A stretch of 64,000 nt of DNA, from contig WGNW01000024.1 of NCBI GenBank assembly GCA_016124315.1, forward strand, positions 54,249 through 118,248, read 5' to 3'. This document shows, one piece after another, positions 1 to 64,000 of the stretch. The first letter of the stretch is position 1, and every line of letters starts with the position of its first letter. This stretch comes from Alphaproteobacteria bacterium (GTDB taxonomy: Bacteria; Pseudomonadota; Alphaproteobacteria; SMXS01). The notes beneath the pieces are model-generated. The model had not been told where the DNA came from and made no database searches. It saw only the letters and a list, made by a program, of their open reading frames with translations. Position numbers and translations under genes: made by a program.

Positions 1-69
1 AGGCCGTAGGGGGCCTCCCCTGGGTTCTTCACCGCCGAGCGGTTCGCAATGACCGGAGGCTCTTGCCTG

Positions 70-891
70 CTACAGCCCCAGCGCCTGCAGCAGCGCGGCG
101 TCCACCATGCCGTTGCCCAGTCCCTTGTCGTGGCGGAAGCGGGTGATGGCGGCGGCGGTGCGTGGACCGATGATGCCGTCGGCGGCGCCCAGTTCGCGGT
201 AGCCCAGGGCCTGCAGGCGCCGCTGGATGGCCACCACGTCCGGCGCGTCCGGCTGCTCGTCCATCGGCACCGGCGCGCCCAGCACCCGGCGGACCTTGTC
301 GAACCAGGCCTTGCGGTCGGCCAGCCCGTTGATGCCGCCGTTGATCCGCCGGGTCACCGCCACGAAGTCGCCGGTGTCGCTCACCGTGTTGAGGTCCTTC
401 CAGCGCCAGAAGCCGCAGGCGACGGCCAGGGCGCGGTCGGGCGCGAAGGCGAGGTCGGGGTTGCCTTCCAGGTCGAGGCCGGCCTGTGCGCCGACGTTGC
501 GATAGCCGTCGCGGCCGGTGATCTGGATGTAGCCGCGGCCGCGGTAGCGCCAGCCGTCCCCCGAGGCCGAATTGCCGTTGCCCATGCGGTCGCAGTAGAC
601 CGTGTTGGCCAGCAGCTCCGGATTGCCGGCGCAGCGGTTGGCGAGCGCCATGTCGGTGAATCGGCTGGGCCAGACCTCGCGCAGCCGCTCGGCCCGGTAG
701 TTCATGTTCTCTTCCATGATGGTCAGCCCGCCGGACTCGTGGCCGATCTGCGCCAGGAAGTGTTGCAGCCGCAGCGGCTTGTCGGAGATTCCGTATTGGG
801 CAAACAGGCCGCCGTTCTGGGCGGCGAAGGCGTCCACGTGCTCGCGGGGCGCGCGTGGATAAAGCGCACGGACAATGTCGATCGACAGCAT
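70..891 (-). CDS. GH19 chitinase/endolysin-like protein with C-terminal peptidoglycan-binding domain
   Basis: 273-aa ORF; motifs FLAQIGHESGGL...NYRAERL, YRGRGYIQITGRDGY typical of glycoside hydrolase 19; C-terminal IQRRLQALGYRELGAADGIIGPRTAAAITRFR peptidoglycan-binding motif. Confidence 0.85.
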   Translation of the reverse strand: MLSIDIVRALYPRAPREHVDAFAAQNGGLFAQYGISDKPLRLQHFLAQIGHESGGLTIMEENMNYRAERLREVWPSRFTDMALANRCAGNPELLANTVYCDRMGNGNSASGDGWRYRGRGYIQITGRDGYRNVGAQAGLDLEGNPDLAFAPDRALAVACGFWRWKDLNTVSDTGDFVAVTRRINGGINGLADRKAWFDKVRRVLGAPVPMDEQPDAPDVVAIQRRLQALGYRELGAADGIIGPRTAAAITRFRHDKGLGNGMVDAALLQALGL

Positions 892-977
892 GGCTCCCCC
901 TCCACGCCCCCGCGCCCGTCGAATGCGCCGATTTTACCGCAGTTTCGGGCTCGTGTCGCCGCGAGTCTGGAGGCGGG

Positions 978-2867
978 TCAGCCGCTGAGGGCGGTATCCA
1001 GCTCCTCCTGGGCCCGGAGCCAGAGCTCCTCCTCCCGTTCCAGGGCCGCCTTGAGGTCGGCGAGCGACTTGCCGAGCCGTTCGATCTTCGCGGCATCGCC
1101 CGCCTCGTAGAGCTTGGGGTCGGCGAGGCCGGCCTCGGCCGCCGCCACGTCCTTCTCCAGCCTGCCGATGCGCTTCTCGTGCTCGCGCACCTTGGCGCGC
1201 AGCGGGATGGCGTCGTTGCGCTGGGCCTTGCTGGGGCCGGGCGCCCGCTTCGGCGCGGCCGCCTGTTCCTTGTCCTTGCGCGCGCTGCCCGGCTCCTTGC
1301 GGCCGCCGCGCTGGGACAGCAGCAGGTCCTTGTAGTCCTGCATGTCGCCATCGAACGGCGCCACCCGGCCGCCTTGCACCAGCCAGAGCTGGTCGGCCAC
1401 CGTCTCCACCAGATGCGGGTCGTGGCTGATCAGGATCACCGCGCCGGGATAGTCGTTGAGGGCATGCACCAGCGCCTCGCGGCTCTCGATGTCGAGATGG
1501 TTGGTGGGCTCGTCGAGGATGATGATGTGCGGCGCGTCGAGGGCGGCCAGCGTCATCAGCAGGCGCGCCTTCTGACCGCCCGACAGCTTCTCCACCGGGT
1601 TGAGCACGATGTCGGCGCCGATGCCGGCGGCGCCCAGCCGGGCGCGCAGCTGCGCCTGACCTTCGCCCGGCCGGTGGCGCATCAGGTGCTGCAGGGCGCT
1701 TTCGCCCTCGACCAGGTCGTCGAGCTGGTGCTGGGCGAAGAAGCCGATACGCAGCTTGGACGACTTGGTGACCTTGCCGTCCATCGGCGCCAGCCGGCCG
1801 GCCAGCAGCTTGGCGAAGGTGGACTTGCCCTCGCCGTTGGCGCCCAACAGGGCGATGCGGTCATCCTGGTCGAGCCGCAGGGTGATGTTCTTCAGCACCG
1901 CCCTTCCGTCGTAGCCGGCGCTGGCGTTCTCGAAGGTCACCAGGGGCGGCGGCAATTCCTCGGGCGGCGGGAAGTGGAACGGCGCCACGGCATTCTCGGT
2001 GATGCCGGCGATCGGCTGCATCCGCTCCAGCATCTTGACGCGCGACTGGGCCTGCCTCGCCTTCGATGCCTTGGCCTTGAAGCGGTCGACGAAGCTCTGG
2101 ATGTGGGCGCGCTGGGCGTCCTGCTTGCGCTTCATCGCCTGCTGGTGCTCCAGCTTCATGCGCCGCTCGCTGTCGAACTGGTCGTAGCTGCCGGTGTAGT
2201 AGGCCAGCTTGCGCCCGCTCAGGTGCAGGATGCCGGTCACCGCCCGGTTCAGCAGCTCCCGGTCATGGGAGATGATCAGCGCGGTGTGCGGATAGCGGGC
2301 GATGAAGCTCTCCAGCCAGACGGTGCCTTCCAGGTCCAGGTAGTTGGTGGGCTCGTCGAGCAGCAGCAGGTCGGGCTGGGCGAACAGCACCGCCGCCAGC
2401 GCCACGCGCATGCGCCAGCCGCCGGAGAATTCGTGGCACGGCCGCTGCTGCGCCTCGGCGTCGAAGCCGAGGCCGGCCAGGATCGAGCCGGCGCGCGCCT
2501 CGGCGGAATGGGCGTCGATGTCGGCGAGGCGGATCTGGATCTCGGCGATGCGGTTGGGCTCGGTCGCCGTCTCGGCCTCGGCGAGCAGGGCGGCCCGCTC
2601 GGTGTCGGCCGCCAGCACCGTCTCGATCAGGCTGTCATCGGAGGCGGGCGCCTCCTGGGCCACCCCGCCGATGGTGAAGTTGCGCGGCACCTCGATCTCG
2701 CCCTCCTCCAGGGCCAGCTCGCCGCGGATCAGGCGGAACAGCGTGGTCTTGCCCGTGCCGTTGCGCCCGACCATGCCGACCTTGTGGCCGGTCGGGATGA
2801 CCGCCGAGGCCTGCTCGAACAGCGGTTGGCCCGCCATGGTGAAGGTGATGTTTCGGATCGCCAGCAT
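978..2867 (-). CDS. ABC-F family ATPase (YheS/Uup-like, tandem ABC domains)
   Basis: 629 aa; two Walker A motifs (GRNGTGKTT, GANGEGKST), two LSGGQ-type signatures, no transmembrane domain. Confidence 0.93.
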   Translation of the reverse strand: MLAIRNITFTMAGQPLFEQASAVIPTGHKVGMVGRNGTGKTTLFRLIRGELALEEGEIEVPRNFTIGGVAQEAPASDDSLIETVLAADTERAALLAEAETATEPNRIAEIQIRLADIDAHSAEARAGSILAGLGFDAEAQQRPCHEFSGGWRMRVALAAVLFAQPDLLLLDEPTNYLDLEGTVWLESFIARYPHTALIISHDRELLNRAVTGILHLSGRKLAYYTGSYDQFDSERRMKLEHQQAMKRKQDAQRAHIQSFVDRFKAKASKARQAQSRVKMLERMQPIAGITENAVAPFHFPPPEELPPPLVTFENASAGYDGRAVLKNITLRLDQDDRIALLGANGEGKSTFAKLLAGRLAPMDGKVTKSSKLRIGFFAQHQLDDLVEGESALQHLMRHRPGEGQAQLRARLGAAGIGADIVLNPVEKLSGGQKARLLMTLAALDAPHIIILDEPTNHLDIESREALVHALNDYPGAVILISHDPHLVETVADQLWLVQGGRVAPFDGDMQDYKDLLLSQRGGRKEPGSARKDKEQAAAPKRAPGPSKAQRNDAIPLRAKVREHEKRIGRLEKDVAAAEAGLADPKLYEAGDAAKIERLGKSLADLKAALEREEELWLRAQEELDTALSG

Positions 2868-2928
2868 GGCGCGAACAAGTGGCGGCTCGGCCGGCGTGTG
2901 TCAATGTCCGCCTGAGCGGGACCCGGAG

Positions 2929-2964
2929 AAAAAAAGAGAGCCCGACCGGTGCGGTCGGACCCCC
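2929..2964 (-). terminator. Intrinsic terminator/attenuator in the 5' leader of the ABC-F gene
   Basis: Minus strand GGGGGTCCGACC-GCACC-GGTCGGGCTCTC-TTTTTTT: 12-bp stem (with G-U pairs), 5-nt loop, U7; lies 62 nt upstream of the ABC-F start with no upstream minus-strand gene to terminate. Confidence 0.7.
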
Positions 2965-2967
2965 AGT

Positions 2968-3048
2968 TCACCGCCTGTCGGAAGTATCGGGAGAGGGCAA
3001 AGGACACCTGGCAGGCCAGCGTTCCCGCCGCGACGGAGTTACCGTCAT
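2968..3048 (-). CDS. Candidate leader peptide (MTVTPSRRERWPARCPLPSPDTSDRR)
   Basis: ATG with GAAGGG about 9 nt upstream; TGA ends 3 nt before the terminator stem. Confidence 0.35.
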   Translation of the reverse strand: MTVTPSRRERWPARCPLPSPDTSDRR

Positions 3049-3297
3049 CAATGGGTGCCCTTCGACGGGCCACGACAAGAATGTAGGCTCCCGATAATCG
3101 TCCGCAAGGCCGGAAAGTTTAATAGAAACAATAAATTAGAAGTATATTGGCCCTTGAATTCGGCGCATTTGGTTATAATTTGGGAGCGCATCGCGAGGCC
3201 CGCCTCGCGCAATCCACCATGTGGCCATGCCTGCGGTCAGGACTCGGGCCCGGACGGGAAAGTGCACCATGCTGACAGTACGGCCGTATATACGCTG

Positions 3298-4950
3298 ATG
3301 GTGCAGACCTTCCTCAGGCGCCAGCGGGCGCGTTACGGCCCGCTTCTTGTGGGCAGCATACTCTTCTTCGTGCTGCTCGGCGGCGGCTTCTACCTGGCGG
3401 ATGTCGGGCGCAAGATCCAGCACAACAACGAGGTGGATCACGTGGCGCAGCGGTTCCTCACCGCCGTGGTGGACAGCGAGACCGGCATGCGCGGCTACGT
3501 CATCACCGGCGACGAGGCGTTCCTCGGGCCCTATCGCAGCGGGGTCGGGGACACCAATGCCCTGCTGTCGCAACTGCTGGCGCTGATTCCCGACAAGGTG
3601 GGCGAGCACTTCGACGCAAGCGGCCTGGTCCGGCTCGTGGCCAAGCGCCAGGACACCTTGGCCGAGGCGATCGAATTGCGACGGGATGCGGGGACCGAGG
3701 CGGCCGAGAACTACATCAAGACCGGCCAGGGCCGCTTCCTGATGGACGAGATCCGCAAGCAGGTCGCGGACGTCTCGGCGCGGGTGGACGAGCAGAGCGA
3801 CCGACTCGGCCGGCGGCTCACCTTCTACCTCACGGTCATCGTGCCGCTGGTCGGCGGGCTGACGCTGCTGCTCCTGCTGCTGGCGCTGGCCCAGACCCGG
3901 GCCATGAAACGCACCCTGCGGGCGGCGCTTGCCGCCGAGTCGAGGGCCGAACTGCAGGGGCGCCAGCTGGCGGCCCTGTCGGACATGGCGGACGAGCTCC
4001 ACGCTGCCGCCGACCGCAAGGAGACCTACGCCATCATCAGCCATCACGGTGCCCGGCTGCTGCCGGGGGTGACGGCGGTGCTGTCGGTCTACAACCATTC
4101 CCGCGACCAGCTGCGCCTGGCTGCCCGGTGGGGCGAGGCCTCGCCCTCCAAGGATACGTTCTCGCCCACGGAATGCTGGGCGATCCGCCGCGGCCGTCCG
4201 CAGCTCAGCGAAACCGCCGGTAGCGTCCAGTGCACGCACGTGGTTCCCGACACGGCGGCGCTGTGCGTGCCGATCAGTGCCCGCGGACAGACGGTCGGCC
4301 TGCTGACGTTGAGCGGTGTGCCGGCCGCCGAGCTGGAGGAGGGCGGCGCGGTGCACCGGGTCGCGGCGACCCTGTGCGAGCAGGTGGCGCTGGCGCTGGT
4401 GAACCTGGACCTGCGCGAGCGGCTGGAGAACCAGGCGCTGCGGGATACGCTCACCAACCTCTACAACCGCCGCTACCTGGAGGAGGCCTCGGAGCGGGAG
4501 CTGAGCCGCGCCGACCGGCTGGACTCGGCGCTCAGCATCCTGGCCATCGACATCGACCACTTCAAGCGGTTCAACGACCAGCACGGTCACGCCGCCGGCG
4601 ACGAGGTGCTGAAGCGGGTGAGCGGCCTGCTGGCCGATCTGTGCCGCGCGACCGACCTGGTCTGCCGGCTGGGCGGCGAGGAACTCCTCATCATGCTGCC
4701 CGACACGGACCTGGACGGGGCGGTGGCCATCGCCGAGAAGCTGCGCGGCGACGTGAGCCGGCTGCGCATCCGCTGGCACAGCGGCGAATTGCCGCCGGTG
4801 ACCATCTCCGTTGGCGTCGCGTCCTTCCCCGAGCATGCGCGGAAGTTCGCCCTTCTCCAGAGCCTCGCCGACGAGGCGCTGTACGAAGCGAAGGGCGGCG
4901 GGCGAAACCGGGTGGTGGTCTGGCGTCGGCAGGAGCGCGATTCGGCTTGA
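3298..4950 (+). CDS. Diguanylate cyclase with CHASE3-like, GAF and GGDEF domains
   Basis: Two TM segments flanking a CHASE3-like region (DSETGMRGYVITGDEAFLGPY), RLGGEELLIMLP (GGDEF variant GGEEL) and SVGVASFPEH. Confidence 0.88.
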   Translation: MVQTFLRRQRARYGPLLVGSILFFVLLGGGFYLADVGRKIQHNNEVDHVAQRFLTAVVDSETGMRGYVITGDEAFLGPYRSGVGDTNALLSQLLALIPDKVGEHFDASGLVRLVAKRQDTLAEAIELRRDAGTEAAENYIKTGQGRFLMDEIRKQVADVSARVDEQSDRLGRRLTFYLTVIVPLVGGLTLLLLLLALAQTRAMKRTLRAALAAESRAELQGRQLAALSDMADELHAAADRKETYAIISHHGARLLPGVTAVLSVYNHSRDQLRLAARWGEASPSKDTFSPTECWAIRRGRPQLSETAGSVQCTHVVPDTAALCVPISARGQTVGLLTLSGVPAAELEEGGAVHRVAATLCEQVALALVNLDLRERLENQALRDTLTNLYNRRYLEEASERELSRADRLDSALSILAIDIDHFKRFNDQHGHAAGDEVLKRVSGLLADLCRATDLVCRLGGEELLIMLPDTDLDGAVAIAEKLRGDVSRLRIRWHSGELPPVTISVGVASFPEHARKFALLQSLADEALYEAKGGGRNRVVVWRRQERDSA

Positions 4951-5005
4951 GTTGCCGGCCCGCCGTCTCCTACTGTTTGGGCTCATCATGTGCAGGGGAA
5001 GACAG

Positions 5006-5557
5006 ATGACGGCATCCATCTACGACATTCCGGTCCGCAAGATCGACGGCAAGGACGCCAGCCTGGGCGACTACAGCGGCTCCGTGCTGCTGGTGGTCAA
5101 TGTCGCCTCCAAGTGCGGCCTGACGCCCCAGTACGAGGGCCTCGAGCAGGTCTACAAGGCCTATCGCGACAAGGGATTCGAAGTGCTGGGCTTCCCGGCC
5201 AACAACTTCGCCGGCCAGGAGCCGGGCAGCGACGCGGAGATCCAGAGCTTCTGCACCACCAACTTCAGCGTCGACTTTCCGATGTTCTCGAAGATCAGTG
5301 TGGCCGGCGAGGACCGGCATCCGCTCTACAAGGAGTTGATCGCCGCCCATCCGCAGCGCACCGCCAAGCCCGACAGCGCGCTGAAGAAGATCCTCGACGA
5401 GCGGGGCCTCAGCCCCAAGAGCGAGACCGACGTGATGTGGAACTTCGAGAAGTTCCTGATCAGCCGCGACGGCAAGGTGGTGGGCCGGTTCGCGCCCGAC
5501 ATCTCGCCCGACGATCCGGCGCTCACCGGCGCCATCGAGAAGGAACTCGCGGCCTGA
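5006..5557 (+). CDS. Glutathione peroxidase
   Basis: VNVASKCGLTPQYEGLE, GFPANNFAGQEPG, WNFEKFLI motifs. Confidence 0.93.
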   Translation: MTASIYDIPVRKIDGKDASLGDYSGSVLLVVNVASKCGLTPQYEGLEQVYKAYRDKGFEVLGFPANNFAGQEPGSDAEIQSFCTTNFSVDFPMFSKISVAGEDRHPLYKELIAAHPQRTAKPDSALKKILDERGLSPKSETDVMWNFEKFLISRDGKVVGRFAPDISPDDPALTGAIEKELAA

Positions 5558-5582
5558 GTCCGCAGCGACGGGACGCGGCGTC

Positions 5583-6791
5583 GTGGATATCGAGCCGTTC
5601 CGGATCGCCATTCCGGACGAGGCGATCGAGGATGTCCGCCGCCGCCTGAAGGCGACGCGCTGGCCGGAGGACTTCGCCAACGACCACTGGCGCTACGGCA
5701 CCAGCACGGCCTATCTCCGGTCGCTGGTCGACTACTGGATCGAGGAATACGACTGGCGCGCGGCTGAGGCGGAGATCAACCGCTTCGCCCATTTCCGCAC
5801 CGAGATCGACGGTGTTCCCGTCCACTTCCTGCGCGAGCCGGGCAAGGGGCCGGCCCCCGTTCCGTTGATCATCAGCCACGGCTGGCCCTGGTGCTTCTGG
5901 GACATGCGCAAGGTGATCGCGCCGCTGGCCGACCCGGCCTCCCATGGCGGCGACCCGGCCGATGCCTTCGAGGTGATCGTGCCGTCGCTGCCGGGCTTCG
6001 GCTTCTCGACGCCGCTGCGCGTGCCCGGCATCAACTGGTGGCGCACCGCCGACCTGTGGGACGCGCTGATGACTAAGGGTCTCGGCCATGCCCGCTACGG
6101 CGCCAGCGGCGGCGACTGGGGCGCGCTGGTGACCGCCCAGCTCGGCCACAAATACGCCGCCAACCTCAAGGCCGTGCACATGATGCACGCCATCCCCATG
6201 ACCCTGTTCAACAACGAGCGGCCGTGGGACATCACCGGCGGCGCGCTGGTGCCGGCGTCGGTCCGCGGCGAGCTGCGCGAAGCCGTCCACGCCCGGCAGC
6301 GGCGCATTGCCAGCCACGTGGCGGTCCACGTGCTCGATCCGCAGACGCTCGCCAATGCGCTCAACGACTCGCCGGCCGGCCTGCTGTCCTGGCTGGTGGA
6401 GCGGCGGCGCGCCTGGGGCGACACCAGAGGCGACGTGGAGAGCCGCTTCACCCGCGAGCACCTGATCACCACGACCATGATCTACTGGCTGACCGGCAGC
6501 TTCGGCACCTCGGCGCGCTATTACGCCGAGGCGGCCCATAATCCCTGGAAGCCGTCCCACGACCGGATGCCGGTGGTGGAGGCGCCGACGGGATTCACCT
6601 TCCTGGGCGGCGAGGCGCCGCCGGGCGTCGTCGATCCGGCGCAAGCGTTCCGCGAGAGCGAGCAGGCGGCGGTCTACAATCTGCGCCAGGTGACGTCGCA
6701 TCCCGTGGGCGGTCATTTCGGCCACTACGAGGAGCCGGAGGCCGTGGTCGACGCGATCCGAACATTGTTCCGCGGCCTGCGGCCGATATGA
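5583..6791 (+). CDS. Epoxide hydrolase (EHN domain, alpha/beta hydrolase)
   Basis: N-terminal EHN-like region, HGWPWCFWDM, GASGGDWGA nucleophile region. Confidence 0.88.
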   Translation: MDIEPFRIAIPDEAIEDVRRRLKATRWPEDFANDHWRYGTSTAYLRSLVDYWIEEYDWRAAEAEINRFAHFRTEIDGVPVHFLREPGKGPAPVPLIISHGWPWCFWDMRKVIAPLADPASHGGDPADAFEVIVPSLPGFGFSTPLRVPGINWWRTADLWDALMTKGLGHARYGASGGDWGALVTAQLGHKYAANLKAVHMMHAIPMTLFNNERPWDITGGALVPASVRGELREAVHARQRRIASHVAVHVLDPQTLANALNDSPAGLLSWLVERRRAWGDTRGDVESRFTREHLITTTMIYWLTGSFGTSARYYAEAAHNPWKPSHDRMPVVEAPTGFTFLGGEAPPGVVDPAQAFRESEQAAVYNLRQVTSHPVGGHFGHYEEPEAVVDAIRTLFRGLRPI

Positions 6792-6824
6792 TGGACCGTC
6801 ACCGATAGGGCGCCTCGGGCGCCG

Positions 6825-7556
6825 ATGATGTGGAACCATGACGGTCGGGAGGGGGTCATCGCAAGCAAGAAGAAGCGCGGCCTCGGCCGCCGGATCGTCC
6901 GCCTGCTGGCCGGCATCGTGCTCGCCGTCCTGCTGGTGCCCGTCGCCCTGATCCTGGTTTACCGGGTCGTGCCGCCGCCGGTCACGCCGCTGATGCTGAT
7001 CCGTTCGGCCGATGGCTACGGCATCCGCAAGCAGTGGACCGGCCTCGACCGCATCTCGCCCGCCCTGCAGCGCGCCGTGATCGCCTCGGAGGACGCCAAG
7101 TTCTGCGAGCACAACGGCTTCGACTGGGCATCGCTGGAAGATTCCGTGGACGATCTCGAGGAAGGCAAGCGGGCGCGCGGCGCGAGCACCATTTCCATGC
7201 AGACGGCCAAGAACCTGTTCCTGTGGCCGGCCCGCTCCTTCGTGCGCAAGGGCGCCGAGGCCTACATCACCATGTGGCTTGAACTGCTGTGGCCCAAGCA
7301 GCGCATCCTCGAGGTCTACCTGAACATCATCGAATGGGGTAAGGGGATTTACGGCGCGCAGACGGCGGCCGAGACCTATTTCGGCATTCCCGCCGCCGGG
7401 CTGAACAGCCGGCAGGCGGCGCTGATGGCGGTGGCGCTGCCGACGCCGCGCAAGAGCAATCCCGGCCGCCCGTCGTCCTACCTGTCGTCGCGTGCGGGCG
7501 TCATCCAGGGACGCATGGGCTCCGTGCCGTTCGGCCGGAGCGGCGTCTGCCCTTGA
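6825..7556 (+). CDS. mtgA: Monofunctional biosynthetic peptidoglycan transglycosylase
   Basis: [54 protein letters not shown] (GT51). Confidence 0.92.
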
Positions 7557-7566
7557 GGAGATCGTC

Positions 7567-9066
7567 GTGAGCCCTCTGAAACCGGACGCCATCTTCCTCG
7601 GCAAGGGGCAGCAGCCCCAGTATCTCAGCCTCCGGCGCGCCAATCGCCACGGCCTGATCGCGGGCGCGACGGACACCGGCAAGACCGTCTCGCTGCAGAT
7701 TCTGGCCGAGGGGTTCTCCCGCGCCGGCGTCCCGGTGTTCATGGCCGACGCCAAGGGCGACCTGTCGGGCATGAGTCAGGCCGGGGTCGCCAGGGACTTC
7801 CTGCTGGAGCGGGCCTCGCGCATCGGGCTGGACGACTACCAGTTCGCGCCGGTCCCGGTGGTCTACTGGGACCTGTTCGGGCAGCAGGGACACCCGGTGC
7901 GCGCCACCATCTCCGAGCTGGGGCCGCTGCTGCTCGGCCGCATGCTGGGGCTCAACGACGTGCAGGAAGGCGTGCTCAACATCGCCTTCCGGGTCGCCGA
8001 CGAGCAGGGCCTGCTGCTGCTCGACTTGAAGGACCTGCGGGCGATGCTGGCTCACGTCGCCGAGCACGCGGCAGAGCTGGGCCAGGAATATGGCAATGTC
8101 TCCAAGGCATCCGTGGGCGCGATCCAGCGGGCGCTGCTCAGCCTGGAGAGCGAGGGCGCGCAAGGGTTCTTCGGCGAGCCGGCGCTCGACCTGCACGACT
8201 TCATCGCCCGGACGCCGCAGGGCGCGGGCACCGTCAATATCCTGGCGGCCGAACGGCTGATCCAATCGCCGCGGACCTACGCCACGTTCCTGCTGTGGCT
8301 GCTTTCCGAACTGTTCGAGGCGTTGCCGGAAGTGGGCGATCCGGACAAGCCGGTGCTGGTGTTCTTCTTCGATGAGGCGCACCTGATGTTCACCGATACG
8401 CCCAAGGCGCTGGTGGACAAGGTGGTGCAGGTGGTGCGCCTGGTGCGCTCCAAGGGCGTCGGCGTCTATTTCGTCACCCAGAGCCCCGACGACATCCCGG
8501 AGGACGTGCTCGGCCAGCTCGGCAACCGCATCCAGCATGCGCTGCGGGCGTTCACGCCGCGCGACGCGGCGGCGGTCCGGACGGCGGCGCAGACGTTCCG
8601 GCCCAATCCCGCCTTTGACACGGCGCAGGCGATCACCGAGCTCGGCGTCGGCGAGGCGCTGGTCTCAACCCTGGACGAGAAGGGCATTCCCACGGTCGTC
8701 GACCGGACGCTGATCCGGCCGCCGCAGTCGCGGCTCGGGCCCGCCACGCCCGCCGAACGCGGCGCGGCGATGGCGGCCAGTCCGGTCGCGGGGCGCTACG
8801 ACACGGTGCGTGACCGGGAATCGGCCTTCGAGATGCTGAGCCGCCGGGTCGCGCAACCGGCGGCGGCACCGCGGCCTGGTCCATGGGGCGACGAGACGCC
8901 GGAGCCCGCACCGAAGCCTGCCCGCGCCCACACCGTGCCCCGTTCCGCCGGCCGGCAGCGTCAGGGCGTGGGCGAGACGCTCGCCAAGTCGGTGGCGTCG
9001 ACCATTGGCCGAGAGCTGGGGCGGGCGCTGATGCGGGGCCTGCTCGGTTCGGTGAGGCGGCGTTAG
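7567..9066 (+). CDS. HerA-like helicase (DUF853) ATPase
   Basis: [53 protein letters not shown] start after GGAG. Confidence 0.88.
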
Positions 9067-9067
9067 G

Positions 9068-10459
9068 TCAGGCGGCGCCGGCGCGGGCCTTCAGGCTGTG
9101 GCCGGCCAGGGTGCGGCCCAGGTCCCACACCGCGCCCGGCACCCGCTGGCTGTCGGCGATGGCGGCCTCGAAACTCCTGCGGATCCAGTTCCGGTCGGTC
9201 TCGTCGATCACCAGCGGCGGCAGCAGCTTGATCACGTTCAGGCCGTCGCCCGCCACTTGGGAGAGGACGTGGTGGTCCTTCATCAGCGGGACGGTGATGA
9301 GCTGGCAGAACAGGCCCTTGCGCGCCTGCTCCAGCAGCGCCCAGGCGGCCTTCAGCTTCATGGAGTTCGGCCGGCCGAATTCGAGGCCGATCATCAGGCC
9401 CTTGCCGCGCACCTCCTTGACGAACTCGTAGCGGCCGATGAAGGACCGCAGATCGGCCATGATCTCGTCGCCCATGCGGGCGGCGCGCTCGACCAGCCTT
9501 TCCTCTTCGATCACGTCGAGGGTCGCCATGCCCGCGGCCATGGCCATGTCGTTCTTGGCGAAGGTCGAGCCGTGCACGACGGCCCGGTCCATCCGGTCGA
9601 AAATCTTGTCGTAGATCCACTTCCGGGTCGCCACGGCGCCGACGGGAACGAAGCCGCCCGACAGGGCCTTGGCGAGCAGCACCATGTCCGGGACGACGCC
9701 CCAGTGCTCGACGGCGAGGAACCGGCCGGTCCGGCCGAGCCCGGTCTGGATCTCGTCGGCGACGAAAAGGGCGCCGTGCTTCTGGCAGAGCCGCGCCGCT
9801 TCGGGCAGATAGGCGTCGGACGGCACGTTGACGCCCTTGCCCTGGATCGGCTCGACGATGAAAGCGGCCACGTCGCCACGGGATAGTTCCGCCTCCAGCC
9901 GTTCGAGATCGTCGAACGGGACGGCGTTGCAGCCCGGCAGCAGCGGCTCGAAGCCGTTGCGGTACTGGGCGTCGCCATTAAGCGACAAGGCGCCGTAGGT
10001 CAGGCCGTGGAAAGCGTGCTCGCAGAACAGGATGCGGGAGCGCCTCGTGGCGGCGCGGGCAAACTTGATGGCGGCTTCCACCGCCTCGGTGCCGGAATTG
10101 CAGAAGAACACCTTCTCCATGCCGGGCATCAGGCCGACCAGCCGTTCCGCGAGTTGGCCGGCGAGCAGCGAGACATCCATCTGCACCAGGTTGGGAAGCT
10201 CGGCCTGCAGCACGTGCTGCAGCGCGGCGATCACCCGCGGATGGTTGCGGCCGACCGCGAACGTGCCGAAGCCGCTCAGCAGATCAAGATAGGCCAGACC
10301 CTCCTGATCGTAGAGATACTGGCCGACGCCGCGAACATAGTTGCGGTCGAACCCGATGGTCCGAAGTACCTTGACGAGTTGCGTGTTGAGGTATTTGTCG
10401 TGGAGCGCATACTTGTCCGGCTCGCTGTCTGGCGACAGCGCCGCAAGGTTGAGCGACAT
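9068..10459 (-). CDS. Class-III pyridoxal-phosphate aminotransferase
   Basis: [49 protein letters not shown]. Confidence 0.88.
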
Positions 10460-10570
10460 TTACCAAGTTCCTTCCCGCGTGTAACACTTCCCCGATTGCG
10501 GTCTTTAGCACGGCGGACGGCGGAGAACTGCAAGAATCTCGCAACAAGGAAGGATAACCCGCAAAAATGC

Positions 10571-11023
10571 CTAGCGGCGCGACCGTCCCGGTCGCGTCAG
10601 GACAAGCGCCGTAATCATGCCGGCCATCAGCGCCGCGCCGGTCGCGGTGAGCGGCTTTCGGGCGATCCAGTCTTCGGCCGCATCAACCGTCCTGAAGGCC
10701 CCTTCCGCTAGGTCCACGAGGTCGATACCGCCGCCGTCCTCCGCGGGCTTGGTGACCATCCGGTAGACCGCGAAGCCGACCAGCCCGGCGATGGGCAGCA
10801 GGCTCATGCCGACCGCAAAGGCGGCAAGCCCCGCCCCCCACACGGGCTCCAGCCACAGGTAGACCGCGGCGAGCAGGAAGCCCCCCGCGGTCATCAGAAG
10901 CGCGAAGCAGAGACCTCCCAGGAACACTCCAGCCGGCAGCCGCGTCCACGGGATTCCCGTGGACGGACGTGCTGCCGATGATAGGGAAAGAAAAAGCTGG
11001 AGGAGCCTGGCGAGGTCCTCCAT
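10571..11023 (-). CDS. Small membrane protein, phage-holin/Holin-X-like
   Basis: 150 aa, multiple hydrophobic segments; overlaps the stop/start of the upstream DUF883 gene. Confidence 0.55.
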   Translation of the reverse strand: MEDLARLLQLFLSLSSAARPSTGIPWTRLPAGVFLGGLCFALLMTAGGFLLAAVYLWLEPVWGAGLAAFAVGMSLLPIAGLVGFAVYRMVTKPAEDGGGIDLVDLAEGAFRTVDAAEDWIARKPLTATGAALMAGMITALVLTRPGRSRR

Positions 11024-11337
11024 CAGCGCCGTCCGCCCATCAGCAGGGCGAAGATCGCGCCAACCGAGAAGGCGACGCCCAGCGCGGTGAAGGGCTGCTT
11101 CTGAACGTTCGTGCGGACGCTGTCGAGCGCCTGCTGGCTCCGGTCGCCCAGCACGACCCCGAGTTCGTCGAGTCGACGGCGCAACGCCTCGATCTCGGCT
11201 CTCGCTTCAGTCATGCCGGTCTTCGTTCCTTCACGCAGAACCTGCTGGGTCGATGCCACCAGGGCATCCCAGTCCGCTTGCAGCTTGCGCAGGTCCTCCT
11301 TGATGTTTGCCACGTCTTCCGCGGGTGTTTCCGCCAT
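11023..11337 (-). CDS. DUF883 (ElaB/YqjD-like) family protein
   Basis: Helical soluble region plus C-terminal TM and GGRR tail (VGAIFALLMGGRR). Confidence 0.75.
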   Translation of the reverse strand: MAETPAEDVANIKEDLRKLQADWDALVASTQQVLREGTKTGMTEARAEIEALRRRLDELGVVLGDRSQQALDSVRTNVQKQPFTALGVAFSVGAIFALLMGGRR

Positions 11338-11377
11338 TACTCTGCCCCTTCCGTTTGGATTGTCCGATCAGTCAACA

Positions 11378-11548
11378 TCATGGTCCCCGACCCCGGAACG
11401 CATTGAACAGCAGGCCCACCACGAACAGCACCAGGAAGACGAAGAACAGAATCTTCGCGATCCCCGCTGCCGCCGAAGCGATGCCGCCGAAACCGAACAC
11501 GCCGGCGATCAGCGCCAGAACCAGAAATATCAAAGCCCAGTATAGCAC
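11378..11548 (-). CDS. DUF1328 small membrane protein
   Basis: [50 protein letters not shown] start with AAAGGAGG SD 8 nt upstream. Confidence 0.85.
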
Positions 11549-11608
11549 AGTTCGTACCTCCTTTAGCCACCACCCTCGTTGACAGGTCATTGGCCTCGTT
11601 GCCCCATT

Positions 11609-11633
11609 AACGTTGGGCGTGGTTAACGGTTCC
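11609..11633 (-). promoter_or_regulatory. Sigma-EcfG-type promoter GGAAC-N16-CGTT upstream of the DUF1328/DUF883/holin operon
   Basis: Minus strand GGAACcgttaaccacgcccaaCGTT, exact match to the known EcfG consensus. Confidence 0.7.
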
Positions 11634-11728
11634 GGGTGGGCCGGGTAGCACGCTACCGTGATCGGACTCGGCTCCGCCAAAGCATTGCGGCGCATGTCGG
11701 CGGCTTCCCGGTCCGGCCCGAGCTGAAA

Positions 11729-11757
11729 TCAATCGATTGACTTAATCGAATGATTGA
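11729..11757. promoter_or_regulatory. Operator-like palindrome TCAATCGATTGA plus degenerate second copy, overlapping a sigma70-like promoter
   Basis: Perfect 12-bp palindrome 11729-11740; TTGACT (11737-11742) N16 TATGCT (11759-11764). Confidence 0.6.
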
Positions 11758-11771
11758 ATATGCTCGGGGTC

Positions 11772-12464
11772 ATGGATCGCCATATGCCTGAAGCCCCTGA
11801 AGCCGCCGCGGCGCCGGATCGTTCGGAAGCGAGCCGCAGGCTTGTCGCCGCCGCCCTGCGTGCCTTCGGCGAACGGGGCTACAAGGGAGCTTCGACGCGC
11901 TCGATCGCGGCGCAGGCAGGCGTCAACATCGCCGCCATCCCCTACTACTTCGGCAGCAAGCAAGGACTTTATCAGGCGGTCGCCGACCACATCGCCGAAG
12001 AGATCATGAGCCGCATGGGTGACGCGCTCGCCGAGGCGGGCCGCCTCGCCGACGATACGGGCGCCACGGACGAGCAGCTTCGCGCCACGCTGCTGGCGCT
12101 GGCCGACCGCTTCGTTCTGCTGATGGTGGGCTCGCGGGAGGCGTCCGTCTGGGCACGGTTCATCGTGCGGGAGCAGTTCGAGCCCTCCGAGGCGTTCGAC
12201 GTGCTCTACGAGAAGATCATGGGGCGGGCCTATGCGGTGCTCGGTCGCCTGCTGGCGCGGCTCCTCGGCCTGCCGCCGGACTCGCAGGAGGCGAAGCTGC
12301 GGGTGTTTCCGGTGATCGGCCAGGTGCTGATCTTCCGGCTTGCCCGCCCCGCGGTGCTGCGGCGGATGGAGTGGGACGGCTATTCGGCGGAGCATCTCGA
12401 CGTGATTCGCCGCGTGGTGCGCCATCATATCGAGGCAATCCTGGCCTCGGGGAGGCTGGCATGA
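11772..12464 (+). CDS. TetR-family regulator (CecR/YbiH-like, DUF1956)
   Basis: FGERGYKGASTRSIAAQAGVNIAAIPYYFGSKQGLYQAV HTH; heads an HlyD-ABC efflux operon; start set downstream of the inferred promoter. Confidence 0.85.
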   Translation: MDRHMPEAPEAAAAPDRSEASRRLVAAALRAFGERGYKGASTRSIAAQAGVNIAAIPYYFGSKQGLYQAVADHIAEEIMSRMGDALAEAGRLADDTGATDEQLRATLLALADRFVLLMVGSREASVWARFIVREQFEPSEAFDVLYEKIMGRAYAVLGRLLARLLGLPPDSQEAKLRVFPVIGQVLIFRLARPAVLRRMEWDGYSAEHLDVIRRVVRHHIEAILASGRLA

Positions 12465-13408
12465 AGCGCTCGCTGCTTCTGGGTTTGCTCGTGGCGGCGC
12501 TGCTTGGCGGATGCGGCGATGGCGGCCACGGCACCGTGCAGGGCTACGTGGAGGGCGAACCGTTGCTGGTCGGTCCCAAGTCGGGCGGACAGGTGAGCCG
12601 GCTTGCCGTGGATTCCGGCGACGCCGTCAAGCAGGGCGACCTGCTGTTCATCCTCGACGCCGACACGGTGCTCGCCCGGCGCGAGCAGGCGAAGGCGCGT
12701 CTCGCCCAGGCGAAGGCGCAACTCGAGAACCTGCTCAAGGGCAAGCGGCCGGAAGAGATCGCGGTGGTGGACGCGCAGGTCCGCGAGGCCGAGGCCAGGC
12801 TCGCCGTGGCGAAGCAGGATTTCGAGCGGGCGAAAACCCTGCTCGCCAACCGGGTCGTGTCGCAGAAGGCCTATGACAATGCCAAGGGCGACCTGGACGT
12901 GGCCGAGGCCGAGGTGCAGCGGCTGAAGCGCGAGCGCCGCACCGCCCAGATGCCCGCGCGCAGCGACGAGATCGAGGCGGCCAAGGGCGAGGTGGCGGCG
13001 GCGCAGGGCGCGCTTGCCGAGGCCGAGACCGCGGTGCGGGAGCGCTCCGTGTTCGCGCCGCGGGCGGGCGTGATCCAGGACGTCTATTTCCGCGAGGGCG
13101 AGGTGGTCGGCGAGGGGCGTCCCGTGGTCTCGCTGCTGCCGCCCGACAACCGCAAGGTGCTGTTCTTCGTGCCCGAGGCAAGGCTCGCCCGGGTCAAGCG
13201 CGGCGAGACGGTCGGGATCGGTTGCGACGGCTGTCCCAGCGGGCTCGACGCCCGCGTGACATTCGTTTCGAACCAGGCGGAATTCACGCCGCCGGTGATC
13301 TTCTCCGTCCAGACCCGCGACAAGCTCGTCTACAAGGTCGAGGCGGTGCCGGAGGGCGACCGGCGCGCGCTCAAGCCCGGCCAGCCGGTCGACGTGACCC
13401 TGCCATGA
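12461..13408 (+). CDS. HlyD-family periplasmic adaptor lipoprotein (YbhG-like)
   Basis: Lipobox LLGGCGDG, coiled-coil hairpin, lipoyl-like halves; ATGA overlap with the regulator. Confidence 0.88.
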   Translation: MKRSLLLGLLVAALLGGCGDGGHGTVQGYVEGEPLLVGPKSGGQVSRLAVDSGDAVKQGDLLFILDADTVLARREQAKARLAQAKAQLENLLKGKRPEEIAVVDAQVREAEARLAVAKQDFERAKTLLANRVVSQKAYDNAKGDLDVAEAEVQRLKRERRTAQMPARSDEIEAAKGEVAAAQGALAEAETAVRERSVFAPRAGVIQDVYFREGEVVGEGRPVVSLLPPDNRKVLFFVPEARLARVKRGETVGIGCDGCPSGLDARVTFVSNQAEFTPPVIFSVQTRDKLVYKVEAVPEGDRRALKPGQPVDVTLP

Positions 13409-14334
13409 CCGAGGCGCCGGCCGTCATCGAGGCGACCGACCTCACCAAGCGCTTCGGCGACAAGACGGTGGTCGACCACGTGTCGCTGGACGTCAGGCAG
13501 GGCGAGATCGTGGGATTCCTGGGGCCGAACGGCTCGGGCAAGACCACCACCATCCGCATGCTCACCGGGCTGCTGACGCCCGACAGCGGCAGCGGGCATT
13601 GCCTGGGCTACGACATCACCCGCGACGCCGAGGCGATCAAGCGCAACATCGGCTACATGACCCAGCGCTTCAGCTTCTACGAGGACCTCTCGATCCGCGA
13701 GAACCTGGAATTCGTCGCCCGCCTCTACTGCCTGCGGCCCATGGCCGAGCACGTCGACCGCACCCTGGACGACCTTGGCCTCACCAGCCGGCAGGGCCAG
13801 CTCGCCGGCCAGCTCTCCGGCGGCTGGAAGCAGCGCCTGGCGCTCGCCGCCTGCATCATGCATCAGCCCAAGCTGCTGCTGCTCGACGAGCCGACCGCCG
13901 GCGTCGATCCGCAGGCGCGGCGCGAGTTCTGGGACCAGATCCACCGGCTGGCGGGGGAGGGCCTCACCGTCCTGGTGAGCACCCACTACATGGACGAGGC
14001 CGAGCGCTGTCACCGGATCATCTACATCTCCTACGGCAAGGTGGTGGCGCGGGGCACCGTCGAGGAGGTGATCGCCCAGTCGGCGCTGACCACGCTGGTG
14101 CTCCAGGGCGCCGGCGACGGCCGGCTGGTGGACGCGCTGCGGCGCGAACCGGGCGTCGACCAGGTGGCCCAGTTCGGCAACACCCTGCACGTGGTGGGCA
14201 CCGATGCCGGCGAGTTGAGGCAAGCCGTCGAGCGGGTCGTGCAGGGCAGGGACATCCGGGTGAGCGAGGGCGAGACCAGCCTGGAGGACGTCTTCATCCG
14301 GCTGATGGAGCAGTACGGCGAGGCGCGGCCGTGA
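13405..14334 (+). CDS. ABC transporter ATP-binding protein
   Basis: GPNGSGKTT, LSGGWKQRLALA, LLLLDEPTAGVDP. Confidence 0.93.
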   Translation: MTEAPAVIEATDLTKRFGDKTVVDHVSLDVRQGEIVGFLGPNGSGKTTTIRMLTGLLTPDSGSGHCLGYDITRDAEAIKRNIGYMTQRFSFYEDLSIRENLEFVARLYCLRPMAEHVDRTLDDLGLTSRQGQLAGQLSGGWKQRLALAACIMHQPKLLLLDEPTAGVDPQARREFWDQIHRLAGEGLTVLVSTHYMDEAERCHRIIYISYGKVVARGTVEEVIAQSALTTLVLQGAGDGRLVDALRREPGVDQVAQFGNTLHVVGTDAGELRQAVERVVQGRDIRVSEGETSLEDVFIRLMEQYGEARP

Positions 14335-15464
14335 GGGGCGAGGCGAGCAGCCGCATCCGCGCGATCCTGGTCAAGGAGTTCATCCAGCTCCGCCGCGACC
14401 GGATCACCTTCGCCATGATGGTGGGCATTCCCATCATGCAGCTCATCCTGTTCGGCTTTGCCATCAACACCGATCCCAAGCACCTGCCGACCGGGATGAT
14501 CGTGCCGGAGCCCAGCGCCTACACCCGCAGCATCACGGCGGCGATGCGCAATTCCGAGTATTTCGAGCTCCGGCACGGCTCCATGAGCGAGCGGCAGGCG
14601 CGCGAGGCCCTGAAGCGCGGCACCCTGTCCTTCGTCGTGAGCTTCCCGCCCGGCTTCAGCCGCGACCTGGTGCGCGGCCAGGAGCCGCAGCTGCTGATCG
14701 AGGCCGATGCCACCGATCCGGCGGCCGCCAGCAACGCCGTCGCCGCCTTCGACCAGATCGTCGAGAGCGGGCTGCGCGACGACCTGAACGGGCCGCTCGC
14801 CCAGGCGCGTCAACCGGCGCCGCCCGTCGACGTGGTGGTGCACCGGCTCTACAACCCGGAGGGGGTCACCCGCTACAACATCGTGCCCGGCCTGCTCGGC
14901 GTGATCTTGACCATGACCATGACCCTGATGACGGCGATCTCGCTCACCAGGGAGGTGGAGCGCGGCACCATGGAGAACCTGCTGGCCATGCCGGTGAAGC
15001 CGCTGGAGGTGATGATCGGCAAGATCACCCCCTATATCGGCATCGGCTTCGTCCAGGTGGCGATCATCCTGCTGGCGGCGCATTTCGTGTTCGGGGTGCC
15101 GATGATCGGCTCGTTCGTCGCCCTGTTCGTCGGCCTCACCCTGTTCATCGCCACCAACCTGGCGCTGGGCTACACGTTCTCCACCGTCGCCCGCAGCCAG
15201 ATGCAGGCCATGCAGATGACGTTCTTCTTCTTCCTGCCGTCGATCCTGCTGTCGGGCTTCATGTTCCCGTTCCGCGGCATGCCGGAATGGGCGCAGTGGC
15301 TGGGGGAGGTGCTGCCGCTCACCCATTTCCTGCGGCTGGTGCGCGGCACGCTGCTCAAGGGCAGCGGCATGAACGACATCCTGCCCAACCTGCTGCCCAT
15401 CGTGCTGATCTTCGGCCTGGTTTCGGTCATCGCGCTGTTCCGCTACCGGCGGACCCTGGACTGA
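14331..15464 (+). CDS. ABC-2 type transporter permease (YbhS/YhhJ-like)
   Basis: Multiple TMs, NIVPGLLGVILTMTMTLMTAISLTREVERGTMENLLAMPVKPLEVMIGK; GTGA overlap. Confidence 0.9.
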   Translation: MRGEASSRIRAILVKEFIQLRRDRITFAMMVGIPIMQLILFGFAINTDPKHLPTGMIVPEPSAYTRSITAAMRNSEYFELRHGSMSERQAREALKRGTLSFVVSFPPGFSRDLVRGQEPQLLIEADATDPAAASNAVAAFDQIVESGLRDDLNGPLAQARQPAPPVDVVVHRLYNPEGVTRYNIVPGLLGVILTMTMTLMTAISLTREVERGTMENLLAMPVKPLEVMIGKITPYIGIGFVQVAIILLAAHFVFGVPMIGSFVALFVGLTLFIATNLALGYTFSTVARSQMQAMQMTFFFFLPSILLSGFMFPFRGMPEWAQWLGEVLPLTHFLRLVRGTLLKGSGMNDILPNLLPIVLIFGLVSVIALFRYRRTLD

Positions 15465-15524
15465 CCGGCGCTTGTCCCCACCGCCGCCGCGGCCGATACT
15501 CGGCGCAGCGAACGGGAGGCTGCC

Positions 15525-16151
15525 ATGATGACCCTGTACGAATTCCCGCCGACGCGCTCCATCCGGGTGCGCTGGACGCTGCAGGAGCTGGGCGTCCCCT
15601 TTGAGGCCGTCACGGTCAACCTCGTGAAGGGCGAGAACCGATCCCCGGATTACCTGCGGATCAACCCGGCCGGCAAGGTGCCGGCCCTGGTGGACGGCGA
15701 CCTGGCTCTCACGGAATCCATCGCCATCGTGCTCTATCTGGCGGAAAAGCACCTGGAGAAGGGGCTGCTGCCGACGGACCGAGCGGACCGCGCCCGCCTC
15801 GATCAATGGCTGCTGTTCACCGCGACCGAACTGGAGCAGCCGCTGTGGCGCATCGCCCGGCACACCGCCCTCTATCCCGAGAACCGGCGGTTGCCGGACG
15901 AGGTCACGCTCGCGCGGGAGGACTTCGTCGCCATGGCCAGGGTGCTGGACGGGCACATGGCGGGGCGCGAGTTCGTGGCCGGCGAGCGCGTTTCGGTGGG
16001 TGACTTCGTGCTCGCCTACACCCTGGACTGGGCCAACGAGATCCGGCTGCTGGAGCAGACGCCGCTGCTGCGCTCCTACATGCTCCGCATGTACGAGCGG
16101 CCGGCTGCCCCACCCCGCATCGCCGCTGCCATGGCAGCCATCGGCGGCTGA
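15525..16151 (+). CDS. Glutathione S-transferase
   Basis: RWTLQELGVPFEAVTVNL..NPAGKVPALVDGDLALTESIAIVLYLAEK. Confidence 0.92.
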   Translation: MMTLYEFPPTRSIRVRWTLQELGVPFEAVTVNLVKGENRSPDYLRINPAGKVPALVDGDLALTESIAIVLYLAEKHLEKGLLPTDRADRARLDQWLLFTATELEQPLWRIARHTALYPENRRLPDEVTLAREDFVAMARVLDGHMAGREFVAGERVSVGDFVLAYTLDWANEIRLLEQTPLLRSYMLRMYERPAAPPRIAAAMAAIGG

Positions 16152-16175
16152 CGCGCCGCGTCCGCCCGCTCAAAG

Positions 16176-16204
16176 CAAAAGGCCCCGCCGGAGCGGGGCC
16201 TCTC
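16176..16204 (-). terminator. Intrinsic terminator of the Fo ATP synthase operon
   Basis: GGCCCCGC-tccg-GCGGGGCC stem followed by TTTTGCTTT on the minus strand. Confidence 0.85.
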
Positions 16205-16225
16205 GAGTTCAGGATGACCGGAGCC

Positions 16226-16807
16226 TCAGTTGAGGTGGCGGGGCAGTTCCTGGATGGCGTCCTCGACCAGCTGGTTGGCCTTGCCGGGGTCCAGGGACTC
16301 GGCGATTACCTTGCGGGCGGCCTCGGTGGCGACCTCGATGGCGACAGTCCGCACCTCCTTGACCGCCGAGGCTTCCGCCTGGGCGATCTTCTCGACGGCG
16401 AGCTGCTCGCGGCGGGCGATGCTCGCTTCCAGCGCCTTCTCGGCGTCGGCGGCGATGCGCTTGGCTTCGCTTTCCGCGTGGGCGACGATCTCGGTCGCCT
16501 CATGCTCGGCTTCGCGCTGCTTCTTCTGGTATTGGGCGAGCTGCGCCTCGGCCTCCTCGCGCAGCGCGCGGGCCTCCTCGATCTGCCGGGCGATGTCGTC
16601 GGCCCGCTTGTCGAGGGCCTTGGAGATCATCCGCGGCAGCTTCAGCAGCACCATCAGGATCACGAAGGCGATGAACGCCAGCGAGACCCAGAATTCGGGC
16701 TGCTCCAGCAGCGGGCCTTCGGCGCGGACGGCGGGCTCGTGGCCGACGCCGGTGGCGGCGCCGGCGGGCGGCGCGCCTTCGCGGAAGTTCACGTCGTCCT
16801 GGGCCAT
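16226..16807 (-). CDS. atpF: F0F1 ATP synthase subunit B
   Basis: Single N-terminal TM and long EA-rich coiled coil; operon position. Confidence 0.9.
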   Translation of the reverse strand: MAQDDVNFREGAPPAGAATGVGHEPAVRAEGPLLEQPEFWVSLAFIAFVILMVLLKLPRMISKALDKRADDIARQIEEARALREEAEAQLAQYQKKQREAEHEATEIVAHAESEAKRIAADAEKALEASIARREQLAVEKIAQAEASAVKEVRTVAIEVATEAARKVIAESLDPGKANQLVEDAIQELPRHLN

Positions 16808-17304
16808 CAGCGCACTCCTCGGCGATCGAGTTCCTCGCTCACGGCCTGGTCGAGACGGTTCTGCTCGGGGGCGTTGCCCAGCAGCCGCGCGACGAGGGCG
16901 GTGGCGGTGTCGGCGGCGATGCCGCGGACCTGGCCCATGGCCTGGTCACGGGTCTCCCGGATGCGCGCCTCGGCGGCCTCGAGCTGGGCGGCGAGCCGGG
17001 CTTCCGCCTCGGCCTGACGGGCCTCGGCCTCGGCCTGGATCGCGGCGCGGGTGCGGGCGGCGATCTCGCCGGCCCGGGCGCGGGCTTCGGCCAGCGCCGT
17101 CTCGTAGGCCTTGAGCGCGTCCTCGGCTTCCCGGTTGAGCCGCTCGGCCCGGTCCAGGTCGCCGGTGATGCGCTCCTCGCGGGTGCGCAGGATGTCGCCG
17201 ACCCGCGGCAGGGCGAGCCGGGACATCAGGATGTAGAGCACCACGAAGGTGATCGCGAGCCAGAAGAGCTGCGGCGGGAAGGTGGTGATGTCGAGCTGGG
17301 GCAT
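16807..17304 (-). CDS. F0F1 ATP synthase subunit B'
   Basis: PQLFWLAITFVVLYILMSRLALPRVGDIL and coiled coil; operon position. Confidence 0.9.
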   Translation of the reverse strand: MPQLDITTFPPQLFWLAITFVVLYILMSRLALPRVGDILRTREERITGDLDRAERLNREAEDALKAYETALAEARARAGEIAARTRAAIQAEAEARQAEAEARLAAQLEAAEARIRETRDQAMGQVRGIAADTATALVARLLGNAPEQNRLDQAVSEELDRRGVR

Positions 17305-17329
17305 GGCTCAGCCTCCAGAAACCGTTCGT

Positions 17330-17554
17330 CTAGCCGAACAGGATGATCATCGACACCACGAAGCCGAACAGGCCGGTCGCCTCGCACAGCGCGAAGCCGA
17401 TGTACATGTTGGTGGTCTGGCTGGCAGCGGCGGCCGGGTTGCGCAGGGCGCCCGACAGGTAGTTGCCGAAGACGAGGCCGATGCCGATACCGGCGCCGAT
17501 GAGAGCGGTGGCGGCGATGCCGGCGCCGATGAGCTTTGCGGCTTCAGGTTCCAT
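17330..17554 (-). CDS. atpE: F0F1 ATP synthase subunit C
   Basis: 74 aa, two TMs, GIGIGLVFG and conserved acidic residue in ALCEATGLFGFVVSMIILFG. Confidence 0.96.
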   Translation of the reverse strand: MEPEAAKLIGAGIAATALIGAGIGIGLVFGNYLSGALRNPAAAASQTTNMYIGFALCEATGLFGFVVSMIILFG

Positions 17555-17592
17555 GGTGAATTCCTTTGCTGGGGTTGGCTGTTTCTTGATTC

Positions 17593-18321
17593 TCAGTGCA
17601 TGTGCAGGGCGTCGTTGAGGTAGATGCAGGTCAGAATCGAGAAGATGTAGGCCTGCAGCAGCGCAACGATGGTCTCGAGGCCCGTCAGGGCGACCATGAA
17701 GGCCAGCGGGAAGATGCCGGCGGCGCCCAGCGCCACGACGAATCCCGCGAAGACCTTGAGCATGGTGTGGCCGGCCATCATGTTGGCGAACAGTCGGATC
17801 GACAGGGTGATCGGCCGGATGCAGTAGGAGATGATTTCGATCGGCACCAGCAGCACCAGCAGGATCGGCGACGCGCCCTTGGGGGCGAACAGCTGCAGGT
17901 AGTGCAGCCCGTGCTTGAAGAAGCCGATGAGGGTGACCGCGATGAAGATGAACAGCGCGAGGGCGAAGGTGATCGCGATGTGGCTGGTGACCGTGAAGCT
18001 GTAGGGCATCAGGCCCAGCAGGTTGCAGATCAGGACAAAGGAAAACAGGGTGAAGATGAACGGGAAATACTGCCGGCCGCCCGAGCCCACGGTGTCGCGC
18101 AGCATGTTCGCGACCATCTCGTAGCTCATCTCCACCATGGACTGCCAGCGCCCCGGCACCATGGCCTTCTTGCGCGCGCCCAGCACCATGAACAGGGTGA
18201 TCAGCGTGATGGCGATCACCATGAACAGGGACGAATTGGTGAAGGAGATGTTGTAGCCCCCCGCCTGGAGAGGGAGGAGCTCCTCGATGCGGAACTGTTC
18301 GAGTGGATTGTGAGCAGCCAC
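17593..18321 (-). CDS. atpB: F0F1 ATP synthase subunit A
   Basis: ISYCIRPITLSIRLFANMMAGHTMLKV, LQAYIFSILTCIYLNDALH. Confidence 0.97.
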   Translation of the reverse strand: MAAHNPLEQFRIEELLPLQAGGYNISFTNSSLFMVIAITLITLFMVLGARKKAMVPGRWQSMVEMSYEMVANMLRDTVGSGGRQYFPFIFTLFSFVLICNLLGLMPYSFTVTSHIAITFALALFIFIAVTLIGFFKHGLHYLQLFAPKGASPILLVLLVPIEIISYCIRPITLSIRLFANMMAGHTMLKVFAGFVVALGAAGIFPLAFMVALTGLETIVALLQAYIFSILTCIYLNDALHMH

Positions 18322-18349
18322 GGGCGTTCCTTTGTCAGCGCCCGGTTGG

Positions 18350-18649
18350 TCAGTCCTGATCCCGGGCCTTCCTGTTTTCCTCTTGGGCCGCCCGGATCAC
18401 GTTCCGAATTCCCGCGCCCATGCCAAGCAGCATGAAAACGATCAGCAGCCATGGCGCCGTGCCCAGCCACCGATCCAGGAACACACCGACCACCACACCG
18501 AACGCCACGCCCGCCAGCAGTTCTATGCCGACCCGAAGCCCCGCCGCCTTGGCGTTCGCCTCGTCGTTGTCGGCGCCCGATCCTTTCTGCCGGGCCTTGT
18601 CTATGCGGGCCTTAATGTCCGACGTTGAAGGTCGATCACGCTCGTCCAA
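18350..18649 (-). CDS. atpI: AtpI/AtpZ family ATP synthase accessory protein
   Basis: LRVGIELLAGVAFGVVVGVFLDRWLGTAPWLLIVFMLLGMGAGIRNVIR; likely TTG start with GGAGG upstream (start +/-1 nt from manual counting). Confidence 0.85.
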   Translation of the reverse strand: MDERDRPSTSDIKARIDKARQKGSGADNDEANAKAAGLRVGIELLAGVAFGVVVGVFLDRWLGTAPWLLIVFMLLGMGAGIRNVIRAAQEENRKARDQD

Positions 18650-18697
18650 ACAACCCTCCTTCCGGGCGCCGCGACTCGGCACCCCAAAGGCGGGTGC

Positions 18698-18726
18698 ACC
18701 ATAGGCGGAGGCCCATACCCTGTCAA
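18698..18726 (-). promoter_or_regulatory. Sigma70-type promoter of the atp operon
   Basis: Minus strand TTGACA-N17-TATGGT just upstream of atpI. Confidence 0.65.
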
Positions 18727-18815
18727 GCATGCGGCGGAAGCCCGTAAGTCGTTGACAGGTATGCAAAAAATGGGGCGCGGTGGTTGCCTCGAAGTTCTCC
18801 AATCGTGACGCGGAC

Positions 18816-21800
18816 TTACTCGGCGGCGACCAGTTGTTCCGCCTCTCCCAGGTCCACGGAGACGAGCTGGGAGACGCCCCGTTCCGACATGGTAACGCCG
18901 AACAGCCGGTGCAGGTTCGACATGGTCAGCGCGTGGTGGGTGACCACCAGGAAGCGGGTCCCGGTCTGCTCGGAAATCTCGTGCAGCAGGTTGCAGAAGC
19001 GCTCCACATTGGCGTCGTCCAGCGGCGCGTCCACCTCGTCCAGTACGCAGATCGGCGCCGGGTTGGTCAGGAACACCGCGAAGATCAGCGCCAGCGCCGT
19101 CAGCGCCTGCTCGCCGCCCGACAGCAGCGAGAGGTGCTGCAGCTTCTTGCCTGGCGGGCTGGCGTAGATCTCCAGCCCCGCCTCCAGCGGATCGTCGGAC
19201 TCCGAGAGCTCCAGGTGCGCCGCGCCGCCGGCGAACAGCCGGGTGAACAGCTCCTCGAAGTGGCTGTTGACCACGCCGAAGGCCGCCTGCAGCCGCTCGC
19301 GGCCTTCCCGGTTGAGGGCGGCGATGGCGTGGCGCAGTTTGCCGATGGCCGCCTCCAGGTCGGCCTTCTCGGCCACCATGGTGTCGAGCTGCTGCTGCAC
19401 CTCCGTCGCTTCCTCGTCGGCGCGCAGGTTGACCGGCCCCATGGTGTCGCGCTCGCGGCGCAGCCGGTCGAGCCGCTGGGCCACGTCGTCCATGTCGGGC
19501 AGGGGCGCGCCCGGATCGTGCTCGGCCAGCTCAAGAGTGTCCTGCGGCGGGCACTCCAGCGTCTCGGCGATCTGGGCGAGCACGCCATCGAAGCGCTCCT
19601 GGGCGTGCTCCGCGTCGGCCTGGGCGCGCACGCGCCGCTCGCGGGCCTGCGAATGCGCCTGCTCGGCGGCGCGGAGGGCGGAATCCCTTTCCGAAAGCTC
19701 GGATTCGGCGGCCGCCAGCGCCGCGGCGGCCTCCCGCCGTTTCGCCTCCGACGCATCGAGCTGCTCGGCGAGGCGCCGGCGCTGCTCCTCGATCTCCGCC
19801 GGACGGGCGCGGTGCTGCTCCAGCTCGGCCTCGGCCTCGCTCCGTCGCGCCGCCAGTTGCTCGATCTGGCAGGCGGCGTCCTCCGCCCGGTTCCGCCACG
19901 CCAGCTCGTCGCGGTCGATGGCGCCGAGGCGGTTGGCGCGGAAACCGGCCTCGCGGGTCAGGCTGTCGCGGGCGGCCTTGGCTTCCGAGAGCGCGTTGCG
20001 CGCTTCCTCCACCGCCCGCTTCGCGGCCTGCAGCGGCTGGTTGAAGCCGTCGGCCGGCGGCAGGGCGTCGACGGCGCGGCGCAGGTCGGTCAGCCGCGCC
20101 TCGCTGCCGGTGAATTCCTCGCGCAGGCGGGCCTCGGTGTCCTCCAGGGCGGCGATCCGGCTGTTCTGCTCGGCGACCTGGCGGGCGACCCTGGCTTCGG
20201 CATTGCGCGCGGCGATCAGCGCCTCCTCGGCCTCGCGCACCTGCTTCTGGGCGTGCTTGTCGAGGGCTGCCGCCTCGTCCAGCGCGTCGACCCGCTCCGA
20301 CAGGGCGCGCTGGCCTTCCGCCATCTCCGCCTCGGCGTCGGCCAGATCACGGCGGACGGCCTCCAGCCGGTTGCGCTGCTCCAGCCTCGTGGCCGCGGCG
20401 CTCGGCGCGCCGGCGCGCACGATCCTGCCGTCCCAGCGCCAGGCGTCGCCGGCCCGGCTGACCAGGATCTGTCCCGGCCGCAAGGCGGCCTGCAGCCCGT
20501 CGCCGCCGGCGGCGTCGATCACGCCGATCTGCGCCAGCGCCCGCGCCAGCGCCGCCGGGGCCGTGACGAAGCCGGCCAGCGGCTCGGCGCCGGCAGGGAG
20601 GGGAGACCCGTCCACCGGCGGCAGCGTGCGCCAGAACGATGCGGCTTCCTGGCTGTCCGACAGGTCGAGATCCTCGCCGAAGGCGGCGGCCAGCGCCGCC
20701 TCGTAGCCCGCCTTCACCTTGATCTGGTCCAGGATCGGCGTGAAGCCGCCGCGGGCCGTCTGGGTGAGGGCGGCGAGGCCCCGCTCCTCCGCTTGCAACT
20801 CGCGCACCTGGCCCCGGCTGTCGTCGAAGGCGGCGCGGGCGTCGGCCTCCTCGGCCTGGGCCTTCAGGCGGGCGGCGCCGGCGGCCTCGGCCTCCTCGCG
20901 GGCCTCGTCAACCCGTTCGCGCGCCGCCTCGACCCGCCGGGCGGCCTCTGCTTCGGCGCTATCCGCCGCCTTGCCTTCCAGCAGGCGGGCCTTCTCGCGC
21001 TCGGTGGCCTGCAGCCGCTCGCGCAGCCGCGCCACCTGCTGGCCGAGCTGGTTCGCCTGATCGGTCAGTCCGCGGCGCCGGCCGGCCGCCTCGGCGGCCC
21101 TGCCGTTGAGCTCGTCGAGCGCGTCCTCGGCGGCCACCGTCTCGGCGGCCACCCGCTCCACCGCGGCGATGGCCTTCTCCATGCGGTCGGGATGGCCCTG
21201 CTCCTCGGCGGCGAGGGCGGCGCGCTCGGTGGCGAGTTCGGCGAGGTGGGCGGCGGCGTCCTTCGCCTGCGCCTCCTCGCGGGCGATGTCGCCGGCAATC
21301 TGTTTCAGGCGGCCCTCAAGCGCGGCGATGGCGTCGCGCAGGCGTTGCGCCTCGGCGTCCAGGCTGTCCTGCTCCAGCTTCAGCCGGTGGGCCGCGGCCG
21401 CTGCCTCGGCGGCCGCGTCGCGCAGCGGCGGCACCCTGGTGCTGGCCAGCACCTGCTGCTTGCTGGCCTCGGCGCCGGCGCGGGTCCGCTCGGCGACCAG
21501 CGCCTCGCTCTCCTTCAGCGCCTGCTGCGCCGCCTCCAGCGCCGCCATGGCATGGCGCCAGCGGAGGTGCAGCATCATCGCCTCGGCGGCACGCAGCCGC
21601 CCGCTCAGGGTCTTGTAGCGGGCCGCCTGCCGGGCCTGCCGCTTGAGGCCGGCCAGCTGCGACTCGATCTGCACCATCACGTCGGCGAGCCGTTCCAGAT
21701 TGGTCTGGGCGCCCTTCAGCCGCAGCTCGGCCTCGTGGCGGCGGGAGTGCAGGCCGCTGGTGCCCGCGGCCTCCTCCAGGATCGCCCGCCGGTCCTTGGC

Positions 21801-22268
21801 CTTGGCGTTGATCAGTGCGCCGATGCGGCCCTGGGAGACCAGCGACGGCGAATGGGCGCCGGTCGCCAGATCGGCGAACAGCAACTGGACGTCGCGGGCG
21901 CGCACTTCCCTGCCGTTCAGCCGGTAGACCGAGCCGCTTTCCCGCTCGATGCGCCGGGCGATCTCGATCTGCTCATGATCGTTGAACGCCACCGGCGCGC
22001 GCCGCTCGGCGTTGTCGATCATCAGCGAGACCTCCGCCAGGTTGCGGGCCGGCCGCATGGCCGTGCCGGCGAAGATCACGTCGTCCATGCCCTCGCCGCG
22101 CATGGCGGTGGGCTTGGTCTCGCCCATCACCCAGCGCAGCGCCTCCAGCAGGTTCGACTTGCCGCAGCCGTTCGGTCCGACGATCCCCGTCAGGCCGGGC
22201 TCGATGTACAACTCCGTCGGATCGACGAAGGACTTGAACCCGGTCAGTCTGAGGCGCTGGAACTTCAA
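18816..22268 (-). CDS. smc: Chromosome segregation protein SMC
   Basis: 1150 aa; FKSFVDPTELYIEPGLTGIVGPNGCGKSNLLEALRWVMGE; C-terminal LSGGEQALTALALIFAVFLTNPAPICVLDEVDAPLDDANVERF. Confidence 0.98.
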   Translation of the reverse strand: MKFQRLRLTGFKSFVDPTELYIEPGLTGIVGPNGCGKSNLLEALRWVMGETKPTAMRGEGMDDVIFAGTAMRPARNLAEVSLMIDNAERRAPVAFNDHEQIEIARRIERESGSVYRLNGREVRARDVQLLFADLATGAHSPSLVSQGRIGALINAKAKDRRAILEEAAGTSGLHSRRHEAELRLKGAQTNLERLADVMVQIESQLAGLKRQARQAARYKTLSGRLRAAEAMMLHLRWRHAMAALEAAQQALKESEALVAERTRAGAEASKQQVLASTRVPPLRDAAAEAAAAAHRLKLEQDSLDAEAQRLRDAIAALEGRLKQIAGDIAREEAQAKDAAAHLAELATERAALAAEEQGHPDRMEKAIAAVERVAAETVAAEDALDELNGRAAEAAGRRRGLTDQANQLGQQVARLRERLQATEREKARLLEGKAADSAEAEAARRVEAARERVDEAREEAEAAGAARLKAQAEEADARAAFDDSRGQVRELQAEERGLAALTQTARGGFTPILDQIKVKAGYEAALAAAFGEDLDLSDSQEAASFWRTLPPVDGSPLPAGAEPLAGFVTAPAALARALAQIGVIDAAGGDGLQAALRPGQILVSRAGDAWRWDGRIVRAGAPSAAATRLEQRNRLEAVRRDLADAEAEMAEGQRALSERVDALDEAAALDKHAQKQVREAEEALIAARNAEARVARQVAEQNSRIAALEDTEARLREEFTGSEARLTDLRRAVDALPPADGFNQPLQAAKRAVEEARNALSEAKAARDSLTREAGFRANRLGAIDRDELAWRNRAEDAACQIEQLAARRSEAEAELEQHRARPAEIEEQRRRLAEQLDASEAKRREAAAALAAAESELSERDSALRAAEQAHSQARERRVRAQADAEHAQERFDGVLAQIAETLECPPQDTLELAEHDPGAPLPDMDDVAQRLDRLRRERDTMGPVNLRADEEATEVQQQLDTMVAEKADLEAAIGKLRHAIAALNREGRERLQAAFGVVNSHFEELFTRLFAGGAAHLELSESDDPLEAGLEIYASPPGKKLQHLSLLSGGEQALTALALIFAVFLTNPAPICVLDEVDAPLDDANVERFCNLLHEISEQTGTRFLVVTHHALTMSNLHRLFGVTMSERGVSQLVSVDLGEAEQLVAAE

Positions 22269-22286
22269 GCAGTGTCTCCGGTCGGG

Positions 22287-23042
22287 CTACTTCTTGGGCA
22301 TCGCGTCGTTGATGGCCTTGGCCACGTCGGCATAGGTGTGCGAGCCGGTATACTTGGTGCCGTTGATGACGAGGGTGGGCGTCGCGTTCACGTCGTAGCG
22401 GTCGCGCGCCTCCTCCATGCGGTTGGCCAGGTGGTCGCGCAGCGGCTTGTTGTTGAGGCAGTGGTCGTACTTCTCCTCGGTGACGCCGTACTTGTCGCCG
22501 TAGTCGTCCACCAGGCGCTTCTCGGTGGCCTTGATGGCGCCTTCGCCGCCCGAGGCGGGCATCCAGTGGGCCTGCTCGGCGAACAGCTGGGTGACGACGG
22601 CGAAGTACTTGTCCTCGCCGGCGCAGCGGGCGAACACCGAGGCGTCGAGGGCGAACCGGTCCAGCGGATATTCGCGGAAGATGTAGCGGACCTTGCCGGT
22701 GTCCACGAAGTCGCGCTTCACCAGCGGATAGGTGTCCTTCTGGAATGCGGCGCAGTGCGGGCAGGTCATCGAGGCGAACTCGATCAACGTCACCGGCGCG
22801 TCGACCGGCCCTTCGGCGATGTCGCCCAGCGGCACGCCGGGGATCGGCGTGGTTTCCTCCGGCGCCTTGTCCTCGGACGACGCCTTGTCGGCGGCGGCCT
22901 GGTCAGTGGCCGGCTTGGCGGCGGCATCCTTGTCCGAGCTGGCGTCGCCATTGTTGCACCCGGCGAGGAGCAGCGCCCCGGCGAGGAAAATGGCGGCGGG
23001 CAGGCGAAGGCAGATCGACATAGGATTTTGATGTTCGGTCAT
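22287..23042 (-). CDS. DsbA-family thiol-disulfide oxidoreductase, lipoprotein
   Basis: LLLAGCNNG lipobox; FASMTCPHCAAFQKDTYPLVKRDFVDTGKVRYIFREYPLD. Confidence 0.9.
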   Translation of the reverse strand: MTEHQNPMSICLRLPAAIFLAGALLLAGCNNGDASSDKDAAAKPATDQAAADKASSEDKAPEETTPIPGVPLGDIAEGPVDAPVTLIEFASMTCPHCAAFQKDTYPLVKRDFVDTGKVRYIFREYPLDRFALDASVFARCAGEDKYFAVVTQLFAEQAHWMPASGGEGAIKATEKRLVDDYGDKYGVTEEKYDHCLNNKPLRDHLANRMEEARDRYDVNATPTLVINGTKYTGSHTYADVAKAINDAMPKK

Positions 23043-23110
23043 GGCTGTCCACAAGATGTTGTGTGAGTATACGGGGTTCACGGAACAGCCACAATAGTCG
23101 ACCTGTCCCG

Positions 23111-23602
23111 TCAGCGGGGTGAGCGGTGGGGGGCGAGGAGCCGCCGGCCGAGCCGGTCGAGGGCCTCCCTCGTCGGGCCGTCCTTCACGCCGCGCAGCGC
23201 CTCGGCGAGGCTCTGCCGCAGCTCGGCGGTGAGTTCGGGGGTTTGATCGGGCCGGGGCGCGGGCCGGCGGGGCAGCGGGCCCTGCCTGAGAATCAGCTTC
23301 GTCACGGCGCGGTATCCGTAATAGGTATTCACCCGGTCGAGGATTTGGGGTGTGAGATGCTGGAACTCCAGCGCGAAGCTGCTTTCTACCCGGATGAACA
23401 GGGTGCCGCCGGTGCGCTCGGCGCCCTGGAACCGCAGCCGTTCCGGCATGGACCGCGCCGCGAGCAGGGCGCCGACGATGTCGCGCCAGCGGGTCACGAT
23501 CTCGTGCTGGGCGAAGCCCTGGCGACGCAGCGCCGGGCTCAGCAGCGGTCGCGCGAGGTCGCCGAAACGGCGTGGTCCGCCAGCGGTTCGGGATCCGGTC
23601 AT
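23111..23602 (-). CDS. DUF721/DciA-like protein
   Basis: VTRWRDIVGALLAARSMPERLRF..GGTLFIRVESSFALEFQHLTPQILDRVNTYYGYRAV. Confidence 0.8.
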   Translation of the reverse strand: MTGSRTAGGPRRFGDLARPLLSPALRRQGFAQHEIVTRWRDIVGALLAARSMPERLRFQGAERTGGTLFIRVESSFALEFQHLTPQILDRVNTYYGYRAVTKLILRQGPLPRRPAPRPDQTPELTAELRQSLAEALRGVKDGPTREALDRLGRRLLAPHRSPR

Positions 23603-23664
23603 GGACCTGTTTTGACAGCGGCCCGGGCGGCTGGCAACGGTTTTCCGGCCGGGGCGAGGGTAGC

Positions 23665-24720
23665 TTGAGCGGCGCGGGGATCGGCCGCCTGCAGGACGCC
23701 CTGCTCGCCTGGTACGACCGGCACCGCCGCGACCTGCCGTGGCGGGCCGGGCCGGGCGAGTCGCCCGATCCCTATGCCGTGTGGCTGAGCGAGATCATGC
23801 TGCAGCAGACCACGGTCGCCACGGTGAAGGGCTATTTCGACCGGTTCCTCGCCCGCTGGCCAACGGTGGCCGACCTGGCGGCCGCGCCGCTCGACGACGT
23901 GCTGACCGAATGGGCCGGCCTCGGCTACTACGCCCGGGCGCGCAACCTGCACAAATGCGCGGTCGCGGTCGCGGCGGCGCATGGCGGCCGCTTCCCGGCC
24001 GACGAGGCGGCGCTGCTGGCGCTGCCCGGCATCGGCCGCTACACGGCGGCGGCCATCGCCGCCATCGCCTTCGGCATCCCGGCCACCGTGGTCGACGGCA
24101 ACGTGGAGCGGGTGGTCAGCCGGCTGCGCGCCGTCGAGACGCCGCTGCCGGAGTCGAAGCCGGAAATCTACCGCCATGCCGAGGCGCTGACCCCGCGGTC
24201 CCGTCCCGGCGACTTCGCCCAGGCGATGATGGACCTGGGCGCCACGGTCTGCACGCCGCGCGGCCCGCTGTGCATGGTGTGCCCGTGGTCGGGGGCCTGT
24301 GCGGCCCGGCTGGCGGGCATCGCGGCCGAGCTGCCGCGCAAGAAGGACAGGAAGCCGCGGCCGACCCGCTACGGCATCGCCTTCTGGCTCGAGCGGCGGG
24401 GCGCGCGCGGGCGCGAGGTGCTGTTGCGCCGCCGCCCGGAACAGGGCCTGCTGGGCGGCATGATGGAGGTCCCTTCGAGCCCCTGGTTGGAGGGCCCGAC
24501 CGCCGATGGCTGGTCCCATGCGCCCGCCCAGGTGCCATGGACGGAACTGGCGGAGCCCGTGGTCCACGTCTTCACCCATTTCCGGCTGGAACTGGACGTG
24601 GTGAAGGGAGAGGTGGGGCGCGCAGTGCCCGTCGACGGGATCTGGGCACCCGTCGCCAGCCTGGGCGACTACGCCTTGCCGACGGTCATGGCGAAGGTCG
24701 TGAAGGCGGCCCGGGGTTAG
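23665..24720 (+). CDS. mutY: A/G-specific adenine glycosylase
   Basis: WLSEIMLQQTTVATVKGYFDRFLARWPTV, LPGIGRYTAAAIAAIAFG, FeS Cys pattern CTPRGPLCMVCPWSGAC; start uncertain (TTG). Confidence 0.95.
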   Translation: MSGAGIGRLQDALLAWYDRHRRDLPWRAGPGESPDPYAVWLSEIMLQQTTVATVKGYFDRFLARWPTVADLAAAPLDDVLTEWAGLGYYARARNLHKCAVAVAAAHGGRFPADEAALLALPGIGRYTAAAIAAIAFGIPATVVDGNVERVVSRLRAVETPLPESKPEIYRHAEALTPRSRPGDFAQAMMDLGATVCTPRGPLCMVCPWSGACAARLAGIAAELPRKKDRKPRPTRYGIAFWLERRGARGREVLLRRRPEQGLLGGMMEVPSSPWLEGPTADGWSHAPAQVPWTELAEPVVHVFTHFRLELDVVKGEVGRAVPVDGIWAPVASLGDYALPTVMAKVVKAARG

Positions 24721-24757
24721 CCGGCGTCTGGCAGCGACCCGCGCGCGACGGGCGCTG

Positions 24758-25195
24758 TCAGCCCCGTCCCTCCGACAGAACCGGGGCATGGGAATGTCGG
24801 CAGGATTCGATGAACTCGCTGGTCAGTGCGCCAAGTTCATGGACGAGATTGTCGACGGATTCGAAGCGGCGGTCTCCCAGATCGCGGATGACCGTCTTGC
24901 CGTGGCCCTCGCGCTTGCTGAGGGTTCTCCAGAATTCCCACGACGACCCGTTGAGTCTCAGCGTCATGGACCAACAGAGGTGATCGCCGGAGGTCGTCTC
25001 GGTCTCGATATCGGTGGTGAAGTCCACCACCGCTTCGTTCATCCGGCTTTCGCTGAATCTGGAGAAGTCGTACTCCAGTGAAACCGCTTTGGTCTGTGCC
25101 TGCGCGGAGATGTTCTGTTTCAATTCACGGGCGGCCCACGCCATCCCCTCAAGCGCCTCAAACAGGTGTTTCGCCTGTGTATTCCCTTCGGCCAT
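24758..25195 (-). CDS. Hypothetical protein
   Basis: 145-aa ORF with AAGGAG SD before ATG; no family recognised. Confidence 0.65.
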   Translation of the reverse strand: MAEGNTQAKHLFEALEGMAWAARELKQNISAQAQTKAVSLEYDFSRFSESRMNEAVVDFTTDIETETTSGDHLCWSMTLRLNGSSWEFWRTLSKREGHGKTVIRDLGDRRFESVDNLVHELGALTSEFIESCRHSHAPVLSEGRG

Positions 25196-25299
25196 GATCA
25201 GGTTTCTCCTTGGTGTCGCGGAGCCGGCCTTTCTGGCGGCTTCCTAGAGAGTGACACCTGAAGAGATAGGTGGCTTCGGAGAAAGTCACGTGCAAGCCT

Positions 25300-26487
<1,188 letters not shown>

Positions 26488-26508
<21 letters not shown>

Positions 26509-27102
26509 CTGAAGTATAAGTCCACGAATGGGGGCGAAGCTCTTGCGGTGATGGGGCGATATTCCCACCAGTGATAGTGCCCGGTGGTGTTCGGGCGTAC
26601 CATATCCTGCGTTTCGCTCCCATCCGTAGTGGGGATGCTCTCGCGCCAGCTCGGCCATGATGCGGTCCCGGGTCACCTTGGCGACGATGGAGGCTGCGGC
26701 GATGGACAGGCACAGGGCATCGCCGTCGACCACCGTCCGGCAGGCGCAGGGCAGCCCCGCCGGGCGCTGGTTGCCGTCGATCAGCAGGTGCGCCGGCGCC
26801 ACGGGCAGGGCCTCGACCGCCCGTACCATGGCGCGGAACGTGGCCTGCAGGATGTTGATCTCGTCGATCTCCGCGACGCTGGCGATGCCGACGCCCACAT
26901 GCGCCGAGGCGACGATGGTTCCGTGCAGCGCCTCGCGCCGGCCCTTCAGCAGTTTCTTGGAATCGTCGATGCCGTCCGGGATGCAGGCCACGTCGAGGAT
27001 CACGGCGGCCGCCACCACGGGCCCGGCGAGCGGGCCTCTCCCCGCCTCGTCGACGCCGGCGACGATGCCGCCCAGTTCCCGCTCCATGCTGTAATCCGGC
27101 AT
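26488..27102 (-). CDS. rnhB: Ribonuclease HII
   Basis: IVAGVDEAGRGPLAGPVVAAAVIL, DSKKL, ASIVAKVTRDRIM. Confidence 0.97.
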
Positions 27103-27128
27103 GCCGGATTACTAGCACACGGGCGAGC

Positions 27129-28232
27129 TCAGAACAGGTCCAATTGGTCTCCAGGCGCCGGCGGCGGGGCGAAGGCGTCAGTGTCGTAGCCGTGCCGGCT
27201 CAGGTTCATCCCCAGCCGGCGGCAGGCGGCGGCGAAGCGCTGCGCCACCAGTTCCGCATAGGGTCCTTCGCCCTTGCCGCGGGTGAAGAACGAGGAGTCG
27301 TAGTCCTTGCCGCCCCGGGTCGAGCGGATCAGGTTGATCACCTTCTTGGCCCGGTCGGGGTAGTGCTCGGCCAGCCACTCGCGGAACAGGTCCTTGATCT
27401 CGTAGGGCATGCGCAGCAGCACGTAGCCCGCCCTCAGCGTCCCCGCGTTGCGCGCCGCCTGCAGCAGGGCGTCCAGCTTCTGGTCGTTGAGGCCGGGGAT
27501 CAGCGGCGCGGTCATCACGGTGGTGGGCACGCCCGCGCCGTTGAGCGCCTCCAGCGTCGCCAGCCGGCGCGACGGCGTCGCCGCCCGCGGCTCCATGCGT
27601 CGGGCCAGCGCCCGGTCGAGGGTGGTGATGGAGACGGCGACCGTCACCAGGCGGCGCTTCGCCATGTCGGCAAGGATGTCGAGGTCGCGCTGCACCAGCT
27701 GGGACTTGGTGATGATGCTGACCGGGTGGTTGAAGGCGTTCAGCACCTCCAGCACCCGCCGGGTGATGCGGTACTCCCGCTCGACGGGCTGGTAGCAGTC
27801 GGTGTTGACGCCGAGCGCGACGACGGCCGGCTTGTAGCCCTTGCGGCGCAGCTCCCGTTCCAGGATCTGCGGCGCGTCGAACTTGGCGTAGAGCCGGCTT
27901 TCGAAGTCGAGCCCCGGAGAAAGGCCGAGATAGGCGTGGCTCGGCCGCGCGAAGCAGTAGACGCAGCCGTGCTCGCAGCCCCGGTACGGGTTGATGGAGC
28001 GGTCGAAATGGATGTCGGGCGAGCGGTTGTAGGTGATCAGGCTGCGCGCCGTGTCAGGCTGCACCGTGGTGCGCAGCGGCGGGGCCGGCTCGTCGATGGT
28101 ATCCCAGCCGTCGTCGAACGCCTCGGTCTGGTAGGTCTCGAACCGGCCCGCGGAGCGGGTCACCGAGCCCCGGCCGCGCCGGCCTTCTGCGGCGACGGTG
28201 TGCACGGTCTTCGGCTGTCGGGACTCGACGGA
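27129..28232 (-). CDS. PA0069-like radical SAM protein
   Basis: INPYRGCEHGCVYCFARPSHAYLG (CxxxCxxC), LGVNTDCYQPVEREYRITR. Confidence 0.92.
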   Translation of the reverse strand, partial: SVESRQPKTVHTVAAEGRRGRGSVTRSAGRFETYQTEAFDDGWDTIDEPAPPLRTTVQPDTARSLITYNRSPDIHFDRSINPYRGCEHGCVYCFARPSHAYLGLSPGLDFESRLYAKFDAPQILERELRRKGYKPAVVALGVNTDCYQPVEREYRITRRVLEVLNAFNHPVSIITKSQLVQRDLDILADMAKRRLVTVAVSITTLDRALARRMEPRAATPSRRLATLEALNGAGVPTTVMTAPLIPGLNDQKLDALLQAARNAGTLRAGYVLLRMPYEIKDLFREWLAEHYPDRAKKVINLIRSTRGGKDYDSSFFTRGKGEGPYAELVAQRFAAACRRLGMNLSRHGYDTDAFAPPPAPGDQLDLF

Positions 28233-28306
28233 CATGGGCCGGATGATAATCCGAGACAGAAACAAAACAAGAACATTTGAATCGGGAGGCGCTCCCTTCC
28301 TCTCGC

Positions 28307-28410
28307 CGCTCAGGCCGAGTGATCCGGCGCATCGCGCCGGATCGAATCGAGGCCCTGCCGCTGCCGGCGGGGCATCTCGGTGCGCCGCTGCGCGGCACTC
28401 GATGCGAGCG
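28307..28410 (+). repeat. Cloverleaf dispersed repeat, copy A
   Basis: Shares a GATnnGGCGC-nnC-GCGCCnnATC hairpin and CACTCGATGCGAGCG tail with copy B; folds as a four-way junction. Confidence 0.8.
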
Positions 28411-28435
28411 AAGGAATGTCTTCGCTCTCTCCCCG

Positions 28436-28559
28436 GTCATCCCCGACCCGTTCGGGGATCCCTGTCGATGGGGAGACGGTTGCCCGGACGGGAGCAGGGG
28501 GGCCGATCCCGAGCGGTCGCGTTGTCGAGAGACGGACCCCCGAACGGGTCGGGGGTGAC
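28436..28559. repeat. Inverted pair of 26-bp REP-like palindromes (GTCATCCCCGACCCGTTCGGGGATCC ... GGACCCCCGAACGGGTCGGGGGTGAC)
   Basis: 28436-28461 and 28534-28559 are inverted, 24/26 complementary; related sequences at 61532 and 61622. Confidence 0.85.
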
Positions 28560-28575
28560 TCATCGCGAAGAGTCT

Positions 28576-29121
28576 TTAGCCCCGGCCCTTCACGTGTTCC
28601 TGCAGGCGGGGCATCAGCTCGACGAAGTTGCAGGGGCGGAACCTGGAATCCAGCTGGTCCTTCAGGATGCCGTCCCAGCCGTCCTTGCAGGCGCCGGGCG
28701 AGCCGGGCAGGGCGAACAGGTAGGTGCCGCCGGCGACGCCGCCGGTGGCGCGGGACTGGATGGTTGAGGTGCCGATCAGCTTGTAGCTGAGCATGCGGAA
28801 CAGCTCGCCGAAGCCTTCGATCTTCTTCTCGTAGACGGATTCGAAGGCTTCGGGCGTCACGTCGCGGCCGGTCACGCCGGTGCCGCCGGTGGAGATCACC
28901 ACGTCCACCTCGGGATCGGCGATCCACGCCCGCAACTGGGCGACGATGGCCTCGGCCTCGTCCCTGACGATGATCCGCGCCGCCAGCGCGTGACCGGCGG
29001 CGGCGATGCGGTCGACCAGGGTTTGGCCGGACCGGTCGTCGTCCATGGTCCTGGTGTCGGACACGGTCATCACCGCGATGTTGACCGGCACGAAGGTCCG
29101 GCTCTCGTCGATGCCGCTCAC
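28576..29121 (-). CDS. moaB: Molybdopterin biosynthesis protein MoaB/Mog-like
   Basis: [76 protein letters not shown]. Confidence 0.95.
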
Positions 29122-30953
29122 TGGGCCGCCAGCTCCCGCGAGTCGCTGGGAGAGTAGCGCGGCGGCGCGCCGGCGATCAGCGCGGTGAGGGCGGGCGAGG
29201 GCTGGCCGAGGCGGGCGCGGTAGACCCACAGATTCTCCAGCACGTGCTCCACGTAGCCGCGGGTCTCGAACACCGGGATCGACTCCATGAACAGCAGCCA
29301 GTCGCCGCCGGAATCGTCGCGGTCGAGCCACTTGGCCACGTTGCCGGGCCCGGCGTTGTAGGCGGCGGCCACCAGCATCAGGTTGCCCTGGGTGACGTCC
29401 TTGTCGAACAGGTACATCAGATATTTCTGGCCCAGCATCATGTTGAAGCCGGCGTCGTAGAGGCGGTCGACGTTGCGGTCCTTCAGGCTGTTGTCGTGGG
29501 CGATGTAGCCGGCGGTCGACGGCATGAGCTGCATCAGGCCGCGGGCGCCCGCCCAGCTGGTGGCCCGCGCCATGAAGTTGGATTCCTGGCGGGCGAAGGC
29601 GAAGAGCAGCGCCCGGTCCAGCTTGAACCCGTCCTCGGGCGAGAAGTCCGGCATCGGGAACAGCGCCGCCTCCACCACCGGGCCGCCGTTTCGCTCGGTA
29701 TAGCGGGCGAGCGCCACGGCGGTGCCGGTGAAGTTCAGGCGGAACGCCACCTTCATCAGGCCGGCGCGCGGCTGGTCGGGGGACAGCCGGCGGGCGACCA
29801 GCTGCATCTCCTCGTCGGCCATCGCCCGGTCGCCGACCTGCTGCAGCGCGATGGCGCGGCGCACGCCCGGGTAGTTGAGCGCTTCGTTGAGGTCGGCCTG
29901 GGTGATGGTCGGCGGCGACCAGTCGTAGTCGAGCTTCTGGTCGAGTTGACGGGCGGCGAGGATGCCGTAGAAGGTGCGCCGGTGCTGCGCCGCCGTCTGC
30001 AGCATCTCGAGCGCCTTCTCCGGCTCCCGGTCGCGCAGATAGGCGCGGGCCGCCCAGTAGGCGCCGGCGGCGCTCAGGCCGGTGCTGCCGTCGGTGGCGT
30101 TGGCGGTCTTGACGAACAGCTTCGCCGACTTGCCGTACTTCTCCAGCCGCCAGGCCGCCAGGCCGCCGAACCAGCCCGCCTCGGCGACTTCGCCGTCGTC
30201 CCGGTCGCTGGCGTCGTCGCCCAGGTCGAGGGCCTTCCGGTAGTCCTGCTGGAAGTAGTAGGCCTTGGCGATCAGCGTCAGCTGTGCATTGAAGGCGGGC
30301 TTGTCGAGCACCCCCTTGCCTGCCCTCAGCGCCCGTTCGGCCTGGGCCGGATTCTTGCTGGAGAGGGCGGCGCTGATCGCGGAACGGACCTTGTATTCGG
30401 CCGCCCGGCGCTGCTTTTCGGCGTCGCTCAGTTCCACTTCGGGCGGCGGCGGCGGCTTGTAGCGGTCCGGCACCGGCTCGACGGGCGCGACCTCGCGGGC
30501 CGGCTTGCGGCGCATCGCCAGCGTGTAGACCTTGTCGGCGTCGGGCAGGTCGGAATAGAGCGTCATCCAGTCCCGCAGCTCGCGGTAACTGGAGCGGTAC
30601 TTGGTCGGATGCATGTAGCGCTGGTAGAGCACGTGGCCCATCAGCGTGGTGTCCTTGACCTGCCTGATCAGCTTGTCCGCCTCGGCCCAGTGACCGTCCT
30701 TCTGTACGTCGAAGATCTTGCGGTAGAGCTCGACGTCCTTCTGGCTCAGCACCTTGGGCTGCACGCCGACGGGCACGGTCTGCGCCGACGGATCGGGCGC
30801 GCCCACCGCGGCTGGCGGCGTCGCGGCGTCGGCCGACCGGACGGGAGCAGGCTCGGCGCGGCCGGCCGAGGAGGGCGCGAGCAGCGCGCCGGCCGCCAGC
30901 GCGGCCAGCGCCGCCGCCATTGCCCGTCTCGCTCCGCGCCCCAGACCGTCCAT
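29118..30953 (-). CDS. slt: Soluble lytic murein transglycosylase
   Basis: [46 protein letters not shown]. Confidence 0.93.
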
Positions 30954-30961
30954 CTCGCCTC

Positions 30962-31789
30962 TCAGGTTTCGTTGATCATTGAATCTAGACGATTTTTCAC
31001 GTCGAGGAAATCCCGCCACGCATCCCGCTTGGCGGCGGGCTGGCGCAGCAGGAAGGCCGGGTGATAGGTGGGCATAACCGGCACCTCCGCATCGGCCAGC
31101 CGGTAGGACTTCCACTTGCCGCGCAGCCGCATGATGCCCTCCGTCGTCTCCAGCACCACCGCCGCCGACTGCTTGCCGAGCAGCACCAGCAGGCGCGGCG
31201 ACGCGAGTTCGATGTGGCGGCGCAGGAACGGCAGGCACAGCTCCGATTCCAGGGTGGTCGGCGCCCGGTTGCCCGGCGGCCGCCAGAAGATGGTGTTGGT
31301 GATGTAGGCCGAATTCCGGTCGCGGCCGATGGCGGCCAGCATCCGGTCCAGCAGCTTGCCGCTGGCGCCGACGAAGGGCAGGCCCTGCCGGTCCTCGTCG
31401 GCGCCAGGCGCCTCGCCGATCAGCATCAGGCCGCTCTCGGGGTTGCCGTCGGCAAACACAAGGTTGGTCGCCGTCGCCTTCAGCGGGCATTGGTCGAATT
31501 CGGCGAGGGCCCCGCGGAGTTCGTCCAGGGTGGCGCAGGCCTGGGCGATGCGCCGCGCGGCGGAAACCGACTCGCCCACAGGCTCCAGCGGCAGCGCCTC
31601 GGCGGCGCGCGGCCGGGGCCGGTCGGCGGGCGCCGCTGCTGGCGTGGGATGGGACGGGGACGCGTCGGCGGGCGGCGCCGCCGCAAACCGGTTCACCGGC
31701 GCTTCACCGATGGCCTCGTCGGCGCCGCTCTCCACCTGCCAGCGCAGCAGGGTGAGCGCTGACTCCCTGTCCAGGTTCTCTGTCGACAT
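30962..31789 (-). CDS. Uracil-DNA glycosylase (type 4 / SPO1 pol-like)
   Basis: [52 protein letters not shown]. Confidence 0.93.
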
Positions 31790-31895
31790 GAGGCCAGACT
31801 ACCGCGCCCGGACCGGCGGCCACAATGGGGAGCCTGCTGGAGCGTAATCCGCTCAGGCTGGCCCGGCCTGCGCGGTACGTCATGCTCGATCTGCT

Positions 31896-32963
31896 CTAGT
31901 TGGCGGCGGCGAGCCGGGCCGGGTGCCAGGAGAGACGGTAGACGACCAGTTCGGCGGCGTGGTCGGAGAGCGGCCGCCCGTCCACCGGCTGCTGGAACAG
32001 CAGGCGCATGCTCACCGGTTCGATCCGCACCCCGCCACCCGAGTCGAAGGTCTGCAGATCCTCGGTGCCGATGCCGGGACGGCGGACGTCCGGCTGGCGG
32101 CCGATGTCGCAGACAACGCTGGTGCCGCAGGAGGCGTGGACGAAAGGATGCCCCAGGCGCGCGGCGGCGTAGTCGTAGCGGGCGGGTTCGCCGCGGACAT
32201 TGAGGTCGCCGCCCAGCACCAGCGGGTGGTCGGGACTGCGGTGGGTCTTGAGGAAGCTGGCGATCTCATCGAACTGCCGTCGGTACGCCTGCAGCGAGCG
32301 GCTCTCGGGCACCCCGGACGAGCGCTTGGAGTTGAGGTGCGTGGTGACGATGTCGACGGGCTCGGGGATGCCCGGCACCTGGATGCGCACCAGCAGCACG
32401 CCCTTGCTGGCGAGACAGTCGAAGCCGGCGCAGTCGTGCCGGCCGAACGCCTGACGGGCAGTGCCGACTATGGGATAGTCGCTCAGCGCGACCAGGCCGC
32501 TGCCCACCATCTTGCCCAGCTTCTCGCCCTTCCAGAAGCTTCGGCCGGCGCGGAAGGCGTCCTGCGGTTGCGGGTTGTGCGGCGCGTCCGCCCTTCCCGG
32601 GCCGTCGGCGCTGTAGGCATAGCCGGCGCGGGCGCCAATCTCGCGGCCCTCTTTCGTGAACGCCTCCTGGAGCAGGACCACGTCCGGCTCCGCGTCGCTG
32701 GCGCGCAGGCCGCGGAGGGCGTCGCCGATGTGCCGCAACGCCTCGCCCCGGTGGAGTCCGATGGGCCAGGGGAGACCGGCCACGTTGTAGATCAACACCC
32801 TGAACGTGACGCTGCGCTCGCCGCTGGCGGGGTCGACGCTGGCGACCGGCGGTGGCGCCGCGTAACGTGCCGGGTGGGCGGACACCGGCACGGGGTCGCA
32901 CTTGGCGACGGTGAGCGCCAGCATACATAGCAGGGTCGGTCCGCGTAGCCTCATGGCATCCAC
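31896..32963 (-). CDS. Endonuclease/exonuclease/phosphatase family protein (secreted)
   Basis: FRVLIYNVAGLP, VVLLQEAF, DIVTTHLNS, LGGDLNVRG, LSDHAAELV. Confidence 0.85.
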   Translation of the reverse strand: MDAMRLRGPTLLCMLALTVAKCDPVPVSAHPARYAAPPPVASVDPASGERSVTFRVLIYNVAGLPWPIGLHRGEALRHIGDALRGLRASDAEPDVVLLQEAFTKEGREIGARAGYAYSADGPGRADAPHNPQPQDAFRAGRSFWKGEKLGKMVGSGLVALSDYPIVGTARQAFGRHDCAGFDCLASKGVLLVRIQVPGIPEPVDIVTTHLNSKRSSGVPESRSLQAYRRQFDEIASFLKTHRSPDHPLVLGGDLNVRGEPARYDYAAARLGHPFVHASCGTSVVCDIGRQPDVRRPGIGTEDLQTFDSGGGVRIEPVSMRLLFQQPVDGRPLSDHAAELVVYRLSWHPARLAAAN

Positions 32964-33069
32964 AACATCTGGTGTCTGTTCACCAGCTCACTACAGGATG
33001 TTTGTTTCGTATCGGTTTGGTTCGCGTGACCGCTGGGTGAAAGCACGCAAGAAGGGCAAGGTCGGGAGA

Positions 33070-33366
33070 ATGACCATGGACGAAGTGACCAAATTGCAAC
33101 TGGAAGCCGCCGCGTTCCGGCGGCTGGTGGCGCATCTGCGGGAGCGCAGTGACGTGCAGAACATCGACCTGATGAATCTGGCGGGGTTCTGCCGGAACTG
33201 TCTGTCCAACTGGTATCAGGAGGCCGCCGAGGAGAAAGGTGTGCCGATGACCAAGGCCCAGGCGCGCGAGACAGTCTACGGCATGCCCTACGAGGAATGG
33301 AAGGCGAAGCACCAGACCGAAGTGGCGCCGGATAAACTGAAGGGCTTCCAGCCGCATGGGCACTGA
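33070..33366 (+). CDS. DUF1244 family protein
   Basis: AFRRLVAHLRERSDVQNIDLMNLAGFCRNCLSNWYQEAAEEKG..YGMPYEEWKAKHQ. Confidence 0.9.
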   Translation: MTMDEVTKLQLEAAAFRRLVAHLRERSDVQNIDLMNLAGFCRNCLSNWYQEAAEEKGVPMTKAQARETVYGMPYEEWKAKHQTEVAPDKLKGFQPHGH

Positions 33367-33378
33367 CGGCGCTCGCGC

Positions 33379-33540
33379 CTAATCCGGGCCGCGCGACTTT
33401 CCGCAGGCGCAGGCGAGGGCGATGCCCAGCGCGGTGCCGATGCCGATCCCCATGGCGACGTCATCCAGCACCGCCCCGATGCCGGCCCCTACTGCGATAC
33501 CCATGCCGATCCCCAGCCCGAGTGACTTGTTGGCGCTCAT
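33379..33540 (-). CDS. Small glycine-rich (glycine-zipper-like) membrane protein
   Basis: MSANKSLGLGIGMGIAVGAGIGAVLDDVAMGIGIGTALGIALACACGKSRGPD. Confidence 0.5.
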   Translation of the reverse strand: MSANKSLGLGIGMGIAVGAGIGAVLDDVAMGIGIGTALGIALACACGKSRGPD

Positions 33541-33623
33541 GGGAAAGGATTTAGTGGCGAGGCCCGGCTGCGCAATCCCGCCCGGCGCGGCCATGTCCGC
33601 CCGGGCCGGGCCGCGCCGTAGCG

Positions 33624-33653
33624 TTGACCCCCATGCCGCACGGCGCATATAAC
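33624..33653 (+). promoter_or_regulatory. Sigma70-like promoter for the ETF-QO gene
   Basis: TTGACC-N18-TATAAC 38 nt upstream of the start. Confidence 0.45.
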
Positions 33654-33690
33654 GCCTTCAGCTCAGGTTAAGGAAACAAAGAGGCAGGCA

Positions 33691-35337
<1,647 letters not shown>

Positions 35338-35345
35338 GGGTATTG

Positions 35346-37136
35346 ATGACCGTAGTTGCCCGCGAGAGGCGCGGAAAAGCCCTCGAAACGCTGCCCGGGT
35401 TGAGAGATCTGGCCGGGATGCTGGTGCTGGCGGGCGTCCTCGCCGCCTTGCCCGCAGGCGCTGCCGCATCGCAGCAGAGCACGCCGACCAAAGCCGCCGC
35501 CGCAGAGGCGCCGAGCGACGAGGCGGCGGACTCCCAGGCGTTCGGCGACTATCTGGCGGGGCGGTTCGCCATCGTCAACCGCGATACCGACGCCGCGGCC
35601 GACTACTACATCAAGGCGGTCGACGACGACCCGACCAACGTCGAACTGGCGCACCAGGCGTTTTCCGTGGCGATCGCCAGCGGGCGGCAGGACGCGGCCG
35701 TGAAGCTGGCCCACCGGCTGGAGGCGCTGAACGAGAAGCCGACCAGCCTGACCGAGCTGGTGCTGCTGATCGACGAGCTGAAGCGCAACCAGCTGGACGA
35801 GGCGAAGAAGCGGGTCGCCGCCATGCCGCGGACCGGGATCGTCGAGCTGATGGCGCCGGTGATCAAGGCGTGGATCGACGCCGCCCAGGGCCAGACCGAC
35901 GCGGCCCTCAAGAGCCTGGACGCCCTGTCGGCCAACAAGGGCTTCACGATCTTCATGAAGACCCACAAGGCCTACATCCTCGATTATGCTGGCAAGGTCG
36001 ACGAGGCCGCCGCCGCCTACGACGAGGCGGTGGACATGCAGAAGGGCGCCGATCTCAGGCTGGTGCTCGCCTACGCCCACTTCCTCGACGTCCACGGCAA
36101 GCCCGACAAGGCCAAGGCGGTCTATGACGCCTATCTGGAGCACTACCCGAGCAATGTGCTGATCGAGGCGGCCCAGAAGGGCTCGCAGGACCACGGCTCG
36201 CTCTATCCGGACATTCACACCGCCGCCGACGGCGTGGCCGAGGCGCTGTTCAGCACGGGCCGGGCGCTCGCCCAGGAACGCTCGCGCGGCTCGGCGGTGA
36301 TGTACCTCCGTCTGGCGCTCGCCCTGAAGCCGGACTTCCCGGTCGCCTATCTGCTGCTCGGCGACGTCCTCGACCGGGACGGCCAGCAGGACGAGGCGCT
36401 CAAGGTCTACGACAAGGTGACCGGCGATCCGGTGCTGGGCGAGGACGCCCGGTACGAGAAGGCGCTGCTCTACAACGAGATGGACGAGCCCGACAAGGCC
36501 ATCGCGACCCTGGAGGCGCTGCTCAAGGATTCGCCCGACAGCCTCAACGTCATGACGTCGCTGGCCGACACGCTGCGCGGAGAGGAGCACTTCGCCGAGG
36601 CGCGCGCCATCTACGACAAGGTGATCGATCATATCGGCAAGCCGTCGGAGCGGCACTGGGTGCTGTTCTACGCCCGCGGCATCACCTACGAGCGCATGGA
36701 CATGTGGGACAAGGCCGAGGCCGACTTCAAGAAGGCCCTGGAACTGTCGCCCGACCAGCCGCTGGTGCTGAACTATCTGGGCTACAGCTGGATCGAGCAG
36801 GGCACCAACATGGATCAGGCCCTCGGCATGATCCAGAAGGCGGTGGAGCAGCGGCCCGACGACGGCTACATCGTCGACAGCCTGGGCTGGGCGCTCTATC
36901 GGATGAAGCGCTACGACGAGGCGGTCGACTGGCTGGAGAAGGCGGCGGCCCTCATTCCCGAGGATCCGACCATCAACGATCATCTGGGCGACGCCTACTG
37001 GCAGATCGGCCGGCGGCTCGAGGCCACGTTCCAGTGGCGCCACGCGCTGGCCATGAAGCCGGAAAAGGACGAGGCGCAGCAGCTCGAGGCGAAGATCAAG
37101 TCGGGCCTCGACACCGAGACCCGCAGCGAGAAGTAG
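35346..37136 (+). CDS. Tetratricopeptide repeat protein (exported)
   Basis: Signal-like N-terminus; repeated TPR motifs, e.g. ALELSPDQPLVLNYLGYSWIEQG. Confidence 0.88.
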   Translation: MTVVARERRGKALETLPGLRDLAGMLVLAGVLAALPAGAAASQQSTPTKAAAAEAPSDEAADSQAFGDYLAGRFAIVNRDTDAAADYYIKAVDDDPTNVELAHQAFSVAIASGRQDAAVKLAHRLEALNEKPTSLTELVLLIDELKRNQLDEAKKRVAAMPRTGIVELMAPVIKAWIDAAQGQTDAALKSLDALSANKGFTIFMKTHKAYILDYAGKVDEAAAAYDEAVDMQKGADLRLVLAYAHFLDVHGKPDKAKAVYDAYLEHYPSNVLIEAAQKGSQDHGSLYPDIHTAADGVAEALFSTGRALAQERSRGSAVMYLRLALALKPDFPVAYLLLGDVLDRDGQQDEALKVYDKVTGDPVLGEDARYEKALLYNEMDEPDKAIATLEALLKDSPDSLNVMTSLADTLRGEEHFAEARAIYDKVIDHIGKPSERHWVLFYARGITYERMDMWDKAEADFKKALELSPDQPLVLNYLGYSWIEQGTNMDQALGMIQKAVEQRPDDGYIVDSLGWALYRMKRYDEAVDWLEKAAALIPEDPTINDHLGDAYWQIGRRLEATFQWRHALAMKPEKDEAQQLEAKIKSGLDTETRSEK

Positions 37137-37139
37137 CGG

Positions 37140-38036
37140 TTGCCTCCGTCCGGCGACGGCGCGTGGCGGATCGGGACCGCCTGGGCCAAGCTCAACCTCT
37201 ACCTCCACGTCACGGCGATCCGGCCGGACGGCTATCACGAACTCGACAGCCTGTTCGCCTTCGCCGGAATCGGTGACCGCCTGGCGGTCCGCCCGGCGGA
37301 CCGTCTCACCCTGATCGTCGACGGGCCGTTCGCCCCTGCGGTGCCGGCGGACGGCGACAACCTCGTGCTGCGGGCGGCGAGGGCGCTGGACGGCCATCGC
37401 GGCGCCGAGATCCGGCTCACCAAGAACCTGCCTGTCGCTTCCGGCATCGGTGGCGGCTCGGCCGATGCGGCGGCCGCGCTGCGTGCTCTCAATGGACTCT
37501 GGCAGCTGGGGCTGACGGACGCGGTGCTGGAGCGGATCGCGGCCGGCCTGGGCGCCGATGTGCCGGCCTGCGTCGCCAGCCGCCCGGTTCAGGTATCCGG
37601 CATTGGCGAGGTGCTGGTCCCGGCGGCGCCGCTGCCGGCCTGCTGGGTGGTGCTGGCCAACCCGGGCGTCGCGGTCTCCACGCCGGCCGTCTTCCGGCGC
37701 TTCGACGCGGATGCCCGGTCGTTCCGGCTGGCGGCGCCGCTTGGCGGCTGCGCGACGGCGGCCGAACTGGCGGCGGCGCTGGCGCAGCGCGCCAACGACC
37801 TGGAGCCGTCGGCGGCGTCTCTGGCGCCAGAAATTCCCGCCGTCGTCGAGGCGCTCGCGGGGCTGCCCGGCTGCCTGCTGGCGCGCATGTCGGGCAGCGG
37901 CGCCACCTGCTTCGGGCTGTTCGGCCATGAGGCCGCGGCGGCGGCCGGCGCGGCCGCGCTGGCGGCACGCCATCCGTACTGGTGGGCGGCCAGCGGGCCG
38001 CTTCTGGGTGGCGAGGCGGGCGACGCGGTCCTATGA
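37140..38036 (+). CDS. ispE: 4-diphosphocytidyl-2-C-methyl-D-erythritol kinase
   Basis: [57 protein letters not shown]. Confidence 0.95.
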
Positions 38037-38070
38037 TCGCCGTCCCCGACACGACAGACACCGGCCCGTC

Positions 38071-38868
38071 TTGACCGCTCCCCGCCTTCTCTTCCTCGTC
38101 GCCGCCCTGCTGCTGGCGGGATGCGCCACCGGTCCCACGCCGCCGGACAAGATGTCGGACCTGGAACTGACCTGGTTCAAGGCAGAGACGGCGGTGCCGA
38201 CGGCGCTGGGCAAGGGCGTCGCGCTCATGGGCGATCCCGACCGCAAGGCCCTGCTTGAGGGCGCTCCCCACAAGTTCCCGGTGGTGGTCTACCTGCATGG
38301 CTGCACCGGCATCGCCGACGAGGACCGCGACCTGATGCGCGCGCTGGCCAAGGCCGGCTACGTGGTGGTGGCGCCCGACAGCATGGCCCGCAAGTTCCGG
38401 CCGCTGCAGTGCTCCTCCTGGTACAAGGAGGGCGGCTACAATCTCTTCGTGTTCGACTTCCGGCAGGCCGAGATCAACTTCGCCCTGCAGCAGATGGTGG
38501 CGAGCAAGTGGGCCGACTGGGACAATTTGTTCCTGGTGGGCGTGAGCGAGGGCGGCCTCGCCGCCGCCCATTTCCGCGGCGATGTGTTCCGCGCCCGGGT
38601 GATCACCCAGTGGACGTGCCACGGCTCCACCTGGGTGCGGGGCATCGACGGGCCCGAGGACACGCCGGTGCTGGCCATCGTCCGCCACGACGACCCCTGG
38701 TACGACAAGGACGGCTCGCAGCAGGCGGGGGATTGCGGCGCCTATTTCGGACCGAAGCGGCCCGGCTCCCGGTCGGTCGTGCTGGAGAAGGGCCACGGCC
38801 ATTCGGTGATCGGCGACGACTCGGTGGTCCGCCAGATCGTCGAGTTCCTCGACCGCAACCGGAAATAG
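38071..38868 (+). CDS. Dienelactone hydrolase-like alpha/beta hydrolase lipoprotein
   Basis: LLLAGCATG lipobox; VVVYLHGCTGIADEDRDLMRALAKAGYVVVAPDSMAR; GVSEGGLAA. Confidence 0.8.
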   Translation: MTAPRLLFLVAALLLAGCATGPTPPDKMSDLELTWFKAETAVPTALGKGVALMGDPDRKALLEGAPHKFPVVVYLHGCTGIADEDRDLMRALAKAGYVVVAPDSMARKFRPLQCSSWYKEGGYNLFVFDFRQAEINFALQQMVASKWADWDNLFLVGVSEGGLAAAHFRGDVFRARVITQWTCHGSTWVRGIDGPEDTPVLAIVRHDDPWYDKDGSQQAGDCGAYFGPKRPGSRSVVLEKGHGHSVIGDDSVVRQIVEFLDRNRK

Positions 38869-38883
38869 CGGTCCATCCGGCGC

Positions 38884-39678
38884 TCAGCCTCCGGCCGGGC
38901 CCGGGAACGGCGCGGCGCTGCGACCGCGCAGATAGTAGCCGATCACGCCCGCCCATTCCCGCGTCACGAAGTCGAACGCCGCCAGCCGGTAACCGACGCT
39001 GTTGAAGAAGCCCGCCGTCACCTTGCCCTCGGTGTAGTAGTCGACCGGGTAGGGGATCACCTGCCAGCCCAGCCGCCGGAACACGCCGACCGCCCGCGGC
39101 ATGTGGTAGGCCGAGGTCACCAGCACCCAGGTCTGCCCCGGCTTGGGATGCACCAGCGCCTTGCTGAACACGCCGTTCTCCCACGTGGTGCGCGACCTGT
39201 CCTCCACCACTACCCGGTCCATCGGCTCGCCCAGTTCCTTGAACAGCATCCGGGCCACGTCGCCCTCGCTCAGCCGGTCATGCGGGTCCCAGTGGCCGCC
39301 GGAGAGCACCAGCGTCGCCTCGGGATGGCGGCGCCACAGGCCGATCGCCTCGGTCAGGCGCTCCACGTGATCATTGAGCTGCGGCGCGTGCCAGCGGTCG
39401 GTCAGGCGGGTGTTGACGGCGCCGCCGAGGCTCACGATGCCGTCGATGTGCCGGGGCAGCGCGGGCTGGGGAAACCGGGTCTCCAGCGACACCAGCATGA
39501 TGTCGGGCAGCGGCGTGGCGAGGATCACCGCCAGCCCCACGGCGGCGATGCCCGCCAACCAGGTGCCGGCCCTGCGCTTGCCGAGGAGCCGGAGCAGGGC
39601 GCCCAGCAGCGCCAGGATGAGGAGGCTGTTGCTGGGCTGGAAGACGTCCCACAGCAACCGCATCGGATCAGAGGCCAC
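38884..39678 (-). CDS. YdcF-family (DUF218) membrane protein
   Basis: TM N-terminus; LVLSGGHWDPHDRLSEGDVARMLFKELG..VEDRSRTTWENGVFSK..VLVTSAYHMPRAVGVFRRLG. Confidence 0.88.
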   Translation of the reverse strand: MASDPMRLLWDVFQPSNSLLILALLGALLRLLGKRRAGTWLAGIAAVGLAVILATPLPDIMLVSLETRFPQPALPRHIDGIVSLGGAVNTRLTDRWHAPQLNDHVERLTEAIGLWRRHPEATLVLSGGHWDPHDRLSEGDVARMLFKELGEPMDRVVVEDRSRTTWENGVFSKALVHPKPGQTWVLVTSAYHMPRAVGVFRRLGWQVIPYPVDYYTEGKVTAGFFNSVGYRLAAFDFVTREWAGVIGYYLRGRSAAPFPGPAGG

Positions 39679-40636
39679 GCCACTTCCTGTACCAGTCGAC
39701 GAAGCGGGGCACGCCCACTTCGAGCGGGGTTTTCGGCTCGAAGCCGTGGTCGCGCCGGATGGCGTCGATGTCCGCGTAGGTGGCGGGCACGTCGCCGGGC
39801 TGCATGGGCGCGCTCACGGTGACCGCCTTGCGGTCCGCGGCCTGCTCGATGAGCTCCACCAGTCGGGTCACCCGCTCCGGCCGGTTGTTGCCGATGTTGT
39901 AGATGCGGTGCGGCCGGTCGCCCGCCGGTGGCCCATCCAGCACGGCGATCACGCCGCTGACGATGTCGTCGACATAGGTGAAGTCGCGCAGCAGCCGGCC
40001 GTCTTCGAACAGCCGGATGGGCCGGCCGTCGAACAGCGCCTCGGTGAACAGCCACACCGCCATGTCCGGCCGTCCCGAGGGTCCGTAGACGGTGAAGAAG
40101 CGCAGGCCGGTCTGGGGAAAGCCGTAAAGATGGGCGTAGGCGTCGCTCATCAGCTCGTCCGCCCGCTTGGTGGCGGCGTAGAGCGACACCGGATGCTCCG
40201 CGGGATCGGCTTCGGCGAACGGCAGCTTCTCGTTGCCGCCATAGACCGAGCTGGAACTGGCGTAGACGAAGTGCCTGAGGCCGGGCGTGTGCCGGGCCAG
40301 CTCCAGCATCGCCAGATGGCCCACCAGGTTGGACTTCGCATAGGCCATCGGATGGTCGATGGAGTAGCGCACGCCGGGCTGGGCACCCAGATGCACGATG
40401 CGGTCGATCCCCGAATCGCGCAGGGTGTCCTTGAGCAGCGCGTCGTCGGCGAAGTCGAGTCGGTGGAAGGCGAAGCCGTTGTGGGGCCGCAGCGCCTCGA
40501 TCCGCGACTGCTTGAGCGCCACGCTGTAGTACTCGTTGAGATTGTCGACGCCGACGACCCGGTCGCCCCGGCGCAGCAGCGCCAGCGACACGTGGTAGCC
40601 GATGAAGCCGGCGGCGCCGGTGACGAGTACGGTCAT
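39668..40636 (-). CDS. NAD-dependent epimerase (UDP-glucuronate 4-epimerase-like)
   Basis: VLVTGAAGFIGYHVSLALLRRGDRVVGVDNLNEYY; SSSVYGGNEKLPF; YAATKRADE. Confidence 0.93.
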   Translation of the reverse strand: MTVLVTGAAGFIGYHVSLALLRRGDRVVGVDNLNEYYSVALKQSRIEALRPHNGFAFHRLDFADDALLKDTLRDSGIDRIVHLGAQPGVRYSIDHPMAYAKSNLVGHLAMLELARHTPGLRHFVYASSSSVYGGNEKLPFAEADPAEHPVSLYAATKRADELMSDAYAHLYGFPQTGLRFFTVYGPSGRPDMAVWLFTEALFDGRPIRLFEDGRLLRDFTYVDDIVSGVIAVLDGPPAGDRPHRIYNIGNNRPERVTRLVELIEQAADRKAVTVSAPMQPGDVPATYADIDAIRRDHGFEPKTPLEVGVPRFVDWYRKWRGL

Positions 40637-40800
40637 GATCCTGGAAATCTCGACTCTGCTGCAACGTCCCCCGACCCTAGGCGCAACAGGTTGCCGTTTC
40701 ATGTGCTTGCTCGGCAAGGACTTGTATGCGCAACCCTCTCGTGATTCCCTTGGCGTCGTCGTATCGTCCGGCTGACCAGACAGGAGCGCCGATCGAAGCC

Positions 40801-41973
40801 ATGCCCGAGCCGACGCGGATATTGACGGTGTTCGGTACCCGTCCCGAGGCCATCAAGATGGCGCCCGTGGTGAAGGCGCTGGCCGCCAGCCCGGCGCTGG
40901 AGACGCGGGTATGCGTCACCTCCCAGCACCGGCAGATGCTGGACCAGGTGCTCGATCTGTTCGGCATCCGGCCCGACTACGACCTCAACGTCATGAAGGC
41001 GGCCCAGTCCCTGGCCGACATCACCTGCGGCGTGTTGACCGGACTGGCGGGCGTGCTGGAGGAGTGGCGGCCCGACCGGGTGCTGGTGCATGGCGACACC
41101 ACCACCACCTTTGCCGCCTCGCTGGCCGCGTACTATCGGAAGGTGCCGGTCGGACATGTGGAGGCGGGCCTGCGCACCGGCAACCGCTACAGCCCGTGGC
41201 CCGAGGAGATGAACCGCCGGCTGACGGGCGCGCTGGCCGACCTGCACTTCGCGCCCACGGCGCGGGCGCGGGCGAACCTGCTGCGCGAAAATGCGCCGGA
41301 GGGGAGCGTCTTCGTCACCGGCAACACGGTGATCGACGCCCTGTTCCTGGCGCTCGACCGGCTGCGCGCCGACCCCGGGGCGGTCGCCCGCTTCGACGAG
41401 CGGTTCCGCTACCTGGACGGCAAGCGCCTCGTGCTCGTCACCGGCCACCGCCGGGAGAGCTTCGGCGAGGGCCTGCGCAACATGTGCGGCGCGCTGGCCG
41501 ACCTCGCCGACCGGGGTGACGTCGCGGTGCTCTACCCGGTGCACCTCAACCCCAACGTCAAGGGACCGGTGCACGAGATCCTGGGCGGCCGCGCGGCGGT
41601 GCACCTCGTGGAGCCGGAGGACTACCTGCCGTTCGTCTATCTGATGGACCGGGCGGAGATCATCATCACCGATTCCGGCGGCATCCAGGAGGAGGCGCCG
41701 TCGCTGGGCAAGCCGGTGCTGGTGACCCGCGACACCACCGAGCGGCCCGAGGCGGTGGAAGCGGGGACGGTGATCATGACCGGCACCGACCGGGCGCGCA
41801 TCGTCGCCGAGGCGACGGCGCTGCTCGACGACCCGACCCGCTACGAGGCGATGAGCCGGGCGCACAATCCCTATGGCGATGGACGCGCCGCCGGGCGCAT
41901 CGTCTCCTACCTGGAATCCGTGGCGGGATACGGCGCAAGGCCGTCTCCCTGGACCGACAAGGCGGCGGCGTAG
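40801..41973 (+). CDS. wecB: UDP-N-acetylglucosamine 2-epimerase (non-hydrolysing)
   Basis: [84 protein letters not shown]. Confidence 0.97.
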
Positions 41974-41975
41974 AG

Positions 41976-43223
41976 ATGGCGCGTTTCGACAAGACGGTGT
42001 GCGTGGTGGGCCTTGGCTATATCGGCCTGCCAACGGCCAGCCTGCTGGCGACCAGGGGCTACCGGGTGCTGGGCGTGGACAACGATCGCCGGGTGGTGGA
42101 GGCGGTGCAGGCGGGCAGCCTGCATTTCCACGAGCCCGACCTGGACATCCTGGTGGCCTCGGCCGTGGGCAGCGGCCAGCTCACGGCGGCCTGCGAGCCG
42201 GCGGCGGCCGACATCTTCATCATCGCCGTGCCGACGCCCTTCGCCGACGGCCACGCGCCGGACATGTCCTACGTGGAGGCGGCGACCCGCGCGCTGGCGC
42301 CTCACCTCCAGCCGGGCAACCTGTTGATCCTGGAGTCGACCAGCCCGGTGGGCGCCACCGAACAGGTGGCGGGCTGGCTGGCGCAGGAGCGCCCGGATCT
42401 GGGGCCGGACGTCACCCGGGGCTCGAAGCGCATCCACCTGGCGCATTCGCCGGAGCGGGTGCTGCCGGGCCGGGTGCTGCAGGAACTGGTGATCAACGAC
42501 CGCATCGTCGGCGGCATCGATCCGGAGTCGGCGGAGGCGGGGGCGGAATTCTACCGCACCTTCACCGCGGGGACCGTATTCACCACCAAGGCGCGCACCG
42601 CCGAGCTGTCCAAGCTGGCGGAGAACGCGTTCCGCGACGTCAACATCGCCTATGCCAACGAGCTGTCGCTGATCTGCGAGCGCCTCGGGGTGAACGTCTG
42701 GGAACTGATCCAGCTCGCCAATCGCCACCCGCGGGTCAACATCCTGCAGCCCGGGCCGGGCGTCGGCGGCCACTGCATCGCCGTCGATCCCTGGTTCATC
42801 GTCCATTCGGCGCCGGAGCAGAGCCGGCTGATCCGCACCGCCCGCGAGGTCAACGACGGCAAGCCGCGCTGGGTGATCGACCAGGTGAAGCAGGCGGCGG
42901 AGCGGTTCAAGGACCCGGTGATCGCCTGCCTGGGCCTCGCCTTCAAGGCCAACATCGACGACCTGCGAGAGAGCCCGGCGCTGGCCATCACCGAGGCGCT
43001 GGCCCGGGAAGGCGCGGGGGACATCCTTGCCGTGGAGCCCTATGTGAGGGAGTGTCCGAAGCGGCTGGCGGGGCTGGCCAAGCTGCGGTTCGCCGGCGTC
43101 GAGGAGGCGCTGGAGAAGGCCGACATCGTGCTGCTGCTGGTCGATCACGACCGGTTCCGCACCATCGACCGGCAGCGCCTGGCTCGAAAGGTTCTGATCG
43201 ACACCCGCGGCCTGTTCGGCTGA
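41976..43223 (+). CDS. wecC: UDP-N-acetyl-D-mannosamine dehydrogenase
   Basis: VCVVGLGYIGLPTASLLATRGYRVLGVD; GVGGHCIAVDPWFIV; adjacent to wecB. Confidence 0.95.
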   Translation: MARFDKTVCVVGLGYIGLPTASLLATRGYRVLGVDNDRRVVEAVQAGSLHFHEPDLDILVASAVGSGQLTAACEPAAADIFIIAVPTPFADGHAPDMSYVEAATRALAPHLQPGNLLILESTSPVGATEQVAGWLAQERPDLGPDVTRGSKRIHLAHSPERVLPGRVLQELVINDRIVGGIDPESAEAGAEFYRTFTAGTVFTTKARTAELSKLAENAFRDVNIAYANELSLICERLGVNVWELIQLANRHPRVNILQPGPGVGGHCIAVDPWFIVHSAPEQSRLIRTAREVNDGKPRWVIDQVKQAAERFKDPVIACLGLAFKANIDDLRESPALAITEALAREGAGDILAVEPYVRECPKRLAGLAKLRFAGVEEALEKADIVLLLVDHDRFRTIDRQRLARKVLIDTRGLFG

Positions 43224-43286
43224 GCCGGCGCACCGCTCGCGCCGGTTGATCGCCCCCGGCGATGCCAGTATTGTCGCGCGCCTTGG

Positions 43287-43361
43287 TGGGGCGTAGCCAA
43301 GTGGTAAGGCAGCGGATTTTGATTCCGCGATTCGCAGGTTCGATCCCTGCCGCCCCAGCCA
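43287..43361 (+). tRNA. tRNA-Gln (anticodon TTG)
   Basis: TGGGGCG/CGCCCCA acceptor, GCGGA-TTTTGAT-TCCGC anticodon arm, GGTTCGATCC T-arm, encoded GCCA end. Confidence 0.97.
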
Positions 43362-43454
43362 TCCTTCGGAAAAAGTAGACGTTTCGCGCCGGGAAACCGC
43401 CTCGCTACCGTGACCGCGAGGGCGGCCGCGCGCCGCCTGTCGAGTAGAGCCAGC

Positions 43455-43479
43455 GGAACCTTCCAGTGTGCGTGTCGTT
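43455..43479 (+). promoter_or_regulatory. Sigma-EcfG-type promoter GGAAC-N16-CGTT upstream of the UrcA-family gene
   Basis: GGAACcttccagtgtgcgtgtCGTT, 46 bp upstream of the ATG. Confidence 0.65.
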
Positions 43480-43525
43480 TTGCCGAATGTTGGGCAATAA
43501 CGGACCTCCTAGAAAGGGTGCGACG

Positions 43526-43969
43526 ATGAGTAAAAAGCTTGGATTTACCAAGGTCTGCTGCGTGATTGCCGGCCTCGGCGCCTTGGGCGCCGCGGCGCCG
43601 GTTCTTGCCCAGACCAACGATCAGGAAATCAAGGTGATCGGCAAGTACGGCAAGGTGCCGGACAACGTGCAGAGCCTCACGGAGGCGGTCAGCTATGCCG
43701 ACCTCAATCTCAGCACCGACGCCGGCAAGGACGAGCTTCGGCACCGGATCCGGCTGACGGCGCGCTATCTGTGCAACAAACTCGGCGAGCCGGAATCGGT
43801 GTCCTACGGGCCGGTGCCCTCGTGCCGCGAGGCGGCCGTCAAGGACGCCATGGACCGGGTGAACACCGCCGAGGAGCACTACGCTCCCCACGGCACCACC
43901 TGGGTCGCCGGCCCGGCGTGGCAGCCGCCCTATCCGGCCGACTGGGACGACCAGGGCGCCGCCCAATAG
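43526..43969 (+). CDS. UrcA-family exported protein
   Basis: Signal peptide ..AAAPVLAQ; SVSYADLNLSTDAGKDELRHRIRLTARYLCNKLG-type UrcA motif. Confidence 0.8.
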   Translation: MSKKLGFTKVCCVIAGLGALGAAAPVLAQTNDQEIKVIGKYGKVPDNVQSLTEAVSYADLNLSTDAGKDELRHRIRLTARYLCNKLGEPESVSYGPVPSCREAAVKDAMDRVNTAEEHYAPHGTTWVAGPAWQPPYPADWDDQGAAQ

Positions 43970-43990
43970 GCGCCACGATCGGCTACACGA

Positions 43991-44034
43991 ACACGCGGGA
44001 GACGGCGTCGCAGCCGCCTCCCGGCGTGTTTGTG
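43991..44034 (+). terminator. Terminator-like hairpin after the UrcA-family gene
   Basis: ACACGCGGGAG ... CTCCCGGCGTGT (one bulge) followed by TTGTG. Confidence 0.55.
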
Positions 44035-44110
44035 AATTCGTATTGAAGTACGGCGCGGCATCCCGGGTCGATGACTGTCCGGCACGCCGGAACAGGGACG
44101 TCGCAAATCC

Positions 44111-44311
44111 CTATTTCTTGGCCTTTTCCGCCTTGGCCTGTTCCTTGGCGGCGCGCTCCTCGGCCTCCTTGGCGAGGCGCAGGGCGCGCAGCTTTTCTGA
44201 CTTTGTCGTCAGGTCGCGCATGGACTGGTCGCGCTCGCGGATCACGTCAGCGCCCTGGCTCTTGGATTTCGCGAAGCGCTGCTCTGCCTTGGCCTTGATG
44301 GGATTGCTCAT
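44111..44311 (-). CDS. Small highly charged protein (DUF4169-like)
   Basis: MSNPIKAKAEQRFAKSKSQGADVIRERDQSMRDLTTKSEKLRALRLAKEAEERAAKEQAKAEKAKK. Confidence 0.7.
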   Translation of the reverse strand: MSNPIKAKAEQRFAKSKSQGADVIRERDQSMRDLTTKSEKLRALRLAKEAEERAAKEQAKAEKAKK

Positions 44312-44532
44312 GGACGTGTCCTCTCTGTGATAGGGAAGGCCGCCGGCTCGTCCGGCGGGAGGCTTGCGGCGGAGTCGCGGTTGCCCGGGCAATTGCGAAA
44401 ACCGCCCGTCGACGACGGGAGAGACGCCGCTCCAGGGGCCTCGATCCGGCGCGGCAGGCGGCAATATTACCTGGAAAAGGCCCGGTCGGGCCCATTCCCC
44501 CTTTACTTGAGCTAGACCAGCCGGTCCCGGTA

Positions 44533-45333
44533 TCAACCCCGCCGGCGGAAGGTGAGCTGGTTGGCCAGCACCACCATGGCAGTGACGGCGACGATGAAGA
44601 CGGTGGCCAGCGCGTTGATCTGCGGGCTGATTCCGAGCCTGACGCTGGAGAACACCTCCATCGGCAGCGTGGTTGCGCCCGGACCCGAGGTGAAGCTCGC
44701 GACCACCAGGTCGTCGAACGACAGGGTGAACGCCAGCAGCCAGCCGGCCAGCATGGCCGGCCAGATCAGCGGAATGGTGATCACCGCCACGACCTTCCAG
44801 GGCGGCGCGCCCAGGTCGAGCGCCGCCTCCTCGAGGCTGAGATCGAGCTGGCTGAGTCGCGACTGGACGACGACGGTCACATAGGCCGTTGCGAAGGTGG
44901 CGTGGGCGATGACGATGGTGGTCATCCCGCGCCCCGCCGGCCAGCCCAGCACGCCCTCCATGGCGACGAACAGCAGCAGCAGCGACAGGCCGGTGATCAC
45001 GTCGGGCATCACCAGCGGCGCCATGGTCATGCCGGCGAACAGGGTACGCCCGCGGAAACTGCCGAACCGCACCAATGCGAAGGCCGAAAGGGTGCCGATG
45101 ACCACCGACAGGGTGGCGGTCATCAGTGCGACCCGCACGCTCAGCCACGCGGCACCGAGCAGCTGGTGGTTCTGCAGCAGCGCGCCGTACCACCTGGTCG
45201 AGAATCCGCTCCACACCGTGACAAGGCGCGACTCGTTGAAGGAGTAGACCACCAGCGAGACGATCGGGCTGTAGAGGAACAGATAGCCCAGGACCAGGAG
45301 GGAGAGGGCGAACCAGGGTTTGCGGCCGGTCAT
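44533..45333 (-). CDS. potI: Polyamine ABC transporter permease
   Basis: YLFLYSPIVSLVVYSFNES, EEAALDLGAPPWKVVAVITIPLIWPAMLAG; operon position. Confidence 0.92.
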   Translation of the reverse strand: MTGRKPWFALSLLVLGYLFLYSPIVSLVVYSFNESRLVTVWSGFSTRWYGALLQNHQLLGAAWLSVRVALMTATLSVVIGTLSAFALVRFGSFRGRTLFAGMTMAPLVMPDVITGLSLLLLFVAMEGVLGWPAGRGMTTIVIAHATFATAYVTVVVQSRLSQLDLSLEEAALDLGAPPWKVVAVITIPLIWPAMLAGWLLAFTLSFDDLVVASFTSGPGATTLPMEVFSSVRLGISPQINALATVFIVAVTAMVVLANQLTFRRRG

Positions 45334-46268
45334 CGCCGTTCCCTCAGGCTGCGCGCGCCGTACCGGTCGAACAGCATGACCGGCACCACCAGCAGCACCA
45401 GCATGGCGACCGCGACGGCCGAGGCGACCGGCCAGTCCCGGTTGGCGAAGAAGTCGGACCACAGCACCCGGCCGATCATCGGCGTGCCGAGGCCGCCCAG
45501 CAGCTCGGGGATGACGAACTCGCCCACGGCGGGAATGAACACCAGCAGCGAGCCGGCGATCACCCCGCGCATGGAAAGCGGCAGCGTAACGCGCAGGAAC
45601 GCCTTCCAGGGCCGCGCGCCCAGGTCGCCGGCGGCTTCCAGCAGGCTGGGGTCGAGGCGATCAAGCGCGGCATAGATCGGCAGTACCATGAACGGCAGGT
45701 AGGAGTAGACGATGCCGATATAGACGGCCCAGGCGGTGTGCATGATGGCCAGCGGCTGGTCGATCACCCCCAGCCCCAGCAGCAGGTTGTTCACCAGCCC
45801 GTTGTCCTTGAGGAAGCCGATCATCGCGTAGACGCGGATCAGGAACGAGGTCCAGAACGGAATGACGATCAGCATCAGCAGCAGGTAGCGCCAGCGCGCC
45901 GCCGAGCGGGCGATGCCGTAGGCCATGCCGTAGCCCAGCAGCAGGCAGACCGCGGTGGAGACGGCGGCGACCTTGATCGAGTTGAGATAGGCTACGACGT
46001 AGAGGTCGTCCTGCAGTAGCTGCTGGAAGTTGGCGAGCGACAGCCGGATCTGGAGGGTGGCGTCGTCCACCCATTCGACGAGCGGCGAATAGGGCGGAAT
46101 GGCGAGCAGGCTTTCCGAGAAGCTGATCTTGAGCACGATCAGCAGCGGCAGGGCGAAGAACAGCAGCAGCCAGCCATAGGGAATGAGCAGCGCCACGGTG
46201 CGGCCGAGGCCGGCGGGACGGCACAGCCGGTCGCGAAATCCGTCCAGCGGCTTTCGGGGCGAGGTCAT
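45330..46268 (-). CDS. potH: Polyamine ABC transporter permease
   Basis: Six TMs, LEAAGDLGARPWKAFLRVTLPLSMRGVIAG EAA motif. Confidence 0.92.
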   Translation of the reverse strand: MTSPRKPLDGFRDRLCRPAGLGRTVALLIPYGWLLLFFALPLLIVLKISFSESLLAIPPYSPLVEWVDDATLQIRLSLANFQQLLQDDLYVVAYLNSIKVAAVSTAVCLLLGYGMAYGIARSAARWRYLLLMLIVIPFWTSFLIRVYAMIGFLKDNGLVNNLLLGLGVIDQPLAIMHTAWAVYIGIVYSYLPFMVLPIYAALDRLDPSLLEAAGDLGARPWKAFLRVTLPLSMRGVIAGSLLVFIPAVGEFVIPELLGGLGTPMIGRVLWSDFFANRDWPVASAVAVAMLVLLVVPVMLFDRYGARSLRERR

Positions 46269-47404
46269 GCGAGCAGCGGCACGCCGTTGGCCGGGTGCCA
46301 GTGGAACCGCACCCGGTCGTCCCAGCCGATCGGCGTTTCGGCCGTGTGCATCAGGTTGGCGCGCGCCAGCTGGATGCGTTTCCCCGAGGGCAGCTCCAGG
46401 TGATAGACCGACATGCCGCCGAGATAGGCAATCTCGCGGACGATGCCTTCGCCCGTGTTGAAGCCGGGGTCGGGCGCCTCGGGCGCCAGCACCTGGATCT
46501 TCTCGGGCCGCACCATGACGGTGACCGGGGCGCCCGCCGCCGCGCCGCCGCCCTCCACGACGATGTCGCCGACGTCGGCCGAGCTGATCCGCGTGCTGCC
46601 GGTGCCGGTGGCGTCGACCACGCCGTCGAACAGGTTGGCGTCGCCGATGAAGTCGGCCACGAAGCGGGAAATCGGGTATTCGTAGATCTCGTGCGGCGTG
46701 CCCACCTGTTCGACCATGCCGGCGTTCATCACGCAGATGCGGCTGGCCATGGTCATGGCCTCTTCCTGGTCGTGGGTCACCACGACGAAGGTGGTTTCCA
46801 GCTTTTCCTGGATGTTGACCAGCTCGAACTGGGTCTGCTCGCGCAGCTTGCGGTCGAGGGCGCCCAGCGGCTCGTCGAGCAACACCAGCTTGGGCCGCTT
46901 GGCCAGCGACCGGGCCAGCGCCACCCGTTGCCGCTGTCCGCCGGAAAGCTGGTCCGGCTTTCGCCGTGCGAGGCCGCCGATCTGCACCAGGTCGAGCATC
47001 TGCCTCACCCGATCCGCCACCTCGCGGCGGGGCAGGCGTTCCTGCTGCAGCCCGAAGGCGACGTTCTGCGCCACGGTCATGTGGGGGAACAGGGCATAGG
47101 ACTGGAACATCATGTTGACCGGCCGCCGGTGGGGCGGGATTCCCGCCATGTCGACGCCGTCGATGTATATCTTTCCGCTGCTCGGTTCCTCGAAGCCGGC
47201 CAGCATGCGCAGCAGCGTCGTCTTGCCGCAGCCCGAGGCGCCCAGCAGGGCGAAGAACTCGCCGCGGAAGATATCGAGATCGACGCCGGTCACCGCCGCC
47301 ACGTCGCCGAAGCTCTTGGAGAGGCCCTCGATGCGCACATAGGGACGCGCCGAAGGGTCGGTCCAGGGCTTGTCCTGCAGCCCCGATGCCACGCCGATGG
47401 CCAT
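46265..47404 (-). CDS. potG: Polyamine ABC transporter ATP-binding protein
   Basis: LLGASGCGKTTLLRMLAGFEEP, LSGGQRQRVALARSLAKRPKLVLLDEPLGALD, TOBE-like C-terminus. Confidence 0.95.
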   Translation of the reverse strand: MAIGVASGLQDKPWTDPSARPYVRIEGLSKSFGDVAAVTGVDLDIFRGEFFALLGASGCGKTTLLRMLAGFEEPSSGKIYIDGVDMAGIPPHRRPVNMMFQSYALFPHMTVAQNVAFGLQQERLPRREVADRVRQMLDLVQIGGLARRKPDQLSGGQRQRVALARSLAKRPKLVLLDEPLGALDRKLREQTQFELVNIQEKLETTFVVVTHDQEEAMTMASRICVMNAGMVEQVGTPHEIYEYPISRFVADFIGDANLFDGVVDATGTGSTRISSADVGDIVVEGGGAAAGAPVTVMVRPEKIQVLAPEAPDPGFNTGEGIVREIAYLGGMSVYHLELPSGKRIQLARANLMHTAETPIGWDDRVRFHWHPANGVPLLA

Positions 47405-47425
47405 GCGCCGCTTCCCCCGCCCGCG

Positions 47426-48520
47426 CTATTTCACGTCGTGTTTGAAGCCTTCCCAGGCCCGGGTGCGGGCTTTTTCGTAGGAACGCGGGGCCGGCGGCAC
47501 CGAAAAGCCCTTCTCGCGCACCGCTTCCGACGGATAGATGGCCGGGTCGTGCTTGATGGCGTCGTCGATCATCGGATCGGAGGCGGGCACGGCGTTGGCG
47601 TAGCCGGTGGTGTTGGTGATCGCCGCGACCACGTCAGGCCGCATCATGTAGTCGATGAACAGATGGGCGTTGCCGGGGTGCGGCGCGTCGGCGGGGATCG
47701 CCATGACGTCGATGTTGAAGGGCGCCCCCTCCTTCGGGATCAGCACGGCGATCTTGACGCCGTTGCCCGCTTCCTTCGCCCGCTCGCGGGCCTGGATCAG
47801 GTCGCCGCCATAGCCGTGCGCCACGCAGATGTCGCCGTTCGCCAGGTCGTTGATGTAGGACGACGAGTGGATGTACTTCAGGTTCGGCCGGATCTTCCGC
47901 AGCTCGGCGACGGCGGCGTCCAGGTCGGCCTTGTTCTGGCTCGTCGGGTCACGGCCCATATAGGCGAGCATGGCGGGGATGACCTCGGTCGGGTCGTCGA
48001 TCAGCGTCACGCCGCAGGCCTTGAGCTTGGCGGTGATCGCCGGATCGAACAGCAGCGCCCAGCTCGGCTCGGGCACCTTGCCCAGAATCTTCTTCACCTT
48101 GTCCACGTTGATGCCGATCGCCGTCGGCGCCCACATATAGGGCACCGAATAGGCGTTGCCCGGGTCGTTCTTGGCCATGGTCTTGAGGATGCTCTTGGAC
48201 AGGCCCGGATAGTTCTTGAGTCGGGACTTGTCGAGCTTCTGGTAGATGCCGGCCTTGATCTCCTCCGCCAGGAACGGCGTCAGCGAGGGAAACACCACGT
48301 CGTAGCCGGAGCGCCCCGCCAGCAGCTTGGCTTCCAGCATCTGGTTGGAGTCGTACACGTCATAGCGGACCTTGATCCCCGTCGCCTTCTCGAACTTGGC
48401 GAGCGTGTCCGGGGCGATGTAGTCCGACCAGTTATAGACGTTGAGGACCTTTTCCTCGGCGCCCGCGGGCTGCGTGAAGCCCCATGCGACAAGGAACACC
48501 AGGGCAAACCACTTCCGCAT
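47426..48520 (-). CDS. potF: Polyamine ABC transporter substrate-binding protein
   Basis: Signal peptide; EKVLNVYNWSDYIAPDTLAKFEKATGIKVRYDVYDSNQMLEAKLLAG. Confidence 0.95.
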   Translation of the reverse strand: MRKWFALVFLVAWGFTQPAGAEEKVLNVYNWSDYIAPDTLAKFEKATGIKVRYDVYDSNQMLEAKLLAGRSGYDVVFPSLTPFLAEEIKAGIYQKLDKSRLKNYPGLSKSILKTMAKNDPGNAYSVPYMWAPTAIGINVDKVKKILGKVPEPSWALLFDPAITAKLKACGVTLIDDPTEVIPAMLAYMGRDPTSQNKADLDAAVAELRKIRPNLKYIHSSSYINDLANGDICVAHGYGGDLIQARERAKEAGNGVKIAVLIPKEGAPFNIDVMAIPADAPHPGNAHLFIDYMMRPDVVAAITNTTGYANAVPASDPMIDDAIKHDPAIYPSEAVREKGFSVPPAPRSYEKARTRAWEGFKHDVK

Positions 48521-48678
48521 CAGGCTCTCCGCGCGTCGAAATCGAGAGGGCCGCGGACGACCGCCGGCCCTCGGAACATGCTGCCGTTCCGCTCGGACAG
48601 GCATCGTCAAAAACAGTGCAAACATCGAACGGTACAGTCAAATGGATGTGACGCGCCGATGTCGATTGGCGGGTGGGC

Positions 48679-49317
48679 TCAGAAGGGAAGCGGACCGAAC
48701 CTTCCGGCTTCCGGATCGTAGGCGAGCAGGTCGCCGGTATGGATGTCGAAATACCATCCATGGATGAACAGCTCGCCCTCGGCCATGCGTTGGCTGACGA
48801 ACGGGAAGGTCGCCAGATTCTCCAGCGAATGCACGATCGAGCGTTGTTCCAGCAGCCGCTGCTGCTCGGATGCCGGCCGCGAGCCGGCCTCGTCGATGAC
48901 GGCGTCGCGCAGCGGCCCGATGGAGGACACCCAGGGGCCGATGAATTCGGTCGCGGTCCCGAATTCGCCGGCCAGGGCGGCGGCGATGCCGCCGCATTCC
49001 GCATGGCCCATCACCACCACGTGGTTGACGCCCAGATTGTTCACCGCGAATTCAAGGGCGGCGCTGGTGCCATGGCGATGGCTGTCCGGCTCGTAGGGCG
49101 GGATCAGGTTGGCGATGTTGCGGACGATGAACAGGTCGCCGGGCTCCGAGTCCAGGATGATCGCCGGCTCGACCCGCGAATCGCAGCAGGCGACCAGCAT
49201 GACCTTGGGTTCCTGGCCGCTCCGCAGCTCGTGGAACAGCCGCTGGTGCTCTTCGAAATAGTTCTGTCGAAAGGTGCGGTAGCCCTGGGCGAACCGCCGG
49301 ATCCACTGCATCGGCAT
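48679..49317 (-). CDS. Beta-class carbonic anhydrase
   Basis: VACCDSRVEPAIILDSEPGDLFIVRNIANLIPPYEPD; HAECGGIAAAL. Confidence 0.96.
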   Translation of the reverse strand: MPMQWIRRFAQGYRTFRQNYFEEHQRLFHELRSGQEPKVMLVACCDSRVEPAIILDSEPGDLFIVRNIANLIPPYEPDSHRHGTSAALEFAVNNLGVNHVVVMGHAECGGIAAALAGEFGTATEFIGPWVSSIGPLRDAVIDEAGSRPASEQQRLLEQRSIVHSLENLATFPFVSQRMAEGELFIHGWYFDIHTGDLLAYDPEAGRFGPLPF

Positions 49318-49324
49318 GGGCGGC

Positions 49325-49813
49325 TCAGTCCTTCGACAGCGAATAGCCTTCGCCGGGGTACATCAGCCCCAGCGTTTCGGCCACCAGCGCCGGCCGGTCC
49401 TGTCCCTCGACCTCGATGGTGATTTCGTAGGTCATCTGCTTCGAGCCGTCCGGCCGCTGCTGCACGTTCTTCAGCGTCTGGTGCGCGCGCACCCGCGATC
49501 CCACCTTCACCATGTTGGTGAAACGGACCTTGTTGCTGCCGTAGTTGATGCCGTGGCCGACGCCCTCCACCTTCAGGATCTCGGACATCAGGGTCGGGAG
49601 CAGCGACAGGGTCAGGTAGCCGTGGGCGATGGTGCCGCCGGCGGGAAACTCCTTCTCGGCTCGCTCCGGATCGACGTGAATCCACTGGAAGTCGCCCGTC
49701 GCCTCGGCAAATTTGTCGACCCGCGCCTGGTCTACGGTCATCCAGCCCGAGGTGCCCAGTTTCTGTCCGACCAGCGAGTCGATCTTGTCGAAATGCGTCG
49801 TCACCTGCGCCAT
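49325..49813 (-). CDS. MaoC-family dehydratase
   Basis: FAEATGDFQWIHVDPERAEKEFPAGGTIAHGYLTLSLLP. Confidence 0.93.
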   Translation of the reverse strand: MAQVTTHFDKIDSLVGQKLGTSGWMTVDQARVDKFAEATGDFQWIHVDPERAEKEFPAGGTIAHGYLTLSLLPTLMSEILKVEGVGHGINYGSNKVRFTNMVKVGSRVRAHQTLKNVQQRPDGSKQMTYEITIEVEGQDRPALVAETLGLMYPGEGYSLSKD

Positions 49814-49896
49814 GATCCCATTCCCTTTCCTGCGTGGTCCCTTGCCGGGCAGAGCCTAGCCACACATTTCTAGCCGGGTAAAGGGGATAAGACCGG

Positions 49897-51513
49897 ATGA
49901 AGACGCAAGGCATCGCAGGGTGGGCGAGAGCCGCCGCGGGCGCGGTGTTGCTCGCGCTCGCGGGTTGCGCGTCGACGCCGAACGTCGAGAAGGTCGCCGC
50001 CGATACCTGGACCGAGGCGCGAACGCCAAACTTCGTCGTGATCACCAACGCCGGCCCGGTCCGCGCCCGCTATCTGGCCGAGAACCTGGAGGATTTCCGC
50101 CGGCTGGTGATCGAGGCCACCAATCTGGACATCCAGTCCAACCCCATGCCGTTCCACATCGTCGCCCTCTCGACCGGTGGCCAGTTCCGGGCGCTGGTCG
50201 ACGCCCAGCAGATTTTCGGCGCCTTCCAGCAGAGCTACCGAGGCGGGCTCGCGGTGGTCAACCTGACCGCCCGCGCGCCCGACGGCACCGACTCCCTCGA
50301 GATCATCCGGACACCCTATGGGCCGATCTACCGCGCCAAGCAGAACAGCCGCGCTGTGGGCATGGACGGCGTGTTCCACGAATACGTCCACTACCTCCTC
50401 GAGATCGACAAGCGGCGCCGCTATCCGCTGTGGTTCCACGAGGGCTACGCGGAATATCTCTCGACGCTGCAGATCGGCGACGACGGCCGGTACCGCGTCG
50501 GCGAGCCGCCGATGCACCGGGTGCTCGCCCTCCAGACCGCCCGCTGGATTCCGCTCGGCGCGCTGCTCAACGCCCGGAGCTACGACACCGGCTACGAGAA
50601 CGGCGACTTCAACGCCGAGGCCTGGCTGGTCGTCCACTACATGATGGACGACCCCGACCGGCGGCAGAAGCTCTACGCCTTCCTGGACCGGCTCGACCGC
50701 CCCACCATCGACGCGGTGCCGGTGTTCGAGGACGTGTTCGGCCGGTCGGTGGACGAGGTGACCAGGGCGCTCCGCCAGTACCAGCGGATCGGACACTTCG
50801 ACACTACCACCTTCGACCGGTCGCCAGCGCCGCTTCCCCGAGCCACGCTTCGGACGCTGGCACCGGCCGAGGCCGACGAGGAACTGGCCTTCACCCTGCT
50901 GCACTTCTCCCGGGCGCGGGACCGGGGCGAGGTGCTGCTGAAGCAGGCGCTGGCGCTCGATCCCGACAATCTCAAGGCGCGGGCGTTGCTGGCCGCCGTC
51001 GCCATCACCGACGACCGGCCCGGCGACGCCGGCGCCATCCTCGACGCCGCCGGCAGCAAGCTGGACGAGAGCCCCGACCTGCTGGTGATGAAGGCCGAGC
51101 TGGTGCTGCGGCGCGCCATCCGGCAGGTGGCGGACAGCGACAGCCGCGGGCCGGCCACCGCGGCCGAGGCCGCCGGGCTCTACCGGAAGGCGCTCGGACT
51201 CGATCCGGACCAGGCCCAGGCGATGCTGGGCCTCGCCCGTTGTGCCCTGATCACCCCGGGCCGGCCGCCGGATTCGGTGCTGGATGCGATCGACCACGCC
51301 CAGGCCCTGCTGCCTACCAACACCGACATCGCGCTGATCAAGGCCCACGTGCTGCTCAAGCGGGGCCAGATCGAGGCGGCGGCCGAGACCTACGAGCGGG
51401 TCATCGCCTGGGCGCGGCAGCCCGAGATCGCCCGCCAGGCCCGCGAGCGGCTGGCGGCGATCAACGGCGCGCCGCTACCGCTCCCGGAGCAGCCCCTGTA
51501 CCAGCTCCCGTAG
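49897..51513 (+). CDS. DUF1570/TPR-like lipoprotein
   Basis: LALAGCAST lipobox; VFHEYVHYLLEIDKRRRYPLWFHEGYAEYLSTL; C-terminal TPRs. Confidence 0.8.
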   Translation: MKTQGIAGWARAAAGAVLLALAGCASTPNVEKVAADTWTEARTPNFVVITNAGPVRARYLAENLEDFRRLVIEATNLDIQSNPMPFHIVALSTGGQFRALVDAQQIFGAFQQSYRGGLAVVNLTARAPDGTDSLEIIRTPYGPIYRAKQNSRAVGMDGVFHEYVHYLLEIDKRRRYPLWFHEGYAEYLSTLQIGDDGRYRVGEPPMHRVLALQTARWIPLGALLNARSYDTGYENGDFNAEAWLVVHYMMDDPDRRQKLYAFLDRLDRPTIDAVPVFEDVFGRSVDEVTRALRQYQRIGHFDTTTFDRSPAPLPRATLRTLAPAEADEELAFTLLHFSRARDRGEVLLKQALALDPDNLKARALLAAVAITDDRPGDAGAILDAAGSKLDESPDLLVMKAELVLRRAIRQVADSDSRGPATAAEAAGLYRKALGLDPDQAQAMLGLARCALITPGRPPDSVLDAIDHAQALLPTNTDIALIKAHVLLKRGQIEAAAETYERVIAWARQPEIARQARERLAAINGAPLPLPEQPLYQLP

Positions 51514-52068
51514 CACCGGCAGCGCCTCGGCCTCGAACCAGGGATTGCGCCGCAGCCACGCCGTGTTCCGCCAGCTCGGATGCGGCATGGGAAAATAGCC
51601 CGGCAGGTACTCCCGCCAGCGGGCCACGGTCTGCGTCATGGTGGCGGCGCGGCGGCGGCCCAGGTAGAAGGCCTGGGCGTAGCCGCCGATCAGCAGGGTC
51701 AGCTCGACCCGGGGCAGATGCGCCAGCAGGCGCGGATGCCAGAGCGGCGCGCATTCCGGGCGGGGCGGCCGGTCGCCGCCGCTCGCGTCGACGCCGGGAT
51801 AACAGAATCCGGTGGGTATGATGGCGATGCGGCGCTCGTCGTAGAAGGTCTCCCGGTCCAGCCCCAGCCAGTCCCGCAGCCGGTCGCCGCTGCGGTCGTT
51901 CCAGGGGATGCCCGTCTCGTGCACCCGGGTGCCGGGCGCCTGGCCGACGATCATGATTCGCGCGCTGTCGGCCGCGCGCAGCGTCGGGCGCGGGCCCAGC
52001 GGCAGCTGCGCCTCGCAAACGCGGCAGGCCCGCACCTCCGCCAGCAGGGTCTCCAGGTCTTCGGGCAT
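51475..52068 (-). CDS. Uracil-DNA glycosylase family protein
   Basis: IMIVGQAPGTRVHETGIPWNDRSGDRLRDWLGLDRETFYDERRIAIIPTGFCYPG; FPMPHPSWRN. Confidence 0.88.
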   Translation of the reverse strand: MPEDLETLLAEVRACRVCEAQLPLGPRPTLRAADSARIMIVGQAPGTRVHETGIPWNDRSGDRLRDWLGLDRETFYDERRIAIIPTGFCYPGVDASGGDRPPRPECAPLWHPRLLAHLPRVELTLLIGGYAQAFYLGRRRAATMTQTVARWREYLPGYFPMPHPSWRNTAWLRRNPWFEAEALPVLRELVQGLLRER

Positions 52069-52289
52069 GGGGCTTTGTTCCACGGATCCTTGGCGAACGC
52101 AAAACGATCTCTCCGGTTCGGCAGCTGAGCGGAGGCAGCGGCCTGGAGCGAAGGAGGAAGCGGTGTCGCAGCCTGGAACGCGGCGCCCTCCGACACGCAT
52201 AACCTGCCAGCCACCGGTCGCAGGCGACGATCTCGGCGGCGCTCCGGTATGTAACAATTGGGCCTCGCCGCTCCCGGCTGCGGATTGGG

Positions 52290-52318
52290 TTGATCCGGAA
52301 AAAACCATCGCCTATATT
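52290..52318 (+). promoter_or_regulatory. Sigma70-type promoter of cysI-DUF934
   Basis: TTGATC-N17-TATATT. Confidence 0.6.
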
Positions 52319-52333
52319 GTGAAATATATTTAA

Positions 52334-52352
52334 TAACACTCGTTCACTGTTA
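52334..52352. promoter_or_regulatory. Operator-like inverted repeat TAACA-N9-TGTTA
   Basis: TAACActcgttcacTGTTA immediately downstream of the predicted start site, in an AT-rich patch. Confidence 0.45.
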
Positions 52353-52366
52353 AATGAGGCTTGCGC

Positions 52367-52447
52367 ATGGCGGGCTCGGCGGGTAAACAGGCGCCGGCCC
52401 ACAGTGGGGCTTCGAGCGCTCTGGAGCGGCGACATGTACCAATATGA
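52367..52447 (+). CDS. Candidate 26-aa upstream ORF (MAGSAGKQAPAHSGASSALERRHVPI)
   Basis: TGAGG SD 7 nt before ATG; stop lies inside the cysI start region, out of frame. Confidence 0.3.
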   Translation: MAGSAGKQAPAHSGASSALERRHVPI

Positions 52448-54089
52448 CCAGTTCGACCATCAGATGCTGGCTGACCGGAACCGGCAGTTCCGCAGCCAGG
52501 TGGAGCGCCGGCTGACCGGTGCGCTGACCGAAGAGGAGTTCCGGCCGTTGCGGCTGATGAACGGCCTCTATCTCCAGCTGCACGCCTATATGCTGCGGGT
52601 TGCCGTGCCCTATGGCTTGCTGTCGTCGGCGCAGCTGCGCCAGCTGGCGATGATCGCCCGCAAGTACGACCGCGGCTACGGCCACTTCACCACCCGCCAG
52701 AACCTCCAGTACAACTGGATCCGGCTGGAGGACATGCCCGACATCCTCGACGCCCTCGCCGAGGTGGAGATGCACGCCATCCAGACGTCGGGCAACTGCA
52801 TCCGCAACATCTCCACCGACGAGTTCGCCGGCGTCGCCCGCGACGAGATCGAGGATCCGCGCCCCTACGCCGAGATCCTGCGGCAGTGGTCCACCTTCCA
52901 TCCGGAATTCTCCTACCTGCCGCGCAAGTTCAAGATTGCGCTGACCGGCGCGACCCGCGACCGCGCCGCCGTGGCGTTCCACGACCTGGCATTCCGGATC
53001 GTCCGCAACGACTCGGGCGAGGTGGGCTTCCAGGTGATCGTCGGCGGCGGCATGGGCCGCACGCCGGTGGTCGGCAAGGTGCTGAAGGAGTGGATCCCGA
53101 AGCGGCACCTGCTGGCCTATTCGGAATCGGTGATGCGCGTCTACAACGGCTACGGCCGGCGCGACAACATCTACAAGGCGCGCATCAAGATCCTGGTCAA
53201 CGACCTGGGCGTCGAGGAGTTCGCCCGCCAGGTCGACGAGGACTTCGCCCGCACCATCACGCCGGAACTGGAACTGGAAGAGGCGGAACTGGAGCGGATG
53301 CGCGCCTTCTTCGCGCCGCCCGCCTACCGGGAGCTTCCCGAGCGCGACGCCGCGGTCGACGCGCTGCTGGAAAAGGACAAGCGTTTCCGCATGTGGTTCG
53401 AGCGCAACGTGGTCGCCCACAAGCAGCCGGGCTACGCCATCGTCGTGCTGTCGCTGAAGTCGCCCGGCGTGGCGCCGGGCGACGCCACCGACGACCAGAT
53501 GGAGGCCGTCGCCCGGCTGGCCGACGAGTTCAGCCTCGGCCTGCTGCGCACCACCTTCAAGCAGAACCTCGTGCTGTCGGACGTGGAGCTGTCGCGGCTG
53601 CCCGAGCTCTGGGGCCGGCTGAAGGCACTGTCCATGGCCTCGCCCACCGTGGGCACGCTGACCGACATCATCTGCTGCCCCGGCCTGGACTACTGCAGCC
53701 TGGCGAACGCCCGGTCGATCCCCGTCGCCGAGAAGCTGATCGACCGCTTCGACGACCTCGACTTCATCCACGACCTGGGCGACCTGCGGCTGAACATCTC
53801 GGGCTGCATCAACGCCTGCGGCCATCACCACGCGGGCAACATCGGCATTCTCGGCGTCGACAAGAAGGGCGAGGAGTTCTACCAGCTCACCCTGGGCGGC
53901 TCGCCCGAGGACGACGCCTCCATCGGCAAGATCATGGGACCGGCGTTCTCGCAGGACGAGATCGTGTCGGCCATCGAGAAGGTCATCGAGGTTTTCCTGG
54001 CCCGGCGGGAGCCCGAGGAGCGGTTCGTCGACTGCTACCGGCGGCTCGGCATGGAGCCCTTCAAGGAACGGGTTTATGCAGATCATTAA
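52434..54089 (+). CDS. cysI: Nitrite/sulfite reductase
   Basis: GHFTTRQNLQYNWI; CCPGLDYCSLANARS; NISGCINACGHHHAGNIGILG siroheme/4Fe-4S motifs. Confidence 0.95.
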   Translation: MYQYDQFDHQMLADRNRQFRSQVERRLTGALTEEEFRPLRLMNGLYLQLHAYMLRVAVPYGLLSSAQLRQLAMIARKYDRGYGHFTTRQNLQYNWIRLEDMPDILDALAEVEMHAIQTSGNCIRNISTDEFAGVARDEIEDPRPYAEILRQWSTFHPEFSYLPRKFKIALTGATRDRAAVAFHDLAFRIVRNDSGEVGFQVIVGGGMGRTPVVGKVLKEWIPKRHLLAYSESVMRVYNGYGRRDNIYKARIKILVNDLGVEEFARQVDEDFARTITPELELEEAELERMRAFFAPPAYRELPERDAAVDALLEKDKRFRMWFERNVVAHKQPGYAIVVLSLKSPGVAPGDATDDQMEAVARLADEFSLGLLRTTFKQNLVLSDVELSRLPELWGRLKALSMASPTVGTLTDIICCPGLDYCSLANARSIPVAEKLIDRFDDLDFIHDLGDLRLNISGCINACGHHHAGNIGILGVDKKGEEFYQLTLGGSPEDDASIGKIMGPAFSQDEIVSAIEKVIEVFLARREPEERFVDCYRRLGMEPFKERVYADH

Positions 54090-54561
54090 GAAGCGCCGCA
54101 TCGTCGAGGACGACTGGCACCATGTCGAGGACGGCGCCGAGCTTCCCGAAGGCAAGGTCATCGTCTCCCTGTCGCGCTGGCAGTCGGACCGCGAGACCCT
54201 GATCGGCCGGCGCAACAGCGGGCTGGGCATCCGTCTCGCCAGCAACGAGCACGCCGACGACATCGCCCCGGACCTGGAGCATTTCGAGCTGGTGGCGCTC
54301 AACTTCCCCACGTTCCGGGACGGCCGCGCCTACACCACCGCCCGGCTGCTGCGCGAGCGCCACGGCTACCAGGGCGAGCTGAGGGCCACGGGCGACGTGC
54401 TGCGCGACCAGATCTTCTTCATGCACCGCTGCGGCTTCGACGCCTTCGAGGTCCGCGCCGACCGGAGCATCGACGAGGCGCTGAAGGCGTTCGACGACTT
54501 CTCCGTCACCTACCAGCCGGCGGCCGACGAGAAGCAGCCGCTCTGGCGCCGGCGGGGCTGA
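54076..54561 (+). CDS. DUF934 protein (sulfite reductase-associated)
   Basis: LALNFPTFRDGRAYTTARLLRERHGYQGELRATGDVLRDQIFFMHRCGFDAF-type sequence; overlaps cysI. Confidence 0.92.
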   Translation: MQIIKKRRIVEDDWHHVEDGAELPEGKVIVSLSRWQSDRETLIGRRNSGLGIRLASNEHADDIAPDLEHFELVALNFPTFRDGRAYTTARLLRERHGYQGELRATGDVLRDQIFFMHRCGFDAFEVRADRSIDEALKAFDDFSVTYQPAADEKQPLWRRRG

Positions 54562-54578
54562 GGGGCTATTAGGACGGC

Positions 54579-55340
54579 GTGTCGGAAGCACCCGCCATCA
54601 TCCTGGTCGTCCCGCAGATGGGCGAGAACATCGGCGCCGCCGCGCGCGCCATGGCCAACTTCGCCCTCGCGGACCTGCGCCTGGTGCGCCCGCGCGACGG
54701 CTGGCCCAATCCGGACGCCGTGCCCATGGCGGCCGGCGCGACGGACATTCTGGACAGGGCCAGGGTGTTCCGCAGCACCGAGGACGCCGTCGCCGACCTC
54801 AACTACGTGATCGCCACCACGGCGCGCCAGCGCGGCATGATCAAGCCGGTGCTCTCCTCGCGCGCCGCCGCCGAGGACCTGGCGGCGCGGGCCGGACAGG
54901 GGCAGAAGACCGGCATCCTGTTCGGCGGCGAGCGCTCGGGCCTGGGCAACGACGACGTGGCGCTGGCCGACGCGGTGGTCACCATCCCGACCAATCCGGG
55001 CTTCACCTCCATCAACATCGCCCAGGCGGTGCTGCTGCTGGGCTACGAATGGTTCGTCGCCGCCGGCGGCGACGTGGCGCCGCCCGAGTTGGACGACCGC
55101 TCCCGCCCCGCCACCAAGCGGGAGCTGCTGGGCTTCATGGAACACCTGGAAGGGGCGCTCGACGAGGCCGGCTTCCTCTATCCGGCCGACAAGCGCCCCA
55201 GCATGGTGCGCAACCTGCGCAACATGTGGCACCGCGCCGACCTGCGCGAGCAGGACGTGCGCACGCTTCGGGGTATCATCGTCGCGCTGACGTCGTATAA
55301 GAGTCGCGGCAACAAAACCGATGGGGAGACGGAATCATGA
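54579..55340 (+). CDS. TrmJ/SpoU-family tRNA 2'-O-methyltransferase
   Basis: IILVVPQMGENIGAAARAMANFALADLRLVRPRDGWPN; GILFGGERSGLGNDDVALAD. Confidence 0.93.
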   Translation: MSEAPAIILVVPQMGENIGAAARAMANFALADLRLVRPRDGWPNPDAVPMAAGATDILDRARVFRSTEDAVADLNYVIATTARQRGMIKPVLSSRAAAEDLAARAGQGQKTGILFGGERSGLGNDDVALADAVVTIPTNPGFTSINIAQAVLLLGYEWFVAAGGDVAPPELDDRSRPATKRELLGFMEHLEGALDEAGFLYPADKRPSMVRNLRNMWHRADLREQDVRTLRGIIVALTSYKSRGNKTDGETES

Positions 55341-55627
55341 CGGCCTGGTGCATCGTTGCGAAGATCAAGGCGAAGGACGGCAAGGCGGACGAGTTCGTGA
55401 AGGCGGCCAAGGCGCTGTCGGCGGCGGTGAACGCCAACGAGCCGGGCTGCCTGTTCTACGAGCTGCACGGCACCGAAGACCCGCTGCTGTTCGTCTTCGT
55501 CGAGCGCTACAAGGACGAGGAGGCCATGAAGGCCCACCGCTCCTACCCCCACTTCAAGGAACTCGGCCGCGCCATGGGCGAGTTCATGGACGGCCCGCCC
55601 GACATCATGCGCCTGCCGCAGGTGTGA
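55337..55627 (+). CDS. Antibiotic biosynthesis monooxygenase (ABM) domain protein
   Basis: VAKIKAKDGKADEFVKAAKALSAAVNANEPGCLFYELHGTEDPLLFVFVERYKDEEAMKAH. Confidence 0.88.
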   Translation: MTAWCIVAKIKAKDGKADEFVKAAKALSAAVNANEPGCLFYELHGTEDPLLFVFVERYKDEEAMKAHRSYPHFKELGRAMGEFMDGPPDIMRLPQV

Positions 55628-55761
55628 TCGGCGGGGTTTCTCCCGCAACGTAGCAAGTCCCGCGCCCTCGAGCCGGCCCGCCGTCGGAGCCTGCGCGGCT
55701 GGACGTGACGCGGCCTCGCGTCCGCAAACCGCCTTGCGTCCATCCCGTCTCGCGTCCAGAA

Positions 55762-55781
55762 TTTCTGCACCGTTGCAGAAA
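55762..55781. promoter_or_regulatory. Perfect inverted repeat TTTCTGCA-CCGT-TGCAGAAA before the SDR gene
   Basis: 8-bp perfect arms, 4-bp spacer, 13 bp upstream of the ATG. Confidence 0.6.
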
Positions 55782-55794
55782 CAGGGAGAGTCCC

Positions 55795-56577
55795 ATGGGC
55801 AGGCTGCAGGACAAGGTCGCCATCGTCACCGGCTCGGGCCGCGGCATCGGCAAGGCCATCGCCAGGCGGTTCGGCGAGGAGGGCGCCAAGGTCGTCGTCG
55901 CCTCGCGCACGCCGGCCACCGTGGAGTCGGTAAGCCGGGAGATCCGCGACGCCGGCGGCACCGCGCTCGGCATCCCCTGCGACGTGAGCGTCAAGGAGCA
56001 GGTGTTCGACATGGTCGACCGGACCGTGAAGGAGTTCGGTACCGTCGACGTGCTCGTCAACAACGCCCAGGGCTTCGGCACGCGGGAGAAGCCGCAGCCT
56101 TCGACGGTCTACGTGGCGGTCGAGGACACCAACGACGACGAGGTCTACTACACCTTCACCTCGGGCTGCATGGCCATGCTGTGGGGCATGAACGCGGTGC
56201 TGCCCCACATGAAGAAGAACGGCGGCGGCAACATCATCAACTTCGCCTCCACCGCCGGCATGGAAGGCCAGCCGGGCAACCTGTCCTACAACATCGCCAA
56301 GGAGTCGATCCGGGCGCTGACCCGCACGGCGGCCCGCGAATGGGGCGTCCACAACATCCTGATCAACACCATCTGCCCGTCGCTGAAGACCGACGCCTTC
56401 GAGGCGTGGGAGGCGGCCCGGCCCGAGTTCGTGCGTGCCATCCGCGAGTCGATCCCGCTGAAGCGCCACGGCGACCCCTACAAGGACGGCACGCCGATCT
56501 GCCTGTTCCTCGCCACCGAGAACACCTACATCACCGGCCTGACCTTCATCCTGAACGGCGGCCGGATCATGCCGTAG
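55795..56577 (+). CDS. SDR-family oxidoreductase
   Basis: VAIVTGSGRGIGKAIARRFGEEGAKVVVASR; NNAQG; catalytic YNIAKES. Confidence 0.93.
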   Translation: MGRLQDKVAIVTGSGRGIGKAIARRFGEEGAKVVVASRTPATVESVSREIRDAGGTALGIPCDVSVKEQVFDMVDRTVKEFGTVDVLVNNAQGFGTREKPQPSTVYVAVEDTNDDEVYYTFTSGCMAMLWGMNAVLPHMKKNGGGNIINFASTAGMEGQPGNLSYNIAKESIRALTRTAAREWGVHNILINTICPSLKTDAFEAWEAARPEFVRAIRESIPLKRHGDPYKDGTPICLFLATENTYITGLTFILNGGRIMP

Positions 56578-56587
56578 GCGGCTCGCC

Positions 56588-56685
56588 CTTCGCGATGCCG
56601 CCCTGTGGGCGGCTCCTCAGGTCTAACGACTTGATAAAGAAGAAAAACCGTTCGTGCTGAGGAGGCCCGCAGGGCCGTCGCGAAG
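56588..56685. repeat. Inverted pair of REP-like palindromes between convergent SDR and P450 genes
   Basis: CTTCGCGA-GCCGCCCtgtGGGCGGC-TCCTCAG ... CTGAGGA-GGCCCgcaGGGCC-GTCGCGAAG. Confidence 0.8.
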
Positions 56686-56706
56686 CACGGGGCAGGGGAA
56701 TCGCCG

Positions 56707-57972
56707 TCACGCCGCGTCGAACTCGAGATGCAGGTGCCAGGGCTCGATGCGGATGGCGATGGGGCCGGGATTGGTGCCAGGCTTGAAGCGCGGATTGCGG
56801 ATCACCTCCATCAGCATCTTGGTGCCGATCACCGATTCCGCCCGCGCCAGCTGGTAGCCGACGCAGAAATGCGCGCCCAGGCCGAAGCCGAGATGGCCGG
56901 CGACGCCGCCCTCGTGGAAGCCCGAGCGCAACTCCTTGCCGAAGTACAGGTCGTCGCGGAACAGGTCGAACCGGTCCGGGTCCTTGAACACCCGGTCGTC
57001 CCGGTTGGCGCCGTAGAGCGACAGGTGGACGTAGTCGCCGGCGTGGATGGTCTCGCCGTGCAGCGCCACGTCGCGGACGGCGCGCCGCGTCTGCATGCCG
57101 GCCGGGCCGTGGATGCGCATCATCTCGGAGAACGCCCGGTCGAGCAGCTCCGGGTCGCGCTCGACCGCCTCCCACTGGTCGGGGTTGGCGAGCAGCTGGT
57201 ACCACAGATTGGCGATCGCCTTGTCGGTGGTCTCGGCGCCGGCCACCAGGATCAGGCTGGCGAACGACTTGATCTCCTCCTTGGTCATGCGCGCGCCGTC
57301 GACCTCGGCCACCGACAGCCGCGACAGCAGGTCGTCGCCCGGATCGCGGGCGCGCGCATCGATCAGCGGGTCCAGGTAGGCGTGGTACTCGGCGTTGGCC
57401 TTCTGGCCCTCGAGCCGCAGCTGCGGCCCGCCGTTGATGCCGTTCATCATCGCCGGATACCAGTCGTGGAACATCTCGTGGGCTTCCTGCGGCAGGTCCA
57501 GCACGTCGAGGATGACGTTGAGCGGCAGCCGGGTGGCGAAGTCGTCGACGATGTCGATCTCGCCCGCCTCGGCGGCGCGGCCGGCGATCAGGCGGGCGTG
57601 CTTCTCGGTGAACTTCCGGATCAGCGCCATGGCGTTGCGCTGGATGGTCGGCAGCAGCGCCGTCAGCTTGCGGCCGACGAACTGCGGCGCGACGATGTTG
57701 CGCAGCTTGGTGTGGTCCTCGCCGTCATATTCCATCAGCGTCGGGCCGAACACGGCGCCGATGTGCTCGCCGTTCGGCGAGGCCGAAAAGTTGAAGTTGT
57801 CGCGGAAGATGGCGACCACGTCGTCGTAGCGGGTGACCATCCACTGGCCCAGCACCGGGTTGAAGTAGACCGGATGATGGTCGCGCAGCAGCTTCAGGGT
57901 CGGATACGGATTGGCGGCGTACTCGGCGCTCCTGAAGATGGCGGGATCGATGGCAGGCGTGGTGGTGCTCAT
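56707..57972 (-). CDS. Cytochrome P450
   Basis: I-helix LILVAGAETTDKAIANL; heme-binding FGLGAHFCVGYQLARAE. Confidence 0.96.
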   Translation of the reverse strand: MSTTTPAIDPAIFRSAEYAANPYPTLKLLRDHHPVYFNPVLGQWMVTRYDDVVAIFRDNFNFSASPNGEHIGAVFGPTLMEYDGEDHTKLRNIVAPQFVGRKLTALLPTIQRNAMALIRKFTEKHARLIAGRAAEAGEIDIVDDFATRLPLNVILDVLDLPQEAHEMFHDWYPAMMNGINGGPQLRLEGQKANAEYHAYLDPLIDARARDPGDDLLSRLSVAEVDGARMTKEEIKSFASLILVAGAETTDKAIANLWYQLLANPDQWEAVERDPELLDRAFSEMMRIHGPAGMQTRRAVRDVALHGETIHAGDYVHLSLYGANRDDRVFKDPDRFDLFRDDLYFGKELRSGFHEGGVAGHLGFGLGAHFCVGYQLARAESVIGTKMLMEVIRNPRFKPGTNPGPIAIRIEPWHLHLEFDAA

Positions 57973-58093
57973 TGGTTACCCCAGTTTCCCCGGACGTGTC
58001 CCTGGAAGGTAACAGGTTCGGGCGGTAAGGCGGACCGAAAAAGTCAGGGGTGACTGCGGCTGGGCGGATCCGGGCAGCGGCCTACCTAAGCGT

Positions 58094-58121
58094 TTGACAA
58101 CGGGCCGCCGCTGCGTATAGT
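58094..58121 (+). promoter_or_regulatory. Sigma70-type promoter of rpsD
   Basis: TTGACA-N16-TATAGT. Confidence 0.75.
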
Positions 58122-58193
58122 GCGCCCACCCAAGCGGGCAGCGATGCCCGCGCATTTGTTTTTGCACGCAGGCAAACCGAGAAGAACGGCTTA

Positions 58194-58811
58194 ATGAGCA
58201 AGCGGATCAGCGCGAAGTACAAGATCGACCGCCGCATGGGCGAGAACCTGTGGGGCCGCCCGAAGAGCCCGGTCAACAACCGGTCCTATCCGCCGGGCGA
58301 GCACGGCCAGCGCCGCCGTCGCAAGGCGTCGGACTTCGGCAACCAGCTGATGGCCAAGCAGAAGCTGAAGGGCTATTACGGCTCGATCACCGAGAAGCAG
58401 TTCCACAACATCTATGCCGAGGCCGTGCGCCTGCGCGGCGACACCGGCGAGAACCTCATCGGCCTGCTGGAGCGCCGTCTGGACGCGGTCGTCTACCGCG
58501 CCAAGTTCGTGCCGACCGTCTTCGCCGCCCGCCAGTTCGTCAATCACGGCCACGTCCTGGTCAACGGCAAGCGGGTGAACATCCCCAGCTACCGGGTGCG
58601 CGAGGGCGACGTGATCCAGGTCCGCGACCGCTCCAAGCAGCTGATGCTGGTGCTCGAGGCGGTCGAGTCCGCCGAGCGGGACGTGCCCGACTATCTCGAC
58701 GTCGACTACAAGGCGATGGCCGCCACCTTCGTGCGCACGCCGAAGCTGGCCGACGTTCCCTACGCCGTCCACATGGAACCGAACCTGGTGGTGGAGTTCT
58801 ATTCGCGCTGA
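58194..58811 (+). CDS. rpsD: 30S ribosomal protein S4
   Basis: [57 protein letters not shown]4 domain. Confidence 0.99.
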
Positions 58812-58837
58812 TTTCTCGCGCGACCACGGTTTGCGGC

Positions 58838-58868
58838 GGGCCGGATGAAAGTCCGGCCCGTTTCGTTT
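58838..58868 (+). terminator. rpsD intrinsic terminator
   Basis: GGGCCGGA-tgaaag-TCCGGCCC-gTTTcgTTT. Confidence 0.85.
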
Positions 58869-58890
58869 GGGGGGACTGCATCCTCCACAC

Positions 58891-59002
58891 CGCTCTGGTC
58901 GAGTGATTTGGCGCTTCGCGCCAAATCGTATCGAGACCTGAACCGGCTCGACGTCGGCGCATCTCGATACACGGCCCCGCGGGCCGCACTCGATGCGAGC
59001 GG
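58891..59002 (+). repeat. Cloverleaf dispersed repeat, copy B (most intact)
   Basis: Four-way junction: closing stem 58899-58905/58987-58993, arms 906-926, 928-970, 972-986, outer stem 58891-58895/58997-59001. Confidence 0.85.
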
Positions 59003-59019
59003 GTATTTTCTGGATCGCC

Positions 59020-61038
59020 CTATGCCGAGCCGATGCGGCCGCCGCCCTTCTTGGTGATCACCACCACCGACGGGCGGGGCGGCATGTCCGGCTTGAAGTC
59101 CGGCCAGCGGGTAGCCGGGTCGGCGAACGTGGAGGGACGGTCGAAGGCGGGCCATTTGCTGGAATCGCTGTCGCCCGGATGCTGGACCGACAGGAACAGC
59201 GCCTCGCCGTCGGGCGCGAACCGCGGGCCGGTCAGCTCGGCGCCCACCGGGCAACGGAAGAACATCCGGCCCGTGCCGCGTCCTTCGCCTTCCGTCTTCA
59301 GGTACCACAGGCCGTCGGCGGTGGCACCGGCGGGCAGGGTGCCGGCCTGGGTCTCGGGATCGGGCAGTCCCGAATTGTAGGCCCAGGCGCCGCCCTGGTC
59401 GGTGGCGACCCAGAGGTTGCCGGAGGGATCGATGGCGCAGTTGTCGGGCGAGGAGAACCAGCCATTGGCGCTGGTCGCCGGGTTCCACGACGCGCCGACC
59501 GCCTCGCGGGTCGGATCGCCGCACAGCACCAGGAGCTCCCATCGGGCGGTGTCGGCCGCGTGGTCGTTGCCGTCGGGAGCGATCTCGATGATCTGGCCGG
59601 CGGTGTTGTCGGCGCGCGGGTCGGGCCCGGACGGCGGCGGATACCCGGGCGCGCCGCGCTGGGGGTTGTTGGTGAGCATCATGTAGACCTTGCCGGTCTT
59701 CGGATTGGGCTCGACGTCCTCCGGCCGGTCCAGGGGCGTGGCGCCCAGCACGTCGCCGGCGCGGCGGGCGTCGATGAGCACCTGCGCCTGGCTGTCGAAG
59801 CCGTGGGCGGCGTCGAGGCCGTGCCTGCCGTGGACCAGCGGCAGCCAGGCCAGGGTGCCGTCGTCGTTGAACCGGGCGACGGAAAGGGTGCCCTTGTCCA
59901 GCAGGCCGGCGTTCGCCTCGCGGCTGTCCGCGTCGACCTTGCCGTCGGAGACGAACCGGTAGAGATACTCGAACCGGGAATCGTCCCCCATGTAGACCAC
60001 GACCCGGCCGTCCTTGTTGACGATGGACTCGGCGCCCTCGTGGCAGAAGCGGCCGAGCGCGGTGCGCTTGACCGGCGTCGAGGCGGGATCGAACGGGTTT
60101 ACCTCCACCACCCAGCCGAAGCGGAACGGCTCGTTGGGCTCGTGGGCGGCGTCGAAGCGGGGATCGAGCACGCTCCAGCTGCCGCCGCCGGGAATGCTGT
60201 AGCGGAAGTAGCTCGCCCGGCGCGGGTCGTTCTCCGGCAGGTTGCCGCCGAAATATTTGTGGAAGTTCTCCTCCGCCATCAGGTACGTGCCCCAGGGCGT
60301 CATGCCGCCGGCGCAGTCGTTGAGCGTGCCCAGCACAGTCTTGCCGTCGGGGTCGGCGGCCGTCTTCATCAGCGCGTGGCCCGCCGCCGGTCCGGAGAGG
60401 GCCATGGGCGTGGTGACGGTGATGCGGCGGGCGTAGCGGCTGTCCGGCACCACCGACCACTTGCCGTCCTTCCGGCGCACCTCGAGGACCGAGCCGCCCA
60501 TGGCGGCCATCTCCACCGCCGCCTGCTGCTTCAGCGCCGCGGTGCGCGCCACCTCGTCCAGGCCCTCGGGGATCGCCGGAAACATGATCTCCGGGGAGAC
60601 ATATTCGTGGTTGACGCAGAGCAGGCCGTGGTCGGCCTGGCCCCCCAGTGCGACGAAGCCGATGAAGTCATTGTTGTAGCCGAACTGCATGGCCTGGGCG
60701 CCTTCCGTCTGGGCGGCGGGGTCGAAGGCGGGCGCGCCGGGCAGCACCGGGTCGCCCCAGCGGATCAGCACGTCGACGTCGTAGCCCTCGGCGACATGCA
60801 CGGTTTCGTCGACGCCGTGGGCCAGCTCGGCGAAGGCGACGCCAGTGCCATGGTCCGCAGGCGCCGCATCCTTCTCGCCGCAACCCGCGAGCAGGGCCGC
60901 CGGGCTGACCGTGGCGAACGCCGCCGACGCCGCGAGCCCGCCGCGCAGCACCGCGCGCCGGCTGATCCGCCGGGCGACGACCTCGGCGAAGGTGGGGCCC
61001 GGGAAGGGGCGCTCGCAATAGCTGTCGTCATCCCGCAT
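59020..61038 (-). CDS. PhoX-family alkaline phosphatase (Tat-exported)
   Basis: SRRAVLRGG twin-arginine; LCVNHEYVSPEIMFP; GTLNDCAGGMTPWGTYLMAEENFHKYFGG; DNCAIDPSGNLWVATDQGG. Confidence 0.93.
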   Translation of the reverse strand: MRDDDSYCERPFPGPTFAEVVARRISRRAVLRGGLAASAAFATVSPAALLAGCGEKDAAPADHGTGVAFAELAHGVDETVHVAEGYDVDVLIRWGDPVLPGAPAFDPAAQTEGAQAMQFGYNNDFIGFVALGGQADHGLLCVNHEYVSPEIMFPAIPEGLDEVARTAALKQQAAVEMAAMGGSVLEVRRKDGKWSVVPDSRYARRITVTTPMALSGPAAGHALMKTAADPDGKTVLGTLNDCAGGMTPWGTYLMAEENFHKYFGGNLPENDPRRASYFRYSIPGGGSWSVLDPRFDAAHEPNEPFRFGWVVEVNPFDPASTPVKRTALGRFCHEGAESIVNKDGRVVVYMGDDSRFEYLYRFVSDGKVDADSREANAGLLDKGTLSVARFNDDGTLAWLPLVHGRHGLDAAHGFDSQAQVLIDARRAGDVLGATPLDRPEDVEPNPKTGKVYMMLTNNPQRGAPGYPPPSGPDPRADNTAGQIIEIAPDGNDHAADTARWELLVLCGDPTREAVGASWNPATSANGWFSSPDNCAIDPSGNLWVATDQGGAWAYNSGLPDPETQAGTLPAGATADGLWYLKTEGEGRGTGRMFFRCPVGAELTGPRFAPDGEALFLSVQHPGDSDSSKWPAFDRPSTFADPATRWPDFKPDMPPRPSVVVITKKGGGRIGSA

Positions 61039-61126
61039 GGACAGGCCTCCGGCTGACACTGGCGCGACTCTGCGGCATGGGATAGCAGAGAGCCAATGTC
61101 ATTTTCATTAAGTCCGGGGGATCGCC

Positions 61127-61438
61127 ATGAGGACAGGATGCTACGCCGTGATCTTTACTTCCAGGCTTGGCGCTGAGGCTGCGGACTACGCCCTGTGGGC
61201 GGACCGTATCGAGGCGCTGGCCCGCAATCAGCCCGGCTATCTCGGCCACGATTCGCTGCGCGACCAGGATGGTCTCGGCATCACGGTCAGCTACTGGAAC
61301 TCGGAAGACGCAATTGCGCGCTGGAGGGCGCATGCGGAACATGCGACGGCGCGCTCACTGGGCCGAGAACGGTTTTACGACTGGTTCCGGCTGGACGTAT
61401 GCCGGGTGACGCGGACCTACGGTTTCGGCGAGAGGTGA
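61127..61438 (+). CDS. ABM-like monooxygenase family protein
   Basis: YAVIFTSRLGAEAADYALWADRIEALARNQPGYLGHDSLRDQDGLGITVSYWNSEDAIARWRAHAEH. Confidence 0.88.
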   Translation: MRTGCYAVIFTSRLGAEAADYALWADRIEALARNQPGYLGHDSLRDQDGLGITVSYWNSEDAIARWRAHAEHATARSLGRERFYDWFRLDVCRVTRTYGFGER

Positions 61439-61531
61439 GGCTGGCGAACATGGGAGGGGAGAAGGGGATAGTAGCTGTCGGGCCCCTTCCCGGTTTTCGG
61501 CCTTCAATCGCAGTATCTTCCTGGGGTCCAC

Positions 61532-61647
61532 AGACCCCGGAACAAGTCCGGGGTGACGGATCAAAAGTCAAAGAAGGTAGTCGCTGATATGATTACGTCG
61601 TATTGGTAATTAATTCGTGGCGTCATCCCCGATTTGTTCGGGAATCC
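61532..61647. repeat. Second inverted pair of the 26-bp REP-like palindrome, arms in opposite order
   Basis: AGACCCCGGAACAAGTCCGGGGTGAC (61532-61557) and GTCATCCCCGATTTGTTCGGGAATCC (61622-61647). Confidence 0.8.
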
Positions 61648-61741
61648 GTGTCGATATCAGTAAGGCTCTATGCGCAGTCGGATCACGTTTTTATCCTTGT
61701 GATCCTCCTACACGCCGCCTTTTATTTAGGTATGACTTGCG

Positions 61742-61837
61742 GACCGGCGCCGCGCGCCCAATCGTATCGAGACCCCGATCAGGTCCGAGCGGGCGCATCG
61801 CGATACACGGCCCTTCGGGCCGTACTCGATGCGAGCG
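61742..61837 (+). repeat. Cloverleaf dispersed repeat, copy C (5' half degenerate)
   Basis: ATCGTATCGAGACC...GCATCGCGATACACGGCCCTTCGGGCCGTACTCGATGCGAGCG aligns to copy B. Confidence 0.75.
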
Positions 61838-61871
61838 GTGACATGATGGGAAGGACGGGAGCGACGATCGG

Positions 61872-62210
61872 CTACACGTATTGCGGGTCGAAGCCCTTGG
61901 ACTTCATGTATTCGTGCAGTTCGCCGGTCTCGTACATCTCGCGCATGATGTCGCAGCCGCCGACGAATTCGCCCTTCACGTAGAGCTGGGGAATGGTCGG
62001 CCAGTCGCTGAACTCCTTGATGCCGTTGCGCACGTTGTCGTCGGCCAGCACGTTGATGCCCTTGAACGGCACCGCCATGCGGTTGAGGATCTCCACCGCC
62101 GTGGCCGAGAAGCCGCATTGCGGGAACATGGGGTTGCCCTTCATGAACAGCACGACGTCGTTGCCGTCCAGCTCGGCCTGGATGAAATCGAAGACGGGAT
62201 TGTCGCTCAT
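61872..62210 (-). CDS. grxD: Monothiol glutaredoxin (Grx4 family)
   Basis: [43 protein letters not shown]. Confidence 0.97.
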
Positions 62211-62220
62211 TTGGGGTTTC

Positions 62221-62454
62221 CTACTCCGGTACCGACGTTTGCAGTGCCAGGGCGTGCAGCACGCCGCCCATCCTGCCCTGCAGCGCCTTGTAGACGATCT
62301 GGTGCTGCTGCACCCGGTTCTTGCCGCGAAACGCTTCCGACGTCACGTGGGCCGCGTAATGGTCGCCGTCGCCGCGCAGATCCTCGATGGTGACCTTGGC
62401 GTCGGGAAGGGCTTCCTCGATCAGCTTCTGGATTTCGTTGGCGTCCATCGCCAT
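62221..62454 (-). CDS. BolA-family protein
   Basis: [51 protein letters not shown]. Confidence 0.95.
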
Positions 62455-62475
62455 GGGCGGGCCTCTCCTGTCGCG

Positions 62476-64000
62476 TCAGGGAATGGCCATGTAGGCGGGC
62501 AGCCAGCCTTCATGGGCCTGCTTGAGTTCGGCCACTGATATGGAGTCGGCCTCGGAAATTTTCAACACGTCGCCGCCGGTTACGCCGATCACCCAGGCGC
62601 TGACGCCGTCCACCGCCGCCTGCTCCAGCACCAGCTCCGGATTGCGGGTGGTGATCACGTAGCGGCCCTGGTCCTCGCCGAACAGGTAGGCGTAGGACGG
62701 CAGCTCGCCCCGGTCGTAGTCGAGGGCGGCGCCGATGCCAGAGGCCATGGCCATCTCCGCGACCGCGACCAGCAGGCCGCCGCCGGAGACGTCGTGGCAG
62801 GACGTGGCGGCGCCGTCCAGGATCAGGTTGCGCACCAGGTCGCCGTTGTGCCGTTCGATCGTCAGGTCGACGGGCGGCGGCGCACCGTCCTCGCGGCCGC
62901 ACAGCTCCCTTGCATAGAGCGACTGGCCCAGATGGCCGGCGGTGTCGCCGATCACCACGATGGTCTCGCCCTCGCCGGGGAAGGCGATGGAGACCCGCTG
63001 CTCGGCGTTGGCCAGCAGGCCGACGCCGCCGATCGCCGGCGTCGGCAGCACCGCCTGGCCGTTGGTCTCGTTGTAGAGCGACACGTTGCCGGAGACGACC
63101 GGGTAGTCGAGGGCGATGCAGGCCTCGGCCATGCCTTCGAGGCAGCCGACGAACTGGCCCATGATGGCCGGCTTCTCCGGGTTGCCGAAGTTCAGGCAGT
63201 TGGTGATGGCGAGCGGCATGGCGCCGGTCGCGGTGATGTTGCGCCAGGTCTCGGCGACCGCCTGCCGGCCGCCCTCCACCGGGTCGGCCTTGCAGTAGCG
63301 CGGCGTGCAGTCGGTGGCGATGGCGAGCGCCTTGCCGGTGCCGTGGACGCGGACCACGGCGGCGTCGCCGCCGGGGCGGCCGATGGTGTCGGCCATCACC
63401 ATGTGGTCGTATTGCTGCCAGATCCAGCGCTTGGAGGCCAGGTCGGGCGTCTCCAGCAGCTCGCGCAGCGCGTCGGCATTGCTCTCCGGCGCGGTGAAGG
63501 CCTCGGGGCCGAGCACGTCGGCGTGGGGCGTCCTCTCGTGCGGCCGGTCGTAGTTGGGCGCGTCGTCCACCAGCGGCCCGAGCGGGATGTCCGCCACCAC
63601 GGCGCCGTTGTGCCGCAGGGTCAGCCGGCGTGTGTCGGTGACCCTGCCGATCACCGCGAAGTCCAGGTCCCACTTGCGGAAGATCGCCATCGCCTCGTCC
63701 TCGCGGCCGGGCTTGAGCACCATCAGCATGCGCTCCTGGCTTTCCGACAGCATCATCTCGTAGGCGGTCATGCCGGTCTCGCGCTGAGGCACGTGGTCGA
63801 GGTCGAGCTCGATCCCCACCTCGCCCTTCGAGCCCATCTCAACCGACGAGGAGGTGAGGCCCGCGGCGCCCATGTCCTGGATGGCGACGATGGCGTCGGT
63901 CGCCATCAGCTCCAGGCACGCCTCGATCAGCAGCTTTTCGGTGAACGGGTCGCCCACCTGCACGGTCGGGCGCTTCTCCTCGCTGTCCTCGCCGAACTCG
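62476..64000 (-). CDS. purL: Phosphoribosylformylglycinamidine synthase II (5' end outside the window)
   Basis: [35 protein letters not shown]; frame stays open to the right edge ([12 protein letters not shown]). Confidence 0.96.

Follow-up and report, generated by a model that had tools for sequence, protein, structure and literature searches.

The palindromic element between rpsD and phoX in this alphaproteobacterial genome is a doublet of two inverted hairpin units, and the unit kept by evolution is the half-element, not the four-way-junction cloverleaf into which the pair can fold. We interpret the element as a REPIN-like, non-autonomous mobile repeat whose working unit is the half-element in the form of a single-strand hairpin, a reading to which we assign a probability of roughly 70%. 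That this dispersed repeat of two inverted hairpin units is mobile is probable. The anatomy and the covariation are the best supported parts of this reading; least supported are the mobilising enzyme and when the element moved.

Each half-unit consists, in order, of a tag, N2N1-TCGAGTG, a variable apical hairpin, and GTATCGAGA-N1'N2'. It folds into a hairpin whose stem bears a 2-nt bulge: the basal stem N2-N1-(T/C)CGA pairs with TCG-(AG bulge)-(A/G)-N1'-N2', and a GTG/GTA internal loop lies above it. Two such units, inverted around a linker of 10-35 nt, make up a doublet of about 100 nt. Table 1 gives the features at the rpsD-phoX locus and the other copies in the window, that is, the whole 64-kb stretch of DNA that was analysed. 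The ends of the linker contain the 3' strands of both basal stems. All of the sequence segments named in the initial annotation were found at their positions within 58890-59002, and the gene coordinates and the Pfam PhoX match agree with the site it proposed, between the rpsD terminator hairpin and the end of the phoX gene. The element starts 17 nt 3' of the stop codon of the PhoX-family gene, in the convergent rpsD-phoX gap.

Table 1. Features of the rpsD-phoX element, its neighbours and the further copies in the window
Feature	Position	Strand	Details
Whole element	58890..59002	+	Doublet of two inverted half-units
Left half-unit	58890..58940	+	Tag CCGCTC; basal stem GGTCGA.../...TCG-(AG)-ACC; core TCGAGTG...GTATCGAGA
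Left-half apical hairpin	58906..58926	+	ATTTGGCGC-ttc-GCGCCAAAT
Linker	58937..58961	+	25 nt; sequence differs among copies
Right half-unit, inverted	58958..59002	-	CCGCTC-GCA-TCGAGTG-[CGGCCC gcg GGGCCG]-T-GTATCGAGA-TGC
Right-half apical hairpin	58972..58986	+	CGGCCC/GGGCCG
Outer segments	58890-58895; 58997-59002	+	CCGCTC; GAGCGG
Closing-stem segments	58899-58905; 58987-58993	+	TCGAGTG; CACTCGA
Inner core segments	58928-58936; 58962-58970	+	GTATCGAGA; TCTCGATAC
rpsD	58194..58811	+	Convergent upstream neighbour
rpsD terminator-like hairpin	58838..58863	+	Kept in four congeners without the element
PhoX-family gene	59020..61059	-	Pfam PhoX, E = 7e-164
Second full copy	28306..28410	+	Left half CCGAG...TCGAGG, the compensated C-G variant
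Third copy	about 61735..61838	+	Degenerate left half, intact right half

A cloverleaf with two unpaired junction bases, as first described, is indeed the RNA minimum-free-energy fold of the element, at -71.3 kcal/mol compared with -43.9 +- 3.8 for shuffled sequences (z = -7.1); none of 200 shuffles equalled it. The same fold is the minimum in all 119 doublets tested, and in this genome it lies approximately 10-18 kcal/mol below two separate halves, a difference that depends on the DNA or RNA parameters used. These energies, together with the near-invariance of the arms TCGAGTG/CACTCGA and GTATCGAGA/TCTCGATAC, are what would be expected if the junction itself were selected, as a cruciform or as an RNA junction bound by protein. 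The invariant arms, however, are uninformative, and the positions that do vary point elsewhere.

We measured covariation in 240 halves from 120 distinct doublets. Within halves, pairs 1 and 2 (-1/+1 and -2/+2) are Watson-Crick in 93% and 88% of cases, and each uses four pair types with about 1 bit of mutual information; 0 of 2,000 shuffles reach such pairing, in tests that make no correction for the relatedness of the copies. That concern is partly answered by the solo halves, by the spread over phyla, and by counts of one half per locus, which give 95% and 89% for the two pairs while off-register partners mostly fall at 7-40%. For the third basal pair there are 328 T/A combinations, 16 C/G, and 3 crossed T/C-A/G (p = 1.7e-24), and the compensation from T-A to C-G is found among the copies in the alphaproteobacterial genome as well. 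The apical inserts are nearly all different (223 distinct among 240), and 85% of them form stems of 4 bp or longer, compared with 12% of shuffled inserts. Covariation within halves and the folds both support the view that each unit is a palindromic hairpin. Solo halves have no partner with which a cloverleaf could form, yet they retain pair 1 in 37 of 38 cases and pair 2 in 31 of 38. Where units lie close together, the inverted head-to-head doublet predominates, with 137 instances compared with 25 of all other close-pair arrangements.

Across halves, the expected pairing fails. Position 2 is paired in 31% of outer and 24% of inner combinations, at or below the level in shuffles, and where this position is G or C the two halves are anti-matched (Fisher p = 0.001, or 0.005 with one element per locus). 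Because covariation holds within halves, persists in solo units and fails across halves, we rejected the cloverleaf as a conserved RNA or DNA junction, and we consider selection on the four-way junction itself to be quite unlikely. The cloverleaf follows from the side-by-side position of two identical cores in inverted orientation. Since it has the lowest energy among the folds of every naked doublet, it may form, and may perhaps be transiently functional. What the initial annotation drew as a 3x3 internal loop is the spot where the halves differ in basal-stem sequence, with GG../..CC on the left and GCA/TGC on the right. A striking cloverleaf can thus come simply from two inverted repeats; it was covariation that located the structural unit in each half. 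At basal position 2, the halves of doublets favour different bases, G in one and C in the other, a polarity that would be accounted for if left and right ends had to be distinguished or cross-pairing were avoided.

The dispersal of the element is confirmed by BLASTN against the 3.95-Mb genome (E < 1e-3), which gave 38 matches, three of them within the window. About 20 of the 38 are full length and about 14 are half-length, mainly the right half, which is present alone some 14 times. The flanks of the dispersed copies are unrelated to one another. Using the element as a BLASTN query, we found no match in any of six congeners, and the rpsD-phoX junction exists as an empty site in five relatives, comprising four congeners and a sister genus (G002, G003, G004, G006 and G007), with insertion junctions blurred by divergence. 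Elements are intergenic, the median distance to a stop codon being about 50 nt; in the GC-poor loci, 5 of them overlap predicted ORFs.

Because the element is dispersed among unrelated genes, the 3'UTR role specific to phoX that had been suggested for it is unlikely; a general effect on 3' ends is possible. A rival explanation holds that the repeat is a non-mobile, host-maintained 3'-end element (a terminator, an mRNA stabiliser, or a gyrase/IHF site) spread solely by segmental duplication. Half of the elements do lie 9-50 nt from a stop codon, and divergent spacers are under-represented (11/68 vs 63/258), but such an element would hardly be so patchy, being absent from the six congeners and, in a sample of 399 Pseudomonadota, from 397, nor would its dispersed copies be expected to have unrelated flanks. 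With a nested solo insertion in F. pectinovorum also standing against it, we regard this explanation as highly improbable.

That insertion, 31 nt long, is a solo unit made of CGTC and a hairpin (L121:7713-7743). It interrupts the apical hairpin of a second copy, whose sibling (L290) is intact and lacks the 31-nt insert. Among 147 elements, tandem arrays aside, we found no excess of target duplications. Inverted doublets and solo units, dispersal, empty sites, and no target duplication place the repeat in the class of REPIN-like mobile units, the option among those offered by the initial annotation that proved right. By analogy with REP hairpins, which are recognised by TnpA-REP, the half-unit hairpin would be recognised as single-stranded DNA, and the doublet would be copied or excised in trans by a putative enzyme. 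Once transcribed, the doublet could also act as a strong 3'-end structure.

One subfamily appears to travel differently. In Lutibacter and Flavobacterium, the doublet lies inside elements of about 180 bp with 19-bp inverted ends AACCCGTTGGGTGYAATTA and target duplications of 6-8 bp. An IS982 transposase is encoded in a Lutibacter MAG by a 1000-bp element that shares these ends (AACCCGTTGGGTGTAATTA; L287:798-1797, G310:C39). Matches to the IS982-type ends, allowing at most 2 mismatches, number 32 in this MAG (G310) and 57 in F. pectinovorum. One could then suppose that the whole family is a DDE-transposon MITE, with the doublet either forming the interior of a classical insertion sequence or bearing its terminal inverted repeats. 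However, the IS982-type ends flank the doublet rather than forming part of it, and none of the other copies was seen to be surrounded by them, the 1000-bp element has no half-units, and the copies in the alphaproteobacterial genome have neither these ends nor shared flanks nor target duplications. We judge this origin very unlikely for the family: an IS982-type MITE accounts for the transport of one subfamily, as passenger or cargo, and not for the whole. The Lutibacter/Flavobacterium carrier resembles IS982-family MITEs such as those of Cardinium (PMC9769881) in its ends and target duplications, and differs from them in that just one subfamily is involved, with the REP doublet as internal cargo.

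The REPIN-like reading, as first proposed, came with the expectation of a RAYT (Y1) helper. We searched for one in the alphaproteobacterial genome (84% complete) and in G008 and G009, and found no match to Y1_Tnp (PF01797) or REP_Tyr_transpos (NF047646). PF01797 is likewise absent from seven of seven actinobacterial carriers searched, and in Flavobacteriaceae the presence of Y1 does not track the element (7/12 carriers vs 21/49 non-carriers, p = 0.36). Half-units lie near the Y1 genes in L198 and L204, but both inspected gene regions are flanked by other palindromes, and we rejected them as helpers. The gene in L204:1080-2080, from Cellulophaga tyrosinoxydans, is a Y1 transposase pseudogene (in-frame TAA) with its own palindrome CTCAAAGTC..GGAGACTTTG; two half-units lie just upstream. 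Among the pairs inspected we found no autonomous form, in which a gene would be bracketed by the halves: a 4.7-kb pair on contig C74 encloses ordinary metabolic-type ORFs (read by eye), and the L124 pair encloses a 160-aa protein that is cupin-like by eye. BLASTN gave no match to plasmid or phage vectors carrying the element.

Scanning about 85,000 species genomes for the pattern gave at least 120 stretches with the core. Those listed are mostly from Flavobacteriaceae and other Bacteroidota, and also include Actinomycetota (Flexivirga, Gordonia, Microbacterium, Nocardioides, Aeromicrobium and Rathayibacter), the betaproteobacterium Uliginosibacterium, an alphaproteobacterial MAG, and a Dojkabacteria MAG. 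The core is common to all of these listed stretches and the head-to-head layout to most. With the exact pattern in 2 of 399 sampled Pseudomonadota and 12 of 61 Flavobacteriaceae (two of these picked as carriers), the distribution is patchy. The consensus of the 5' flank is CCGCTCG in the alphaproteobacterial genome, GTCA in Bacteroidota, and CGCTGG in Actinomycetota.

In most descriptions, a REP family is specific to a lineage and associated with a RAYT. In the present family a single hairpin core with its bulge occurs in Alpha- and Betaproteobacteria, Bacteroidota and Actinomycetota and tracks no Y1 transposase; this recurrence makes the question of what moves RAYT-less REPs directly testable. 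A tentative extension, which we think unlikely but conceivable, is that a single core (TCGAGTG-hairpin-GTATCGAGA) defines a REP superfamily in at least three phyla, and that a putative non-Y1 enzyme acting on single-strand DNA would move it, reading the consistently mismatched halves of the doublet as separate left and right ends. More loosely related elements with this layout but other cores, CCTGAGGAGC-hairpin-GTCTCGAAGG and CTGAGTAG-hairpin-GTATCGAAG, are present in other Alphaproteobacteria (L052:1495-1615 and L053:1495-1650; G287 and G021). Judging from these sequences, such a superfamily could extend well beyond the elements with the TCGAGTG core.

Among known systems, the REPINs of Pseudomonas fluorescens are inverted REP doublets with a spacer (PMC3116915). 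Our element shares with them the inverted hairpin pair and spacer, the many intergenic copies, the solo units, and the absence of visible target duplications; unlike REPINs, it has no RAYT that we could find in cis or in the genome (84% complete), its solo and doublet forms are both common, and its halves differ in apical hairpins and basal pairs. In the REP/BIME sequences of E. coli, a bulged REP hairpin is recognised by TnpA-REP (PMC8266576). A tag 5' of an imperfect hairpin, a conserved stem bulge and a variable apical part are common to both, whereas here the bulge is 2 nt on the 3' strand, the core is TCGAGTG/GTATCGAGA, there is no GTAG tag, and no TnpA-REP was found. Because the tag varies among lineages, a strict tag of the GTAG type does not define these units. 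CGTC-tagged REPs, whose tag may also read TGTC or CCTC, occur in alphaproteobacteria and Bacteroidetes; no dedicated transposase is known for them, and they have simple stems of 8-9 bp, loops of 4-5 nt and a CCA tail (PMC3733652). The Bacteroidota units similarly start with (C/T)GTC-A, with CCGCTC as the tag in the alphaproteobacterial genome instead, but the hairpin here is a composite one, with an internal loop, a bulge and a long variable apical stem.

The element had been noted as belonging to no recognised named family, and in Rfam we found no covariance-model match above the gathering score. Searches of article text for sequence strings (for TCTCGATAC, among the matches listed) found no description of it. 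By its anatomy the family is REP/REPIN-like; it may be previously unreported, the literature search having covered the article text of part of the published record.

Several other repeats accompany the family. Other dispersed palindromes, CCTGGATTGCCGCG...GCAAGGACG and TCATCCCCGACTTGTTCGGGG, adjoin many copies in the alphaproteobacterial genome (in the flanks of L002, L004, L006, L015, L017, L021 and L022), where different repeat types cluster together; the CCTGGATTGCCGCG...GCAAGGACG palindromes resemble the CGTC-tagged REPs of the literature. Actinobacterial genomes are rich in GGTCTCGATACG...ACTCGACC repeats, for which we know of no name. Doublets and half-units also form tandem arrays with conserved spacing (L139:6156-7312, L161:335-794, L086 and L106), and in part of the L139 array this spacing is about 271 bp.
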